The notes under the pieces are model-generated. The model saw nothing but the letters and a program-made list of their open reading frames with translations. It was not told the origin of the DNA and searched no databases. The position numbers and the translations under genes were made by a program. A stretch of DNA of 64,000 bases. It comes from Acinetobacter sp. WCHA45 (lineage in GTDB: Bacteria; Pseudomonadota; Gammaproteobacteria; Pseudomonadales; Moraxellaceae). Positions 1 through 64,000 of the stretch are shown here, piece after piece (within the stretch, counting starts at the first letter, position 1; every line of letters begins with the position of its first letter). The stretch is taken from NCBI RefSeq assembly GCF_002165255.2, contig NZ_CP028561.1, positions 682,001 through 746,000 of the forward strand, in the 5' to 3' direction.

Positions 1-2
1 CT

Positions 3-239
3 GGTTTTGATTTGGAAAGTTTGTCGGGAGAACAAGTACAGGGATTAGCGTTCTTTCTTGCCTTACCAAATAGTAAAGCTGTAACAGGTTATGACATGAT
101 GACCAGTATCGCAGGCTTAATTGCGCGTGAGATTGATGGTAAGGTCTATGATGAAAACAATCTTGAATTCACGCCGCAGTTGAAGGAACATTGGCGTCAT
201 CATGTGATTGATTATCGTCCAAATCAAGCAACCGTCTAA
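3..239 (+). CDS. zipA: Cell division protein ZipA, C-terminal part (5' end outside window)
   Basis: This open frame enters from the left edge and ends in TAA. The roughly 78 visible residues fit the end of the FtsZ-binding domain of ZipA, with the segment FFLALPNSKAV followed by a helix and a conserved-looking DGKVYDENN stretch. ZipA is an inner-membrane protein that tethers FtsZ to the membrane. The N-terminal membrane anchor and linker are not visible. The gene directly precedes ligA, an order known in Acinetobacter and Pseudomonas. The assignment rests on weak sequence resemblance plus this neighbourhood. Confidence 0.8.
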   Translation, partial: GFDLESLSGEQVQGLAFFLALPNSKAVTGYDMMTSIAGLIAREIDGKVYDENNLEFTPQLKEHWRHHVIDYRPNQATV

Positions 240-273
240 TGAATCTTTTATAATAAATTTAATGAAAGACATA

Positions 274-293
274 GGGCGGTTTTCCGCCCTTTT
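274..293 (+). terminator. Intrinsic terminator after zipA
   Basis: Six-base-pair GC stem GGGCGG/CCGCCC with a TTTT loop, followed by a short T run. It lies between zipA and ligA, 17 bases before the ligA start, so it may only partly separate the two. Confidence 0.7.
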
Positions 294-309
294 ATATGGT
301 GAAATTTAA

Positions 310-2337
<2,028 letters not shown>

Positions 2338-2380
2338 TTTCTTTCTTCTCGAGTTAATTTAAAGTTGATCCTTGAGAAGA

Positions 2381-2408
2381 AAAAGGCGGCATGTTGATGC
2401 CGCCTTTT
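2381..2408. terminator. Bidirectional terminator between ligA and epimerase gene
   Basis: Eight-base-pair stem GGCGGCAT/ATGCCGCC with a GTTG loop, an A run on the left and a T run on the right. It can stop transcription of ligA from the left and of the convergent epimerase gene from the right. Confidence 0.9.
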
Positions 2409-2414
2409 AATGTG

Positions 2415-3470
2415 TTAAATATATTTTTTAACAATCCCATCATCAAGCAATTGCTGGAAATGTTCACAAACACTTTCACGAATATTGCGATATTGAATCC
2501 CTAAATCTGTCACACTACGTTGTGAATTAAAGTAGATAGGATAACCCATATTCAGTTTTACAAATTGACGGGAATGTCCAAATACTGGTGCGATCAAGGA
2601 AAAAGCTGCTTTAGGCACGGTAAAATGTGGGAAAGGGTATCTGTAGCCAAATTTTTGTGTTAATGCCTTACCCATTTCGAGTAAGCTTAAAGTGCCACCA
2701 CACACGATATAGCGGCCTTTTGCTGCTGGATTGATTGCCGCAGCCACATGCGCATCGGCAACGTCACGAACATCAACAATGCCATTCCACATTGGCGGCA
2801 CACCAAATAAGGTCGTACCATTCCCGAATTGTTGTAATACTTCGATACTGCCTGATTGACTAGCATCAGTGAGTGATGGCCCCATCACCAGTGCAGGGTT
2901 AATACAGACTAGACTCCAGCGATTTTGTTGATCGGCCATTTCCCAAGCTTTACGTTCAGCCGCGACTTTTGAATATGGATAGGGTTGGTGCGTTTCACTA
3001 CTCGTATTATTCCAGTGGCTTTCATCAAACTCATTATTTGCTGTATTTTGAATCTCAATCGCATCGCCATAGGTTGAGGCAATACTTGAAGTGAGAACCA
3101 CACGTTTGACTGATTCTGTACGATTGACACTGTCCAGTACATTTTCTGTTCCTTTTACCGCAGGCTCAATAATGTCTTTGACCGCATCTTTATAGTTGGT
3201 CACAACAAAAGGGGAGGCAGTATGGATGACGACTTCACAGCCTTGCATTGCTTCATCGAAAGAACGTGGTACAAGTAAATCGGCTTTAAAAAACTGGATT
3301 TGTCCTGATGATTTATCTGCTAGATCATACAGGTGCTGAATTTTATTTTTCTTAGATGGATCTCGAACCGTGGCATGAACGCTATAACCCTGATTCAACA
3401 GGCGTTCGATAATCCAGCTCGCAATATAACCCGTTGCACCCGTGACCAGAATGGGCTTACTTTTATCCAT
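2415..3470 (-). CDS. NAD(P)-dependent epimerase/dehydratase family protein (extended SDR)
   Basis: An extended short-chain dehydrogenase of 351 residues, close in style to dihydroflavonol-4-reductase or 3-beta-HSD-like enzymes. The Rossmann motif GATGYIA is at about residues 11-17 and ATVRD at 33-37. A candidate catalytic set is Ser128/129, Tyr164 and Lys168 (YPYSK). The substrate cannot be read from sequence. It stands alone, convergent with ligA and divergent from the bacterioferritin gene, with 352 bases between the two divergent starts. Confidence 0.85.
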   Translation of the reverse strand: MDKSKPILVTGATGYIASWIIERLLNQGYSVHATVRDPSKKNKIQHLYDLADKSSGQIQFFKADLLVPRSFDEAMQGCEVVIHTASPFVVTNYKDAVKDIIEPAVKGTENVLDSVNRTESVKRVVLTSSIASTYGDAIEIQNTANNEFDESHWNNTSSETHQPYPYSKVAAERKAWEMADQQNRWSLVCINPALVMGPSLTDASQSGSIEVLQQFGNGTTLFGVPPMWNGIVDVRDVADAHVAAAINPAAKGRYIVCGGTLSLLEMGKALTQKFGYRYPFPHFTVPKAAFSLIAPVFGHSRQFVKLNMGYPIYFNSQRSVTDLGIQYRNIRESVCEHFQQLLDDGIVKKYI

Positions 3471-3822
3471 TTTATTTCCGCATTGTGTTTTTGTGATTGA
3501 TGTTATTTACCGAATTTTGTGTAAACAAACAACAGCCGAGCAGTCATTTTTTAATCTTTTTTGATCAAAATTGCAGTGGAATAAGAAGCATTGCGAATCG
3601 TTACAAAAAATTAAATAAAGGATTTTGATTAAATTCATTGAGTTGTAAAGGTCTGCCCAATGTGCAAAGGCTTATTTTAATTAGATAAATTGGGCGAATT
3701 AAAACTGTAAATGCTTATGTTTCTCATTTTAATTTTATAAAAATCATAAACTTACACACTTTTGGTTTTGCAATTATTGTGTAAATTGACCATAATGTTG
3801 TCATTCGATAGGAGTAAATATT
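3471..3822. other. Gene-free divergent promoter region between epimerase and bacterioferritin genes
   Basis: AT-rich stretch of 352 bases with no credible coding frame. It holds the bacterioferritin promoter at its right end. A separated inverted repeat, GCCCAAT (near 3656) and ATTGGGC (near 3690), could be an operator. I could not match it to a known regulator or to a Fur box. Confidence 0.5.
3768..3796 (+). promoter_or_regulatory. Probable sigma-70 promoter of the bacterioferritin gene
   Basis: TTGCAA at 3768-3773, a 17-base spacer, then CATAAT at 3791-3796. An AGGAG ribosome binding site lies 8 bases before the ATG at 3823. The spacing is ideal and the hexamers are near consensus. Confidence 0.55.
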
Positions 3823-4287
3823 ATGCGTGGCAATCCAGAAGTCATCGACTATTTAAATATGCTCATTGGCGGTGAATTGGCTGCTCGTGATCAATATTTG
3901 ATTCATTCAAGAATGTATGAAGATTGGGGCTTAAGTAAAATTTACGAGCGTATTGATCATGAAATGCAAGAAGAAGCTTCACATGCTGATTCAATCATTC
4001 GCCGTGTTTTATTTTTGGGTGCTCAACCAAATATGAATCGTGAAGACATCAATGTGGGTACAGATGTCGTAAGTTGTTTAAAAGCTGATTTAGCACTTGA
4101 ATATCATGTGCGTGAAAAACTAGCGACAGGCATTAAGCTTTGTGAAGATAAAGGTGATTACATTAGTCGTGATATGTTGCGTCAGCAGCTTTCGGACACA
4201 GAAGAAGATCATACGTATTGGTTAGAAAAACAATTGCGTTTAATTGAATTAATTGGTTTGCAAAATTATATTCAATCGCAAATTTAA
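3823..4287 (+). CDS. Bacterioferritin-type ferritin, lacking the haem-ligand Met
   Basis: A 154-residue four-helix ferritin of the Bfr family, which stores iron in a 24-subunit shell. Ferroxidase ligands line up with E. coli Bfr: Glu18, Glu51, His54, Glu93 (E. coli 94), Glu127 and His130. The position equivalent to haem-binding Met52 is alanine (EEASHAD against DEMKHAD), so this subunit should not bind haem in the usual inter-subunit site. It resembles the non-haem subunit type that some pseudomonads carry next to a haem-binding Bfr. No bacterioferritin-associated ferredoxin gene is adjacent. Confidence 0.92.
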
Positions 4288-4302
4288 GATTTTCGAATAA
4301 AT

Positions 4303-4330
4303 AAAAAACTCAGCACCTGCTGAGTTTTTT
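4303..4330. terminator. Bidirectional terminator between bacterioferritin and peroxiredoxin genes
   Basis: Stem CTCAGCA/TGCTGAG with a two-base loop, flanked by six A on the left and six T on the right. It serves the two convergent genes. Confidence 0.9.
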
Positions 4331-4339
4331 ATTTATGAA

Positions 4340-4918
4340 TTATTTTTTAGTTTGGGCTTCTTTTAAATCTTTTAATACTTGATCAGCATGCGTTTGCGTA
4401 TTCACACTCGTGTAGTGATACATAATTGCACTTTGAGGATTAATCAAGAAACTCTCACGTTTGGCAATTTTTGTAATCCCGAGGTTTCTAACAATACCAA
4501 ATTTTCCAGCAAGTTCGCCTTTTTCATCTGCCAAAATTGGGAAAGGTAAACCGAGCTTTTGTGAAAACTTTTGATGTGATGCAACATCGTCTAAGCTAAC
4601 ACCCAAAACTACTGCATTCGACTTTAAGAATTGGGGATAAAGTGATTTAAATTGATTCGCTTCTTGAGTACATCCCGCAGTGTCATCTTTAGGGTAGAAA
4701 TAAAGTACAATCCACTTGCCTTTATATTGGTTTAAAGTGTGCCATTTACCACTTTGATCTTGCAGTTTAAAATCTGGTGCAGACTGTCCAACCCATTCTT
4801 TTTGAGCTGTATTTTGCTTAGAAAAAATAGAAGTTTGCGCTGTACTAAGGCTAGAGATACCAAGTAAAAAAAACAAACTGCATAAAATAATAACTTTGGA
4901 CTTTATCGTATTCATCAT
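4340..4918 (-). CDS. Exported peroxiredoxin, BCP/PrxQ-like, one-cysteine
   Basis: An AhpC/TSA-fold thiol peroxidase of 192 residues. The N-terminus, about 27 residues, is a typical Sec signal peptide, so the enzyme should act in the periplasm. The peroxidatic motif PKDDTAGCT holds Cys83. The resolving Cys that BCP/PrxQ proteins often carry five residues later is replaced by Asn88, and there is no other cysteine in the mature part, so a one-Cys mechanism needing an external thiol is inferred. Two adjacent ATG codons (4918, 4915) are possible starts. Confidence 0.85.
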   Translation of the reverse strand: MMNTIKSKVIILCSLFFLLGISSLSTAQTSIFSKQNTAQKEWVGQSAPDFKLQDQSGKWHTLNQYKGKWIVLYFYPKDDTAGCTQEANQFKSLYPQFLKSNAVVLGVSLDDVASHQKFSQKLGLPFPILADEKGELAGKFGIVRNLGITKIAKRESFLINPQSAIMYHYTSVNTQTHADQVLKDLKEAQTKK

Positions 4919-5095
4919 GTTGATCTCAAAGTGTAATAGACTCTACTTTAGCAAATTTCGAAATCATATGGGTTAGAAAATTCTTTAAAGAATTTTGATC
5001 CGTTTTATGGTGTCTTTTGAGCAAAGCATTATGAAAGGAATTGATTAGGAAAATAATGACTCGTATAAATCGGAGAGTATACTGCATTCAACTTT

Positions 5096-5827
5096 TTGGA
5101 ATTGAGCAAGCGCGTGACTTATAGGATTCTACTCATCACAGGATGGGGCGGTGGAGCAGAATTATTAAAGCCATTACATGAGGCTTTAGAACAAAAGGGA
5201 TATAGTGTTGAGCGGATTAATATTTTTAATGTCTTGAATGATGACATTTTACAACAGCATGTCGAACTTGCGGTTGAATATGATGTAATTATTGGATGGT
5301 CGCTTGGCGGACAACTGGCAACAATCTTGGTCAATCAAATACAACAACAATATGCTGAACAGAAAGTTTTAATCACTTTAGCATCGAATCCATGTTTTGT
5401 TGCTCAAGCAGATTGGATGACTGCTATGCCTGTTGAAACCTTTATGCAATTTAAACAATCATTTGAACAGGATGCCATTACCACGCTAAAACGGTTTGGT
5501 TTATTGGTGTGTCAGGGTGCAAGTTCTGCAAAGAAAGATTTCATAGCTATGCAGAAATTGATTCGTCCACAACCGATTGCATTGCTTAGGGACGGGTTAC
5601 AGTTGCTAAAGCAATTAAACTTGGTTGAGTTGTATGAAAATTATCAGGGTAAGCAGTTGCATGTCTTTGCTGAGTATGATGCTTTAGTTCCTTACCAAGT
5701 TATGCAAAAAACTAAAGATTTAGCTGCAAATAATTCATCTATCGTTTCTGTTGAAGGAGCTTCACATGGTTTTCCATGCTTTATGGTGGAGCAGACTGTG
5801 CAAATAATTGAAGATTTTATTCAATAG
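5096..5827 (+). CDS. Alpha/beta hydrolase, probable BioH-type pimeloyl-ACP methyl ester esterase
   Basis: A small alpha/beta hydrolase of about 240 residues. The nucleophile elbow is GWSLG with Ser69, and a probable triad is completed by Asp195 (EYDALVP) and His224 (GASHGF). The segment SNPCFVAQADW resembles the region after the nucleophile in BioH. Together with its place upstream of bioA, this suggests it removes the methyl group from pimeloyl-ACP methyl ester after BioC action. The start is uncertain: TTG 5096, TTG 5102 or GTG 5114, none with a clear ribosome site. Confidence 0.75.
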   Translation: MELSKRVTYRILLITGWGGGAELLKPLHEALEQKGYSVERINIFNVLNDDILQQHVELAVEYDVIIGWSLGGQLATILVNQIQQQYAEQKVLITLASNPCFVAQADWMTAMPVETFMQFKQSFEQDAITTLKRFGLLVCQGASSAKKDFIAMQKLIRPQPIALLRDGLQLLKQLNLVELYENYQGKQLHVFAEYDALVPYQVMQKTKDLAANNSSIVSVEGASHGFPCFMVEQTVQIIEDFIQ

Positions 5828-6163
5828 ACGGTTTAATCTTGCTTGAATTGAGAGTTCTCGCAATATATTTTAGGTTCTGACAAGTTTAAGATAAAACCTA
5901 TTTTATAGATCTAACGGAATCGTGCCGAGTACTCATCCATTTTCAGGATATGCCTTCGGCGACCTACTTTTCTTTCGGGAAAAGTAGGCAAAACCATTTG
6001 TCATCTGCAAAACCTGTTCACTTCTTTCACTTTTTCTTTTGATCTAGTGTACTAAGCCTTGTATCTTGTTTATATCACGCAGGTTGCAGATGACATTTCC
6101 GAGTATCGAAAAGTGTGATTAGGCTGATGGAAAATTTTGAAATAGCAGCAAATGAGGTAGAGG
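5828..6163. other. Gene-free leader upstream of bioA with palindromic repeats
   Basis: The 336-base gap holds no credible gene. Its centre is occupied by the inverted repeats listed separately at 5963-6095. The usual BirA operator pattern (TTGTAAACC, a spacer, then GGTTTACAA) was not found. The bioA ATG at 6164 is preceded by GAGGTAGAGG. Confidence 0.6.
5963..6095. repeat. Nested palindromic repeats upstream of bioA
   Basis: A hairpin CCTACTTTTC (5963-5972) / GAAAAGTAGG (5979-5988) is followed by a second pair of arms, TGTCATCTGCAA-AACCTG (5999-6016) and CAGGTTGCAGATGACA (6080-6095). The second pair encloses 63 bases and differs only by two extra A. The first hairpin resembles a short repeat I associate with intergenic Acinetobacter DNA. 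It may be a REP- or MITE-like element or a structured bio leader. Confidence 0.55.
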
Positions 6164-7459
6164 ATGACCGATTTATTTGATTTAGAACATATATGGCATC
6201 CCTATACTTCGATGTTAAATCCATTGCCAACTTTTAAAGTGAAACGTGCCTATGGCGCAACCATTGAATTAGAAGATGGGCGAACTTTGGTTGATGGCAT
6301 GTCGTCATGGTGGTGTGCGATTCATGGCTATAACCATCCAGAACTAAACAAGGCAGTTGCTGACCAATTGCAAAACATGGCGCATATCATGTTTGGCGGT
6401 CTGACCCATGACCCTGCAATTGAATTAGGTAAATTACTATTAAAAATTACGCCGCCGAGTTTAGATAAAATTTTCTATGCAGATTCAGGTTCAGTTGCTG
6501 TAGAAGTGGCCTTAAAAATGGCCGTGCAATATTGGGCTGCGTTGAATCAACCCGCGAAAACCAATTTTATTACCACCCGTTCTGGCTATCATGGCGATAC
6601 ATGGAATGCGATGTCTGTCTGTGACCCAGTCACGGGGATGCATCAAATTTTTGGTACAAGTTTACCGAATCGAATTTTTGTACCCGCACCACAAAGTCGT
6701 TTTGATGGTGAATGGAATCCACACGATATTCAGCAACTCAAACAACAGATCGAACAGCATCATCATAGTATTGCTGCTCTGATTATTGAGCCGATTGTAC
6801 AAGGTGCAGGTGGCATGCGTTTTTATCATCCTGAGTATTTACGCCAAGCCAAGGCTTTATGTGAGCAATATAATTTATTGTTAATTTTCGATGAGATTGC
6901 GACGGGTTTTGGGCGCACAGGCAAAATGTTTGCTTGGGAATATGCCCAAGTGGAACCCGATATTATGTGTATTGGCAAAGGTTTAACGGGCGGTTATATG
7001 ACGCTGTCTGCGACCTTGACCACCAAGCAAGTGGCTGAAAGCATTAGTCGTGGTGAAGCGGGTGTGTTTATGCACGGCCCAACCTTTATGGCGAATCCGC
7101 TGGCTTGTGCAGTAGCATTAAGAAGCACCCAATTATTGGTGGAACAGGATTGGCAAGCCAATATTCAACGGATTGAAAAGATTCTTGCTGAACAATTAAC
7201 GGATTTAGCTCAGCTCGATCATGTTGCGGATGTACGGGTTTTAGGGGCGATTGGCGTAGTTGAATTAATCTCTAATGTTGATATGAAAACCTTGCAGCAA
7301 CAGTTCGTTGAACGGGGTATTTGGGTGCGACCATTTGGAAAATTGGTCTATGTGATGCCGCCGTATGTGATCACAGATGAGGAACTCCATTATTTATTAG
7401 CACAGATGAGTGAAGTGGTAAAAAATACGCAAGGAGCGCATAGCAATGTCCTTGCTTGA
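6164..7459 (+). CDS. bioA: Adenosylmethionine-8-amino-7-oxononanoate aminotransferase BioA
   Basis: A PLP-dependent class III aminotransferase that converts KAPA to DAPA with S-adenosylmethionine as amino donor, the second of the late biotin steps. At 431 residues it has family length. The start WHPYTSM and the [14 protein letters not shown] segment are typical of BioA. The PLP lysine is Lys272 in IGKGLTGG, preceded by the [11 protein letters not shown] segment at about 243-253. It is the first gene of the bioA-F-C-D operon and overlaps bioF by 14 bases. Confidence 0.96.
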
Positions 7460-8600
7460 TCATTATGCCGAGCAGCTTGACCAGCTTAAACAGCAAGGTA
7501 ATTTTCGTCAATTTACTGCAAATCAACAGCAGGGAAAATGGATTACCATTCAAGATCGAAGCATGTTGAATCTGGCATCCAATGATTATTTAGGTTTGGC
7601 AACTGATTTGCATTTAAGAGAAGAATTTCTTGATACGCTGAAAATTGAACGGGCGCTCTTTAGTTCATCTTCGTCACGCTTGCTCACGGGTAATTTTGCA
7701 GAGTACGAGCAATTTGAAAATAGCCTAAGCAAAGTTTTTGGTCGTGCAGCTTTACTTTTCAATAGCGGTTACCACATGAATATCGGTATTTTGCCAGCCT
7801 TGTGTGATAGCAAAACCGTGATTCTGGCGGATAAACTGGTTCATGCCAGTATGATTGATGGCATTCGATTATCGAATGCTCAATATGTGCGTTATCGTCA
7901 TAATGATTTGCAGCATCTGGAACAATTATTGCAAAAGTATCATCAAGATGAGCAAATTGAAAGCATTATTGTGGTGACTGAAAGTATCTTTAGTATGGAT
8001 GGTGATGAGACTGATCTAGCAGCATTGGCACAGTTAAAACAGCGATTTGCTAAAACCATGTTGTATGTTGATGAAGCACATGCGATCGGTGTCAGGGGGG
8101 GGCAAGGTCTGGGCTGTGCTGAACAATATGGCGTATTGGATCAGATTGATTTCTTGGTTGGAACCTTTGGTAAGGCAATTGCTTCTGTGGGCGGCTATAT
8201 CATTTGTGATTCAATCATGCGTGATTATCTGATCAATAAAATGCGTCCATTGATTTTTAGTACCGCATTGCCACCGATCTCAATGGCATGGTCAAATTTT
8301 ATTTTTAATAAAGTATTGAGCATGCAGCAACAGCGTCAGCATTTGGCCGAGATCAGTCAGTATTTACAGCAAGCGGTAATTGCAAAAGGTTTTTCAAGCC
8401 CATCCAGCAGTCATATCATTCCAGTTATCGTAGGTGAAAGCCAAGCGGCCATTGAAAAAGCACGCTATGTACAACAACAAGGTTTTTATGCTATGCCAGT
8501 ACGCCCACCAACGGTGCCACAAAATAGCTCACGTCTTCGTATCTCGCTCACCGCTTTGGTGCAAAAAAATGAACTGCAACAACTAGTGGAGTGTTTGTGA
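7446..8600 (+). CDS. bioF: 8-amino-7-oxononanoate synthase BioF
   Basis: A PLP enzyme joining pimeloyl-thioester and alanine to give KAPA. The PLP lysine is Lys243 in GTFGKA, and DEAHAIG sits at about 209-215. The 384-residue length is normal. The ATG lies inside the bioA 3' end, preceded by AAGGAG about ten bases upstream, pointing to translational coupling. A run of eight G at 8095-8102 sits inside the coding sequence (codons for RGG) and could be a slippage site. Confidence 0.96.
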
Positions 8601-9349
8601 GCATCGATAAAGTACTGGTTGCACAGCGTTTTGCCAAAGCAGGGCAAAGTTATATCGAGCAGGCTGTGGTACAGAAACAGATCAGTGCACAGTTATTTGA
8701 ATATCTGAAAGCGTATTGTCCAAAGACTTTTGATTCTGTACTTGAGATCGGTTGTGGGTCGGGTAATTTAACGCATTTATTTCAGACTCATTTTCAGTTT
8801 GATCAATTGTTTTTAAATGATCTTTATAAGGATGTTGATCAGCATTTTTCAACGATTAAAAATATAGCTTGGTTGATCGGAGATATTGAACAGCTGACTT
8901 TACCACAGTCCTTAGATGCAGTGATTTCTAGTTCAGCATTACAGTGGATGACTGATCTACCTAAGTTATTGCACCGAATTCATGATGCTTTAAAACCCAA
9001 TGCATATTTCGGTTTTTCCACTTTTGGGTCAGATAATCTCACTGAAATTAAGCAGTTGACAGGGCAAGGCTTAAATTATATTAGCCTAGAGTTTTTAAAA
9101 CGACAGCTTGAACAGCAAAACTTTGAAATTCTATTGATACAGCAAGACCATAAGCAGGTGTATTTTGATCATCCAAAATCTGTATTGCAGCATTTAAAAG
9201 CGACGGGGGTGACTGCAACAGCAAAGTCACATCGTTGGACCAAACAATCCTTACAGCATTTTTATTCAGATTATCAACAGTTTCATGATGAGCAAGGTTT
9301 TCGTCTGACTTATCATCCGATTTATGTGATTGCACGGAGAATAGCATGA
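8597..9349 (+). CDS. bioC: Malonyl-ACP O-methyltransferase BioC
   Basis: A SAM-dependent methyltransferase that caps malonyl-ACP so that fatty-acid synthase can build the pimeloyl chain. The SAM motif LEIGCGSGN is at about residues 51-59, with an ISSSALQWM segment typical of BioC. I prefer the GTG at 8597, whose last bases form the bioF stop (GTGA) and which follows GTGGAG at suitable spacing. An upstream GTG at 8591 is possible. The stop overlaps the bioD start (ATGA). Confidence 0.93.
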
Positions 9350-10005
9350 GTGCAGCAATTTATTTTGTCAGCGGTATTGATACAGAAATTGGTAAAACTT
9401 ATGCCACTGGTTATCTCGCTAAGCTTTGGACCGAACAGGGACAGCGTGTCATTACCCAAAAATTAGTACAAACGGGGAATGTAGATATTTCCGAAGATAT
9501 CGAAAAACACCGTGAAATTATGGGCAGTGGCTGGTTTCAGGAAGATCATGAAAAATTGACCATGCCTGAAATTTTTAGCTATCCTGCCTCGCCACATTTA
9601 GCTACACGTTTGGATGGGCGTGAGTTAGATTTTGCCAAGATCGAAGCTTCAACTAAAGAGCTAGCTCAGCGTTTTGATGTGGTGCTATTAGAGGGTGCGG
9701 GCGGTTTAATGGTGCCTTTAACCACAGAGTTATTGACCATTGATTATATTGCTCAACATCAATTTCCTGTGATTTTGGTGACTTCTGGACGTTTGGGAAG
9801 CATTAACCACACATTGTTGAGTTTAGAAGCTTTAAAACATCGTGGTTTGAGTTTGCATGCTTTGGTATATAACTTAAAAGATGAATCGAAAGATCCACTT
9901 ATTTCTAAAGATACAGCGGATTATTTAAAAGCTTATTTGGCAAAGCATTTTCCTGATGCTCAATGGATTGATTTGGAAAAGTTTTTAAATGGAAAAATTA
10001 TTTAA
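9346..10005 (+). CDS. bioD: Dethiobiotin synthetase BioD
   Basis: An ATP-dependent enzyme that closes the ureido ring of dethiobiotin from DAPA and CO2. The P-loop is GIDTEIGKT at residues 10-18; the second residue is Ile where many homologues have Thr. The segment [11 protein letters not shown] at about 121-131 is the conserved glycine loop. The 219-residue length is typical. It overlaps bioC by four bases at its start and a SUKH-type gene by 17 bases at its end. No bioB is present in the window. Confidence 0.94.
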
Positions 10006-10486
10006 AGAACTGATTAGTGAAATAAAAAAAGATTGGACAATTCCAAAATATATAGAGGCTGTCTCTCGCGACCTACTTTTTAGGTGCCAATTTTTTCATG
10101 GTTTTATCGGGATAGAAGAGCTTCTTATTGATTTACCAAAAGAGTTTGCTGAGTTTTACAAATTAGCAAATGGAGCTTATCTATTTGAAGATATTGTGTA
10201 TGGTCAATGGGGATTGCAATTGTTGGATGCTTTTTTAATTCAACAGAAAACACGAGATTTCATAGAAGGAAATAGTGGTTATTTAAAAGGGGATTTAATT
10301 ATTGGTGAGTTTTTGGGTGATAGTGATCTTTTATTATTAAGAACTGATCCATCAAAAAATGATTATGGTTCTATGATGATTGTAAGGCCATTAGATAGCA
10401 GAAATAATTGGAATAATCTTGAAATAAATTTCTATAGTTTTATTACAGAGTATGTAAGTAAATTAGGTCAAAAATTTTGGGAATAA
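9989..10486 (+). CDS. SMI1/KNR4 (SUKH) family protein
   Basis: A 165-residue cytoplasmic protein. The core, [16 protein letters not shown] followed by [10 protein letters not shown], matches the start of SMI1/KNR4 (SUKH) domains, and the C-terminus with [12 protein letters not shown] fits the end of such folds. Many bacterial SUKH proteins are immunity proteins against polymorphic toxins, but no toxin gene is adjacent. The start overlaps the bioD end by 17 bases, so it is probably co-transcribed with the biotin operon. Its function there is unknown. Confidence 0.7.
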
Positions 10487-10502
10487 GAGAGAGGGATTAT
10501 TC

Positions 10503-11171
10503 GTGGATAACAAATACTATCTAGTCAGTTCAGTATTTTTATTGAGTTCATCGCTTTCAGTAGTACATGCTGCTATACCGTCAGATAAGACTATCATTAG
10601 TTGGATCACTAATTTACAAGATTCAAATGCGAATCCTCAGCAAGCCATTCAGATTGATCACACGGAAAAAGTAAAATTAATTTCTGGCGAAGAAGCTTAT
10701 TTGTCTGGTGTTAGTTTTGAAAATGCTGGGCGTAACTTTTGGGCGGGTTATGTATTGACTCGACCAAAGCTCAAACAAGCAAAAATTTTAAAAGAGTTTG
10801 GTGGTCAATCGAATACATTTAAAGTTCATCCAACGATGTATAAAGGTAAATCGATCGAACTGGTTGAAATCGAAAGTGCTGGTTCGGGACAAGGAACTGT
10901 TGAAGCTACTAAAAGTTTAGTTTATTTGAGCCAATGGAATGCCAAGTTGATTACTGAAGTTCAAGAGTCTTCTAATGCTGGTCGCTATGACGAAAAACTT
11001 GATGCAGAGGATTGTCGTACTGGATCAGATAATACGGGTTATTTAAACGTGATGCCGTATTCGCCTTATGTGATTCGAACGACAGTAACCGGAGATGCAT
11101 GTAATAACAAACCACAAGGCTATAAGGTGAGCAGTAAACTGATTCCAATTGTGATTAATGAAATAAAATAG
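10503..11171 (+). CDS. Exported protein of unknown function
   Basis: A 222-residue protein starting with GTG after GAGAGAGGG. Residues 1-24 form a Sec signal peptide ending VVHAA. The mature part has two cysteines (around DCRTG and DACNN) that could form one disulphide, and no family that I recognise. It lies 16 bases after the SUKH gene and 150 bases before the first oligopeptide-binding gene, so it could belong to either unit. Confidence 0.7.
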   Translation: MDNKYYLVSSVFLLSSSLSVVHAAIPSDKTIISWITNLQDSNANPQQAIQIDHTEKVKLISGEEAYLSGVSFENAGRNFWAGYVLTRPKLKQAKILKEFGGQSNTFKVHPTMYKGKSIELVEIESAGSGQGTVEATKSLVYLSQWNAKLITEVQESSNAGRYDEKLDAEDCRTGSDNTGYLNVMPYSPYVIRTTVTGDACNNKPQGYKVSSKLIPIVINEIK

Positions 11172-11320
11172 ATAAACAAGAGTATGTTTTGATTGCTTGT
11201 TAAATTTTCTAGAAGAAATAATGATTTGATAAAAATACTGAATTATTAAATAGTTAAAGTAAGTTTGTTTATAAAGTTGAATACAATCTAAAAGTCTAGT
11301 ATTTATTAAAAAACGATGAT

Positions 11321-13117
11321 GTGAGCACTGATTTGAAGTCAACTTTTTTTACGGTCACTGTATTATCAACCGTTATTGCATTTATGCCGATGGGGTATGC
11401 AAAAACACCTGCTCAGGCAGATAAAGTACTCCGTGTTGCTTTTGAAGCCCCAGATGATGGTTTTGATATGGTTAAAACTTTTAATTTTTACAGCGGAAAT
11501 GTCGCCGATGTAATTTTTGAAAGATTGCTTCAATACGATTATCTCGCTAACCCAGTAAAATTGGTTCCATCTACAGCAGAAAGCCTACCTGTGATTGAAA
11601 AAAATGGTCAGGTTTATATATTTAAAATAAAGCCAGGGATTTATTTTACCGATGATCCTGCATTTAAAAGTAAACGCAGAGAGTTGGTTGCAGAGGATTA
11701 TATCTATTCCATTAAGCGGATATTAGACCCTAAAAATCATGCGCCTTCTTTTTCTTTTATTGATAATAAAATTGTTGGTGCAAATGCACTGGTGGACCAA
11801 GCCAAAAAAACGGGCACATTTAACTATGATGCCAAGATTGACGGCGTTAAAGCACTGGATAAATATACGATTCAATTTACCTTGACGCAACCTGATTATA
11901 ATTTTCCTTATATTCTTGCCTATAGCACATTTGGAGCGACGGCTAGAGAAGTGGTTGAATATTATAAAGATCAATTAGGCATGCATCCCGTGGGAACAGG
12001 ACCTTATATGTTGAGTCGATATGTCCCACGTAGCAAGATTGAACTGATTGCCAATCCAGATTATCGCGGCTTTGTTTGGAATTTTAAGTCCACTGGAACA
12101 GCGTGGGATAATCAACTCGTCAAGCAAATGAGTGGCAAGCGTATGCCACAAATTGGCAAAGTCAATATCAGCATTATCGAAGAAGAACAATCACGTTGGC
12201 TGGCTTTTCAGTCCAAACAACTGGATTTTGATAAGGTCACTTCAAGTGCAATTCCTAAAGTGCTTGATCAAAATAATCAGTTAAAAGCAGAAATGCAAAA
12301 GCAGGGTATACGTTTGTATGCCAATAAAGAGGCAGAGATCACCTATTCAATGTTGAATATGCGTGATCCTGTTGTTGGAGGGAATAGCCTAGATAAAATT
12401 GCGTTAAGACGTGCCATCGCCATGTCTTTTAATGTCAATGAATATATTCGTATCTTAAGAAAAGGTCAGGCGGTTAAGGCTGAAATGCTGGTACCTGCAG
12501 GCATTAATGGTCATAACCCGAATTATCGCAGTAGTATTGGTTATAACCCTGTTTTAACCAATAAATTACTTGATCATTTTGGCTATAAAAAAGGCCAAGA
12601 TGGCTATCGTAATTTACCCAATGGCAAGCCTTTAACCTTAAAAATAAATACCGAGAGTGGTACAGCTTCCGTGATGTATTCTGAATTGTGGAAGAAAAAT
12701 TTAGATGCAATCGGGATTCGGGCAGACTTTAAAGTCAGTAATTTTGCCGATAACTTAAAAGCCGCAACCCAGTGTCAATACATGATGTGGAGTGGAGCAT
12801 GGCATGCGGATTATCCAGAGGGTGAAAATTTCACGCAATTGCTTTATGGTCCGAATGTTGGTCGTGGTAATCAATCCTGTTATCAGTCAGCTGCTTATGA
12901 CAATTTATATAAACAGGCGATGCAGCAAGCCCCTGAAAAACGTATGCAATTCTATGAAAAAATGAGTCGCCAAATTGAAGCAGATGGAACGTGGATTTTA
13001 CAAGATACACGGATTCGGAACTGGTTGATTCAACCTGATGTGCAGGGATTTAAAGCTCATCCAATTATGAATACCAACTGGCAATACTTAGATATTGTTT
13101 CACCAAATCAAAAATAA
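11321..13117 (+). CDS. Peptide ABC transporter, substrate-binding protein (family 5), first copy
   Basis: A family 5 extracellular solute-binding protein of about 598 residues, related to OppA/DppA/YejA proteins that capture oligopeptides. Residues 1-28 form a signal peptide. The conserved MHPVGTGPYML and NPDYRGF segments are at about 220-250. It heads a transporter operon and is a tandem paralogue of the next gene, with colinear segments such as VGTGPY, IEE-Q-S-WL-FQ and ADYP. The start is GTG 11321; upstream ATG codons run into a stop. Confidence 0.92.
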   Translation: MSTDLKSTFFTVTVLSTVIAFMPMGYAKTPAQADKVLRVAFEAPDDGFDMVKTFNFYSGNVADVIFERLLQYDYLANPVKLVPSTAESLPVIEKNGQVYIFKIKPGIYFTDDPAFKSKRRELVAEDYIYSIKRILDPKNHAPSFSFIDNKIVGANALVDQAKKTGTFNYDAKIDGVKALDKYTIQFTLTQPDYNFPYILAYSTFGATAREVVEYYKDQLGMHPVGTGPYMLSRYVPRSKIELIANPDYRGFVWNFKSTGTAWDNQLVKQMSGKRMPQIGKVNISIIEEEQSRWLAFQSKQLDFDKVTSSAIPKVLDQNNQLKAEMQKQGIRLYANKEAEITYSMLNMRDPVVGGNSLDKIALRRAIAMSFNVNEYIRILRKGQAVKAEMLVPAGINGHNPNYRSSIGYNPVLTNKLLDHFGYKKGQDGYRNLPNGKPLTLKINTESGTASVMYSELWKKNLDAIGIRADFKVSNFADNLKAATQCQYMMWSGAWHADYPEGENFTQLLYGPNVGRGNQSCYQSAAYDNLYKQAMQQAPEKRMQFYEKMSRQIEADGTWILQDTRIRNWLIQPDVQGFKAHPIMNTNWQYLDIVSPNQK

Positions 13118-13128
13118 GTGATGTGTTT

Positions 13129-14946
13129 ATGATGAAGCAAAATTTTAAACTTTCGATGCAACGGACTAGTCTTGTGCTGTTATTGGGGACAACATTAAGT
13201 CTAGGGGTAACGATTACAGAAGCGAAAAGCCCTGCCGATCCAAAAAAAGTGTTACGTTATGCTTTTCCCGTGGCTGAGACTGGATTTGATCCTGTTGCTG
13301 TACAAGATTTATATTCAGCACATATTTTGTATTCAGTGTTTGAAACATTATATACCTATGATTATTTAGCTTCACCCGCAAAACTCGTTCCAAATACGGC
13401 GGTGGCTTTGCCAGAAGTGAGTACCGATGGTTTGACCTATACCATTCGAATAAAAAAAGGAATTTATTTCACCCCTGATCCTGTATTTAAAGGCAAAGCG
13501 AGAGAATTAACTGCAGCAGACTATGCCTATTCTTTTAAACGTTTGCTTGATCCAAATCTACATTCACCCAACAGTTGGTTGTTTGATGGACGTATCTCAG
13601 GAATAGATAGTGCTATCCAGCAAGCAGCGAAAAATGGAAAATTTAATTACGATCAGCCGATTGCAGGGCTACAAACACCAGATCGTTATACTTTGGTGAT
13701 TCGATTAAAAGAACCAAATTATAATTTTCCAATGCTACTTGCACATCAGCCAACGGGTGCAGTCGCCCGTGAAGTGATTGAACATTATCGTGATAAAGCA
13801 GGCTATGCGATGGGACATCCTGTGGGGACAGGTCCTTATGTGCTCGCACAATGGACACCAGGCTCGCGTATTATTTTGAAAGCAAATCCTGATTATCGCG
13901 GTTATACATGGAATTTTAAAGCGACCCATCCTGAAGATCAGAAAATCGTAAAGCAAATGCAAGGCAAAAAAATGCCGCAGATTGGTGTGGTTGATATTCA
14001 AGTGATTGAAGAATCACAGTCAGGATGGTTATCTTTCCAAAAAGATGGGCTAGATATATTTACTTTAGATGGTGAATTACCTGCACAAGCTTTAAAAGAT
14101 GGTCAGTTAAAGCCAGAGTTGGCAAAAAAAGGGATTCAACTTTCACGTATTGCTGACCCTTCGATTGATTATTTGTATTGGAATATACAAAACCCTGTGG
14201 TCGGTGGCGTGAGTAAAGAGAAAATTGCTTTACGCCGTGCAATGGCGATGGCAACCTCTAAAGAGAAATTTATCAACATTTTAGCCAAAGGGAACGCCAA
14301 AAATTTAGAATCGCCGATTCCTTATGGTATCGCGGGGCATGATCCCAGTTATAGAAGCAGCATTCCGTATTCCGTCAAAGCAGCAAATTTATTACTAGAT
14401 CGTTATAACTACAAAGTGGGCAAAGATGGTTGGCGGATGTTGCCGAATGGCAAGCCACTGGTGATTGAGTTTATGCCATCCAGTAGCAGTGCACGCAGTA
14501 TGCAGATGGCAGAACTGTTAAAGAAAGAATTAGCCAATATCAAAGTCAATATGGTCTCTAAACCTGTGCCTTTTGCAGAAGGTTTAAAGGCTGAAAAACA
14601 ATGTAAAACCATGTTTAAAGCTTCCGCTTGGATTGCAGACTATCCTGATGCAGACAACTTTGTGCAGTTGTTTTATGGCAATAATATTCATGCCACCAAC
14701 CATACTTGTTTTAAATTGCCAGAATATGATCGTTTATATGAACAGTCATTGAAACTTGCTGATGGTCCTGAACGGAATTTGTTATATCGCAAAATGTCAC
14801 GTCTTTTAGAGTTTTATGCGCCTGTACAATTCATGTCGACGCGTTACCGAACTGTCGTGGCTCAACCTCGAGTGATTGGCTATAAAAAGCATCCGATTCT
14901 GCCCGCAGAATGGATGTACATTGATATGCAAGATAAGCAACCTTAG
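13129..14946 (+). CDS. Peptide ABC transporter, substrate-binding protein (family 5), second copy
   Basis: A close paralogue of the preceding gene, 605 residues from ATG 13129. A GTG at 13123 and an ATG at 13132 are other possible starts. The signal peptide is followed by the same order of motifs: RYAFPVAETGFDP, HPVGTGPYVLA, NPDYRGYTWNF and IADYPDADNFVQ. Two binding proteins feeding one permease would widen the range of peptides taken up; this is inference. The first copy stops only 11 bases upstream, so both are in one operon. Confidence 0.92.
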   Translation: MMKQNFKLSMQRTSLVLLLGTTLSLGVTITEAKSPADPKKVLRYAFPVAETGFDPVAVQDLYSAHILYSVFETLYTYDYLASPAKLVPNTAVALPEVSTDGLTYTIRIKKGIYFTPDPVFKGKARELTAADYAYSFKRLLDPNLHSPNSWLFDGRISGIDSAIQQAAKNGKFNYDQPIAGLQTPDRYTLVIRLKEPNYNFPMLLAHQPTGAVAREVIEHYRDKAGYAMGHPVGTGPYVLAQWTPGSRIILKANPDYRGYTWNFKATHPEDQKIVKQMQGKKMPQIGVVDIQVIEESQSGWLSFQKDGLDIFTLDGELPAQALKDGQLKPELAKKGIQLSRIADPSIDYLYWNIQNPVVGGVSKEKIALRRAMAMATSKEKFINILAKGNAKNLESPIPYGIAGHDPSYRSSIPYSVKAANLLLDRYNYKVGKDGWRMLPNGKPLVIEFMPSSSSARSMQMAELLKKELANIKVNMVSKPVPFAEGLKAEKQCKTMFKASAWIADYPDADNFVQLFYGNNIHATNHTCFKLPEYDRLYEQSLKLADGPERNLLYRKMSRLLEFYAPVQFMSTRYRTVVAQPRVIGYKKHPILPAEWMYIDMQDKQP

Positions 14947-15004
14947 TCCTATAAAAGGGTTCGCAAGAAACCCAAATGATTGATGAATTAAATTGGAGAG
15001 AATA

Positions 15005-17023
15005 ATGGCGAAAAAAATGTTGAAACGATCGACACTATGTCTGTTATCTATGGTGATCACAGGGATGAGTCAAGGCGTGTGGGCAGAAAGCACATCTGCT
15101 GTTTTACCTATTTTTAAACTGAATGACAGTGCAGAATGGTGCGATGCGAATTTACACAAGTTACAACAGCGTATTTCTCAATTAGAACAACAATCCATTC
15201 AACCGCAATCGACAGCTGTATCTGTTCTAGCTGAATGGGACCAATTGATGGCAAGCTTTGAGGATTTTTCTGGGCCAATTAGCTTATATAGCAATGTGCA
15301 TCCCGATGCGAAATTTCGTAAGGCTGCTGATGATTGTGAAGTAAAAATCAATCAGTTGCAGACTGAAATTTATCAGAACCCAAAGTTGTATCAACGAATT
15401 AAAAATACCAAAACAACAGATCCAATTGATCGTAAATATCGTCAAGATATTCTTGATCAATTTGAAGATACAGGGGTGCAGCTTGCACCTGAAAAACGAG
15501 CACGTTTAAAACATATATTGGATGAACTCACCAAACTTTCGCAAGAGTTCTCTCGTAATGTCCGGGATAATCCAGAGAAATTAGAATTCACGCCAGCCGA
15601 ATTAAAGGGACTACCTGAAAGTTATATTTCAGGCTTAAAGAAAAATGATAAAGGCAATTATTTATTGGGTTTTGAATATCCTGAATATCAACCATTTATG
15701 GAACTTTCAGACAGTGATGATGCAAGAAAACGTTATCAAACGGCATTTACACGTCGTGGTACAGAAAAGAATTTAGTCCTGCTTAAACAGATTGTCGACT
15801 TACGTTATGAATTAGCACAGCTATTTGGTCAGCCAAGTTATGCAGACTGGGCATTAAAGAAACGCATGGCGAAAACACCAAAAACAGTGAATAACTTCTT
15901 AGCAGATGTTCATAAAGTCGTGGCACCTTTAGAGCAAAAAGAGGTGCAGGAGTTACGTGCATTTAAAGCTAAAACCCTAAATATTTCTTTGGAAAAAGCT
16001 GAAATTAACCGTTGGAATGTGGGGTATTGGAGCGAAAAACTACGCAAGGACAAATACCAGATTGACCAAGAAAAACTGCGTGATTATTTCCCAACACTCG
16101 CCGCACAGAAATGGTTATTTGCAATTTCCGAAAATTTGTATGGTATTCAGTTTAAAGCTGCCAAAGTGGGTACGTGGCAACAAGAAGTCGAATATTACGA
16201 TGTTGTAGACCAAAAAACAGGTGAGATCTTGGGTAGCTTATATATGGATAAGTTCCCACGTGAAGGTAAATATGGTCATGCAGCAGTATGGGGCGTATAT
16301 GGGGGCAGTACGCTGAGTAAACGTAAACCAATTTCAGTATTAGTGACTAATTTTAATCGTAAAGGTTTAAACAGCAATGAGCTTGAAACTTTTGTGCATG
16401 AGTTTGGGCATGCTTTACATGGAATTTTGTCAAAAACCCACTATTCAGGTCAGTCAGGAACATCAGTAGAGCGTGATTTTGTTGAAGCACCATCGCAAAT
16501 GTATGAAGAATGGGCACGCCGTAAAGAAACTTTATCTAAAGTCGCTGACTATTGTGATCCTGCTTGTCCGAGAGTGGATGATGCACTGATTGCACGATTA
16601 AAAGCTGTGCATAATTATGGACGTGGATTAGGGTATGCACGCCAAACGCTTTATGCACAATATGATATGGCATTGCATGGCGCTGATGCACTCAAAGTAC
16701 AGCCGATGGATGTGTGGAAAAAAATGGAATCCGCAACCGCTTTAGGCTATGTGCCGAATACTGAATTTCCTGGGCAGTTTGGACATCTGATGGGCTATCA
16801 AGCGGGCTACTATGGTTATATGTGGTCTGAAGTATTGGCTCTGGATATGTTGTCTGCTTTCGGTGATAACTTGAATAATCCAGAAGTGGGTCAGCGTTAC
16901 CGCCAAACGATTTTATCTCAAGGCAGCCAAAAGAATGCAGCTCAACTGGTCAAAGATTTCTTAGGCAGAGAACCAGATAACAAAGCTTTCTTTAGTGAAA
17001 TTACAGGTCAACGTGTCAAATAA
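15005..17023 (+). CDS. Exported M3-family metallopeptidase (dipeptidyl carboxypeptidase/oligopeptidase type)
   Basis: A thimet-oligopeptidase-like zinc peptidase of 672 residues. The zinc motif VHEFGHALHG is at about residues 464-473, with a third ligand Glu in FVEAPSQMYEEW about 25 residues later. The N-terminus is a signal peptide ending VWAES, so it should act in the periplasm. I chose ATG 15005 because GGAGAG lies just before it; a TTG 12 bases upstream would swallow that site. Its place between binding proteins and permeases suggests it trims peptides before uptake. Confidence 0.9.
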   Translation: MAKKMLKRSTLCLLSMVITGMSQGVWAESTSAVLPIFKLNDSAEWCDANLHKLQQRISQLEQQSIQPQSTAVSVLAEWDQLMASFEDFSGPISLYSNVHPDAKFRKAADDCEVKINQLQTEIYQNPKLYQRIKNTKTTDPIDRKYRQDILDQFEDTGVQLAPEKRARLKHILDELTKLSQEFSRNVRDNPEKLEFTPAELKGLPESYISGLKKNDKGNYLLGFEYPEYQPFMELSDSDDARKRYQTAFTRRGTEKNLVLLKQIVDLRYELAQLFGQPSYADWALKKRMAKTPKTVNNFLADVHKVVAPLEQKEVQELRAFKAKTLNISLEKAEINRWNVGYWSEKLRKDKYQIDQEKLRDYFPTLAAQKWLFAISENLYGIQFKAAKVGTWQQEVEYYDVVDQKTGEILGSLYMDKFPREGKYGHAAVWGVYGGSTLSKRKPISVLVTNFNRKGLNSNELETFVHEFGHALHGILSKTHYSGQSGTSVERDFVEAPSQMYEEWARRKETLSKVADYCDPACPRVDDALIARLKAVHNYGRGLGYARQTLYAQYDMALHGADALKVQPMDVWKKMESATALGYVPNTEFPGQFGHLMGYQAGYYGYMWSEVLALDMLSAFGDNLNNPEVGQRYRQTILSQGSQKNAAQLVKDFLGREPDNKAFFSEITGQRVK

Positions 17024-17035
17024 GGATTTGCCATT

Positions 17036-17974
17036 ATGCTTGCTTATGTCGTGCGTAGACTATGGCAAATGATCCCGACCATGTTGGGGGTCATTCTGCT
17101 GATTTTCTTCTTGTTTAACTGGGTGGGGGGCGATCCTGCATATATTTTGGCAGGGAAAATGTCTAGCCCAGAGCAAATCGAAAACATCCGTAAACAATTG
17201 GGCGTTGATCAGCCCTATTATGTGCAGCTGTGGATTTTTATTAAACAGATTCTGACTTTCGATTATGGTGCGAGTTGGAGTACGGGAGAGCCTGTATCAC
17301 AGATTATCCTGACCCGTTTAGGGCCTTCACTGACTTTATTGATTCCACTGACGATTTTACAAACCGTGATTTCAATTATCCTTGCTTTAGCGGTTGCTTC
17401 AGTTCGTGGATCACTGACAGATCGTATGGTGATGATGCTGTGTACCATTGGCATGTCGATCAGTATTTTGGTGTATATCATCCTGTTCCAGTATGTGTTG
17501 GCATACCAACTCAGTTGGTTCCCCGTACAAGGCTGGAGTGATCAGTTTAGTCAAAACTTATTCCAATATTCTTTGCTACCTATCTTAATCATGTTGGTGG
17601 TGAGCATTGCCCCAACACTACGTTTATATCGAAGCTTCGTCCTAGATGAAATTAACCAAGATTATGTGCGGACTGCGCGTGCCAAAGGTGTGGGGGAGTC
17701 TCGGGTACTGAGTGTGCATGTTTTGCGTAATGCATCGATTCCAATTGTCACTGAAGTGATGGCTAGTCTGCCTGCCTTACTGATTGGTGCTTTCCTGATT
17801 GAGCGATTCTTTGGTATTCCGGGTATCGGGCGTGAAATTATTATTGCGGTTGAGCGTAGTGATTTCCCTGTAATTAAAGCGATTACCGTATATATCGCTG
17901 TTGTGACCATGATTTTTAACTTGATCGCCGATCTGATTTATAAGCTCCTCGATCCTCGCGTACAGTTGAAATAG
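17036..17974 (+). CDS. Peptide ABC transporter permease, OppB/DppB type
   Basis: A 312-residue inner-membrane permease with about six membrane segments. The N-terminus MLAYVVRRLWQMIPTMLGV is typical of OppB/DppB, and the EAA loop is seen in DYVRTARAKGVGE (about 207-219). It pairs with the following permease to form the channel. It starts 12 bases after the M3 peptidase stop and ends 10 bases before the next gene. Confidence 0.94.
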   Translation: MLAYVVRRLWQMIPTMLGVILLIFFLFNWVGGDPAYILAGKMSSPEQIENIRKQLGVDQPYYVQLWIFIKQILTFDYGASWSTGEPVSQIILTRLGPSLTLLIPLTILQTVISIILALAVASVRGSLTDRMVMMLCTIGMSISILVYIILFQYVLAYQLSWFPVQGWSDQFSQNLFQYSLLPILIMLVVSIAPTLRLYRSFVLDEINQDYVRTARAKGVGESRVLSVHVLRNASIPIVTEVMASLPALLIGAFLIERFFGIPGIGREIIIAVERSDFPVIKAITVYIAVVTMIFNLIADLIYKLLDPRVQLK

Positions 17975-17984
17975 GAGGATGACA

Positions 17985-19127
17985 ATGCTCAGTACAATTT
18001 TTAAAGGCAAATCCTCCTCAAGTGAATCTCCTGCATTAACAGGACTCTGGCAGTTGGCATTGAATCGATTGAAATCAGATCGAATCGCCGTGGTTTCTTT
18101 CTTGGTGGTGCTGTTTTATTTCATCTTGTTAGGCTTATCCATGACAGGCGTGATTGCTTCCAATTGGAATAAAGAAGTCGCCGTCAGCTACGCGGCACCG
18201 ACATTTTTAGGGGCGGATACTGAGTCAGATCAAATGAAAGACAGTAGCCAGAAGATAGAGGCACTACCTGAAAATCCAGTTGATCCACTAAAAGACGTGA
18301 TTCAACAGCTCAATGCGGAAATTCAGGCTGAACAACAAGCTGGAGCTACAATCGACAATTATGGTGTGGTTGATCCGTTGGCTGCGGATATGCAGGCAAT
18401 TAATCAGCAATTGGGTGGGCATTTACTCGATCAAAAACAAGAGTTAAAAACCACGTTGCCTTTTGGGGCAGATAAGTGGGGGCAAGATGTACTGCTCAAA
18501 ACTATTAAAGGTGCTGAAACCTCAATTCTGGTCGGTTTGTTATCTGCTTTATTGGCGGTGGTGATTGGTACTTTTCTTGGCGCGATTGCAGGTTATTTTG
18601 GCGGTTGGATTGATGATGTACTGAACTGGTTCTATAACATTTTCACTTCGATTCCTTATCTGCTATTAGTGCTCGCGATCGCTGCGGTACTCCAACAAAA
18701 AGGAATTTTGTCAATTGTTTTGATTTTAGGTCTAACGGGTTGGACTGGGGTATTTCGTTTGGTTCGTGCTGAATATATGAAACACAAATCGCGTGAATAT
18801 GTACTTGCCGCCAAAGCCATTGGAGTGAGTCATTTACGCCGTATGTTTGTGCATATTTTCCCGAATGTCAGTCATATCGCGTTGGTTCAAATTTCGATTC
18901 TGGTGGTGTCATTCATTAAATCTGAAGTGATTCTGAGCTTCCTTGGTTTTGGTGTGCCTGTGGGGGTGGTGTCATGGGGCAGTATGTTGAATGAAGCGCA
19001 AAGTGAATTGATTTTGGGCAAATGGTGGCAATTGGCAGCGGCTTCGATTGCGATGGCGGTTTTAGTCACGGCATTCTCCATGTTTACTGATGCATTGCGT
19101 GATGCTTTAGATCCTAAGTTGAAATAG
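17985..19127 (+). CDS. Peptide ABC transporter permease, OppC/DppC type with long periplasmic insert
   Basis: The second permease subunit, 380 residues. ATG 17985 is preferred because AGGAGG ends six bases before it; an ATG at 17979 abuts that site. After the first membrane segment (about 35-57) there is an unusually long, Gln/Asp/Glu-rich periplasmic stretch of about 110 residues before the FGADKWGQDV motif, where most OppC proteins have 30-45. The EAA loop follows in EYVLAAKAIGVS. The added stretch may contact the binding proteins or the M3 peptidase; this is inference. Confidence 0.93.
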   Translation: MLSTIFKGKSSSSESPALTGLWQLALNRLKSDRIAVVSFLVVLFYFILLGLSMTGVIASNWNKEVAVSYAAPTFLGADTESDQMKDSSQKIEALPENPVDPLKDVIQQLNAEIQAEQQAGATIDNYGVVDPLAADMQAINQQLGGHLLDQKQELKTTLPFGADKWGQDVLLKTIKGAETSILVGLLSALLAVVIGTFLGAIAGYFGGWIDDVLNWFYNIFTSIPYLLLVLAIAAVLQQKGILSIVLILGLTGWTGVFRLVRAEYMKHKSREYVLAAKAIGVSHLRRMFVHIFPNVSHIALVQISILVVSFIKSEVILSFLGFGVPVGVVSWGSMLNEAQSELILGKWWQLAAASIAMAVLVTAFSMFTDALRDALDPKLK

Positions 19128-19139
19128 CGGAGAAAAAAT

Positions 19140-20873
19140 ATGCAACTTCAAAATGAAACACCGCTATTACAGGTAGACGATCTTCAGATCAGCTTTAAAG
19201 GTGAAAATAAACAATGGATCGAAACGGTTAAAGGAATTTCATTTTCAATTCCTAAAAATAAAACCGTGGCTTTGGTTGGTGAGTCGGGCAGTGGTAAATC
19301 GGTTACTTCCCTAGCGGTGATGGGTTTATTACCGAAAGGACAAAGTCAAATTGCAGCGCAAAGTCGTATTACTTTTGAGGGTAAGGATTTACTGAATTTA
19401 TCTGCAAAAGAAATTCGGAAAATCTGTGGTAAGGAAATTGCCATGATTTTCCAAGAGCCGATGTCTTCATTGAATCCTGTATTCACGGTCGGAGATCAGA
19501 TTGCCGAAGTGCTATGCATTCATTTAGGCATGGGACGCAAGCAGGCCAGAGTACGAGTGCTTGAGTTACTTCGAGAAGTCGGTATCCCTGCACCTGAAAC
19601 AAAAATAGATGCGTATCCAAGTCAGCTTTCTGGTGGTCAGCAGCAACGGGTGATGATTGCGATGGCAATCGCCTGTGAACCAAAGCTATTGATTGCGGAT
19701 GAACCGACCACAGCTTTGGATGTCACCATTCAAAAACAAATCATTGACCTATTGGAATCATTGCGGCAACGTCACCAAATGTCGATGCTGTTCATTACCC
19801 ATGATTTGGCTTTAGTGGGTGAAATAGCCGATGAAGTGATTGTGATGCGGCATGGTGAGATTCGGGAGGCAGGCAAGGTTGAGCAGGTATTGCAGCAACC
19901 CAAAGATGTGTATACCCGAGCCTTGTTACATTGCCGTCCACAGTTGTCCTCACGTCCATACCGTTTACCTGTGACCAGTGATTTTATGAAGCAGGACGAA
20001 AATGGACAATTGATTGAAGCAACCAATTTGTCCGAATTAAATCTGAAACAGCGTGTCCGTGGTTTGTCTGGTGATGAGCCGATTGTGCTTGATGTTAAAG
20101 ATCTGAAAAAGTCGTTTTATAGCCGTAAAGGTTTATGGGGGCGAGAGGAATTTCAGGCCGTAAAAGGCGTGTCCTTCCAACTGGCTAAAGGCAAGACTTT
20201 AGGTTTGGTTGGAGAGTCTGGTTCTGGGAAAACCACGATTGGTCTATTGCTAATGCGTTTGCATGAGGCGACAGGTGGGCAGGTTTTGATTGGTGGCAAA
20301 GATATTCTTGCCATGACTGAGAAAGAATTTTCACAGTATCAACGTAAGATTCAAATTATTTTCCAGAACCCTTATGCTTCACTCAATCCACGCTTTACCA
20401 TCGGGCAGATTTTATTAGAACCGATGCGGATTCATGGCATAGGTCAGAATGATGCCGAACGTAAAAAGATGGCATTGGAACTGTTAGAGCGAGTCAGTTT
20501 GCCTACGCAAGCCTATGATCGTTATCCGCATGAGTTTTCAGGTGGGCAGCGGCAACGGATTGCCATCGCACGCTGTCTGACTTTAAAACCTGAGATTTTG
20601 ATCTGTGATGAATCCGTTTCTGCCTTAGATGTTTCAGTGCAGGCGCAAGTATTGAATTTATTGCAGGATCTACAGGATGAATTTGGTTTGAGTTATATCT
20701 TTATTTCGCATGATTTATCTGTAGTGAAATATATTTCTGATCAGGTAATGGTGATGAATCATGGTGAGTTGGTTGAAATTGCCAATTCGGATGAGTTGTA
20801 TTTACATCCACAACATGAATATACCAAGAAGCTGCTCAATGCGATTCCGCAGGGGGTAAACCATCATCATTAA
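19140..20873 (+). CDS. Peptide ABC transporter, fused double ATP-binding protein (DppD-DppF type)
   Basis: Two complete ABC ATPase domains in one chain of 577 residues, as in YejF. The first half has Walker A GESGSGKSV at about 44-52 and signature LSGGQQQR. The second half has Walker A GESGSGKTT at about 359-367 and signature FSGGQRQR. They power import through the two upstream permeases. It is the last gene of the operon and is followed by a strong terminator. Confidence 0.95.
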   Translation: MQLQNETPLLQVDDLQISFKGENKQWIETVKGISFSIPKNKTVALVGESGSGKSVTSLAVMGLLPKGQSQIAAQSRITFEGKDLLNLSAKEIRKICGKEIAMIFQEPMSSLNPVFTVGDQIAEVLCIHLGMGRKQARVRVLELLREVGIPAPETKIDAYPSQLSGGQQQRVMIAMAIACEPKLLIADEPTTALDVTIQKQIIDLLESLRQRHQMSMLFITHDLALVGEIADEVIVMRHGEIREAGKVEQVLQQPKDVYTRALLHCRPQLSSRPYRLPVTSDFMKQDENGQLIEATNLSELNLKQRVRGLSGDEPIVLDVKDLKKSFYSRKGLWGREEFQAVKGVSFQLAKGKTLGLVGESGSGKTTIGLLLMRLHEATGGQVLIGGKDILAMTEKEFSQYQRKIQIIFQNPYASLNPRFTIGQILLEPMRIHGIGQNDAERKKMALELLERVSLPTQAYDRYPHEFSGGQRQRIAIARCLTLKPEILICDESVSALDVSVQAQVLNLLQDLQDEFGLSYIFISHDLSVVKYISDQVMVMNHGELVEIANSDELYLHPQHEYTKKLLNAIPQGVNHHH

Positions 20874-20884
20874 AATTCAAGCAT

Positions 20885-20912
20885 AAAAAACGCTCTAATC
20901 AGAGCGTTTTTT
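20885..20912. terminator. Bidirectional terminator between ABC operon and rluB
   Basis: Stem CGCTCT/AGAGCG with an AATC loop, six A before and six T after. It serves the convergent transporter operon and the rluB unit. Confidence 0.9.
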
Positions 20913-20929
20913 CATTTTAAAGCCAAGAA

Positions 20930-21865
20930 TTAGAACTTCTTAAAGCCTTTATTAAAACCAATGGTTTTGCGGCCATTGTTATTATTGCCATTGCCTGAAC
21001 GCTGCTCTTGTTGCTCATCATCACGGCGCTGTTGACGTAAATAACCACCACGACGTGCAGCCAATGGTTTTTCTGCCATTTTTTCAGTACGACGTTTTGC
21101 CATACCAAACAAGCCAGTACCTTGACGTGGTTTTAATTCAACTGATTTTGCCAGGTTGTCAATGTCAGTCTTATCCAGTTCCATCCAACGGCCTGTACGT
21201 AACTCACGTGGTAGAATTACCGTGCCATAACGGGTACGTAATAAGCGGCTTACTTTGAGACTTTGTGATTCAAAGATACGACGTACTTCGCGGTTACGGC
21301 CTTCTTTAACCACAACTTGATACCAACGGTTGATACCTTCACCGCCAATTTCAGAGAATGATTCGAATTTGGCTGGACCATCTTCAAGTTCAACACCTTT
21401 CAGCATGTTATTGCGAATTTGCGGTGTGACTTCACCCATCACACGAACCGCATATTCACGCTCAACTTCGTTTGAAGGGTGCATTAAACGGTTAGCAAGT
21501 TCACCATCATTCGTGAATAATAATAAACCAGTACTGTTAATATCCAGACGCCCTACCATTACCCAACGATCATTGGCGATTTGTGGCAAATGATCAAATA
21601 CAGTTGGACGTTTCTCAGGATCATTGCGTGAGCAAATTTCACCCTCTGGTTTATAGTAAATGAGAACACGGCGGCGAATTTCATCTTCAACCTGAAACTG
21701 AACTTTACGACCATCGATACGGAGTTCATCTGTAGGTTCAATACGTTCACCCACTTGAGCAATTTTCCCATTGATACTGACGCGACCAGCAGCAATGACT
21801 TCCTCCATATAACGACGTGAGCCTAACCCGACTCTCGCCAACACCTTTTGTAATTTTTCACTCAT
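20930..21865 (-). CDS. rluB: 23S rRNA pseudouridine synthase RluB
   Basis: A RsuA-family pseudouridine synthase of 311 residues that modifies the 23S rRNA helix 89 region. An S4 domain occupies residues 1-60, and the catalytic motif GRLDINSTGLLLFTNDG with its Asp is at about 102-118. The C-terminal 60 residues form a basic, Arg/Gln/Asn-rich low-complexity tail probably binding RNA. It is the last gene of scpA-scpB-rluB, a common order. Choice of RluB over RluE/RsuA rests on size and context. Confidence 0.9.
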   Translation of the reverse strand: MSEKLQKVLARVGLGSRRYMEEVIAAGRVSINGKIAQVGERIEPTDELRIDGRKVQFQVEDEIRRRVLIYYKPEGEICSRNDPEKRPTVFDHLPQIANDRWVMVGRLDINSTGLLLFTNDGELANRLMHPSNEVEREYAVRVMGEVTPQIRNNMLKGVELEDGPAKFESFSEIGGEGINRWYQVVVKEGRNREVRRIFESQSLKVSRLLRTRYGTVILPRELRTGRWMELDKTDIDNLAKSVELKPRQGTGLFGMAKRRTEKMAEKPLAARRGGYLRQQRRDDEQQEQRSGNGNNNNGRKTIGFNKGFKKF

Positions 21866-21905
21866 GACAGCACAACCTTAGACATAATGATCAACAGTTC
21901 ACCTC

Positions 21906-22505
21906 TCAAGACTTCGGTGCATGTGCATCGAGAGCCATGAATGCTTCCTTGGCGTTCTGTAGGGGAGGCAATTGATTCAATGACACTAAACCAAAAGCAT
22001 TTAAAAATTGGGGCGTTGTAATCAACAACGCAGGTCTTCCAGGTAAATCCCTGAAACCAGCTTCTTTAATCCAGTTCCAGTCAAATAAGTTTCTCAAGAT
22101 CTGACTATTATTCGATACACCACGAATCTGTTCAATATCAGCACGCGTGACAGGCTGATGATACGCAATCACGGCGACTGTTTCGAGCAACGAGGGTGAC
22201 AACTTGGTCGGGCGTTCAGGCCAAACCTGCGTAATAATATTGCGATACTTTGCTCGCACCTGAAAGCGAAACCCTTGAGCCGTCTCAATTAACTCAATTG
22301 AACGACCATGTTGCAACATTGCAAGTTGCTGTAAAAAATGACGTAATTGTTGTTTATTATATTGGTTTTGAAATGCTTCTTTTAGTCGTGCAAGTGAAAC
22401 TGGTGAGTCACTAGCGAACAAAATTGCTTCAATCTGTAATAAGACATCGTGATGAATATCTTCAAGTGACATTCCTTCATTGGTGTCAAATGGATCTAAA
22501 CTCAT
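21906..22505 (-). CDS. scpB: Segregation and condensation protein ScpB
   Basis: A 199-residue winged-helix kleisin-associated protein of the SMC-ScpAB condensin complex. The segments IEAILFASDSPVSLARL near the N-terminus and AVIAYHQPVTRADIEQIRG at about 111-129 are characteristic. It overlaps scpA by four bases (ATGA), consistent with translational coupling and 1:2 assembly. Confidence 0.93.
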   Translation of the reverse strand: MSLDPFDTNEGMSLEDIHHDVLLQIEAILFASDSPVSLARLKEAFQNQYNKQQLRHFLQQLAMLQHGRSIELIETAQGFRFQVRAKYRNIITQVWPERPTKLSPSLLETVAVIAYHQPVTRADIEQIRGVSNNSQILRNLFDWNWIKEAGFRDLPGRPALLITTPQFLNAFGLVSLNQLPPLQNAKEAFMALDAHAPKS

Positions 22506-23296
22506 GCTGCAATGCCTTGAACTGTTAAAGGAGCTTCAATACCTGTATGGATGATTTGAATTTTTTGCTGGCGCGTGAGTTCAAGCACTGCCATAAAAGT
22601 CACCACCATGCCCATACGACCTTGCATAGGATTTAATAATTCCATAAAACTTAATGCTTGACCTGATGCAAGTTGGCTTTCAATAAATGCTATACGTTCT
22701 TCGAGCAGTACTGGTTCCTGCGCAACAATATGTGTGATCGGTTCTGGACGATTAAACACACAAAATAGTGCGTCACGTAAGGCATCGACATCATAACCTT
22801 CATAAATTGGAGCAATATGTCCAAGACTTACATTGGCACTAAAAGTATCTCTTTCAAAGATTGGCATTTGCCCTAATCGTTCAGCTGCTTGCTTAATACG
22901 GAGGTATGTTTCTAAACGATCAATTAACTCTTGTTTAGGATCTTTTTCAAATTGATCAACTAGAGTTGGTTTTGGAAGCAATAATCGTGATTTCAAATCA
23001 GCGAGTAATGCTGCCATCACCATATAATCAGCAGTTAATTCGATATTCAAAGACTTCATACTATCCATATAGGATAAATACTGGGTTGCAATTGGTGAAA
23101 TATCTAACTGTAAAAGATCAAAGCCATTTTTCTGAATCAAATAAATCAGAAAGTCTAATGGCCCTTCAAACTGCTCCAGTAAAATTTCAAATGCGGCAGG
23201 TGGAATGTACAAATCTTCAGGTATGACTTCTTGCCACTCGTCAAGCACACGAATGGAAGGAATTAATTCCAAGGTCGAAGGAAGAATTTGATTCAT
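22502..23296 (-). CDS. scpA: Segregation and condensation protein ScpA
   Basis: The kleisin subunit bridging the SMC heads, 264 residues. The N-terminal FEGPLDFLIYLIQKNGFDL (about 44-62) is the SMC-neck binding region and DYMVMAALLADLKSRLLLPKP follows. It is the first gene of scpA-scpB-rluB. The 245 bases upstream, shared with the divergent acetyltransferase-like gene, should hold both promoters. Confidence 0.93.
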   Translation of the reverse strand: MNQILPSTLELIPSIRVLDEWQEVIPEDLYIPPAAFEILLEQFEGPLDFLIYLIQKNGFDLLQLDISPIATQYLSYMDSMKSLNIELTADYMVMAALLADLKSRLLLPKPTLVDQFEKDPKQELIDRLETYLRIKQAAERLGQMPIFERDTFSANVSLGHIAPIYEGYDVDALRDALFCVFNRPEPITHIVAQEPVLLEERIAFIESQLASGQALSFMELLNPMQGRMGMVVTFMAVLELTRQQKIQIIHTGIEAPLTVQGIAA

Positions 23297-23541
23297 TACC
23301 GTTTATAAGCCACGCGAATTTTCAAAAGCATGAAAGGATGATTTTTTTGTGTTCAAGAAAGTGACACATGCTACAAGCAAGCCTATTCTAATCGAAATCC
23401 TTCATTTAATAAATTACTCACTTACAAAAACCTTAAAGTTCTCAGGGTATTTTCTATACTTATACAAGCGAATATGGATGATATAAAAATCTTATACTTA
23501 AATCGGCCATTAAACTTCGCATTTCTAAACTATAAGTCACC

Positions 23542-24189
23542 ATGAAAAATTATTTAAAAACACAACGGAATCAGTTCGGACAAACGATAGGTTTTTCGCT
23601 TGAAGAAAATGTGACAGCTTCACCCGTGCAGGGAAATATATTTGGACAATACGTTCAGTTGGTTGATGTAGCTGATGGCATAACAGATCAGGCGGCAGGG
23701 CAGTTATGGGAAGCGGTATCGACAGAACCCGATGAAAGATGCTGGACTTATCTGCCTTATTCAGCTCCACAGAGCCAACATAGTTTAAAAGATTCATTAG
23801 ACAACTTATTCGGCTTTAAAGATTCCACTCATTTTCTAATTCAAGTTGCTGAAGAGATACAAGGTTGGGTTGCATTGTTAAATCCGAGGCTTGGGCATGG
23901 CGTGATTGAGATTGGTAATGTTTATTTTTCACATAAAATGAAAAAATCAAAGGCGTCAACTGAAACAATTTTCTTACTCCTAGAACAATGTTTTGCACAT
24001 GGTTTTAGACGTATTGAATGGAAATGTGATGATTGTAATGCGCCGTCTAAAGCTGCCGCTTTACGCTTCTGTTTTCAGTATGAAGGCGTATTTCGCCAAG
24101 ATCGGATCATAAAAGGACGAAATCGAAATACTGCATGGTTTTCGATTGTAGATGATGAGTGGTCGGAATTAAAAAATGCTTATCAGTAA
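23542..24189 (+). CDS. GNAT-family acetyltransferase-like protein
   Basis: A 215-residue protein related to RimJ/RimL-type acetyltransferases. It has the substrate entry strand HFLIQVAEEIQGWVALLNPR (about 94-113), IEIGNVYFS, and a C-terminal RIEWKCDDCNAPSKAAALRF segment that matches the late GNAT motif (RV-w-cda-N--S--a). The usual R/Q-x-x-G-x-A acetyl-CoA loop is not clear. Substrate unknown. It is monocistronic and divergent from scpA. Confidence 0.8.
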   Translation: MKNYLKTQRNQFGQTIGFSLEENVTASPVQGNIFGQYVQLVDVADGITDQAAGQLWEAVSTEPDERCWTYLPYSAPQSQHSLKDSLDNLFGFKDSTHFLIQVAEEIQGWVALLNPRLGHGVIEIGNVYFSHKMKKSKASTETIFLLLEQCFAHGFRRIEWKCDDCNAPSKAAALRFCFQYEGVFRQDRIIKGRNRNTAWFSIVDDEWSELKNAYQ

Positions 24190-24272
24190 TGGTTAAACCC
24201 AGACAATTTTGATTGGCAGGGTATTCAGAAACAGAAGTTGTCTGATTTTTTTGATTGAATAAGGATCAGTGC

Positions 24273-24890
24273 TTATTCAAAAGCACTGACATCACCAACA
24301 CCACGACGGATAATTTCAGGATTTTCTCCAGATAAATCCACGATACTGGTGGTGGATAAGGTACCGAAGCCGCTGTCAATAAACACATCAATGCGTTTAC
24401 CGAGCTGATTTTCAATATCATAAGGATCATCAAGCGGATCTTTTTGATCAGGCAAGATCAATGTACTGGTGAGTAACGGTTCGCCAAGTTCTTGTAATAA
24501 AGCTTGTGCAACAGGATTACTTGGAATACGCAGACCAATTGTTTTTTTCTTTGGGTGCATTAAGCGTTTTGGCACTTCACTGGTAGCAGGTAAAATAAAT
24601 GTGGTAATAGCAGGGGTATTGGCTTTTAACAGTCTGTACATCGCATTATCGACTTTTGCATAAGTTGCAATATCAGATAAATCACAACACATAATTGCAT
24701 ATTGATGTTTAGGACCTAAGCCACGAATCTGAGCTATTCGCTCCATCGCACTTTTATTCCCAATCTGACAACCAATCGCATAGGCTGCATCAGTTGGATA
24801 AACCACCACATCACCCGCACGAATACGTTCAACCGCCTGAGTGATTAAGCGAGCCTGTGGATTTTCAGGATGAATATGTAAATGTAACAT
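24273..24890 (-). CDS. Sua5/YciO/YrdC-family protein, YciO type
   Basis: A YrdC-fold protein of 205 residues. The N-terminal half has GDVVVYPTDAAYAIGCQIGN (about 25-44) and the core TTFILPATSEVPKRLMHPK. The family includes TsaC/Sua5, which makes threonylcarbamoyl-AMP for tRNA modification. The length and the YAIMCCDLSDIATYA segment fit YciO rather than TsaC; YciO's physiological role is not settled. Confidence 0.87.
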   Translation of the reverse strand: MLHLHIHPENPQARLITQAVERIRAGDVVVYPTDAAYAIGCQIGNKSAMERIAQIRGLGPKHQYAIMCCDLSDIATYAKVDNAMYRLLKANTPAITTFILPATSEVPKRLMHPKKKTIGLRIPSNPVAQALLQELGEPLLTSTLILPDQKDPLDDPYDIENQLGKRIDVFIDSGFGTLSTTSIVDLSGENPEIIRRGVGDVSAFE

Positions 24891-24981
24891 TATTATTGTA
24901 ACTCCCTGATCTTTATGGCTGAATTAAGTATGAAACTTGTTCTAGTAAAGATGCAAGTCTTAGATGTGTTAATTTTGTCAT

Positions 24982-25644
24982 TCAATCAAGTAATTCACGT
25001 TTAAATTCATTTAGTTGTAATGGTAAGCCATTACGGGTACAAACACAGATATAGTGAATAAAATGTGCAGCATCTCGTGGTAAAGTGGCTTCACCCGAAA
25101 AATAACGTTGTACTTGAGCAAAAACATTATCTTTAAATTGTGTCCCATTGCCGCTATCACCCGTTAGATTATCTAAAGAGACACGAAACTTTCGACCAAA
25201 GGCTGTTGCAAATAACCATTCAATGGCTTGAGGCTTAATTTCAACTTGTTCAAATAAAGCTTGCTGTTCTGCAGTACGACCATCGGGTGCATACCAATAA
25301 CCTAAATCAGGTAAAAGGCGACGTTTTTCACCTGAAATACTCCAATGACTAATTTCATGCAAGGCACTGTTAAAGAAACCATGTGCAAATTGGATTTTTG
25401 CAGGCTGTTGATTTATGGCTGGGAAATATTCTGGTTCAAAATCACCTTTAACAAGCGTGACATTATGGTGGGAAAACCAGTGATTAAAGTGTAAAATAAG
25501 CCAATCAACCTGTTCTGGTTCTGTTGTTAACGTTTTCCAAGATGAGCGTTGCACTTGATCTGGTGTTAACATAGGAGCAGTGATTGAATGGGGGCTAACA
25601 AGTGATGAAGTTGTTACTTCAAGTTGCGGCTGCAACAGATGCAT
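24982..25644 (-). CDS. epmC: Elongation factor P hydroxylase EpmC
   Basis: A 220-residue protein matching the EpmC (YfcM) family, which hydroxylates the beta-lysyl-modified lysine of elongation factor P. The segment FAHGFFNSALHEISHWSISG (about 94-113) carries the HExxH-like metal site, followed by RRLLPDLGYWYAPDGRTAEQQ, both highly typical. No epmA, epmB or efp gene is in the window. Confidence 0.88.
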   Translation of the reverse strand: MHLLQPQLEVTTSSLVSPHSITAPMLTPDQVQRSSWKTLTTEPEQVDWLILHFNHWFSHHNVTLVKGDFEPEYFPAINQQPAKIQFAHGFFNSALHEISHWSISGEKRRLLPDLGYWYAPDGRTAEQQALFEQVEIKPQAIEWLFATAFGRKFRVSLDNLTGDSGNGTQFKDNVFAQVQRYFSGEATLPRDAAHFIHYICVCTRNGLPLQLNEFKRELLD

Positions 25645-25739
25645 TGCTGTGTTACCACGAGTTCTGTCTAAAGAAGTGCAAAATTGTATCTTAATCTTTG
25701 ACAGAGTACCGATGAATTTGTAGAATTGCCGCCTTAATT

Positions 25740-26300
25740 ATGTCAGCAAATACTTTTCCAAGCCAAATCGAGCCATTTAAATGGGCTGAACAGGGCTATA
25801 CATGGTCAGGAACACTGCCATTGTCTCGCTTTGCTCGTATTGCTCGAGAAGCTGTTGGTTCAATTGATGATCAATTGATCAACATAGACTGTAAGCTATC
25901 AATGGATGCCTATCATCGCATTGTATGGTTAGATGGACATATTGATACTAAAGTTCCAATGGAATGCCAACGTTGCTTGGGATCTGTTGAAATTGAATTA
26001 GTCTCAGAATTTCATTTAGCTTTAATTGATGATGAGTCACTGATAGAGCGATTGGATGAGGATGCTGATTTCATCGTTTTAGGTGAAAGTGAATCGTCGA
26101 AAAAAGGGAGTATTGATACACCTGCTTCGATTGATTTACTCGCATTACTAGAAGATGAATTGTTATTGTTGATGCCTTTGTCTCCCAAACATGATGTTTG
26201 TGAGCATAAACATCAACCTGTCGTTCAGGACGTTGTCGAAGAAAAGCGGGATAACCCGTTTGATGTTTTGGCAAGTTTGAAAGGCAAACTTAACTCATAA
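25740..26300 (+). CDS. yceD: YceD/DUF177 family protein
   Basis: A 186-residue protein of the YceD family, usually encoded just upstream of rpmF and linked to 23S rRNA or ribosome assembly. A cysteine pair, MECQRCLG at about 76-83 and VCEHKHQP near residue 157, resembles the metal-binding pattern of the family. It precedes rpmF by 78 bases and opens the rpmF-fab cluster. Confidence 0.88.
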   Translation: MSANTFPSQIEPFKWAEQGYTWSGTLPLSRFARIAREAVGSIDDQLINIDCKLSMDAYHRIVWLDGHIDTKVPMECQRCLGSVEIELVSEFHLALIDDESLIERLDEDADFIVLGESESSKKGSIDTPASIDLLALLEDELLLLMPLSPKHDVCEHKHQPVVQDVVEEKRDNPFDVLASLKGKLNS

Positions 26301-26378
26301 CACAATTTGTGTTATCATGTTGAGTTAAGACAACTGAATTTGTTCTGATCCATTTTTCGATCTTTGTAAGGAGCCATC

Positions 26379-26564
26379 ATGGCCGTTCAGCAAAACCGTA
26401 AAAGTCGCTCTCGCCGTGACATGCGCCGTTCACATGACGCTTTAACCGAGAATGCATTATCTGTAGACCAAACTACTGGTGAAACTCATCGTCGTCACCA
26501 CGTGACTAAAGACGGTATTTACCGTGGTCGTCAATTATTCGCTAAAGCAGCTGATGCTGAATAA
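26379..26564 (+). CDS. rpmF: Ribosomal protein L32
   Basis: A 61-residue basic protein with the typical [20 protein letters not shown] start and [17 protein letters not shown] body. This is the non-zinc form, lacking the CxxC pairs seen in zinc-binding L32. It has a strong AAGGAG site before the ATG and a terminator after it. Confidence 0.96.
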
Positions 26565-26600
26565 TTGAGTTATATGCATTAAGCGTTAGCTTAAAGTATA

Positions 26601-26628
26601 AAAAATGGGAGCGAAAGCTCCCTTTTTT
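26601..26628 (+). terminator. Intrinsic terminator after rpmF
   Basis: Stem GGGAGC/GCTCCC with a GAAA tetraloop and a run of six T. It separates yceD-rpmF from fabD. Confidence 0.9.
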
Positions 26629-26759
26629 GTTGTTTTTCGCAATTAAAAAACGATTTAATCAATGGTAAATTGCCGCATCGGAAAAGAGTCTGTTGTCATT
26701 CTCATGTAGAATTATGAGTGTTGATAAAACTGGCGATAGACCATTTTAAGGATTTTTAT

Positions 26760-27752
26760 ATGTCGACTAAGCGACTTGAGCAGGCTGCTCAAGCAACAAA
26801 AACAGCATTTGTTTTTCCTGGTCAGGGTTCACAAAAAGTAGGGATGCTGGCTGAGCTTGCAGAGCAGTTTAGTGTCGTTCGAGATACCTTTGCAGAAGCA
26901 TCAGCAGCACTTGGTTTTGATCTTTGGCAGATTGCCCAAAGTGGTGAGGGTTTAGATCAAACTGAAAATACTCAACCAGTTTTGCTAACAGCAAGTATTG
27001 CCTTATGGCGTGTATGGTTAGAGTTAGGGGGTATAGCACCGAAATACTTGGCTGGACATTCTTTGGGAGAATACAGTGCGCTTGTTGCAGCAGAGGCAAT
27101 GAGTCTAGCTGACGCTGTTAAATTAGTCCATTTACGCGGAAAATTGATGCAGAGTGCTGTTCCTCAAGGTGCAGGCGCAATGGCTGCAATTCTTGGTTTA
27201 GCCGATGAGAAAGTGATCGAGCTTTGCCAAAAAGTGAATGCATATGCGGCAGGCCAAGGTTCGGTTGAAGCGGCGAATTATAATGCGCAAGGTCAGGTGG
27301 TGATTGCAGGCAGTACAGCTTTGGTTCAGCAAGTCATGGCTGAAGCAAAAGAGCAATCTGGTAAAGCGATTGCATTGCCTGTTTCTGTTCCGTCACATTG
27401 TACCTTGATGAAACCAGCAGCAGAAAAGTTTGCTGAAGCTTTGGAACAAACTGCCATTGAGCTACCTAGCATTCCTGTAATACAAAATGTCAACGCGGAA
27501 ATCGCAACGGATGTTGCCCAGTTACGTCAGGCATTGACGGCTCAGTTATATCAGTCAGTTCAATGGACACGTACCATGCAATATCTTCAAGATGAAGGTG
27601 TGCAGTATGTGGTTGAATGTGGACCAGGTACAGTACTCAGCAATCTTGCCAAGCGATTACCCAACATAGAAAAAGCATTTGCGATTGATAGCAAAGCACG
27701 TATGGAAGATGCCCTAAACGCAGTGTTAGTGGCAGAAGGAAAAATTGCATGA
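26760..27752 (+). CDS. fabD: Malonyl-CoA:ACP transacylase FabD
   Basis: FabD moves the malonyl group from CoA to ACP for fatty-acid elongation. From ATG 26760 the protein has 330 residues. An in-frame GTG at 26718 would add 14 residues without family support, and AAGGA lies 9 bases before 26760. The FVFPGQGSQ start and the active-site GHSLGEYS with Ser101 are diagnostic. The SVPSHCTLM segment carries the catalytic His. The stop overlaps the fabG start by four bases. Confidence 0.95.
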   Translation: MSTKRLEQAAQATKTAFVFPGQGSQKVGMLAELAEQFSVVRDTFAEASAALGFDLWQIAQSGEGLDQTENTQPVLLTASIALWRVWLELGGIAPKYLAGHSLGEYSALVAAEAMSLADAVKLVHLRGKLMQSAVPQGAGAMAAILGLADEKVIELCQKVNAYAAGQGSVEAANYNAQGQVVIAGSTALVQQVMAEAKEQSGKAIALPVSVPSHCTLMKPAAEKFAEALEQTAIELPSIPVIQNVNAEIATDVAQLRQALTAQLYQSVQWTRTMQYLQDEGVQYVVECGPGTVLSNLAKRLPNIEKAFAIDSKARMEDALNAVLVAEGKIA

Positions 27753-28483
27753 CACAACAACGAAAAGTTGCGTTAGTGACAGGAGCAAGCCGTGGTATTG
27801 GCGCAGCAATTGCACAGCAACTCATTCAAGACGGTTATTTTGTGGTAGGCACAGCAACTTCTGAATCAGGCGCACAAAAACTGACAGAAAGCTTTGCTGA
27901 ACATGGGGCAGGTGCTGTACTCGATGTTCGTGATGGTGCAGCGATTGATGCACTTGTATCAGATATTGAACAAAAATATGGTTCAGTACTGATCTTGGTG
28001 AACAACGCAGGCATTACCAAAGATAACTTGTTGCTTCGTATGTCGGAAGATGATTGGGACGACATTCTCAATATTCATCTGAAAGCCGTATATCGCTTGT
28101 CTAAACGCGTATTGAAAGGTATGACCAAAGCACGTTTTGGCCGCATTATTAACATTAGTTCAGTGGTTGCACATTTTGCGAACCCTGGACAGGCGAACTA
28201 CTCAGCAGCAAAAGCAGGGATTGAAGCATTCAGTCGTAGCTTAGCCAAAGAGATGGGGAGTCGTCAGATTACAGTGAACAGTGTTGCACCTGGTTTCATT
28301 GCCACTGAAATGACTGATCAGTTAAGCGAAGATATTCGTAAAAAAATGACTGATCAAGTAGCTTTAAGTCGTCTAGGTGAACCTCAAGATATTGCTGATG
28401 CAGTGAGTTTCCTGGCTAGCGATAAGGCTAGTTACATTACTGGTACAGTTTTACACGTAAATGGTGGTCTATACATGGCCTAA
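27749..28483 (+). CDS. fabG: 3-oxoacyl-ACP reductase FabG
   Basis: NADPH-dependent SDR reductase of the fatty-acid cycle, 244 residues. The cofactor loop TGASRGIG is at 11-18, NNAG at 85-88, and the catalytic residues Ser138, Tyr151 and Lys155 sit at the same numbers as in E. coli FabG. It overlaps fabD (ATGA) and lies 86 bases upstream of acpP. Confidence 0.95.
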   Translation: MTQQRKVALVTGASRGIGAAIAQQLIQDGYFVVGTATSESGAQKLTESFAEHGAGAVLDVRDGAAIDALVSDIEQKYGSVLILVNNAGITKDNLLLRMSEDDWDDILNIHLKAVYRLSKRVLKGMTKARFGRIINISSVVAHFANPGQANYSAAKAGIEAFSRSLAKEMGSRQITVNSVAPGFIATEMTDQLSEDIRKKMTDQVALSRLGEPQDIADAVSFLASDKASYITGTVLHVNGGLYMA

Positions 28484-28569
28484 CTGGCGATGTATAAACT
28501 TTTAAAAGTTTTTATATTCAATTAAACTAGTGGCAAATCAAAACGCCACAAGCAATGAGGAGAATTCCT

Positions 28570-28806
28570 GTGAGCGATATCGAACAACGCATCAAACAAG
28601 CTGTAGCTGAACAATTAGGTATGCGTGCTGAAGAGATCAAGAATGAAGCATCTTTCATGGATGATTTAGGTGCTGACTCTTTGGATCTGGTTGAACTTGT
28701 AATGTCTTTCGAAAATGATTTTGATATCACGATTCCAGACGAAGATTCTAATGAAATCACGACTGTTCAATCTGCAATTGATTATGTAACCAAAAAACTT
28801 GGTTAA
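28570..28806 (+). CDS. acpP: Acyl carrier protein AcpP
   Basis: The main acyl carrier protein, 78 residues, carrying growing acyl chains on phosphopantetheine attached to Ser37 of the GADSLD motif. The start is GTG 28570, eight bases after AGGAG; an upstream ATG at 28555 would overlap that site. The protein is acidic and four-helical by sequence pattern. A strong terminator follows. Confidence 0.96.
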
Positions 28807-28822
28807 TCATATCACATGATTA

Positions 28823-28849
28823 AAAGCCACCTTTTTCGGTGGCTTTTTT
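28823..28849 (+). terminator. Intrinsic terminator after acpP
   Basis: Stem GCCACC/GGTGGC with a six-base loop and six T. It closes the fabD-fabG-acpP unit. Confidence 0.9.
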
Positions 28850-28992
28850 ATATGTTCAACTTTTCATATGAATAGATGTAAAAATATCTTACAAAAAAAA
28901 TAAACTATAAATATGAAAATAATTTATTTGAGTGTATAAATTTTATGCTATTTAAAATAATGTATTAAACCATAACAACAAAAGGGAATTTT

Positions 28993-29235
28993 ATGAATAT
29001 AGCAAACCGTATTAAAGAGATCATTATTGAGCAACTTCGTGTAAATGAAGAAGATGTTTTACCAAATGCATCCTTTACAGATGATTTAGGCGCTGATTCA
29101 TTGGCTGTAGTTGAGCTTATTATGGCTTTTGAGGGGGAATTTGGTACTCAAATTCCTTATGAAGAGGCTGAGAAAATTATTACCGTTCAATCTGCAATTG
29201 ATTATATGACCAATATTGTGGGAGAAAATGCTTAA
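28993..29235 (+). CDS. Second acyl carrier protein, AcpP paralogue
   Basis: An 80-residue ACP with the phosphopantetheine motif GADSLA (Ser36), encoded 186 bases after acpP and separated from it by a terminator. Several segments are shared with AcpP ([18 protein letters not shown]), but the region after the serine differs ([18 protein letters not shown]). It has its own AAAGGGAA ribosome site and its own terminator, so it can be expressed separately. Whether it serves fatty-acid synthesis or a special acyl transfer is unknown. Confidence 0.9.
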
Positions 29236-29260
29236 ATTGCTTCAAGTTTTGAACGAATTG

Positions 29261-29284
29261 AAAGCCGCCGTAAGGTGGCTTTTT
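29261..29284 (+). terminator. Intrinsic terminator after second ACP gene
   Basis: Stem GCCGCC/GGTGGC with one G-U pair, a GTAA loop and five T. Confidence 0.75.
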
Positions 29285-29449
29285 ATATTTAAAATATATA
29301 AATGTGAAAGCTTAAAATCAGTTTTACTGCATATACATATATTTACAAGACCTCGTTAAATTGAAACTCGCATGCTTTATTTTTTCGGTATAACTAATTG
29401 TAAGTCTGTTTTGACTATGCTTAATCAATAATTACAGAGGAAATAAAAA

Positions 29450-29923
29450 ATGGGTATTTTTGATTTTGTTAAAGGCATTGGTAAAAAAAATACAGCACCA
29501 GCAGAACCTCAGCCTGCTCCAGCCACACCTGTTGAGCCTTCAGCTCAAGAAATTGCCAATAAATTATTAGGTTTGATTAAAAGTTTAGGTCTTGGTGTTG
29601 ATGGTTTATCAGTAACCTATAATGGAAATACCGATACAGCCATTATTAAAGGGCGAGTCAAAAGCCAAGCAGATAAAGAAAAGATAGTTCTTGCCGTTGG
29701 GAATATTGATCATGTTGCTCAGGTCGATGATCAGATGACGGTTGAAGTGCCTGAACCAGAAAGTAAATTCTATACTGTAAAATCAGGTGATAATTTATCT
29801 AAGATTTCTAAAGAGTATTATGGCGATCCAAACCAATACAATAAAATTTTTGAAGCGAATAGACCATTACTCAAAAATGCGGATGATATTTTTCCTGGAC
29901 AAGTTTTGCGTATCCCTGAATAA
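29450..29923 (+). CDS. BON and LysM domain protein (Kbp/YgaU type)
   Basis: A 157-residue protein with a short MGIFDFVKGIGKKN start, an Ala/Pro-rich linker, a BON domain at about 30-100 and a C-terminal LysM domain at about 106-156 (YTVKSGDNLSKISKEYYGDP). This matches E. coli Kbp/YgaU, a potassium-binding protein. No signal peptide is seen, as in Kbp. The gene stands alone with its own terminator. Confidence 0.88.
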   Translation: MGIFDFVKGIGKKNTAPAEPQPAPATPVEPSAQEIANKLLGLIKSLGLGVDGLSVTYNGNTDTAIIKGRVKSQADKEKIVLAVGNIDHVAQVDDQMTVEVPEPESKFYTVKSGDNLSKISKEYYGDPNQYNKIFEANRPLLKNADDIFPGQVLRIPE

Positions 29924-29941
29924 ATTGTAATGTGACAGAAG

Positions 29942-29963
29942 AGGCGCGTATTGCGCCTTTTTT
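29942..29963 (+). terminator. Intrinsic terminator after BON-LysM gene
   Basis: Stem AGGCGC/GCGCCT with a GTATT loop and six T. It lies convergent to thiD. Confidence 0.85.
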
Positions 29964-30002
29964 ATTAATAAATTCTGGAAGATTTATCAATTTGAAAACA
30001 AC

Positions 30003-30782
<780 letters not shown>

Positions 30783-30863
30783 TTATTCTCTCATTTAAGC
30801 TAGTATATGGGAGTTTCGAGAAACTCTCGACTATGTTATGTAAGGCTTTAAGAGATTGAACGA

Positions 30864-31538
30864 ATGACGATCAAAAATATTCTGATTGATTTAGATGGGA
30901 CTTTAACTGACCCTAAAGCGGGTATTCATCGCTCAATTCGTTATGCTTTAGAAAAACTGGGCCACCCTTTAGCGGATGGAGTTGATTTAGATTGGACGAT
31001 TGGACCTCCGTTGAAAGCTTCTTTGGCGAAGTTATTAAATACTCAGGATGATGATTTTGCTGAACAAGCGTTACTTGCTTATCGTGAGCGTTTTTCAGTG
31101 ACTGGTTTATTTGAAAATGAAGTTTATGCAACAGTGGTAGAAACGTTGCAACAGTTACAACTACAAGGTTATCGATTATTTTTAGCGACGGCGAAGCCAA
31201 CAGTTTATGCGAAACGTATCCTTGCCCATTTTGGTTTGGATCAATTTTTTACTGAAATGTATGGCAGTGAATTAACAGGTGAACGTACCAATAAAGTAGA
31301 TCTAATAGCTTATATTCTTGAAAAAGAGCAATTGGATGCGCAGCAATGCATTATGGTGGGAGACCGACAATATGATGTGATTGGTGCACGTGCCCATGGT
31401 ATTGAAACCATTGCTGTAAATTATGGTTATGGCACAGCAGAAGAACTTGCTCAAGTACAACCGATTGCTCAAATTTCACAATTTAGCCAATTGCTTAATA
31501 CGGTGAATCAACTGAATTTAGAACGAAAAGTATCATAA
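30864..31538 (+). CDS. HAD-superfamily phosphatase, phosphoglycolate-phosphatase-like
   Basis: A 224-residue HAD hydrolase with a helical cap. Motif I is DLDGTLTDP at about 8-16 (nucleophile Asp8), motif II FLATAKP, and motif IV GDRQYDVIGA near 167-176. The family covers Gph, PpaX and related phosphatases, so the substrate cannot be fixed. It is followed by a strong terminator shared with ribB. Confidence 0.85.
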   Translation: MTIKNILIDLDGTLTDPKAGIHRSIRYALEKLGHPLADGVDLDWTIGPPLKASLAKLLNTQDDDFAEQALLAYRERFSVTGLFENEVYATVVETLQQLQLQGYRLFLATAKPTVYAKRILAHFGLDQFFTEMYGSELTGERTNKVDLIAYILEKEQLDAQQCIMVGDRQYDVIGARAHGIETIAVNYGYGTAEELAQVQPIAQISQFSQLLNTVNQLNLERKVS

Positions 31539-31552
31539 CCAGGAACGCAATA

Positions 31553-31580
31553 AAAAGCCTCGAATGATCGAGGCTTTTTT
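31553..31580. terminator. Bidirectional terminator between HAD gene and ribB
   Basis: Stem GCCTCG/CGAGGC with an AATGAT loop, A run before and six T after. Confidence 0.9.
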
Positions 31581-31586
31581 GTTTCA

Positions 31587-32246
31587 TTAAATATTATGTT
31601 TTAAGCGATATTGAACCAATTCTTCGATACTAATCACGGTAAGGCCATGTGTCTGAGCATAAGCTAGAACTTGAATACCTGATGCCATAGAGCCATCAGG
31701 ATTAGTCAATTCACATAATACGCCAGAAGGTTTTAAACCAGCCAAACGGGCTAAATCTATTGTTCCTTCAGTATGTCCTCTGCGAGTTAATACGCCACCA
31801 TTACGTGCACGTAATGGGAACACATGACCTGGTCGACTGAGGTCACTTGCAATAGCACCATCTTTAGTGGCAGCTAAAATTGTTGTTACGCGATCTTTAG
31901 CAGAAACACCGGTGGTCACACCTTGTGCCGCTTCGATCGTTACCGTGAATGCTGTTTTAAATTGGCTAGAATTGTCGACCACCATTGGTGGGAGTGCTAG
32001 ATGATCGGCCAACTCTTCTGTCAGACATAAGCACACAATACCAGAACCATCACGAATCATTCGTGCCATGGTTTCGACAGTGAGTGTTTCAGCAGCAATA
32101 ATAAGATCAGCTTCATTTTCACGATCGAAATCATCCATTACCAATACTGGTTTGCCTTGGCGGATGTCTTCTAAAGCTTGTTGAATACGTTGTTCAGCAG
32201 GGGAAAGGGCTGAAAAGAAAAGTTCGGGTTGAATTAAACTCGACAT
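31587..32246 (-). CDS. ribB: 3,4-dihydroxy-2-butanone 4-phosphate synthase RibB
   Basis: RibB converts ribulose 5-phosphate to the four-carbon unit of riboflavin. From the ATG at 32246 it is 219 residues, the normal single-domain length; the frame is open 38 codons further upstream into the riboswitch but without family support. The acidic site [11 protein letters not shown] is at about 38-48, and the [23 protein letters not shown] segment is diagnostic. It is preceded by an FMN riboswitch, so it is probably shut off when FMN is plentiful. Confidence 0.94.
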
Positions 32247-32351
32247 AATGAAACGCTCTCGTAAATAGGATACGGTTGAACATTTCAGGACTGATGTAAA
32301 AAATAAGCGTACACCAAAACAACGCGAAAAGCGTATTTCAGTGGTTTCGTC

Positions 32352-32500
32352 TTCTTTCATCCGGACTATACCGTCGGCTTTGGTCTCTCACCAAATCTGC
32401 GAGTATATAAATATATACAGGCTCGTGGGCTGATTAGGTCACTTGATTGCAAGGCCCAACTTACCACCGGTGGGGAATTACACCCCGCCCTGAAGCGATG
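32352..32500 (-). promoter_or_regulatory. FMN riboswitch (RFN element) of ribB
   Basis: Read on the minus strand, the sequence begins CTTCAGGGCGGGGTG, continues with AATTCCCCACCGGTGGTAAG, then AGCCCACGAGC, and ends with GACGGTATAGTCCGGATGAAAG, the conserved blocks of the RFN aptamer in the right order. A variable helix is formed by an AT-rich palindrome (GTATATA/TATATAC). The aptamer ends about 105 bases before the ribB start, which leaves room for an expression platform. FMN binding would lower ribB expression. Confidence 0.95.
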
Positions 32501-32670
32501 TGCTTTGATTATAGCTAGTTTTTTGAGAGGAAAGGGAACTATTTATGAAATGGATCGTTCTATTGAAATATGAATTTAAGCAAATGAAGTTTCGGTTTTG
32601 TCGTGGAGAAGTCATTGTTTTTGAATTGTTTTGATGAGTTCTATTCAGCACTTAGTATCGACCTAGCTAT

Positions 32671-32702
32671 AAAAAAGCCAGTTCATCTTGACTGGCTTTT
32701 TT
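32671..32702. terminator. Bidirectional terminator downstream of panD
   Basis: Stem GCCAGT/ACTGGC with six A on the left and six T on the right. On the minus strand it ends the panD transcript. Confidence 0.85.
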
Positions 32703-32718
32703 GAAATTTTTTAAATAT

Positions 32719-33099
32719 TTATGCAATTTGTACAGGAATACAGTTTGCCGTGTGATTGACTGTATTGTCCGGATTTGCATAAACCAAACGTGGTTTGTGG
32801 AGGTTTGCTTCTACTTCAGTGAAATCACCAAAAGTTGCAATAATGACTAAATCACCGACATCAGCTTGGTGTGCTGCGCCACCATTCACTGAAATAATAC
32901 CTGAGTCATCTTCACCACGAATTGCATAAGTTGTGAAGCGTTTGCCGTTGGTTACGTTCCATACGTGGATTTCTTCGTATTCACGAATCCCTGCTAAGTC
33001 CATTAATACACCATCAATTGCACAAGAACCTTCATAATGAAGTTCTGCATGAGTGACAACTGCACGGTGAATTTTACATTTTAATAAACGAGATAGCAT
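32719..33099 (-). CDS. panD: Aspartate 1-decarboxylase PanD (proenzyme)
   Basis: A pyruvoyl enzyme of 126 residues making beta-alanine for pantothenate. The self-cleavage site Gly24-Ser25 in EGSCAID is intact. I start it at ATG 33099, which follows CAGGAG and gives the typical [13 protein letters not shown] beginning; a longer frame upstream has no family support. It is monocistronic, with panB and panC absent from the window. Confidence 0.95.
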
Positions 33100-33245
33100 G
33101 GCTAGCGTCTCCTGAGTAAGACCTAAGATGAATATCTTATTGGTTGACTTGTCACGTTTCCCGCTGGCGATAGGCGGTTTGATGCGCATTTTGCGCTTAA
33201 AAATGCAATATGGCAAGCGTGATTGATCAACAATTCAGTTTAAAT

Positions 33246-33827
33246 TTAAGCGGGTTTGTATGCATTAATTTGATTCATTGCCTGTGAAACTTGTCCATCG
33301 ACAAGCATTTTCACTTTGGATAAAGCATGATCAATCGCAGCATCCATTAAAGCTTGTTCACTGCTAGGAGCTTTGCCAAGCACATGACCAGAAACACGTT
33401 CTTTAGAACCAGGATGTCCAATTCCTATACGTAAGCGATGGAAATTAGCACCAATATGTGGAACGATGTCGCGAAGACCATTATGTCCGCCATGTCCACC
33501 ACCTGATTTTAAACGAATAATACCAGGATCCATATCGAGTTCATCATGAGCAACAAGAATTGCTTCAGGTGCAACTTGATAAAATTTGGCAAATGGTACG
33601 ACACTTTGACCAGAACGGTTCATGAAAGTGGTAGGTAAGAGTAAACGTACGTCATGACCATCAATTTGACCACGACCGCTGTATCCATGAAATTTTGGAT
33701 CAGCCTTTAAAGAAATACCATAACGATCTGCAAGCTGTTCTACAAACCAGAAACCTGCATTATGGCGGGTTTGGGCATATTCCTTACCAGGATTACCCAA
33801 ACCAACAATTAGCGAAATATTTGACAC
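33246..33827 (-). CDS. pth: Peptidyl-tRNA hydrolase
   Basis: Recycles peptidyl-tRNA released from stalled ribosomes. The 193-residue protein starts VGLGNPGKEYAQTRHNAG, with catalytic His22 and neighbouring Asn23. The HDELDMDPG and GGHGGHNGLRD segments at about 92-125 are invariant in the family. It follows rplY by 19 bases, the usual rplY-pth order. Confidence 0.95.
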   Translation of the reverse strand: MSNISLIVGLGNPGKEYAQTRHNAGFWFVEQLADRYGISLKADPKFHGYSGRGQIDGHDVRLLLPTTFMNRSGQSVVPFAKFYQVAPEAILVAHDELDMDPGIIRLKSGGGHGGHNGLRDIVPHIGANFHRLRIGIGHPGSKERVSGHVLGKAPSSEQALMDAAIDHALSKVKMLVDGQVSQAMNQINAYKPA

Positions 33828-33846
33828 TAATTTACGCCTTTAACAC

Positions 33847-34149
33847 TTATGCGCGTTTGAAGTCAGCGTGCATAGGTGTGTTTTTAGCTGGGTGACGTTG
33901 TAACGCTTGGATTTTAACGTTTTCAACTTTATCACCGATTTTGATTTCGATAACTTCTTCGAAGAAAGCATTGTTTTCTAAAGCTTTAACGATTTCACGA
34001 AGCTCTAAAGTAACAGCTACAGGCTCAGCGCTACCACCATAGATGATTGCTGGGATTTGAGCAGCGTGGCGAAGGCGGCGGCTCGAACCTTTCCCTTGTT
34101 GTGCTACTTCACGTGCTTGAGCGTTTAATACGAAGTTTGCCATGGGCAT
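33847..34149 (-). CDS. rplY: Ribosomal protein L25
   Basis: A 100-residue 5S rRNA-binding protein of the short L25 type, without the C-terminal CTC domain. The start [22 protein letters not shown] and the IPAIIYGG loop are typical. A hairpin CTAAACT/AGTTTAG near 34171-34191 lies in its leader and could affect expression, which I cannot confirm. It sits between prs and pth. Confidence 0.94.
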
Positions 34150-34196
34150 ATCCTCATTGAGTTTGAGTAACTAAACTTGCGACCAGTTTAGTGATA

Positions 34197-34223
34197 GAAA
34201 AACCCTAGCGAGCTAGGGTTTAA
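34197..34223 (-). terminator. Terminator between prs and rplY
   Basis: On the minus strand, stem AACCCTAG/CTAGGGTT with a CTCG loop followed by TTTT. It lies directly downstream of the prs stop and may only attenuate read-through into rplY-pth. Confidence 0.8.
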
Positions 34224-34240
34224 GAAAAAAAGCTGGGCTA

Positions 34241-35194
34241 TTATAGATAACTATCGAACATAGCGCTAATAGATTCTTCGTTATTGATACGACGAATTGT
34301 TTCAGCAACCATGCTTGCAACAGAAACTTGGCGAATTTTACCTAAGTTTGCTGCTTCATCTGAAAGAGGAATCGTGTCAGTAACAACGAGTTCATCAATA
34401 ACAGAGTTACGAAGGTTATCAATCGCTTTGCCTGATAAAACAGGGTGAGTCGCATAAGCAATCACTCGACGAGCACCAAATTGTTTCAGTGCATCCGCAG
34501 CTTTGCAAAGCGTACCTGCTGTGTCGACCATGTCATCAACAATGACACAGTCACGATCTTTTACATCACCAATCAAATGCATCACTTGTGACTCATTTGC
34601 TTTTTGGCGACGTTTATCAATGATAGCTAAATCGATATCACCTAACTGTTTTGCAACAGCACGTGCACGAACAACACCACCAACGTCAGGTGAAACCACC
34701 ATAAGGTTGTCATGTTGTTGTTGACGTAGGTCTGCCAATAACGCAGGCGTTCCGTAGATGTTGTCAACAGGAATATCAAAGAAACCTTGAATTTGGTCTG
34801 CGTGTAAGTCGATCATTACCACACGGTCAATACCTACAGTTGTCAGCATGTCTGCAACAACTTTTGCAGTAATTGGAACACGAGCAGAACGTGGACGACG
34901 ATCTTGACGTGCATAACCGAAATACGGAATGACTGCAGTGATACGACCAGCACTTGCACGACGCAAAGCATCAGCCATGACCAAGATTTCCATCAGGTTA
35001 TCGTTGGTAGGCGCACAAGTAGATTGAACGATAAAAACGTCTTTACCACGAACATTTTCAGTAATTTCAACTGAAATTTCACCATCAGAAAACTTACTTA
35101 CAGAAGCAGCACCGAGAGGGATATGTAAATGGCTTACGACTTTTTGGGCGAAATGTGGATGAGCACTTCCACTAAAAACGACAAGATTGGGCAT
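34241..35194 (-). CDS. prs: Ribose-phosphate pyrophosphokinase (PRPP synthetase)
   Basis: Makes PRPP from ribose 5-phosphate and ATP for nucleotide, His and Trp synthesis. The 317-residue length is typical. [15 protein letters not shown] and the PRPP signature [13 protein letters not shown] (about 216-228) are intact, as is the flexible loop [14 protein letters not shown]. It lies just downstream of the tRNA-Gln cluster on the same strand. Confidence 0.96.
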
Positions 35195-35231
35195 GAAGCA
35201 CCCTTGGCGGTTGGCTTATAATGAATTTGGA

Positions 35232-35306
35232 TGGCAGGGGCGGCTGGATTCGAACCAACGGATGGCGAGATCAAAACCCGCTGCCTTACCACTTGGCGAC
35301 GCCCCT
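35232..35306 (-). tRNA. tRNA-Gln (TTG), copy 4 in transcription order
   Basis: 75 bases, encoded CCA. Acceptor stem AGGGGCG/CGCCCCT, discriminator G, anticodon loop TTTTGAT reading TTG, T loop TTCGAAT. Identical in sequence to the three other copies. It is the copy nearest prs, 37 bases from its start. Confidence 0.97.
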
Positions 35307-35391
35307 AATGCGGCAGAACTTTAATCGTTTTGCATGATAATGTCAATATGATTGAACAGGTATCAATATAAAACAAGTCTGTCTAAAGATA

Positions 35392-35466
35392 TGGCAGGGG
35401 CGGCTGGATTCGAACCAACGGATGGCGAGATCAAAACCCGCTGCCTTACCACTTGGCGACGCCCCT
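35392..35466 (-). tRNA. tRNA-Gln (TTG), copy 3 in transcription order
   Basis: Same 75-base sequence as the other copies, with CCA encoded. It is separated from the next downstream copy by 85 bases, the longest spacer in the cluster. Confidence 0.97.
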
Positions 35467-35484
35467 AAATTTGATGATATGTAA

Positions 35485-35559
35485 TGGCAGGGGCGGCTGG
35501 ATTCGAACCAACGGATGGCGAGATCAAAACCCGCTGCCTTACCACTTGGCGACGCCCCT
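35485..35559 (-). tRNA. tRNA-Gln (TTG), copy 2 in transcription order
   Basis: Same 75-base sequence, separated from its neighbours by spacers of 18 and 25 bases, too short for own promoters, so a joint precursor is likely. Confidence 0.97.
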
Positions 35560-35584
35560 ATTACATACATCTACAGGTGAAAAT

Positions 35585-35659
35585 TGGCAGGGGCGGCTGG
35601 ATTCGAACCAACGGATGGCGAGATCAAAACCCGCTGCCTTACCACTTGGCGACGCCCCT
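35585..35659 (-). tRNA. tRNA-Gln (TTG), copy 1 in transcription order, overlapping the ispE stop
   Basis: Same 75-base sequence. Its first two bases (A1, G2) are the last two of the TAG stop codon of ispE at 35658-35660. The coding message and this tRNA can therefore not both be complete after one cleavage at the tRNA 5' end. Confidence 0.95.
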
Positions 35660-36491
35660 AACGTGTAACTTTGAAATGTCTTAAAGGTGATTCTGCTAAA
35701 CTGTTGACCAAGTAAGCTTTACAAGGTGCGTTTTGCAAAATCTTCTTCGTATCCATTTCACTGGTTACTTCAGTAAAAACACAAGCACCTGTACCTGTAA
35801 GCTTTGCTAGACCAAATTGATCTAAATATTGCATCGCTTCTTCAACTTCAGGGTATAACTGTCGAGCCAGAGGTTCGAAGTTATTTCCAAAGCTAGAAGG
35901 TTCTAACTGATAGGCGCAAAATGTAGTGATCTTGGAATCTCTTGTCAATGTTTTTTGTGAAAAAAGTGCTTGAGTGCTGATAAAACAATCAGGTTTTAAA
36001 ATTATGAATTGTTTTTGAGCTAAGTCTATGAATGATAAATGTTCACCTATGCCTTCTGCCCATGCATTTCGACCAAAAATAAAGATAGGCACATCTGCAC
36101 CCAGTTGCACACCATAATCAGCTAATTGCTGTTCATTTAAACCGCATTGCCACAGTTGATTGAGTACAATGAGTGTAGTGGCTGCATTAGATGAACCGCC
36201 GCCAAGACCAGCACCCATCGGAATATTTTTCTCGATTTGAATATTTAACCCACATGGTTCTTTTGCATGTGGGCGTAATAATTGTGCTGCACGATAGATG
36301 AGATTTTGTTCAAGTTGAACTTCAGCAATACCTTCAATCTGGATTATTTCTTCAGACAAATTTTCAAAAGTCATCCAATCATATAGGTCAATTAATTGAA
36401 AAATCGTCTGTAATTCATGGTAACCGTTCGCTCGACGACCAGTAATATGCAGAAATAAATTTAATTTTGCAGGTGAAGGTACTCTAATCAT
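35658..36491 (-). CDS. ispE: 4-diphosphocytidyl-2-C-methyl-D-erythritol kinase IspE
   Basis: A GHMP kinase of the MEP isoprenoid pathway, 277 residues. The start PSPAKLNLFLHITGRRANGYHEL holds the catalytic Lys region, and the ATP loop PMGAGLGGGSSNAA is at about 90-103. LTGTGACVFTE forms the third motif. It follows lolB by 16 bases. Its TAG stop overlaps the first tRNA-Gln gene by two bases. Confidence 0.95.
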   Translation of the reverse strand: MIRVPSPAKLNLFLHITGRRANGYHELQTIFQLIDLYDWMTFENLSEEIIQIEGIAEVQLEQNLIYRAAQLLRPHAKEPCGLNIQIEKNIPMGAGLGGGSSNAATTLIVLNQLWQCGLNEQQLADYGVQLGADVPIFIFGRNAWAEGIGEHLSFIDLAQKQFIILKPDCFISTQALFSQKTLTRDSKITTFCAYQLEPSSFGNNFEPLARQLYPEVEEAMQYLDQFGLAKLTGTGACVFTEVTSEMDTKKILQNAPCKAYLVNSLAESPLRHFKVTR

Positions 36492-36507
36492 AGATTAATT
36501 TAATCAA

Positions 36508-37089
36508 TTATCGATTTTGAATCACCATTGTAATACGGTTTTCTTTATCTTCCGCAAGTGGTTGTTTAAGTAATAATTTATTTGGCAGCATTTGTGCGTC
36601 GTTATAACTAAAATCAACTGTCCAACCATCTTCAATGAGTTGCTTTAATCTATTATTTTCATCTTTTATGATTTGCGCATTTTGAGTCGCAGGTTTGGCT
36701 TGTACCCAATACGTCAAGTGCATAATTGGTGCTTGCCATCCTGTAGCTTTTTCAAGTAATTCTTCAGGTGTGGTCGCTGAAATAAGTCCAGTTTTTGCAC
36801 TATTTAGTGTGACTTCACCAGGTTTACCTTGAATTTGTGTTTTTCCAACACCTAGGATTCCAGTTAATTCAATATCAAATTCATCTTGTTGCTGTGCCCA
36901 TGTAAAGAATGCACTGCCAGATTGCTGCGGTGTGCGAACCCCAATTTTGCCTTGTAAGTTAAAATTATTTTCATCTTGAACTTGCGGTGTCACGATTGGT
37001 TTTTGGGGTTGAGTTAAGCTTTGACAACCACTAAGTATTAAAACACTTGAACTACAAATCGCAATGCATAGTTTTGACAATGAGCGCAT
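36508..37089 (-). CDS. lolB: Outer-membrane lipoprotein LolB
   Basis: Receives lipoproteins from LolA and inserts them into the outer membrane. The 193-residue precursor has a lipobox LSGC with Cys22. The segment FNLQGKIGVRTPQQSGSAFF at about 43-62 and the YWVQAKPA region are typical. It lies between the TPR gene (4 bases away) and ispE, the standard gamma-proteobacterial lolB-ispE order. Confidence 0.9.
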   Translation of the reverse strand: MRSLSKLCIAICSSSVLILSGCQSLTQPQKPIVTPQVQDENNFNLQGKIGVRTPQQSGSAFFTWAQQQDEFDIELTGILGVGKTQIQGKPGEVTLNSAKTGLISATTPEELLEKATGWQAPIMHLTYWVQAKPATQNAQIIKDENNRLKQLIEDGWTVDFSYNDAQMLPNKLLLKQPLAEDKENRITMVIQNR

Positions 37090-37093
37090 GTAT

Positions 37094-38812
37094 TTAACTC
37101 TTTTTTACAGTGATAGGTAAGATTAAGCTATCAAGTTGTTGTAATTGTGGGGCATTTGCATGTTTTTGTTTCAATTGCTGTAACACCTCACTAAATTGTG
37201 TGAGTGCGCCTTGCATATACAGCGCTTTAGCATAGCGAACTCCAATATTGATATTTTGGCTAATTGAATAGGCTTGTCCCAAGACTTTGGTTGCGGTATC
37301 AAAATCATTTTGTAGAAAAGCGATATAGCCCAATGTATCAAGAATAGAGGCTTGTTCAGGTGCAAAGTTGAGCGCTAGTTCTGCATATTTGCGCGCTTCT
37401 TTTAGGCGACGATTTTGCAATGCTAAGGTATAGGCATAAGCGTTTAAATAGGTCGGGCTATTGGGTTCAATAATTAAAAGCTGCTTCAAAGTTTTATCTA
37501 ATTTATCCCGATCGGTATAAGGATCCAGCAATAATACTTCTGCATAAAGCAGTTCAGGATCATCGGGTAAGCTCTTAATCGCTTCATCTAGCAATACTAA
37601 AGCTGCTTTTTTATTATCCATCTTTTTTAAAATATCAGCTTGAGCTTGATAGAGGAAACTTGCATGTTGTGGATAATTCACCCGTTCTTGTGTAAGAAAG
37701 CGTAAAGCATCATTCAGTTGACCCTGCTTCTCAAAAATCGCGATCATATTGCGTCGAGACACAATATATAAGCTGCCATCCACGAGTCGATAGTATGCTT
37801 TTGCGGTTTCATAATGTTGTTTGCGCTGTGCATTGATTGCAAGATAGTAATAAGCTTCATTCTGATATTTTGCTGAAGAACGCAATTCAACTAAATATTG
37901 TTCAGCTTTTTCGTATTGTTTTAAATCAATACTGGTTAAGCCGGCAATAAATAAAGCTTCTTCAGTTTTTGGATAATCTTTGATAATACTTTCAAGCTTA
38001 TCTAATGCTTGCTGTTGTTGATTGATTTGAATGTAATAGCGAGCTTCAGCTAATCGTATATCAATATTGGTTTTATTTTTTCGACTGGCTTGTGCAAACC
38101 ACTTTTGTGTTTCAGCATCGTCGCGTAAAGCCATTAATAGATTGGCTTTCATCAGAATGAAACTGGTCGATTTTGAACGTTTACGTAAGGCTTTATTGAT
38201 ATTATTTAATGCTTGCTCATATAAGCCATCTTGCGCTTCTAATCCAGAGATTAAAGCCAAGATAGATGGGTTTTCACGTTCTTTACTGGTACGTAAGGCA
38301 TTTAATAAAATTTCACGATCTTGTGCTTGTTCGGGGGCAATCCCTGCCAAAATTTGTTCGAGATCAGCAGTTGGGTCAATATTTAAGATCTTATCTAATG
38401 TTTTAGCTGCCAATTCATATTCATGGGTTTTCAGGGCAATATGTGATAAGTAAAATAAAGCAGGAACATCTTTGGGTTCTTGTTCTACCCAATGTGTTGC
38501 AATATCTAATGCAGATTGAAAATCGTTATATTCTAAGGCGACATCTAAAGCACGCTGTTTGATTGTGGTTGAATTACTTCGAATTGCCAGCACTGTATAA
38601 TTGTGTAATGCAGTTGCAATATCATCATAAGCAAGAGAAAATTCAGCAACCATACTTTGTTGTAATGCGTTGTCAAAGCTTTTATCTGCATACATGTCGT
38701 GTATTGCTTGTGCAGAGACATACGAGCTCATGCTACCTAACAACAAGATTGTGGTAGAATACCGTCGAATCGTCTTGCCGCTAAAAAGGGTACGGCGATA
38801 TAGCTGACGCAA
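37094..38812 (-). CDS. Exported tetratricopeptide-repeat protein
   Basis: A 572-residue protein with a signal peptide ending SSYVSAQA near residue 36. The rest is a chain of TPR-like helical pairs, for example residues 110-145 (PALFYLSHIALKTHEYELAA), 345-380 and 455-530 (ASILDTLGYIAFLQNDFDTA). Homologues are common upstream of lolB in this group; their role, perhaps in envelope assembly, is not established. It heads the TPR-lolB-ispE-tRNA unit. Confidence 0.88.
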   Translation of the reverse strand: MRQLYRRTLFSGKTIRRYSTTILLLGSMSSYVSAQAIHDMYADKSFDNALQQSMVAEFSLAYDDIATALHNYTVLAIRSNSTTIKQRALDVALEYNDFQSALDIATHWVEQEPKDVPALFYLSHIALKTHEYELAAKTLDKILNIDPTADLEQILAGIAPEQAQDREILLNALRTSKERENPSILALISGLEAQDGLYEQALNNINKALRKRSKSTSFILMKANLLMALRDDAETQKWFAQASRKNKTNIDIRLAEARYYIQINQQQQALDKLESIIKDYPKTEEALFIAGLTSIDLKQYEKAEQYLVELRSSAKYQNEAYYYLAINAQRKQHYETAKAYYRLVDGSLYIVSRRNMIAIFEKQGQLNDALRFLTQERVNYPQHASFLYQAQADILKKMDNKKAALVLLDEAIKSLPDDPELLYAEVLLLDPYTDRDKLDKTLKQLLIIEPNSPTYLNAYAYTLALQNRRLKEARKYAELALNFAPEQASILDTLGYIAFLQNDFDTATKVLGQAYSISQNINIGVRYAKALYMQGALTQFSEVLQQLKQKHANAPQLQQLDSLILPITVKKS

Positions 38813-38891
38813 TTTTTATTGATCCAAAGTAATGCTTTTTATGACACCGATGTTGCACAATAACATAAATTTAGCGAAATGATGATCTGAT

Positions 38892-40175
38892 ATGTCTTTC
38901 TTTGCATTGGGTGTCAACCATCAAACAGCTTCTGTTGAACTTCGTGAACAAATCGCTTTCAATGCAGAGCGATTAGCTGCGCTATTGCTTGAACAAAATA
39001 AACATTCACCTTTGAATGATTTAGTTGTTGTATCAACCTGTAACCGCACTGAAGTTTATGCCATGACAGAAGATGCTGATAGTGTTCTGACTTGGTTAGC
39101 CCAAGTGAATAATATTGATGTAAAACATTTAATTCATCATGTTTATCGTTACGAAAATGCCCAAGCTGTTACACATTTAATGCGTGTTGCAAGTGGTTTA
39201 GACTCTTTGATGTTGGGTGAGCCGCAAATTTTAGGGCAAGTTAAAAGTGCTTTGGCTTTATCTAAAGATGCACAAACTGTGTCGCCAGAACTGAATAGTG
39301 TTTTTGAATATGCTTTTTATGCAGCGAAACGTGTTCGTTCAGAAACCTCTGTAGGTAGCCATGCTGTTTCAATGGGTTATGCAGTTGCTCAGTTAGCATT
39401 GCAAGTCTTTAGTCGCCCTGAAAAGTTAACGGTTATGGTAGTTGCCGCAGGTGAAATGAATAGTTTGGTTGCTAAGCATTTAGCGGAAATGGGTGTGGCA
39501 AAAATTCTAATTTGTAACCGTAGCCGTGAGCGTGCTGATTTACTGGCACAAGAAATTGCTCACCAAGTTGAGGTTGAAATTATTCCTTTTGCTGAACTTG
39601 CCCAGAATTTATATAGAGCAGATGTTGTCTCGAGCTGTACAGGAAGTTTACATCAAGTTATTCAATATTCAGATGTTAAAGCCGCACTTAAAAAGCGTCG
39701 CTATCAGCAAATGTTGATGGTCGATTTGGCTGTTCCACGTGATATTGATCCGAAAGTTGAATCATTAGATAACGTATATTTATATGGTGTGGATGATCTA
39801 CAAAGTGTGATTGATGAAAATTTAGCGCAACGTCGTCAGGCAGCTGTTGAGGCTGAAATTATGGTGAATCAATTGGCTACTCAATTGATGACCCAACAAA
39901 AAGTGAAAGAAGCGAGTAGCACCATTCAAGCTTATCGTCAGCACAGTGAAGAAGTCAGCCAAAAAGAGTTGGCACATGCATTAGAGTTATTGCAACATGG
40001 TCATGCCGCAGAACAGGTGATGCGGGAGTTTGCTCATCGCCTATCACAGAAACTTATGCACCCAACTTCTATTTTATTAAGAGAAGCTGCTAAAGCTGAA
40101 AATCCAGATTATTTTGAATGGTTACAGCAACATCTAAAGGATGTGTTTGAGCATGAGCGTAAACCGAGGCAGTAA
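38892..40175 (+). CDS. hemA: Glutamyl-tRNA reductase HemA
   Basis: First enzyme of C5-route tetrapyrrole synthesis, reducing glutamyl-tRNA to glutamate semialdehyde. The catalytic Cys50 lies in [29 protein letters not shown] is at about 101-117 and the NADPH domain follows. The 427-residue length is normal. It is divergent from the TPR gene and convergent with dnaG, whose stop lies 6 bases away with no terminator between. Confidence 0.95.
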
Positions 40176-40181
40176 ATTAGC

Positions 40182-42068
40182 TTAGGATAATAACTTCAAG
40201 CTAATCTGTTTTGTTAACTCATTTAATTGTTGACGTAAATTGCGTGATTCGATGAGTGAGATAGGTGATCTCAGTTTTAATTTTAAATATTTTTCTTGTA
40301 GATTTAATGAAAAGTCCTTAGCCAATTTATCAGCAATCTCAGGTGCTTGAGTTAATGACTCAATATTGGTTCTCTGCATAACATCGGCAATCTCATGACT
40401 ATAACGACTACATGCACCGAGTACGTAATAGGTTGCTAATTCCTGATCATCGGGTAAATCATCAAAGATAATGTTGAGCACTGCTAAAACTTTAGCCAGC
40501 AGCTCAGTTTGGTCAATCACTGCAAGTAATTCTTCAAAATGAATATAGAGAAATGGGTGATGCATTAAAATTGCGATTGCAAAATCTTCATCTTTGGTTT
40601 GAATATTAAAAGATAAAGAGGCATCGTGGCTGATTTGAGGGGTAAAACGTTTGCCTAGACCGAGTTTCTCACGGAAAGACTGACTCAACAGATAACGGAA
40701 TGAGCCATGTTTAGGTAATAACTCTGTTAATTCACGTAGTTCTCCCATGACTAAACTTTTACCTTCAGGCGTACTAACGTCATGCTGTCCTGTTAAATGG
40801 GCAAACACAAAGTCAGATAAAAGTGGCGCCTGTTGTAATAATTTTTGGAAGTTTTCTAAGCCTTCACGACGAATCAATGAGTCTGGATCATGTTCATTCG
40901 GAAGCACAAAGAATTTTAATTCACGCCCATCATTGAGTAAGGGGAGCGCAATTTCTAAGGTGCGTCGTGCTGCTTTTTGTCCAGCAGCATCCCCATCAAA
41001 GGCAATGGTAATACGAGAATTTTGTTTAAATAGGGTGGTTAAATGATCTGCATTACTGGCTGTTCCTAGTGTTGCGACAGCACCATTGATCCCATATTGC
41101 TGTAAGGCAATCACGTCCATATAGCCTTCGACCATTAACCAATCGTTGGCTTTGAGTTTACGACCCTCATATAAACCATAAAGCAATTGATTCTTGTGGA
41201 AGACCTCTGAATCTGGTGAGTTAATATATTTAGGTTTAATTTCATCATTGAGCGCACGACCACCAAAACCAACCACGCGGCCTTTATGATCGCGGATCGG
41301 AAAAATTACCCGCTCACGTAATAAATCAAAATCTCGACCACTATCACTAGAACGAATCAAACCCAACTGTTTCAAACCTTCAATATCTTGTGGGAAGGTT
41401 TTTTCTAAATGCTGCCAATCTTCTGGTGCATAACCCAAACGCCAAAATTGAATCGTTTGTGCCGATAAGCCACGCTGTTTGAAATAATTTTGTGCTTTTT
41501 GACTCATTGGGAGTTGACGTTCATAAAACTGAGCAACGTTTTCCAATAAGTCATAGAGATTACCTTCTTGAACCTGTTCATCCATATAAAAGGATGGATC
41601 AAATTGAGCAAAAGGATCATCCATAACGCGATCTATATCGACAAAATGCCCATCGATAAATTCGTCTGCTACAGATATAGGTGCTGGATTTTCAGCGACT
41701 GACGTATTTGTTGGTTGAGCCGCTGCAATTTGTTGAGGACTACGTTTATAAGAAAGTTTTTTATTGTCGTGATTATCTTGCGGTAATTCGATGCCTGTCT
41801 GATTAGACAAGTCTTTCATCACATCGACAAAGTTCCGACTATCAATGTCCATGAGGAAGCGAATCGCATTTCCATTCGCTTGACACCCAAAGCAATGATA
41901 ATACTGCTTATCTCTATATACATGGAATGATGGAGATTTTTCCTGATGGAATGGACAACAGCCTGAGTAAGTACGCCCAGTCTTTTTTAATTTCACACGT
42001 TGACCGATTAAATCGACGATATCAGTTCGATCTAAGATTTGATCAATCGTATGTTGTGGAATTGCCAT
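40182..42068 (-). CDS. dnaG: DNA primase DnaG
   Basis: Makes RNA primers for replication. From ATG 42068 it has 628 residues. The CHC2 zinc finger is CCPFHQEKSPSFHV with the distal CFGC near residue 60. The Toprim domain has VEGYMDVIALQQ and FDGDAAGQKAA. A stretch of about 60 low-conservation residues lies between zinc and catalytic domains. An ATG two codons upstream (42074) is possible. It is separate from rpsU and rpoD. Confidence 0.95.
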   Translation of the reverse strand: MAIPQHTIDQILDRTDIVDLIGQRVKLKKTGRTYSGCCPFHQEKSPSFHVYRDKQYYHCFGCQANGNAIRFLMDIDSRNFVDVMKDLSNQTGIELPQDNHDNKKLSYKRSPQQIAAAQPTNTSVAENPAPISVADEFIDGHFVDIDRVMDDPFAQFDPSFYMDEQVQEGNLYDLLENVAQFYERQLPMSQKAQNYFKQRGLSAQTIQFWRLGYAPEDWQHLEKTFPQDIEGLKQLGLIRSSDSGRDFDLLRERVIFPIRDHKGRVVGFGGRALNDEIKPKYINSPDSEVFHKNQLLYGLYEGRKLKANDWLMVEGYMDVIALQQYGINGAVATLGTASNADHLTTLFKQNSRITIAFDGDAAGQKAARRTLEIALPLLNDGRELKFFVLPNEHDPDSLIRREGLENFQKLLQQAPLLSDFVFAHLTGQHDVSTPEGKSLVMGELRELTELLPKHGSFRYLLSQSFREKLGLGKRFTPQISHDASLSFNIQTKDEDFAIAILMHHPFLYIHFEELLAVIDQTELLAKVLAVLNIIFDDLPDDQELATYYVLGACSRYSHEIADVMQRTNIESLTQAPEIADKLAKDFSLNLQEKYLKLKLRSPISLIESRNLRQQLNELTKQISLKLLS

Positions 42069-42147
42069 GTACATTTAACCATTTTGGACTGAGAGATAAC
42101 ATCTTCGTTGAAGTCAGTGTGTCAGAATTTATTGTTGCATAAAATGA

Positions 42148-42177
42148 AAAACAGGCAAGGGTAGACTTGCCTGTTTT
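42148..42177 (-). terminator. Terminator downstream of bamD
   Basis: Stem CAGGCAAG/CTTGCCTG with flanking A and T runs on both sides. On the minus strand it ends bamD before dnaG. Confidence 0.88.
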
Positions 42178-42197
42178 ATGGTTTTGATGAGTGCAAA

Positions 42198-43277
42198 TTA
42201 ATTTGCAGCATCAGCCCCCGAAGTTTCTTTGGTCTCAGGCTTATCTAATAGCCCGAAGCTTAAACGGTTCATCCAACTTGGTTTATCAGTTGGTTCTTCA
42301 ATAGGAGCAGAATCGATTTCTTCGGTTGTCGGTTTATCTAATAAACCAAGGCTCAAACGATTTGTTAAGCTGCGTTGCTCAGTTTCACCATTGGTTTGTT
42401 CTTTTACTTGTACCGTTTTAGATTCACGACCAAGCAAGCCTAATGTGGCACGATTGACCCAACTACCTTCTTTACGAGCAGCACGAAGATTTACTTCACC
42501 ATTTGCCTTAACTAAATTTGGATAGTTTAGTTTTAAGAGATCAATATATTGTTGAGACGTCGCTTGATCGCCTAATTTTTGGTAGCTATAAGCTAATATT
42601 GCAAGCGCTTCAGGTGTTTGTGGTGTTTGAGGGTAGTGTTCAATGACCCATTGGGCGCGTTCAGCAGCAGCCAACCATGCTTTACGTTGAACATTGAAAC
42701 GTGCCGCATTCATTTCACTTTCAGCCAATTCTTGACCGATAAATTTCATACGTTGTGCAGCATCTACTGAGTATTGGCTACTTGGGAAACGACGAATCAA
42801 ATCTACAAAGTTTTGATAAGCGACTTTAACGTAGCTCACATCACGATGTGATTGTTGTAATGACGTATAACGAATCAAACTGTCGTAATTCATTTCCATG
42901 TTGGCTACACCCCGAACATAGTAAGCGTAATCAACATTTGGATGTTGTGGATTTAAACGAATGAAACGATCTGCCAGTGCAATCGTACCTTCATAATCTT
43001 TTTGTTTAAATTTGGCGTAGAGGAGTTCAAGTTGTGCTTGTTGAGTGTATTGTCCAGTTGGATAATACGTATCTATCGCTTCAAGTGATTTAACAGCATC
43101 AGTATATTGATTACGTTCAAGTGATTTTTGTGCTTTTTCAAAATAGACTTGTTCACTTGACTGTGGGCCTTTATCAACCACTTCTTTTTTGCTTGGATTA
43201 CTGCTACAACCAACAAATACAGACGCTACGCCTAAAGATAAAGCCAATATGGTAATTTTATAATGGGGTAGCGACAT
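42198..43277 (-). CDS. bamD: Outer-membrane assembly lipoprotein BamD, with repeat-bearing C-terminal tail
   Basis: Essential lipoprotein partner of BamA in beta-barrel assembly. The lipobox FVGC gives Cys24, and TPR pairs run from about 42 to 255 (YFEKAQKSLERNQYTDAVKS, QLELLYAKFKQKDYEG, SYQKLGDQATSQQYIDLLKL). BamD is usually near 245 residues. This one has 359, the extra 100 being a tail with three copies of a WxNRLSLGLLDKP-like motif spaced exactly 31 residues apart. It is transcribed alone, divergent from rluD. Confidence 0.92.
   Translation of the reverse strand: MSLPHYKITILALSLGVASVFVGCSSNPSKKEVVDKGPQSSEQVYFEKAQKSLERNQYTDAVKSLEAIDTYYPTGQYTQQAQLELLYAKFKQKDYEGTIALADRFIRLNPQHPNVDYAYYVRGVANMEMNYDSLIRYTSLQQSHRDVSYVKVAYQNFVDLIRRFPSSQYSVDAAQRMKFIGQELAESEMNAARFNVQRKAWLAAAERAQWVIEHYPQTPQTPEALAILAYSYQKLGDQATSQQYIDLLKLNYPNLVKANGEVNLRAARKEGSWVNRATLGLLGRESKTVQVKEQTNGETEQRSLTNRLSLGLLDKPTTEEIDSAPIEEPTDKPSWMNRLSFGLLDKPETKETSGADAAN
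42237..42461 (-). repeat. Three 31-codon repeats in the bamD tail
   Basis: Residues 273-285 (WVNRATLGLLGRE), 304-316 (LTNRLSLGLLDKP) and 335-347 (WMNRLSFGLLDKP). Start positions differ by 31 residues each time, with acidic/Thr-rich linkers between. Confidence 0.85.
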
Positions 43278-43348
43278 AAAAATTCCTCTGCTTTTGGGAC
43301 AATAAGCTACAATGGTGCTATTAAACCATTTTTGTATCGATCATCAAA

Positions 43349-44398
43349 ATGACTTCAACACAATCTTCCAATTCAAACCTTTCTGAGACAGATTTCTTAC
43401 TTGAAGATTCTGTCGATGCAGATAATCATAATTCTGATGCAACTGCAACACGTTTATCGTTGCAAATTCAACTCGATGAAGAGTATTTAGGTCAGCGTAT
43501 TGATCAGGTTGCTGCATTGGTTTGGAGCGAGTTCTCTCGTGAAAAGCTCAAGCAATGGATGAAAGACGGGCATCTGTTGGTAAATGGTAACATTGTAAAA
43601 CCTAAATATCGTTGCGAAGGCAATGAATTGCTTACGCTGAATGTTGAGTTAGAAACCCAAACCTCTAGTCAACCTGAAAATATTCCCCTCAATATTGTCT
43701 ATGAAGACGACGATATTATTGTGATTAATAAAGAAGTTGGGATGGTGGTTCATCCTGGTGCTGGCAATCCTACAGGTACTTTGGTTAATGCCTTGCTTTA
43801 TCATGCACCGAAACTGGCTGAGCTTTCACGTGCAGGTTTAGTACATCGTATTGATAAAGATACCAGCGGTCTATTGGTTGTTGCAAAAACATTGGAAGCC
43901 CAGTTTTCTCTCAGTAAACAACTTGCGAAAAAAACCGTTTATCGTGTTTATGATTTAGTTGCATATGGAAATATTATTGCGGGTGGCACGATTGATGAGC
44001 CAATTAAACGTCACCCAGTCGATCGTGTCAAAATGGCGATCTTACCGGGTGGGCGTGATGCAGTAACACATTACAATGTGAAAGAGCGTTTCCGCGACTT
44101 CACGCGTATTCAGGCGCAACTTGAAACAGGACGTACCCATCAAATTCGTGTGCATTTTAGTTATCTTGGACATGGTTTGGTAGGTGATCCTGTTTATGTC
44201 AATCGTGTACGTTTCCCTGCTGGCGCATCAGAAGTCTTAATTGACATGCTACGTAGTTTTAAACGTCAAGCGTTACATGCAGCAAAATTAGGTTTAGTGC
44301 ATCCACGTACTGGCGAAGAAATGATGTTTGAAGCACCATGGCCAGAGGATTTCACTCAACTGGTGGAAGTACTTCGCCAAGAGAATGAAGCGTATTAA
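43349..44398 (+). CDS. rluD: 23S rRNA pseudouridine synthase RluD
   Basis: Forms pseudouridines in helix 69 of 23S rRNA. An S4 domain lies near residues 45-105 and the catalytic motif HRIDKDTSGLLVVAKT follows near 170-185, with GRTHQIRVHF later. The 349 residues include about 30 extra N-terminal residues rich in Ser/Asp. The position next to bamD and upstream of pgeF is the usual one for RluD, which decides it against RluC and RluA. Confidence 0.92.
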   Translation: MTSTQSSNSNLSETDFLLEDSVDADNHNSDATATRLSLQIQLDEEYLGQRIDQVAALVWSEFSREKLKQWMKDGHLLVNGNIVKPKYRCEGNELLTLNVELETQTSSQPENIPLNIVYEDDDIIVINKEVGMVVHPGAGNPTGTLVNALLYHAPKLAELSRAGLVHRIDKDTSGLLVVAKTLEAQFSLSKQLAKKTVYRVYDLVAYGNIIAGGTIDEPIKRHPVDRVKMAILPGGRDAVTHYNVKERFRDFTRIQAQLETGRTHQIRVHFSYLGHGLVGDPVYVNRVRFPAGASEVLIDMLRSFKRQALHAAKLGLVHPRTGEEMMFEAPWPEDFTQLVEVLRQENEAY

Positions 44399-44485
44399 AA
44401 AAAATTCTCTTTAAATAAAGGGGGATGTGTTTAGCTTCTCCCGTTCAAAAGCTAAGGCATATATTCTGGTAAGAGGACGGATTTT

Positions 44486-45226
44486 ATGGAATTTGTACAA
44501 GGTTTGCCTAAAGGTGTGTATCTAGGGCAAACGCGTATTGAACATCCTCAAACCATTGCAACTCAAAATGAAAATCTATCAGGATTTAATCTGGCTTTGC
44601 ATGTCAATGATGATGCTCAACGGGTTCAGCAGCACCGTATGATCTTGCTAAATGAATTATCTGTATATGGTGTTGATAGAATCACATGGATGACGCAAAC
44701 TCACAGCACCATTTGCTATACCATCAATGAACAGATTCCATTTGTTGCACTTGAAGGCGATGGTTTGGTCACGCAACGGGCAGGGCATGCCTTGATGATG
44801 ATGACAGCTGATTGTTTGCCTATTGTTTTGGGTAATAACGAAGGTACAGAAGTCGCCAATCTACACGCAGGTTGGCGTGGTTTGGCTAATCGAATTGTCG
44901 AAAATACCGTGACGGAAATGAAATCTCAGCCAACTTGGGCATGGCTGGGTGCTGCGATTAGTCAACCTTGCTTTGAGGTCGGGGCAGAGGTGAAAGCTGC
45001 ATTCTGTGAAAAATATACTGAACTGGAATTTGCATTTATCTCAGGACAGACTGAGGGTAAATATTTAGCTGATTTATATGCAATCGCTCGATTTATTTTA
45101 AATCGCTTAGGTGTGCAGAATGTTTTGGGTGGTAATCAATGTTCATTCCGACAAACTACAGATTATTTTTCTTATCGTCGAGATTCTAAAACAGGACGTA
45201 TGGCAACATTTGTGTTTATGCAATAA
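44486..45226 (+). CDS. pgeF: PgeF/YfiH family multicopper-oxidase-fold enzyme
   Basis: A 246-residue member of the DUF152/LACC1 family, once called polyphenol oxidase, with purine nucleoside phosphorylase and peptidoglycan-editing roles reported. The metal-site segments TADCLPIV, NLHAGWRGL and CSFRQTTDYFSYRRD are in order. It follows rluD in the usual rluD-pgeF arrangement, with 87 bases between. Confidence 0.9.
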   Translation: MEFVQGLPKGVYLGQTRIEHPQTIATQNENLSGFNLALHVNDDAQRVQQHRMILLNELSVYGVDRITWMTQTHSTICYTINEQIPFVALEGDGLVTQRAGHALMMMTADCLPIVLGNNEGTEVANLHAGWRGLANRIVENTVTEMKSQPTWAWLGAAISQPCFEVGAEVKAAFCEKYTELEFAFISGQTEGKYLADLYAIARFILNRLGVQNVLGGNQCSFRQTTDYFSYRRDSKTGRMATFVFMQ

Positions 45227-45309
45227 TTTTAATTCAATAAGCAGTTGATTCGCTTAGTTGTGATGAAAAATGTTAAACTTGATTCAATTCATTGGTTTTT
45301 AAATTTTCC

Positions 45310-45882
45310 ATGTCTTTCATTGATCAAGAAACTCCTAAAGTTCAAGTTTGTGTAATTTTTCATAGTCCTTATGGACATACTGCAAAAGTTGCGCAACATA
45401 TTGCTCAAGGTGCGGAACAGGGAGGGGCAGAAGTGCATCTCATTTCTGTTGCTGCTCCACAGTGGGATTTAATCGATCAAGCAGATGTGATCGTAATGGG
45501 TTGCCCAACTTATATGGGTAGTCTGACTTCTGCGCTCAAGCAATTCATGGAAGACTCGTCTAAGCGATGGCTTGCGCGAACTTGGCAAGGAAAAATAGCT
45601 GCGGGCTTTACCAATGGTGGTGGATTAAGCGGTGATAAATTGGCGGTGTTGCAACAGATCAATCTGTTTGCAATGCAGCATGGCATGTTATGGGCGGGAT
45701 TACCGTTTATGCCAACAGGACGAAGTCCATCAGATATTAACCGTATGTCCAGCTTTCTAGGTTTAATGACTCAATCAGATAATGCAAGTGTCGAAGTAAC
45801 ACCACCTGAGGGTGATTTAGAAACCGCACGTAAATTTGGCAAATATTTAGCAGAATTACGATTAAAACAGATCAACATTTGA
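45310..45882 (+). CDS. Flavodoxin-like NAD(P)H-dependent oxidoreductase (WrbA-related)
   Basis: A 190-residue flavodoxin-fold protein. The phosphate-binding loop SPYGHTAKVA is at about 20-29, MGCPTYMGSLTSALKQF near 70-86 and AAGFTNGGGLSGDKL near 106-120. This resembles NAD(P)H:quinone reductases of the WrbA group but is shorter at the C-terminus. I take ATG 45310; a TTG at 45292 would add six residues. Ribosome site is weak in both cases. Confidence 0.85.
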   Translation: MSFIDQETPKVQVCVIFHSPYGHTAKVAQHIAQGAEQGGAEVHLISVAAPQWDLIDQADVIVMGCPTYMGSLTSALKQFMEDSSKRWLARTWQGKIAAGFTNGGGLSGDKLAVLQQINLFAMQHGMLWAGLPFMPTGRSPSDINRMSSFLGLMTQSDNASVEVTPPEGDLETARKFGKYLAELRLKQINI

Positions 45883-45890
45883 TACCTATA

Positions 45891-45922
45891 AAAAAACCTC
45901 CAATATCCTTGGAGGTTTTTTT
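45891..45922. terminator. Bidirectional terminator between flavodoxin-like gene and smpB
   Basis: Stem CCTCCAA/TTGGAGG flanked by six A and seven T. Confidence 0.88.
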
Positions 45923-45923
45923 A

Positions 45924-46397
45924 TTATTTATGCAACATACGTGCTTTATCACGCTGCCAATCACGGTCTTTTTCCGTAGCACGTTTGTCATGTAATTGCT
46001 TACCTTTGACCAACGCAATTTCGAGCTTAACCAAGTGACCTTTCCAATAGCAGGCTAAAGGAACACATGAATAACCTTTTTGGTTCACTGCGCCTAGTAA
46101 CTTTTCTAGTTCACGACGAGATAATAATAACTTTCGTGTACGTGTCGATTCAGGTACGACATGGGTTGATGCAGACAATAAAGGCTGAATCTGTGAACCA
46201 AATAAAAAGGCTTCACCATTTTTAAAAATGACATAACTTTCAGACAATGTCATACGTCCAGCACGTAAGGATTTTACTTCCCAACCCTGAAGTGACATGC
46301 CTGCTTCAAATTTTTCTTCGATAAAGTAATCGTGACGCGCTCTTTTATTCTGAGCAATCGTGCCACCATTATGTTTTTTTACAACAATCTTGTTCAT
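45924..46397 (-). CDS. smpB: SsrA-binding protein SmpB
   Basis: Binds tmRNA for ribosome rescue. The 157 residues include [18 protein letters not shown] at the start, [12 protein letters not shown] at about 37-48 and a basic tail ending [12 protein letters not shown]. No ssrA gene is found next to it. The gene marks the left boundary of the accessory island; the coding sequence looks intact. Confidence 0.96.
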
Positions 46398-46442
46398 TTT
46401 AACCTTTTGAAAAAGAATAATTAAATTCTATAGTTTTTCTGA

Positions 46443-46466
46443 GTTACCCGTTTGGTTACCCGTTTT
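46443..46466. repeat. Tandem 12-bp repeat between smpB and alpA (possible attachment-site DNA)
   Basis: GTTACCCGTTTG followed directly by GTTACCCGTTTT. It lies 46 bases outside the smpB start, where the island begins. It could be part of an attachment site or integrase arm site, but no matching copy was seen at the right side of the island. Confidence 0.35.
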
Positions 46467-46480
46467 AAAAGGCTCTTAAT

Positions 46481-46512
46481 TTAAAAAGATAGCCTGCATT
46501 TAGCAGGCTATC
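46481..46512 (-). terminator. Terminator downstream of alpA-like gene
   Basis: Ten-base-pair stem GATAGCCTGC/GCAGGCTATC with an ATTTA loop. On the minus strand it is followed by TTTTTAAATT. It ends the prtN-like/small gene/alpA operon. Confidence 0.88.
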
Positions 46513-46523
46513 ATATCAGAATT

Positions 46524-46718
46524 TTACTTGTGTTTTTCTACAACTTTTTTAACACTTGATTCGTACCAAAAGACTTCTTTCTCGCTAACTCTGATTGGCT
46601 GTGGAATTTCACCTTTTTTAATCATTCGATAAAATTTGGTTCTGCCAATAGAAAGCAGTGTCATAAACTCTTTTGCTCGAACTCTACGATCAATATTAAA
46701 GTTATGTGCAACTCCCAT
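46524..46718 (-). CDS. AlpA-like transcriptional regulator/excisionase
   Basis: A 64-residue MerR-type winged-helix protein. The segment EFMTLLSIGRTKFYRMIKKG (residues 17-36) and FWYESSVKKVVE match the AlpA/prophage regulator family, which activates excision or integrase genes in mobile islands. Its ATG follows GAGGTAAGG, which overlaps the stop of the 34-codon gene upstream, suggesting coupled translation. Confidence 0.88.
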   Translation of the reverse strand: MGVAHNFNIDRRVRAKEFMTLLSIGRTKFYRMIKKGEIPQPIRVSEKEVFWYESSVKKVVEKHK

Positions 46719-46724
46719 TCTACC

Positions 46725-46829
46725 TTACCTCACTAGTACCGATACTTCTGCCCATTGGTGAATTTTTTTACCAGTAGAAGTAACTTCTCCGATGATGCTT
46801 GTAATTTTGCCCTCAGAAATTGTATTCAT
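46725..46829 (-). CDS. Small protein of 34 residues between PrtN-like and AlpA-like genes
   Basis: ATG at 46829 (minus strand) preceded by TGGGGAT, and a TAA stop at 46725-46727 that overlaps the ribosome site of alpA. The gene starts 14 bases after the PrtN-like stop. The product begins MNTISEGKITSIIGEV and continues with TSTGKKIHQWAEVSVLVR, alternating hydrophobic residues as in a small beta fold. I do not recognise a family. Tight spacing on both sides supports translation. Confidence 0.6.
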   Translation of the reverse strand: MNTISEGKITSIIGEVTSTGKKIHQWAEVSVLVR

Positions 46830-46843
46830 GTAATTATCCCCAC

Positions 46844-47128
46844 TTATGAAGCTTTGATTGCTTTTTGCATCGTGTTTTGGAAGCTGGAGTGGCTCTGACG
46901 ATAAATCTCATCAAAGGCATTTGCAAGCTCTTCGAGGCGGACAAAAAAAGGAGCTTTTTGGCTATCATCAAGGCGAAAACAGGCAAATGGGAATTTCTGC
47001 TGGCGAGCCTTTTCTAAGACCCTTTCCTTGCATAGATGTGGATAAAACTCTTTGGTAATATCTTCTAACTTGATGTGAGGAGTTCGATACTTTAAAAATA
47101 GGTAATCAATTGTCTTTAGCTCGTACAT
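46844..47128 (-). CDS. PrtN-like pyocin-activator family protein
   Basis: A 94-residue protein with MYELKTIDYLFLKYRTPHIKLEDITKEFYPHL at the start and PFFVRLEELANAFDEIY in the middle. This matches short island proteins annotated as pyocin activator PrtN, which in Pseudomonas activates pyocin genes. ATG 47128 follows AGGAG at good spacing and is preferred over an ATG eight codons upstream. It heads a three-gene operon with alpA. Note the divergent 457-codon frame starts only two bases away. Confidence 0.75.
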   Translation of the reverse strand: MYELKTIDYLFLKYRTPHIKLEDITKEFYPHLCKERVLEKARQQKFPFACFRLDDSQKAPFFVRLEELANAFDEIYRQSHSSFQNTMQKAIKAS

Positions 47129-47129
47129 T

Positions 47130-48503
47130 GTGAGACTCCTATATTTGTACAATGACTTAAAGCATGGCTTTGAAATATCTCGTCACTACGTGAATATTTC
47201 TCAAGATTGCTTATGGAGCATTGTAAAAAATGGAAATCGTGGCGAAAATTACGAAATCGGAACTCCTTTTTTTGACACTAGACTAATTATGCCTAAGCTT
47301 AATGATGTTCAGAACACAGCTATTGAGATTGTAGACTACTTGTACTTCTATGATATTGTTGCCCTTCAAACCTTCACTGAAGAAAAAAAATATTTTTATG
47401 ATCAATTAGATAAATTGATAGATGGGGTGCTCGAAGAGAAGCACCTCACTGGTCGGAAGGCAGAAATATATAAACACTATCTTTTGTGCGGTATGGAGAT
47501 TGTTTCAAGCTTTGATGAGAACAGGGAGTGGCAAATACCAGAACTGACTTTAAATGAGCGACAGCAAGGTGAAGTCCAAGATCAGATGTATAAAAAGAAT
47601 GTGATAATTCCTTTGAGGCATTTGAAAGAACGGTTAAAGGAAAGCTGCCGAATTGAGGGAGATTTCATCAAGGAAGTTTATGATCTTATCAAATTGTCAC
47701 AGATAGATAAGGCTTCTCACTCAGTTTGCCATAAGTTAGTGGCTCAGATACTTTGGTTTGGTACTGAACATGGTATTACCTGTCATGTATATCGAAAAAT
47801 AGTTACTCTAGGGATATTAAACAGCTCTAAGGATACGGCAAAGGGTCGTTATGATGAGGTTCATCATGAATATGTTTTTTTAAGAGCATTGTTACTGATT
47901 GAGTTTGAAATTTTCCGAAAAGGGCTTTACTACCGACATGTTGCTGGCGATTTGGTTGTGGACACATCGCGCTTTACCTCAAGTGAAATTAATTTGAAGA
48001 AGAAAGCCTATTACCATAAGTATCTGGAATTAATCTTTAGTGACCATAAGGATGTTACAGTACTTCATGTTGACATTGATTTGGCTGATAAGGGACAAGT
48101 AGTAGACTACCTTTCATTGATTTCCAAACATCTATTTCATAATTGTATTTTCTCAAACTCTAATGCCAATTGGATTAGTTTGTTGGGGGCTTTACTTTTG
48201 ATCTATGAACAGGAGATCGATCTTGACAGGTCGATTTATTCAGAGGAGAGTAATAATAGTAGCTGTAGTGATATAGCCCAAAGAATCTTGTTTGAGCAAT
48301 TCGATTTCAGCGTTACAGCAAAAAGCTTATATTTAAACTATGTGAAACTTTATGAGATCTATGATCTTATTCGATCCACGATGCTTGATATTGTAGAACA
48401 ACCAAAGCATGGTTTTCTTGTCCCTGACTTGCCTAGTCATTTCTATTATCATGGAGACATGTCTACAAATTTACTTGAGCTACTTGAAAAAGTTAAAAGA
48501 TAG
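47130..48503 (+). CDS. Island protein of unknown function, 457 residues
   Basis: A long single frame on the plus strand, no family recognised. The sequence is rich in aromatic residues and His/Tyr, with predicted alpha-helical stretches, no signal peptide and no clear membrane segment. Segments such as VLHVDIDLADKGQVVDYLSL (about 309-328) look structured. The start is unsure: GTG 47130 lies two bases from the divergent PrtN-like start and inside its ribosome-site region; GTG 47190 and ATG 47289 are downstream options. Confidence 0.6.
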   Translation: MRLLYLYNDLKHGFEISRHYVNISQDCLWSIVKNGNRGENYEIGTPFFDTRLIMPKLNDVQNTAIEIVDYLYFYDIVALQTFTEEKKYFYDQLDKLIDGVLEEKHLTGRKAEIYKHYLLCGMEIVSSFDENREWQIPELTLNERQQGEVQDQMYKKNVIIPLRHLKERLKESCRIEGDFIKEVYDLIKLSQIDKASHSVCHKLVAQILWFGTEHGITCHVYRKIVTLGILNSSKDTAKGRYDEVHHEYVFLRALLLIEFEIFRKGLYYRHVAGDLVVDTSRFTSSEINLKKKAYYHKYLELIFSDHKDVTVLHVDIDLADKGQVVDYLSLISKHLFHNCIFSNSNANWISLLGALLLIYEQEIDLDRSIYSEESNNSSCSDIAQRILFEQFDFSVTAKSLYLNYVKLYEIYDLIRSTMLDIVEQPKHGFLVPDLPSHFYYHGDMSTNLLELLEKVKR

Positions 48504-48571
48504 ATATACTGATGCTGTTTTAAGATTCATGGATGAGATACCTTATCCATGAATGTCTATAGGTGTAAAAA

Positions 48572-49504
48572 CTATAGTGTATAATAATGATTGCCCGTGT
48601 CATTACTTCTACACTCTTTTACGTAGTGTTCATTGATAAGTCGATCAATCACTTTTTCTTCAGTTAAATTGTATTTTTTTGCAAGTATCTGCAAGCACTC
48701 AAAGGTTACATCAGTAAAAAAGTAATAATGTTTACGCCCTTTGTGTTTCTTTCGGTAACTTTTCTGATACCAAGCATTTGATAGTTTATCTCTTAGAGCT
48801 TTATAGATGTGAGGATTTGTATCTAGCAAAACATCAAAAATGGCATTAACGACAATTTTATAGTCTTGAGGAATAACAGGCGTATAGTCTCGACTATTAT
48901 AGAATCTGGCATTTTCAGAGTCTTGATCCATATAATTTTTAGCCCATAAGTAAAAGTCATTGCTGTCGAAACTCTTAAAATGTAATTCATTCTTGGCTAG
49001 TATTGTACTGAAGCGTTCTTCTATATTGTTAAGAAATCGGTTGGATCGTGAAAATGAAGGTGAGATAAACAGCATATAAAGAAACCTAAAATAATCATTT
49101 TGGATGGTTAACATAGTACGCCACGAAATCTCTCTATCAGATGACATCGAATGAAAGGTAAAATATAATAAACGCTTATTCGTTTTATAGTCTGAAATGT
49201 CTTTTCCTCGTATATTAAGATTATCTCTAAATATTTTTAAACTATCCATAAAATTAAAAATGCTATTCTCATTAATATTTGTATAATTATCTAGAATTTT
49301 TCTTCTAATCTCATCAGTGTTTTTTAATGTGTTTAATATATTAATAGTGGATTGTATTAACAGGTCATCTGTATCACTAATATTAATATTGCAACGATGC
49401 TCCTCATTATCTTTATTCATTAAATGTAGAAACCAGATCATATCATCATCCGTAGATGCTTTAATAAGCTGATTAAGTTCTTTATGTGCAGTACTTTGGT
49501 ACAT
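48572..49504 (-). CDS. Island protein of unknown function, 310 residues, with RHH-like C-terminus
   Basis: A cytoplasmic, helix-rich protein with no recognised family over residues 1-250. The last 45 residues contain a basic patch (SYRKKHKGRKHYYFF) followed by a segment with the strand-helix-helix pattern of ribbon-helix-helix proteins (FTDVTFECLQILAKKYNLTE, then a second helix EEKVIDRLINEHY). This could be DNA-binding. It faces the 457-residue gene convergently, 68 bases apart, and is AT-rich compared with the housekeeping genes. Confidence 0.65.
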   Translation of the reverse strand: MYQSTAHKELNQLIKASTDDDMIWFLHLMNKDNEEHRCNINISDTDDLLIQSTINILNTLKNTDEIRRKILDNYTNINENSIFNFMDSLKIFRDNLNIRGKDISDYKTNKRLLYFTFHSMSSDREISWRTMLTIQNDYFRFLYMLFISPSFSRSNRFLNNIEERFSTILAKNELHFKSFDSNDFYLWAKNYMDQDSENARFYNSRDYTPVIPQDYKIVVNAIFDVLLDTNPHIYKALRDKLSNAWYQKSYRKKHKGRKHYYFFTDVTFECLQILAKKYNLTEEKVIDRLINEHYVKECRSNDTGNHYYTL

Positions 49505-50111
49505 GATAATTTCCTTCTTACAGTAAGCTTTACGTGCAGTTTAGCCAAATGTAGAGGGAGTTTTCGGGGAGTTTCTAGGGATATTTCAGTTGATTTCCCA
49601 TGATTTTCTTATAAGCTTGGCATAACGTATATAAGGGGCATGCTCTCAAATTGTAGCGGCTATGCTATGCAAAATATCTGCAACAAATGGGACAGGCTCT
49701 AGCTTAGTTGTTGCTCTGTTCAATTTTAATGGAATCGAATACAACCAGTAAGGGTATTATGCCTCGGATAACTTGACATTAAACAGATAGCTTATCATGG
49801 ATGTAAACTACCTGTATATCACAGTTGTTGACATTAAAACCAACTTGAGGAGTATATTTTACATTGTTAAAATAGATTGTAGTGTAGGTGTAATGACATA
49901 GTTCATAATACTAATCTAATATTTGTTTATACTACTAACCTAGTACTTGTATAAATATATTTATGATCTAATTCAGAACTAATAAACAAACGTATTAACC
50001 CATCAAATTAAGAACACAATTAAATTTCATCTAATCAACAATCATGTCAAAGTCTAAATGTAATTAATTACCCTGTAGCCATTTCATGTAGTCCTAAACA
50101 ACTACAGGTAA
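49505..50111. other. Gene-free 607-base AT-rich region upstream of the Gp2-like gene
   Basis: No credible gene. Between 49840 and 50060 the sequence becomes very AT-rich. It holds an imperfect 22-base direct repeat (49910-49931 and 49934-49955, 17 of 22 equal) and, just before the next gene, a hairpin CCTGTAG (50072-50078)/CTACAGG (50102-50108). These are features one might expect of an origin or regulated promoter next to a replication-type gene, but nothing proves it. Confidence 0.45.
49910..49955. repeat. Imperfect direct repeat, 24-base period
   Basis: Two units beginning ACTAATCTAATATTTG and ACTAACCTAGTACTTG, 24 bases apart, 17 of 22 positions equal. Iteron-like by arrangement only. Confidence 0.4.
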
Positions 50112-50996
50112 ATGAGCATGCGACTAAATGTTAGTCACCATGAAATTAATGAATCAGCATTATTAATCAAAATTGAACGCTTTGTTCTTTCAAGCTTGGA
50201 TGCAACACGACAGCCACGGTCTTTCTATGAAGACTTTAGCAATTACCTTTTAGATTTTCATCAGGTCTATAATCCTGATTTTAGCTATTCATGTTTAATC
50301 ACGCTGTTTTGTAGTTTACTGTATGACTATGATCTGGAACGAGAATCATCTACATCCCTCTACCATCGTTTAAATCAGAGATCATTTAGAGAATGGCAAA
50401 ACTATTTCAATCAGGTCAGAGCTGACCACTTTAATGAATTGAGTCAGCATCGTTATAATGAAAGTTTAAATACTGACAAACTTGATAATCGGCTACGTGA
50501 ATTGCTGAGCAGTTATTCAGCCTTGCTTGTTGTTCGTGTGGATTTATCGTATGTAGTGAATCCAGATATTGAACAGGTTGATGCCGATTTAGAAAAATTA
50601 CGAAGAAAGATTAGTCGTTCTAGCTATGGAGATGACTTATTACTTTTGGTATGGGCATTAGAGCAGGGGGAACGGAAAGGTTACCATTGCCATGTGGCAT
50701 TAGTTTTTGATGAGCGTAAGCGCATTGGTGCATGGAGTATTGCCAAGGCTATAGGTAAATTTTGGGAAAGTATTACAGATGGTGATGGAAGCTATTTTAA
50801 CTGTCATGATCCTAGATACTTAAAGCAATACGAAAAGCAGGGCAATATTGGCATTGGAGTTGTTTTTAGTAATCTTCATCATCAAGCAAAGAATATGCGC
50901 TCAACGCTCTCGTATCTGGCTCAGCCTGAAAAGCTTCAATATCTCCGTGTGAAAACCTCCAGTAAGATGCGTACCTTTGGCATGTCACAGCGTTAA
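50112..50996 (+). CDS. Inovirus Gp2/YagK-YfjJ-type protein (replication-initiator-like)
   Basis: A 294-residue protein whose C-terminal half matches the YagK/YfjJ C-terminal domain annotated as inovirus-type Gp2. The strand VRVDLSYVVNPD at about 141-152 is followed by ERKGYHCHVALVFDE with the His-x-His motif at 192-194, a pattern seen in HUH-type endonucleases. The C-terminus RSTLSYLAQPEKLQYLRVK and RTFGMS is also family-like. Such proteins occur in integrated elements and are thought to replicate them. The tyrosine nucleophile is not identified. Confidence 0.75.
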   Translation: MSMRLNVSHHEINESALLIKIERFVLSSLDATRQPRSFYEDFSNYLLDFHQVYNPDFSYSCLITLFCSLLYDYDLERESSTSLYHRLNQRSFREWQNYFNQVRADHFNELSQHRYNESLNTDKLDNRLRELLSSYSALLVVRVDLSYVVNPDIEQVDADLEKLRRKISRSSYGDDLLLLVWALEQGERKGYHCHVALVFDERKRIGAWSIAKAIGKFWESITDGDGSYFNCHDPRYLKQYEKQGNIGIGVVFSNLHHQAKNMRSTLSYLAQPEKLQYLRVKTSSKMRTFGMSQR

Positions 50997-51009
50997 TTGA
51001 AACTCTAAA

Positions 51010-51031
51010 CAGATATGTACCATCTAGATGA
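51010..51031 (+). repeat. 22-base island motif, copy 1
   Basis: CAGATAT followed by GTACCATCTAGATGA; the core CATCTAGATG is a perfect palindrome. It differs from the copy at 54753-54774 at two positions. It lies after the Gp2-like gene and before its terminator. Confidence 0.5.
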
Positions 51032-51050
51032 GAAACATCTTCTCTTTATT

Positions 51051-51080
51051 GGCTTACCACAACGGTAAGCCTTTCTTATT
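51051..51080 (+). terminator. Terminator after Gp2-like gene
   Basis: Stem GGCTTACC/GGTAAGCC with an ACAAC loop and a T-rich tail TTTCTTATTT. It also sits just before the zinc-ribbon gene, so it may be an attenuator for it. Confidence 0.7.
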
Positions 51081-51095
51081 TAAGAGGTACATCTT

Positions 51096-51368
51096 ATGCA
51101 AATCAATTGTCCATATTGCCATTCAGAACATGTGATCCGTGTTGTGCAAAATAGTGGTTCACAAGCTGGCAACCAGAGTCTGGCATCGTCAGCATCATTT
51201 GCCACGATGGGTGCTGCATTATCAAAAACTTTGCCTGTGTCCCCTCTGGTTGGAGGGATTGCTGGAGCCGTAGTCGGTGGTTTATTGGGTACAGTGTTTG
51301 GTTCTGCTTCAACTCAAACTGTGCAGTCTTGCTTTCAATGCCAGCATTGTGGGCAATCCTTTTACTGA
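51096..51368 (+). CDS. Small zinc-ribbon protein with glycine-rich hydrophobic centre
   Basis: A 90-residue protein with CPYC at residues 5-8 and CFQCQHC near 79-85, giving a split zinc ribbon. Between them lies a Gly/Ala/Val-rich segment (SPLVGGIAGAVVGGLLGTVF, about 48-67) typical of glycine-zipper membrane helices. It may be a membrane-associated zinc-ribbon protein; function unknown. It starts after AAGAGGTA. Confidence 0.75.
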   Translation: MQINCPYCHSEHVIRVVQNSGSQAGNQSLASSASFATMGAALSKTLPVSPLVGGIAGAVVGGLLGTVFGSASTQTVQSCFQCQHCGQSFY

Positions 51369-51373
51369 AGAAA

Positions 51374-51406
51374 GACAGGGAAGCAATTTATGCCTCCCTG
51401 TTTTTT
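51374..51406. terminator. Terminator between zinc-ribbon gene and convergent exported-protein genes
   Basis: Stem ACAGGGA/TCCCTGT, extended inward by GC/GC across one mismatch, followed by a T run on the plus strand. Confidence 0.75.
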
Positions 51407-51422
51407 GAGGGTCATAAATTCT

Positions 51423-51866
51423 TTATTTAACTGCAACAAGCATGAAGAGCCTATTACCCATTCCGTTTTTACCTTTGTCCAGAACCTTAAACTTGCCTGT
51501 TAATCGCCCCGTCTGTGTATTCCATTTTACATATGGCGAACATCTCTGAATGCTATTCTCCGCATTTGGATTATCAATTTTGTCACAATCGATATAGATA
51601 TCATAATAGAGCTTGCCTTTAGGCGGGATATAGAATGTTGGACTTACGCCTTTATATCCATAGCTGATGTCATCATATTCACTAGGGTCTTTAATGGTAA
51701 GGTCGAGTTGAACCAGTTTATTATTATTTTTTTGCATAAACTGTGCGAATTTAGGGTCTGATTTGGGGATACCTTTATAGCTTGGTAGTGGATTTGCATA
51801 TAGGCCACATGAGGTTGCTAACAATGCACCGAGTAAAGTGGTTTTGAATACATTTATATTTTTCAT
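51423..51866 (-). CDS. Exported protein of unknown function, 147 residues
   Basis: A Sec signal peptide ends at about residue 25 (CGLYANP). The mature part has two cysteines (YIDCDKI and IQRCSPY), which could form a disulphide, and beta-strand-rich sequence. No family recognised. It is the last of four minus-strand genes for exported proteins. Confidence 0.72.
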   Translation of the reverse strand: MKNINVFKTTLLGALLATSCGLYANPLPSYKGIPKSDPKFAQFMQKNNNKLVQLDLTIKDPSEYDDISYGYKGVSPTFYIPPKGKLYYDIYIDCDKIDNPNAENSIQRCSPYVKWNTQTGRLTGKFKVLDKGKNGMGNRLFMLVAVK

Positions 51867-51924
51867 ATTTAATTCCTTTTTGGCTGTTGACCATGCCGTT
51901 TACTCATGGCAATACGTTCGTTAT

Positions 51925-52752
51925 TTAGTACCGAGACTTCATTACGAATTCTTTGTCCTTGTCAACGAGCAGACGTACCTCTTTAACATCGACTCCATCA
52001 CAATGTAGTCTTAACTTGAAATTCTGCCCAAATTGAAGAATATTGTTTTGGTCTCCAATGATGTGAACAGGACAATTACCTCGATTGACACTAATTTTGT
52101 TGAGTTCTACGGGATTATCTGACTCTGATGAAATAACGAGGGTGTATATAGTGGTAGATTGATTTCCAAAACTCATGTTTTGGCTTTCAATATGATAAGA
52201 AAATTGGTAATGGGGTTGTTCTTGCGCCGCTTGTTGCTCTTGATGATATTGAGCCAGTTCACCACACTCTTTTTGAATATCTGAACTTAGCCTGTTTCCA
52301 TATTCAGGAAAAATCACATCATCTACCAAACAAGAATTGGCAGAACACACTAATTCGTAAACAATCGATTCCCGACCAAGATTGGCAATAACCTGACCCT
52401 GTTGATTTAAGCTATAGCTGAAATTCATTTTGGTATAGTCAGGAGCCTGTGACATCATGATAACGTCGCTATTGTATCCACAGATTTCCCCAGGAAACTG
52501 TTTGGTCATCTCTAGGATTGACTTAAATCTATCTGTGGAATAACGAGGAAGTGTGTCGTTGCCAGATTCTACTTTTTGAGTTTCAGCGTACATTTGTTTA
52601 ATCGCATATAACTTCAATTGGTCAAGTCTGGAATGTTCGGCTGGTTTAGCTTCAGTTGTTTGAGGCTGTTTAATATCAGGTTCCTGTTTACTGCAAGCGG
52701 TCAGTAGCAGGAAAGATGCTGAGATCATCCATGCCTTATTTGGCTTATTCAT
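51925..52752 (-). CDS. Lipoprotein of unknown function
   Basis: A 275-residue lipoprotein. From ATG 52752, which follows GGAGGAAAG, the signal peptide ends in the lipobox LLTAC with Cys20. Four cysteines form likely pairs in the mature part (GEICGY, LVCSANSCLVD, KECGE). No family recognised. It is in a row with the DUF1566 proteins and the 147-residue protein. Confidence 0.75.
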   Translation of the reverse strand: MNKPNKAWMISASFLLLTACSKQEPDIKQPQTTEAKPAEHSRLDQLKLYAIKQMYAETQKVESGNDTLPRYSTDRFKSILEMTKQFPGEICGYNSDVIMMSQAPDYTKMNFSYSLNQQGQVIANLGRESIVYELVCSANSCLVDDVIFPEYGNRLSSDIQKECGELAQYHQEQQAAQEQPHYQFSYHIESQNMSFGNQSTTIYTLVISSESDNPVELNKISVNRGNCPVHIIGDQNNILQFGQNFKLRLHCDGVDVKEVRLLVDKDKEFVMKSRY

Positions 52753-52820
52753 AGACCTTTCCTCCATAAGGCATGACGATCACCTGAATAAGCAGCACTC
52801 AGGCAATCGACAAAAATGTT

Positions 52821-53348
52821 TTAATTGGAATTTCTAACAGCACGAACATTAAATTTTTTGGCAGTCTTGTAGTAAATGGAATCACTATTGACTGTACCTT
52901 CCTCAAAATTGACTGACCACGCATAACGGTTATCACTGGCCTTTGGAGATGATGACCAATAGTCATTGATGGCAGTTGTCGGAAAAATTGTTTCATTGAT
53001 GGCAGGGCTTACACAGGCTTCTTCAACCAAAGTTTGTAATTCCTTTACATTGGGCAAGCGATAACCGTTACCCAAAGCTTTGGTTTTTTGTAATGCTTCT
53101 GACCATGTATAGCTCTGTGGTGTACCGTAACATTGATTATTTGCCCACATTTGCCCTACGCTACAACGTTGCCAGATCAGACCTGTTTTAATGTCTTTCA
53201 CTTCGCTGCCATTGCTACCTTCAACAATTTGGTAACGTGTGTCAGGTACAACTTTTTTGATTTGGCTGTTACAGGTTTGTGCATAAGTAGTGTGAGCCAA
53301 TAAGGTACTCATAACAGTAATCAACAAAGCGTTATAAGATGCTTTCAT
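52821..53348 (-). CDS. Exported DUF1566 (Lcl C-terminal domain) protein
   Basis: A 175-residue protein with a signal peptide (to about residue 23) and one DUF1566 domain. The family hallmarks are visible: VKDIKTGLIWQRCSVG, YRLPNVKELQTLVE and INDYWSSSP followed by AWSVNFEEG and FNVRAVRN. The same fold ends the Legionella collagen-like adhesin Lcl, where it binds ligands on host and bacterial surfaces. It starts 33 bases after the larger DUF1566 gene, in the same operon. Confidence 0.88.
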   Translation of the reverse strand: MKASYNALLITVMSTLLAHTTYAQTCNSQIKKVVPDTRYQIVEGSNGSEVKDIKTGLIWQRCSVGQMWANNQCYGTPQSYTWSEALQKTKALGNGYRLPNVKELQTLVEEACVSPAINETIFPTTAINDYWSSSPKASDNRYAWSVNFEEGTVNSDSIYYKTAKKFNVRAVRNSN

Positions 53349-53381
53349 TTTAGAATCCTTTTTTATCTTTAAGTGGTGTTG

Positions 53382-54428
53382 TTATTGGCTGGCACGTACC
53401 GCACGGATATGTCCCATATAGTCCTTGAAAGCAGGACTGGCTGCACCATCCTTAAAGTCAGACATCCATGCCTGAGTACTTTGTTTCGCACTCGTGGTTG
53501 ATGACCAATAACGATCTACAACAGTCGTATTGGTAAAGATAGGATTTAAAGAGGGTTGATTTGATGAGTAATCTGTCAGATTGATCAATTCACTACGGGT
53601 TGGTAATCGCCAGTCACTATAACCACAATAGTTAGCTTTATTCAGGGCTTCGATATAAGCAGTTGTATTACAACTTGTTAGCGTAGAACCACACGTAGTC
53701 GAGCTAGCCTGCGAACCTGCATTGCCACCATTGGTTTGAGTATTCGCATTGAACCAAGAGTAACGCCAGTTGCTGTCACGTAATTTTGCATCTGCGGTTT
53801 TTTGTTCCCAGACTAAACCAGTGATCTGATCCTTGATACACTCATCATTGTTATGTTTTATCAGGCTATAGGTCATTTTTTTCCCAGCCTCAACTTCACC
53901 ATCCTGTCCTAAGCCGAGCAGTTCACCCAGATTAGATGCGTTACAAACAAGGTTATTTTTATCATTTGTACCACACAAGGTAATACCTGTTGTCGTCAGC
54001 ACTGGCAAGATGGTAGATGAAGCGGAAACAGGGAGTGCTGCAAGTGTTTTACCATTACCAGCCTGATTGGCTTCAATCGTACATACACCAACACCAAGCA
54101 TTTCAACCTTTTGCTGACCAAGATCACCAGTAATACGGCAATGATCAACCGTTTTACTGGTATATGTAAGTGCTAAGCCTGCACTGGATTGAGCAGATAA
54201 AGACACTGTTTGGTCTACATTGATTGAGTTGGGTAAGGTTAGACCTGTGATGGTTTGAGAGACTTTGTCCTTACAAATATTTCCCTCAAGATACTGGGTA
54301 CTTGTACAGGTTGGAGTAGGGATTGGTTCAGGTTTTACTTCTGTAGAGTTGTTATTGCCGCCATTACCACCGCCACAAGCAGTTAATACCATAGCCCCGC
54401 AAAGGATTGATAACTTATATTTTTCCAT
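53382..54428 (-). CDS. DUF1566 (Lcl-domain) lipoprotein, 348 residues
   Basis: A lipobox VLTAC gives Cys18, followed by a Gly/Asn-rich linker. A middle region of about 50-140 has Ig-like strands. The C-terminal DUF1566 domain carries ITGLVWEQKTADA, YSDWRLPTRSELINLTDY, VDRYWSSTTS and GHIRAVRAS. It is the first of four minus-strand genes for exported proteins that look like cargo of the island. An adhesive or ligand-binding role is inferred from the domain only. Confidence 0.87.
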   Translation of the reverse strand: MEKYKLSILCGAMVLTACGGGNGGNNNSTEVKPEPIPTPTCTSTQYLEGNICKDKVSQTITGLTLPNSINVDQTVSLSAQSSAGLALTYTSKTVDHCRITGDLGQQKVEMLGVGVCTIEANQAGNGKTLAALPVSASSTILPVLTTTGITLCGTNDKNNLVCNASNLGELLGLGQDGEVEAGKKMTYSLIKHNNDECIKDQITGLVWEQKTADAKLRDSNWRYSWFNANTQTNGGNAGSQASSTTCGSTLTSCNTTAYIEALNKANYCGYSDWRLPTRSELINLTDYSSNQPSLNPIFTNTTVVDRYWSSTTSAKQSTQAWMSDFKDGAASPAFKDYMGHIRAVRASQ

Positions 54429-54752
54429 GTTAATAGAATTCTCTTAGGGAAAAGAAGTTCTACCAAAACATTATTATGGTGGCAGAACGAGAGAGGGTTG
54501 ACAGACTGGATTGGATTGACACCAGCACACTCGAAAGTGTCCCACTCCCGTCCTACCGCAACGGGAGGAGACGAGATATACCCTCAAAATTATCCCTCAG
54601 AAAAGAATAACTCTGATGCAACCCAATAAGCGGTCTGTCAAAACCGACTGGCAATGTAGGCCAGCATGGGAATCATAATCGCTGAAAAAGAACACGTCAA
54701 TTTATTGATTCAGAAAAATTAAATGATGAACAAAATGAATTTAAACAAATTT

Positions 54753-54774
54753 CAGATATATACCATCTAGGTGA
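54753..54774 (+). repeat. 22-base island motif, copy 2
   Basis: CAGATAT followed by ATACCATCTAGGTGA, 20 of 22 bases equal to the copy at 51010-51031. It lies 38 bases before a terminator hairpin, as the first copy lies 19 bases before one. Confidence 0.5.
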
Positions 54775-54812
54775 ATCAATGTATTCAAAAGCATTTAACA
54801 ACTTCTCACTTT

Positions 54813-54840
54813 GGCCTGCTCCCCCAGCAGGCCTTTTTTT
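54813..54840 (+). terminator. Strong terminator upstream of DUF932 gene
   Basis: Eight-base-pair stem GGCCTGCT/AGCAGGCC, loop CCCCC, then seven T. Only the plus strand has the T run, so it ends a plus-strand transcript 56 bases before the DUF932 start. Confidence 0.88.
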
Positions 54841-54896
54841 ATGCACAAAATCTGAATTTGCATCATGCAATTTCAATCTTTTAAAAGGAAAACCAT

Positions 54897-55967
54897 ATGG
54901 CACATTTAGTTGAAACTATGGCATTTGTAGGACAAACCCCTTGGCATGGCCTAGGCAATGAACTCACACCAAACCAACCCATTGAGGTCTGGGCACAACA
55001 GGCAGGCATGGACTGGCGCATTGAGTCTTCGGATGTTAGCTACATGGCACAAAATGAAAAAGGGCAGAGCATCATCATGCCGTTTGAGGAACAACGGGTG
55101 CTGTACCGCTCTGATACCCATGCACCTTTATCCGTCGTTAGCCAACGCTTTCAGGAAGTACAGCCCATGGAAATCCTGCATTTCTACAAAGACCTGACTG
55201 AACAATCAGGTTTTGAACTGGAAACCGCAGGGGTACTGAAAGGTGGCAAGAAATTCTGGGCACTAGCTAAAACAGGACAAAGCTCAGCTTTAAAAGGCAA
55301 GGATATCAGTAATGGCTACATTTTATTGGCAACTGCCTGTGATGGAACCCTTGCCACCACAGCACAATTTACTTCGATTCGTGTGGTGTGTAACAACACT
55401 TTAGCGATTGCACTCAAAGCACACAACAGCACAGCGAACAATGCTGGTGTGGTCAAGGTTCCCCACAGTACCCGATTTGATGCAGAGAAAGTGAAACAGC
55501 AACTCGGCATCTCGGTTCGTGCATGGGATGAGCACATGTATGAAATGAAACAACTCAGCCAGCGTAAAGTGACACAGCAGGAAGCCGCAGCCTATTTTGA
55601 TGCAGTGTTTAACAATACCAGCCTGAGTATTGCCGAGCAGGATGAAAGTATTGTCCAGTTCTACCGTAATGCAGCAATGCCAAATCAAGTACCAGTAATA
55701 TCCACAACGAACAAAGCTGACAATAAAACTGAACCCAATGGGCGTGCCATGTCCAAGGTGATGACCATGTTTAATGGACATGGGCGAGGGGCTGAACTTA
55801 GCTCAGCCAAGGATACCGCCTACGGTTTGTTGTGCAGTATCACGGAATTCGTTGACCACGAGCGTCGTGCCATGAGTCAGGACTACCGTCTTGATTCGGC
55901 TTGGTTTGGAGCAGGAGCAGCTATCAAACAGCGTGGACTGGAACAGGTCTTAAGAATGATTGCCTAA
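54897..55967 (+). CDS. DUF932 domain protein
   Basis: A 356-residue protein of the DUF932 family, found on plasmids, phages and islands, function unproven. The start MAHLVETMAFVGQTPWHGLG is diagnostic, as are FTSIRVVCNNTLAIAL and the GRGAELSSAKDTAYGLLCSITE region near the end. It is followed by its own terminator and then a YqaJ exonuclease gene, a set seen together in mobile elements. Confidence 0.9.
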   Translation: MAHLVETMAFVGQTPWHGLGNELTPNQPIEVWAQQAGMDWRIESSDVSYMAQNEKGQSIIMPFEEQRVLYRSDTHAPLSVVSQRFQEVQPMEILHFYKDLTEQSGFELETAGVLKGGKKFWALAKTGQSSALKGKDISNGYILLATACDGTLATTAQFTSIRVVCNNTLAIALKAHNSTANNAGVVKVPHSTRFDAEKVKQQLGISVRAWDEHMYEMKQLSQRKVTQQEAAAYFDAVFNNTSLSIAEQDESIVQFYRNAAMPNQVPVISTTNKADNKTEPNGRAMSKVMTMFNGHGRGAELSSAKDTAYGLLCSITEFVDHERRAMSQDYRLDSAWFGAGAAIKQRGLEQVLRMIA

Positions 55968-56003
55968 ATTAGCCTAAGCAAACTTAACTCAAATTTATTT
56001 TCT

Positions 56004-56032
56004 AAAGCTGCATCTTCGGATGCAGCTTTTTT
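56004..56032 (+). terminator. Intrinsic terminator after DUF932 gene
   Basis: Stem GCTGCATC/GATGCAGC with a TTCG tetraloop and six T. Confidence 0.92.
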
Positions 56033-56070
56033 ATGCCGCAAATTTCCATTTTACCCACTAGGACAGTCCA

Positions 56071-57183
56071 ATGAATATCAATACCCAGATTCAAAACACC
56101 CTAAACCATCCACCACTACAACCGTATTTACCGAACCTAAACCAACAGAGTCAGCAGATTGAAGTTGGGACACGAAGCAAACGTCTACCTCGAAAAGCAA
56201 AAACACCCGTAGCCAAACGTCTTGCCAATACCAAACAGATGAATTACCAACAGTGGCTGGAAGTTAGAAAACAGGGCATCGGTAGTAGTGATGCAGCCAC
56301 CGCCTGTGGACTGAATCCGTATATGTCAATGCTGGAACTATGGATGATCAAGACAGGCCGAATGCAACAAAATATCGAAGATGAAAGTGCAGGCTATGCA
56401 CCCTTGTACTGGGGTAAACAACTTGAACCCTTGGTGGCGGAATACTACAGCATGCACACTAACAATAAAGTCCGTCGAGTTAATGCAGTGCTGCAACATC
56501 CTGATGAAGATAAACACTTTATGCTTGCCAATTTGGACTATGCCGTGGTGGGCAATGATGAAGTTCAAATCTTAGAATGTAAAACCGTAGGAGAATATGG
56601 CTCAAAACTGTGGCGAGATGGCGTACCACTGTATGTGCTGTGCCAAGTGCAACACCAGTTAGCCGTGACAGGCAAACAGGCAGCACATATCTGTGCCTTG
56701 ATCTGTGGGCATGAAACTAAAATCTTTAAAGTGACGCGTAATGAAACGGTGATTCAACACCTTATTAATGCCGAACGTCACTTCTGGCAATGTGTCGAAA
56801 CAGGGATTCCACCGAGCGTAGATGCATCTGATTCAGCAGCCAAAGCCCTGCAACAACTTTATCCAGAACAAATTCCATTAATGGTGGAAGACCTGACCCA
56901 AAATGAACAAGCTAACTATCTATTTAATCAATTGCTAGAGGAGAAGCACAAGGTTGAACAACACCAACAGTATTTCGATGAACTGAAACATCAACTACAA
57001 ATGATGATGAAAGATGCGGAGCGAGCGGTGTTTACAGGAGGATCAGTGACGTGGAAGAAATCACAGGACTCCATCAGCCTAGACAGCAAATCTCTGCTTA
57101 AACAACACCCTGAATACCTACAGCAGTTTCCTCAGACCAAAGCAGGAACAAGACGCTTTCAGATTTATCCCAATGGTGGATAA
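56071..57183 (+). CDS. YqaJ-family (lambda-exonuclease-like) recombination nuclease
   Basis: A 370-residue phage-type nuclease that would resect DNA ends for single-strand annealing. The family start RKQGIGSSDAATACGLNPY is at about 66-84. The nuclease residues are Glu119, Asp156 (NLDYAV), Glu169 and Lys171 (LECK). The first 55 residues are Gln/Lys-rich and not part of the domain. No annealing protein of the RecT or Bet type is recognised beside it; the DUF932 or the RDF-like protein may fill such a role, which is speculation. Confidence 0.9.
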   Translation: MNINTQIQNTLNHPPLQPYLPNLNQQSQQIEVGTRSKRLPRKAKTPVAKRLANTKQMNYQQWLEVRKQGIGSSDAATACGLNPYMSMLELWMIKTGRMQQNIEDESAGYAPLYWGKQLEPLVAEYYSMHTNNKVRRVNAVLQHPDEDKHFMLANLDYAVVGNDEVQILECKTVGEYGSKLWRDGVPLYVLCQVQHQLAVTGKQAAHICALICGHETKIFKVTRNETVIQHLINAERHFWQCVETGIPPSVDASDSAAKALQQLYPEQIPLMVEDLTQNEQANYLFNQLLEEKHKVEQHQQYFDELKHQLQMMMKDAERAVFTGGSVTWKKSQDSISLDSKSLLKQHPEYLQQFPQTKAGTRRFQIYPNGG

Positions 57184-57218
57184 AGTGACCTAAAAATTCC
57201 TCCAAATTCAAAAACGAC

Positions 57219-57268
57219 AAAAGCCGCCCCTGTTCTTCCCGAGGGAAGAACAATATGGACGGGCTTTT
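57219..57268 (+). terminator. Hairpin, probable terminator or leader, between nuclease and RDF-like genes
   Basis: Inner stem GTTCTTCC/GGAAGAAC (57232-57251) closed by an outer AAAGCC..GGGCTTT pairing, followed by a short T run. It lies 36 bases after the nuclease stop. Confidence 0.6.
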
Positions 57269-57354
57269 GCTGATCGATCACATCTATTTATTCAATATTT
57301 CCAACGTTTCACATAAAGCAGTGAATCAGTAAGAAAATACCAGAGGACATACCT

Positions 57355-58257
57355 ATGATTAAAGGTTTAGCCATTACCCCACCTGTTTTAGGTCGTATTA
57401 GCATCGGCAAGATTGTCGAAAGGAACGGCAAACGTATCCCTGAAAAGGATGACCAATTTACCATTACCAGCCAAATCCAGAATAAGGATGGCTGGGTCAA
57501 ACATCCACTAGATGAACAACTTAGAGCTAAAGCACCGAACCAACACCAAAAGTTAAGAAGCATTCCTGTGCGTATGATCTTTAATGATCCTGAACTAAAC
57601 TTGCGGGCAGAGTACAGCCTATTTGACCGCCAGACTGGACGCTTGATCTGTTCAGGCAATGGGGAAACCTGTCAGCGACTTGGGCAAAATGGCATTGAAC
57701 AGCATCTATGCCCATCCCCTGATTTATGTCCATTGGCACAGGGCGGGCTGTGTAAGCCTTATGGCAGACTCTACGTCAATTTAGATGAATCAGATGAATT
57801 TGGCACATTCATCTTTAGAACCACAGGTTTTAACAGCATACGGACTTTGGCGGCACGGCTTCGTTACTATCATGCAGCATCGGGTGACTTGCTTTCGTGT
57901 TTGCCATTACAACTGACTTTAAGAGGTAAAAGCACCACACAAAGTTACCGTACCCCGATCTATTACGTGGATTTAACTTTAAGGGATGGTGTGAATTTGC
58001 AGGAGGCAATTAGCTCGGCCAAGCAAATTGATGGACAGAGCAAGGCAGCAGGCTTTTATCAGGAGGCGTTGGATCATGTGGCACGGCAGGGTTACGGCAA
58101 TGCCAGTTTTGAGGTGGGCGGTGACGAGGGTCTAGATATTGTTGAGGAGTTTTATACGGATGAATCAAGACCAGAACAGCATCAGCAAGCCTATGATTTG
58201 ACTCATGTACAGGATATTCAGAAAGGTTTACAGCAGTCGGTGCAGGCTTTGAATTGA
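57355..58257 (+). CDS. Recombination-directionality-factor-like / metal-binding island protein
   Basis: A 300-residue protein annotated in similar islands as hydrolase or metal-binding protein and related to the gp3-like recombination directionality factor family. The start MIKGLAITPPVLGRISIGK is typical. Five cysteines at about 99, 106, 119, 125 and 133 can form a zinc site, preceding GRLYVNLDESDEFGTFIFRTTGF. Such factors steer serine integrases in some phages, yet no serine integrase is present in the window. Confidence 0.75.
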   Translation: MIKGLAITPPVLGRISIGKIVERNGKRIPEKDDQFTITSQIQNKDGWVKHPLDEQLRAKAPNQHQKLRSIPVRMIFNDPELNLRAEYSLFDRQTGRLICSGNGETCQRLGQNGIEQHLCPSPDLCPLAQGGLCKPYGRLYVNLDESDEFGTFIFRTTGFNSIRTLAARLRYYHAASGDLLSCLPLQLTLRGKSTTQSYRTPIYYVDLTLRDGVNLQEAISSAKQIDGQSKAAGFYQEALDHVARQGYGNASFEVGGDEGLDIVEEFYTDESRPEQHQQAYDLTHVQDIQKGLQQSVQALN

Positions 58258-58332
58258 TTTGGTAACAGCAAAACTAATGGGATTATTTGTTAATCGCGTC
58301 ACTTGGTCAGCTAGGGAAGTCAATCAATAGCT

Positions 58333-58360
58333 AGGAGGCTTATGCCTCCTTATTTTTTTT
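58333..58360 (+). terminator. Intrinsic terminator after RDF-like gene
   Basis: Stem AGGAGGC/GCCTCCT with a TTAT loop, followed by TA and eight T. Confidence 0.9.
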
Positions 58361-58424
58361 AGAAAAATACATATTTTACTCTTATATGTCAGTTTTAACT
58401 TAGAAGCTACAATATATTTAAAAT

Positions 58425-58491
58425 GGCTTTGTTGCATAAATATCGGGAAGATAGACTGACTCATCTTTATTTTTATTTATGCAACAAAGCC
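58425..58491. mobile_element. 67-bp palindromic element with perfect 18-bp IS-like ends
   Basis: GGCTTTGTTGCATAAATA (58425-58442) and its exact complement (58474-58491) enclose 31 bases. The ends resemble, from memory, the terminal repeats of IS903/IS17-type IS5-family elements. No transposase fits between them, so this is a MITE or an internal-deletion remnant. The nine-base flanks are not clear target duplications. Confidence 0.6.
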
Positions 58492-58540
58492 AATTTTTAT
58501 TCTAAGTAATAGAAATGATTTTAATTATTTTATTGACTTT

Positions 58541-58598
58541 GTTAACATTTGTAATGCAATATATATCTTTTAAAACATATAGTTAAGTAAATGTTAAC
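58541..58598. promoter_or_regulatory. Inverted repeat in the promoter region of the giant gene
   Basis: GTTAACATTT (58541-58550) and AAATGTTAAC (58589-58598) are exact complements separated by 38 AT-rich bases. A weak TTGACT lies at 58533. It may be an operator pair; no regulator is known. Confidence 0.4.
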
Positions 58599-58652
58599 AA
58601 TGTGTTTTTATTTTTAAATTTTAGTTTACTTGGGTATTTAGGGGTGGTTTCA

Positions 58653-61600
58653 ATGCGATCTAAAAGTGTATTGCAGTTTTGTGTTGCCTTTTTTTTATTG
58701 GTTATTAGCTTAACGTTACAATCACTCGCAAATGCCAGCTTATTTTTAACTCCTAAACATGATCACCATCATAATCATCATTCATGTCACGTAAATCAAC
58801 ATAAAAAAGAGTGCATATTTAAATCAATTGCACTGCCAATTGATCAATTTAATGATGCTTCAATTAATCAAGTATTTACCTTAACACAGCATGTTCCAAG
58901 TATTAACCAGACAGGTTTTTCATGGATCAACTGGCAAGGTGAAAAAGGTCTATTACCTGTATTAAGCGAGTTAGCGCAAAATAATCCATCTCAAAGTTAC
59001 CATAATCCCTTTGACCAAAAAGATAAAACACCGAATGTAAATGATTGGATGTATTCAGCATCATTAAGTGATATTGAAAATATTGACGTTGCACTAAAAT
59101 TTAAACTCTTCCATCAAAAGAAAGAAGTTTGGGTTCCACTATGGAAAGCTCAATCTACTTTGCAGGAACAAGAAGAATGGGGGTGGAATAAAATTGTAGG
59201 ATGGGTAAGTAATGTAACTTGCAAAATTGGTTTAGGACATTGTGAAGACCGATTAGTCTATCAAATCGGTGGTTATGCCGTTATTGATATAATAGATGTT
59301 GGATTTACTTATCAAAATAATAAAAAAATACCTTGGATTAAAGTCGTCTTTAAAGGTTTTAAACACTGTTTTAATACCCCACCAGATGCAACAGATATTG
59401 ATGTTGTAACGAATGAAGATCAAGCTGTCGCAGTTCAGCTTAAAGGAAGTGATGCTGACAATAATCCATTGTCCTATACCGTGAGTACACCACCAAAACA
59501 TGGAAAATTAGAAGGCAGTGTGCCAAACCTAAGCTATATTCCTGACCCAAATTTTGTAGGTCAGGATGAATTTTTTTATACGGTAAATGATGGTTCTGAA
59601 AGTACGACAGCAAAAGTAACCATTACAGTCAAACCAGTGAACGATGCGCCTATTGCCCAAAATCAACAATTAACAGTGGCAGAAGATCATCCACTTAATC
59701 TGGTTTTAACAGGTACAGATATTGATAGCCCTAATTTGAGTTATGCCATTGAGAGTCAGCCTTTACATGGAAAGGTGGTTCAAGTAGGTGGTCAATATCA
59801 ATATATTCCCGACCCTGATTATGTTGGAGAGGATAGTTTTAGATTTTCAGTGTCTGATGGTGAATTATCAGCGAGTGGTTTGATTCAGATCACGGTGACA
59901 CCTGTCAATGATGCGCCTGTAGCACAGGCATTTGATATTGAGACAGCAGAAGATACAACAGTTGAAATTCAGCTTAAAGGCACCGATCCTGACAATGATA
60001 TTTTGACTTATACAATAACAAATAGACCACAACACGGTATTTTGGTGGGTTTTGGACAAAATCTTCAATATATTCCACACCCAAACTATTTTGGTAAAGA
60101 TGAATTTACCTATACAGTCAATGATGGGCAGCTCACTAGTACGGCGATTGTCAAAATCAATGTATTACCAGTCAATGATATGCCTGTTGCACCAGATATC
60201 GAATTGACCGTCAATGAAGATGGAGAAGTGAAACTCCCATTGCCTGAGCTTGATGTTGATGGAGAGCCTGTTAAATATGAATTTGACGATCCACGTAATC
60301 AAATTGATGATTTTATTTGGATTTCAAATTCAGGTGAAGGAACAATATCAAAAATCAATGTAGATAGTGGTGTAGAGCTTGCCCGTTACCGTACTGGTCC
60401 AACAACTGCTGGAAATCCATCTAGAATTGCAGTTGACTTAGATGGTCATGCTTGGGTAGGTAATCGTGCCAATAATACCATTACTAAAATTGGTTTAAAG
60501 GAAAAGGGACAGTGTATTGATCGCAATCATAATGGTGTGATTGATACATCTACTGGATCTCAAGATATTAAGGCATGGGGCGGCTATTTTGGTGATGGTC
60601 AAGGTGTGAACAATGCCTCAGATGAATGTATTTTATTGCATGTGCAGGTACAAAAACAAAATATTGCAACCCCAACAGATATCCGTATGGTTGCAGTTGA
60701 CAAAGACAATAATGTCATTGTGGGTGGTACAAATATTCGGTCTGTATTTAAGATCAATGGTCAGACAGGCGAAGTCATTAAAGGGTTGAATACGGCTGGT
60801 TCTTTTTATGGTGGGTTTGTTGATCAGTATGGTCGTACATGGGCAATTTCACGTTACTCAGGTCGTGGTGTCATTATTCGAGTGGATGCTGCTTTTGAAC
60901 AATCAGAACTGGTTGACTTAGGGCAAGATCTTTATGGGATTGCACTGGATAAAGAAGGAATTGTTTGGGCGGATTCTTTAAGTTCACCTGCAATTGTTGC
61001 GTATGATCCTAAAAATCCATCACAAACCAAGATTTTTTATCAGCAAAATCGATCTGGTTCATGTTATGCACAGGGCATGGTATTGAATACCAGTGGAGAT
61101 ATTTATATTGCAGGTTGTTTGAATTCAAATGTTGTTGGGCATTATAAAAAACAAATCAAAGCGGATGGCAGCTTTGACCTTAAATTTATTGCAAATTATG
61201 TTGTTGGAGCGGGTCCGACAGGTGTGGCTATTGATAAAAATGGTGCAGTTTGGGCGTCTAATTATTATGGCAATAGTGTGTCACGTATTCAGTTTAATGC
61301 AGCAGGCTCAACTCAAATTCAAAGTTTCCCTGTAGGTGTAAATCCCTATAACTATAGTGATATGACAGGTTATTTCCTAAAAAGCTATACCTCTAAGTTG
61401 ATTGGTGGTATCGAAGGGACTTTGCCGAATTTTGTCTATAAACCTGCTTTAGATTTCAATGGTACAGAAACGATTTACTATAAAGCTTATGACCATGCAA
61501 CAGGTCAATATGTTTCGGGCAAAATCATTATTCGTGTAACACCTGTAAATGATGCTCCAATCGTAGAGGACAGCAGCTATAGTTTAAATGAAGATGCGAG

Positions 61601-64000
61601 TGTAGGTTTCGATTTGCTTGGAACGGATAAGGAAACAAGTACTGACCAACTTGTATTTAAGATCACGCAACAACCAACATCTGGTACGTTAGAGGGATCG
61701 GGCAGACGTTGGACATATAAACCAAATCCAGATTTTAATGGCACAGACTCCATTCAATATACAGTCAGTGATGGTCAGGAAACCAGTGTTGGAACCATTA
61801 GCTTTAATGTTGCGGCAGTGAATGATAGCCCAGTTGCTCAGGCTTTGAATATATCTGTAGATGAAGATCAATTCGTTGCAATAAAACTGCAAGGCACAGA
61901 TGTGGATGGTGATACGCTCAGTTACAGTATTATCAGACCTCCTGCTTCTGGTGTTGTGACAGGTCAGGGACAGGATTATGTTTACACACCGAATGCCAAT
62001 TTTAGTGGTACAGACACTTTTGAGTATGCGGTCAGTGATGGCAAATTAGTACATAAAGCCATCGTGACAATTGTTGTTCGTCCAGTGAATGATGCACCTG
62101 TAGCCAATAATCAAGAGATTGAAGTTCGTAAAAATAAAACGGGTTCAATTGTACTGACTGCTACAGATGTTGATAGTGCCAACCTAACTTATCAGCTAAG
62201 TTCAGCACCAAGTCATGGTACGATTACAGGAACAGCGCCGAATTTCGTTTATACCCCAGCGACTGGTTATGTGGGAGCAGATGAGTTCCAGTTTACAGTG
62301 AGTGATGGAACCTCAGTGGGTACTGGACGAGTTCAGATTCAGGTGGTGGATACACCAAACCGCTTGCCTGAATGGCAATCTGTACCGCCTACGCAGGCAG
62401 AAGTGGGGACATTGTATCAATATAGCTTACAGGCGACAGACCCAGATCAAGACCCAATTGCCTATCATTTAGCAGCGAATGCCCCTCAAGGAATGAGCCT
62501 TAATGGCAATGTAGTGTCATGGACACCACAGGAAGGGCAAGAGGGCAATGTTGAGTTCCAAGTTGTTGCAACAGATACTGAAAATGGTTCAACAGTTCAA
62601 ACTGTGAAATTAACAGTACAAGCACGAAATGTTGCACCTGTGATTCATTCAAAACCGAGCTATAGCACTACTGCCGCTAAGCCGTACAAATACCAGTTGG
62701 TGGCTGATGACGCGAATCAGGATAAATTAACTTATAGCCTTGACCACGCACCTGTAGGAATGAAGATCAATGCTGAAACAGGATTGTTGACATGGGAACA
62801 GGCGGTTGAGGGGCAATACAATATTGTGGTCAAAGTCAGTGATGGTCGCTGGATTGTATCTCAGAGCTATACATTGACTGTAACGCCACCACAACCACTT
62901 TCAGTTGAAATCGTTGTACCTGATCAAATCAAGCTCAATGAAGCCTTTAGTATCAAGGCACAAGTCGGTGGTTCGAGTAGTAATACCACAGTTCAACTCT
63001 GGGTTGATGGCGTGGAGGTTGCCTTAGATAATAATTATCAAACGACATTAACCCTGTCTCAATCGGGACAGCATACTGTTACCGTGATTGCTAAAGATGG
63101 AACTGAAACTCAAACCAAAACCATCAATATTTGGGTGACGGATACCTCTGATACAACAGCACCACAAGTCACATTAAATGGTTTGGATAATCTAGCTACG
63201 ATTACGAAACCAACCTCAATTATGGGACAGATTTCTGACCAGAACCTAAGCCATTGGACAGTGAGCTTATATGATGTTGATGGTGAGGGGCGAAGCGTTT
63301 GGACCAAAGAGGGACAGGGGAATATCAATGGCGAACTTGCTGTAATTGATCCAACCTTATTGGTCAATGGGGTATACACAGTTGTGGTTCGTGTGGTTGA
63401 TATTGGGGGTAATGTCACAGAAGTAGTTCGTGACATTATTATCGATGGCAAGATGAAAGTAGGTGAACTGGCATTTACCTTGGAAGATGCTGTGATCCCG
63501 ATGCCAGGTCTAGATATTAGTTTACAACGAAGTTATGACAGCCGTTTAGGACATCGAGTGGGTGATTTTGGTCACGCATGGAGTTTGGGCATCCAGCAAA
63601 TGCAGATGCGCCAAAGCCGTCCGATTCATACAGGTTGGGAAACCTATATGAAAAGTATATTGCTACAAACTTCGGGTACACAGTTGGGTACGATTTGCTT
63701 ACGTCAACGTAATAGCAAACCATTGCCAACAGTCACTGTGACTTTACCTAACGGTGATGTTGAAACATTCCAAGTCGAATTGGGTTGTGCATCAGGACTT
63801 CGAGACCGCAACACAGGCGAGATCATTCAGGGCAATTCATTCCCTGTGACATTTAAGCCAGTGGGTGATACCCAAAGTCGTTTTAACATCACAGGAGAAA
63901 CCACAGTTTCAGTGATTAATGGACGTTGGTCATCATCATCAGTCCAAGAAATTGATGACAATGGCAATGTTGACTACCTCTGGTATATCCCGAGTGAATT
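58653..64000 (+). CDS. Giant exported cadherin-like/Ig repeat protein with inserted beta-propeller and RHS start (3' end outside window)
   Basis: An open frame of 1,782 visible codons from ATG 58653 (after AGGGGTGG) to the window edge, no stop. A signal peptide ends near residue 28 and is followed by a His-rich stretch, HDHHHNHHSCHVNQH (36-50). Cadherin-like repeats of about 89 residues run from about 246; their ends are marked by VNDAPVA-type motifs near 329, 418, 507, 964, 1055 and 1144. Residues of about 550-910 form a Vgb/NHL-like beta-propeller inside the fourth repeat. Further Ig-like domains run to about 1600. The end begins an RHS-type region (MPGLDISLQRSYDSRLG). An adhesin or RHS toxin carrier is inferred. 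Confidence 0.85.
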   Translation, partial: MRSKSVLQFCVAFFLLVISLTLQSLANASLFLTPKHDHHHNHHSCHVNQHKKECIFKSIALPIDQFNDASINQVFTLTQHVPSINQTGFSWINWQGEKGLLPVLSELAQNNPSQSYHNPFDQKDKTPNVNDWMYSASLSDIENIDVALKFKLFHQKKEVWVPLWKAQSTLQEQEEWGWNKIVGWVSNVTCKIGLGHCEDRLVYQIGGYAVIDIIDVGFTYQNNKKIPWIKVVFKGFKHCFNTPPDATDIDVVTNEDQAVAVQLKGSDADNNPLSYTVSTPPKHGKLEGSVPNLSYIPDPNFVGQDEFFYTVNDGSESTTAKVTITVKPVNDAPIAQNQQLTVAEDHPLNLVLTGTDIDSPNLSYAIESQPLHGKVVQVGGQYQYIPDPDYVGEDSFRFSVSDGELSASGLIQITVTPVNDAPVAQAFDIETAEDTTVEIQLKGTDPDNDILTYTITNRPQHGILVGFGQNLQYIPHPNYFGKDEFTYTVNDGQLTSTAIVKINVLPVNDMPVAPDIELTVNEDGEVKLPLPELDVDGEPVKYEFDDPRNQIDDFIWISNSGEGTISKINVDSGVELARYRTGPTTAGNPSRIAVDLDGHAWVGNRANNTITKIGLKEKGQCIDRNHNGVIDTSTGSQDIKAWGGYFGDGQGVNNASDECILLHVQVQKQNIATPTDIRMVAVDKDNNVIVGGTNIRSVFKINGQTGEVIKGLNTAGSFYGGFVDQYGRTWAISRYSGRGVIIRVDAAFEQSELVDLGQDLYGIALDKEGIVWADSLSSPAIVAYDPKNPSQTKIFYQQNRSGSCYAQGMVLNTSGDIYIAGCLNSNVVGHYKKQIKADGSFDLKFIANYVVGAGPTGVAIDKNGAVWASNYYGNSVSRIQFNAAGSTQIQSFPVGVNPYNYSDMTGYFLKSYTSKLIGGIEGTLPNFVYKPALDFNGTETIYYKAYDHATGQYVSGKIIIRVTPVNDAPIVEDSSYSLNEDASVGFDLLGTDKETSTDQLVFKITQQPTSGTLEGSGRRWTYKPNPDFNGTDSIQYTVSDGQETSVGTISFNVAAVNDSPVAQALNISVDEDQFVAIKLQGTDVDGDTLSYSIIRPPASGVVTGQGQDYVYTPNANFSGTDTFEYAVSDGKLVHKAIVTIVVRPVNDAPVANNQEIEVRKNKTGSIVLTATDVDSANLTYQLSSAPSHGTITGTAPNFVYTPATGYVGADEFQFTVSDGTSVGTGRVQIQVVDTPNRLPEWQSVPPTQAEVGTLYQYSLQATDPDQDPIAYHLAANAPQGMSLNGNVVSWTPQEGQEGNVEFQVVATDTENGSTVQTVKLTVQARNVAPVIHSKPSYSTTAAKPYKYQLVADDANQDKLTYSLDHAPVGMKINAETGLLTWEQAVEGQYNIVVKVSDGRWIVSQSYTLTVTPPQPLSVEIVVPDQIKLNEAFSIKAQVGGSSSNTTVQLWVDGVEVALDNNYQTTLTLSQSGQHTVTVIAKDGTETQTKTINIWVTDTSDTTAPQVTLNGLDNLATITKPTSIMGQISDQNLSHWTVSLYDVDGEGRSVWTKEGQGNINGELAVIDPTLLVNGVYTVVVRVVDIGGNVTEVVRDIIIDGKMKVGELAFTLEDAVIPMPGLDISLQRSYDSRLGHRVGDFGHAWSLGIQQMQMRQSRPIHTGWETYMKSILLQTSGTQLGTICLRQRNSKPLPTVTVTLPNGDVETFQVELGCASGLRDRNTGEIIQGNSFPVTFKPVGDTQSRFNITGETTVSVINGRWSSSSVQEIDDNGNVDYLWYIPSE

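Follow-up and report, generated by a model that had tools for sequence, protein, structure and literature searches.

We propose that a gene at the end of a 64,000 nt stretch of DNA from Acinetobacter sp. WCHA45 (the window; NZ_CP028561.1, positions 682,001 to 746,000) encodes a polymorphic Rhs toxin that is exported via Sec, independently of a type VI secretion system (T6SS), and that is carried as cargo of an integrative island; we put the probability of this reading at roughly three in four. The protein is probably a weapon against other bacteria. From N- to C-terminus it consists of a signal-peptide-like start, a His-rich stretch, a domain of ~210 aa, seven cadherin-like repeats, Ig-like domains, an RHS/YD shell, an Rhs core (TIGR03696) and a tip of 195 aa. 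An earlier reading of the sequence alone had described a single stop-free frame reaching the end of the window, and the frame indeed continues for 3.8 kb beyond that edge: the rhs gene, on the + strand, runs from an ATG at 58653 to a stop at window-equivalent position 67787 (window-equivalent positions are coordinates in L009, the rhs locus DNA, plus 56000), and encodes 3044 aa with no internal stop. We looked for a stop or frameshift just past the window and found none. A GTG at 58602 is an alternative upstream start of the same frame, which is open to the window end, and by inspection an AGGGG-like sequence precedes the ATG. The other five frames over this DNA contain 134 to 324 stops each. 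Between the gene and its counterpart in A. kookii, codon positions 1, 2 and 3 differ at 210, 151 and 871 of 2848 compared codons, a pattern that argues for purifying selection rather than a chance frame. The parts of the gene are as follows.

58653..64000, + strand: in-window part of the rhs gene, which ends at window-equivalent 67787 (= L009:11787; stop codon L009:11785-11787)
58653..58736, + strand: signal-peptide-like start, aa 1-28 (by inspection: R2/K4, hydrophobic core, ANA before S29, no lipobox cysteine)
58737..59375, + strand: His-rich stretch and N-terminal domain, aa 29-241 (Pfam/PDB comparison, A. kookii alignment)
59376..60173, + strand: cadherin-like repeats R1-R3, aa 242-507 (Pfam and a profile of the protein's own repeats)
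60174..60287, + strand: repeat R4, part before the propeller, aa 508-545 (covers positions 1-38 of the 89 in the model)
60288..61400, + strand: Vgb/NHL-type beta-propeller insert, aa 546-916 (Pfam, PDB sequence matches, AF2 model)
61401..61547, + strand: repeat R4, part after the propeller, aa 917-965 (covers positions 43-89 of the 89 in the model)
61548..62351, + strand: cadherin-like repeats R5-R7, aa 966-1233 (Pfam and own-repeat profile)
62352..63449, + strand: two He_PIG and further Ig-like domains, aa 1234-1599 (Pfam)
63450..64000, + strand: first part of the RHS/YD shell, with a DUF6531-like segment at aa 1601-1648; the shell continues, with Rhs_assc_core, to window-equivalent 67199
window-equivalent 67200-67787, + strand: main tip, aa 2850-3044 (195 aa), the sequence after the core

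Both N-terminal features named in the sequence-only reading, a signal peptide and a His-rich segment, were recovered, the former as a signal-peptide-like start judged by inspection and the latter as 8 His within aa 35-62. A signal-peptide-like N-terminus is present in the rhs proteins of both the window strain and A. kookii, and the N-terminal domains of the two proteins have five cysteines in common. Neither Pfam nor the PDB yielded a relative of this domain at a meaningful E-value. Two of the 149 genus genomes carry it, as does one of the 369 class genomes, its own genome being included in both counts; outside that genome and A. kookii, no copy was found in the 149 genus and 369 class genomes, genome_contigs, plasmids, phages or viral contigs.

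Domain scans recovered all three types of module that had been claimed for the central region. Big_9/cadherin (tandem-95) repeats and He_PIG exceed their cut-offs (Pfam/NCBIfam); the Ig-like families just before the shell fall below theirs even when that region is scanned alone. The NHL family scores 31.7 in the propeller when this piece is scanned alone (cut-off 20), and 16.2, below the cut-off, in the whole protein, while a Vgb_lyase match in the propeller is below its cut-off in both scans. When the propeller is compared with PDB sequences, the best matches are to designed Pizza propellers (E 4.1e-11), followed by PknD (1.2e-4) and virginiamycin B lyase (0.0064). Virginiamycin B lyase also ranks first for the AF2 model of the propeller (E 2.4e-9, TM 0.66 by target length), a match that we count as supporting only, since the model has low confidence (mean 45.8; 67 of 458 residues at 70-90). 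The order of the modules needs correction: the propeller sits inside a cadherin-like repeat, and three more such repeats follow. We searched three sequences with a profile built from six repeats of the protein itself and located the two halves of repeat R4, at aa 508-545 (E 1.2e-7) and aa 917-965 (E 1.5e-9); because these flank 371 propeller-like residues, we conclude that the propeller is inserted in this one repeat. The A. kookii protein is collinear over the propeller-in-repeat region and 91% identical. In the sequences searched, neither the split-repeat propeller nor the N-terminal domain had a counterpart other than that in A. kookii.

The RHS shell had been described as only beginning before the window edge. 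The shell is there, but it is more than a start: a complete RHS part, with its core, extends beyond the window, and the repeats run on for ~1250 aa. RHS_repeat matches 23 stretches of the protein (E 2.6e-133), and all 26 genome-wide matches to this family (E up to 0.001) lie within the rhs gene and an orphan frame behind it. DUF6531 reaches 29.7 (cut-off 24.1) when aa 1400-1700 are scanned alone and is missing from the whole-protein list. The predicted core motif was found as Rhs_assc_core at aa 2771-2849, with 61 bits against a curated cut-off of 32.5. Rhs and teneurin-like shells of solved structure can be aligned within aa 2034-2854, and the core aspartates, D2819 and D2846, align with those of known Rhs shells. 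At the PxxxxDPxGL boundary, the main gene reads PVMYTDSSGY, whereas the orphan and A. kookii read PVMYTDPSGY; the first Pro, the Asp and the Gly are kept, the Leu is replaced, and the second Pro is lost in the main gene. The second core aspartate of Photorhabdus Rhs1 acts catalytically in tip release (PMC8636562, in part). According to the same source, the Rhs1 motifs are 17 apart, whereas in the main gene here the two aspartates are 26 residues apart and the sequence is DSSGY rather than DPxGL.

A variable C-terminal tip had been predicted to lie beyond the window, and it does. The main tip, aa 2850-3044, matches no Pfam family over cut-off; its sole Pfam match is RolB_RolC, at E 0.065, below cut-off. 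No relative was found beyond its own gene in 175 genus genomes, plasmids, viral contigs and PDB sequences, save a PDB match at E 1.5, and its AF2 model has a pLDDT of 34.1. A stretch of 42 aa in the main tip weakly matches the beginning of the orphan tip (36%, E 0.045). By eye, the main tip could be taken for a HYD1-like ADP-ribosyltransferase. We do not claim this, as PF15633 gave no match and comparison with a home-made profile of three Acinetobacter HYD1 domains was not significant (E 0.094, hhalign probability 0.6%). PF15633 occurs in 3 of 175 genus genomes, the genome studied here not being among them, and in 0 of 229 class genomes, in a search in which no positive control matched either. 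In those three genus genomes the translations place the HYD1-type matches (L017-L020) after Rhs cores, and the same loci contain additional core copies close by.

Behind the rhs stop codon lies a series of small genes and partial copies of the gene's end, listed here in window-equivalent positions.

67788-68159: 123 aa gene, candidate immunity gene, directly behind the rhs stop
68187-69978: orphan Rhs cassette, with its core copy at 68187-69333
69981-70727: 248 aa gene
within 70728-70947: tip remnant, a decayed second NucA/NucB-type tip
70948-71823: 291 aa gene, SUKH-like
71863-72567: 234 aa gene
72591-72664: core relic of 74 bp

The immunity-type gene expected downstream does adjoin the tip. 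We regard the 123 aa gene, which is present in 1 of 175 genus genomes (its own), as a candidate for this role by virtue of its position. The orphan cassette has a TTG start and is without a signal peptide; its core copy is 94% identical to the main core over 1147 bp, and its tip is a NucA/NucB DNase (PF14040, 44.3 bits, E 2.6e-11; cut-off 23.8 bits). The 291 aa gene scores 22.5 bits against SMI1_KNR4 and its A. kookii counterpart 19.1 bits, both below the cut-off of 25.4 bits; Imm-SUKH is described as a partner of Tox-NucA (PMC3482391, in part). The three immunity-type genes have a GC content of 26.9 to 28.3%, as compared with 44.6% for the shell, a difference that would fit cassette import. 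Given that a spare DNase tip and immunity-type genes lie downstream together with 1.1 kb of matching core, tip swapping by recombination is possible. The series reads as a stepwise displacement of old tips downstream, with the direction of events being one that we infer. Orphan tips and their recombination have been described for Salmonella rhs (PMC3967940, in part), and effectors of Vibrio cholerae are reported to undergo sequential displacement (PMC5361080).

Comparison with A. kookii ANC 4667 (L015) shows, for this one relative, that the tip varies at the core motif while the rest is conserved. The same rhs protein is present there, with about 88% identity as far as the core motif, and DNA similarity stops at aa 2850. 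The A. kookii main tip is a NucA/NucB domain (PF14040, 45.6 bits; cut-off 23.8) that is 42% identical to the orphan tip and has no match at E up to 1 to the main tip of the window gene. Behind it stand a SUKH-like gene (50%) and then a counterpart of the 234 aa gene (87%); the tip remnant in the window genome is, by eye, of the A. kookii kind. These observations bear on the idea that the protein is mainly an adhesin or a biofilm matrix protein, with a structural RHS shell and tip cassettes that are relics. Cadherin/Ig-like repeats and propellers are typical of surface adhesins, and here they account for nearly half of the protein (aa 242-1599). Teneurins, moreover, are cell adhesion receptors in animals (PMC13018210, in part). 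However, a tip exchanged at the core motif between two species, NucA/NucB DNase tips in both the orphan and A. kookii, and small low-GC genes behind the tips all argue against a primarily adhesive role, which we consider unlikely.

The gene is part of a 27.9 kb island inserted in smpB, between smpB and coaD, with the following landmarks.

46375..46385, no strand: left island end, an 11 bp repeat in the 5' end of smpB, repeated at window-equivalent 74283-74293
54897..58257, + strand: DUF932, YqaJ and Gp3-like recombination directionality factor genes (Pfam)
window-equivalent 72907-74121, - strand: integrase (Pfam)
from about window-equivalent 74385: coaD

Since the 11 bp repeat is T-rich and weak by itself, the boundary rests mainly on empty sites: smpB and coaD adjoin in all five of the other Acinetobacter genomes that we chose for comparison. 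The island also carries a YagK/YfjJ-type gene, in which a match to a replication protein falls below the cut-off, and two minus-strand Lcl_C-domain proteins (52821-54428) whose starts look, by eye, like those of signal peptides or lipoproteins. Between the rhs gene and the gene preceding it there is a terminator-like site at 58333-58350 (1 found, 0.2 expected), and an Rfam scan of L009 gave no match. Just upstream of rhs, positions 58420-58496 contain a 23 nt inverted repeat (96% complementary, 31 nt between the arms), which we take to resemble the ends of IS6-family elements, as a MITE-like relic. Elsewhere in the window, at 35232-35659, four tRNA-Gln(TTG) genes stand in a row. In A. kookii, the DUF932, YqaJ and Gp3-like directionality factor families precede rhs in the same order as in the window island, with DUF932 alone of the three matching at the DNA level (79.8%). 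The A. kookii block lies near a tRNA-Arg gene and has a different integrase, so the rhs block occupies two different places with two integrases. Directly upstream of that block, L015:175-3478 contains three VENN-type pretoxin-start frames that look like orphan CdiA-type toxin cassettes; the one that was scanned has PT-VENN and Ntox50 over cut-offs.

Delivery by a T6SS, as for other Acinetobacter Rhs proteins, has to be weighed against export via Sec. Rhs proteins encoded in vgrG islands have been described in Acinetobacter (PMC6838775, in part), and A. kookii, which has the same protein, has the sheath gene VipB, as do two other genus genomes (3 of 3 searched). VipB, the one T6SS gene that we examined, is nevertheless absent from the window genome, an assembly of 3.09 Mb with 99.99% completeness, in a search whose positive control matched in E. 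coli. In addition, neither PAAR nor VgrG matches the rhs protein at E up to 0.05, and the N-terminus of the protein is signal-peptide-like in both species. If the protein works in this strain, the absence of VipB implies that a T6SS is not its sole route; T6SS delivery is, in our view, very unlikely, and membership in the T6SS-delivered Rhs group was rejected for want of VipB in the genome and of a PAAR match, with the presence of VipB in A. kookii noted. A further alternative is that the targets are eukaryotic cells (protists or animals), as for TcC-type shells; alignments of the core region extend beyond bacterial Rhs to TccC3, YenC2 and mosquito SGS proteins. We consider this quite unlikely: no SpvB or TcdB match was found at E up to 0.05, on which ground we also reject membership among Tc toxins (TcB/TcC), and immunity-type genes beside the tips point to bacterial targets, following a general pattern (PMC3482391, in part). 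Membership among CdiA two-partner toxins was rejected as well, since Pfam shows no N-terminal TPS domain in the protein at E up to 0.05.

The class to which Sec-dependent export would assign the protein is an established one. Signal peptide plus RHS is a listed export class ('T2SS/Sec-dependent'), whose members likewise combine a signal peptide and an RHS shell with a variable C-terminal toxin and have an immunity gene next to them, and in one group, that with an inactive transglutaminase, Ig-type domains occasionally adjoin (PMC3482391, in part). Unlike that class, the window protein has an N-terminal domain found in two Acinetobacter species and seven cadherin-like repeats, one of them containing a propeller. 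WapA-like proteins belong with the Sec-exported RHS polymorphic toxins. Bacterial teneurin-like proteins are likewise surface-directed, combining a propeller and a YD shell in one chain with a polymorphic C-terminus and an immunity gene, and in teneurin-like toxins a single superfold, invariant in its organisation, comprises FN-plug, NHL and YD shell (PMC13018210, in part). In the window protein, by contrast, about 680 aa separate the propeller from the shell, and by eye there is no lipobox. We therefore reject teneurin-like membership, given the propeller at aa 546-916 and a shell from about aa 1600, with the contiguity of the superfold being our reading of PMC13018210. The locus shares the core motif, a displaced tip, a downstream core copy and immunity genes with the orphan-tip Rhs loci of Salmonella (PMC3967940, in part) and of Acinetobacter T6SS Rhs proteins (PMC6838775, in part). 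The near-identical core copy is 95% identical over 522 bp in Salmonella (PMC3967940, in part), as against 94% over 1147 bp here. Unlike those loci, the window protein begins with a signal-peptide-like start and a stalk, in a genome without VipB.

More distant relatives were sought with the RHS entry region, which two of the 175 genus genomes and eight of the 369 class genomes contain, the window genome being counted in both. The seven non-own class matches comprise L030, L031, L033 and L034, which were scanned with Pfam, L032 and L035, which were inspected as translations, and L029, which was left out. All four of the gammaproteobacterial proteins scanned have Ig-like or PKD domains before RHS and are 34 to 36% identical to the window protein in the RHS entry region. 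L031 has FG-GAP repeats, and L030 has IgGFc_binding and HINT domains; the N-termini of L030 and L034 differ from that of the window protein, and the L031 and L033 frames run off the fetched DNA. L030:3635-14068 encodes an RHS protein of 3478 aa with a signal-peptide-like start, the IgGFc_binding domain, and PT-HINT before the tip. As far as listings show, we found no description in the literature of the module order of the window protein, and no paper on an RHS repeat with a tandem-95 repeat or on an Acinetobacter cadherin-like and Rhs protein. The sequence-only reading had not recognised the visible order as a described one. That holds for the split-repeat propeller and the N-terminal domain, but not for a signal peptide and RHS with Ig-type domains (PMC3482391, in part) or for Ig/PKD domains before RHS, as in the four relatives. 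With the export class described and this module order not found in the literature, we regard the protein as a known general type in a new arrangement.

We propose that the signal peptide would take the protein to the periplasm via Sec, and that the N-terminal domain may help it to reach or stay on the outer surface, where the cadherin/Ig-like stalk would keep it at a distance from the cell. The propeller in repeat R4 may bind a ligand on the target or in the matrix. The RHS/YD shell would enclose the C-terminal tip, which the aspartate pair D2819/D2846 may release by cleavage; the tip would then poison a neighbouring bacterium, and the adjacent small gene may protect siblings. A bolder version is speculative, and as a whole we hold it to be doubtful: this Sec-exported Rhs fibre would serve Gram-negative bacteria as a contact weapon that needs no T6SS and that an integrative island spreads, the N-terminal domain would be a new outer-membrane export or anchoring module, the propeller a receptor-binder within the cadherin-like stalk and the main tip a new toxin fold. 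The locus offers a genome without VipB and a species pair with different tips on one protein, and the N-terminal domain would be the prime suspect for export.
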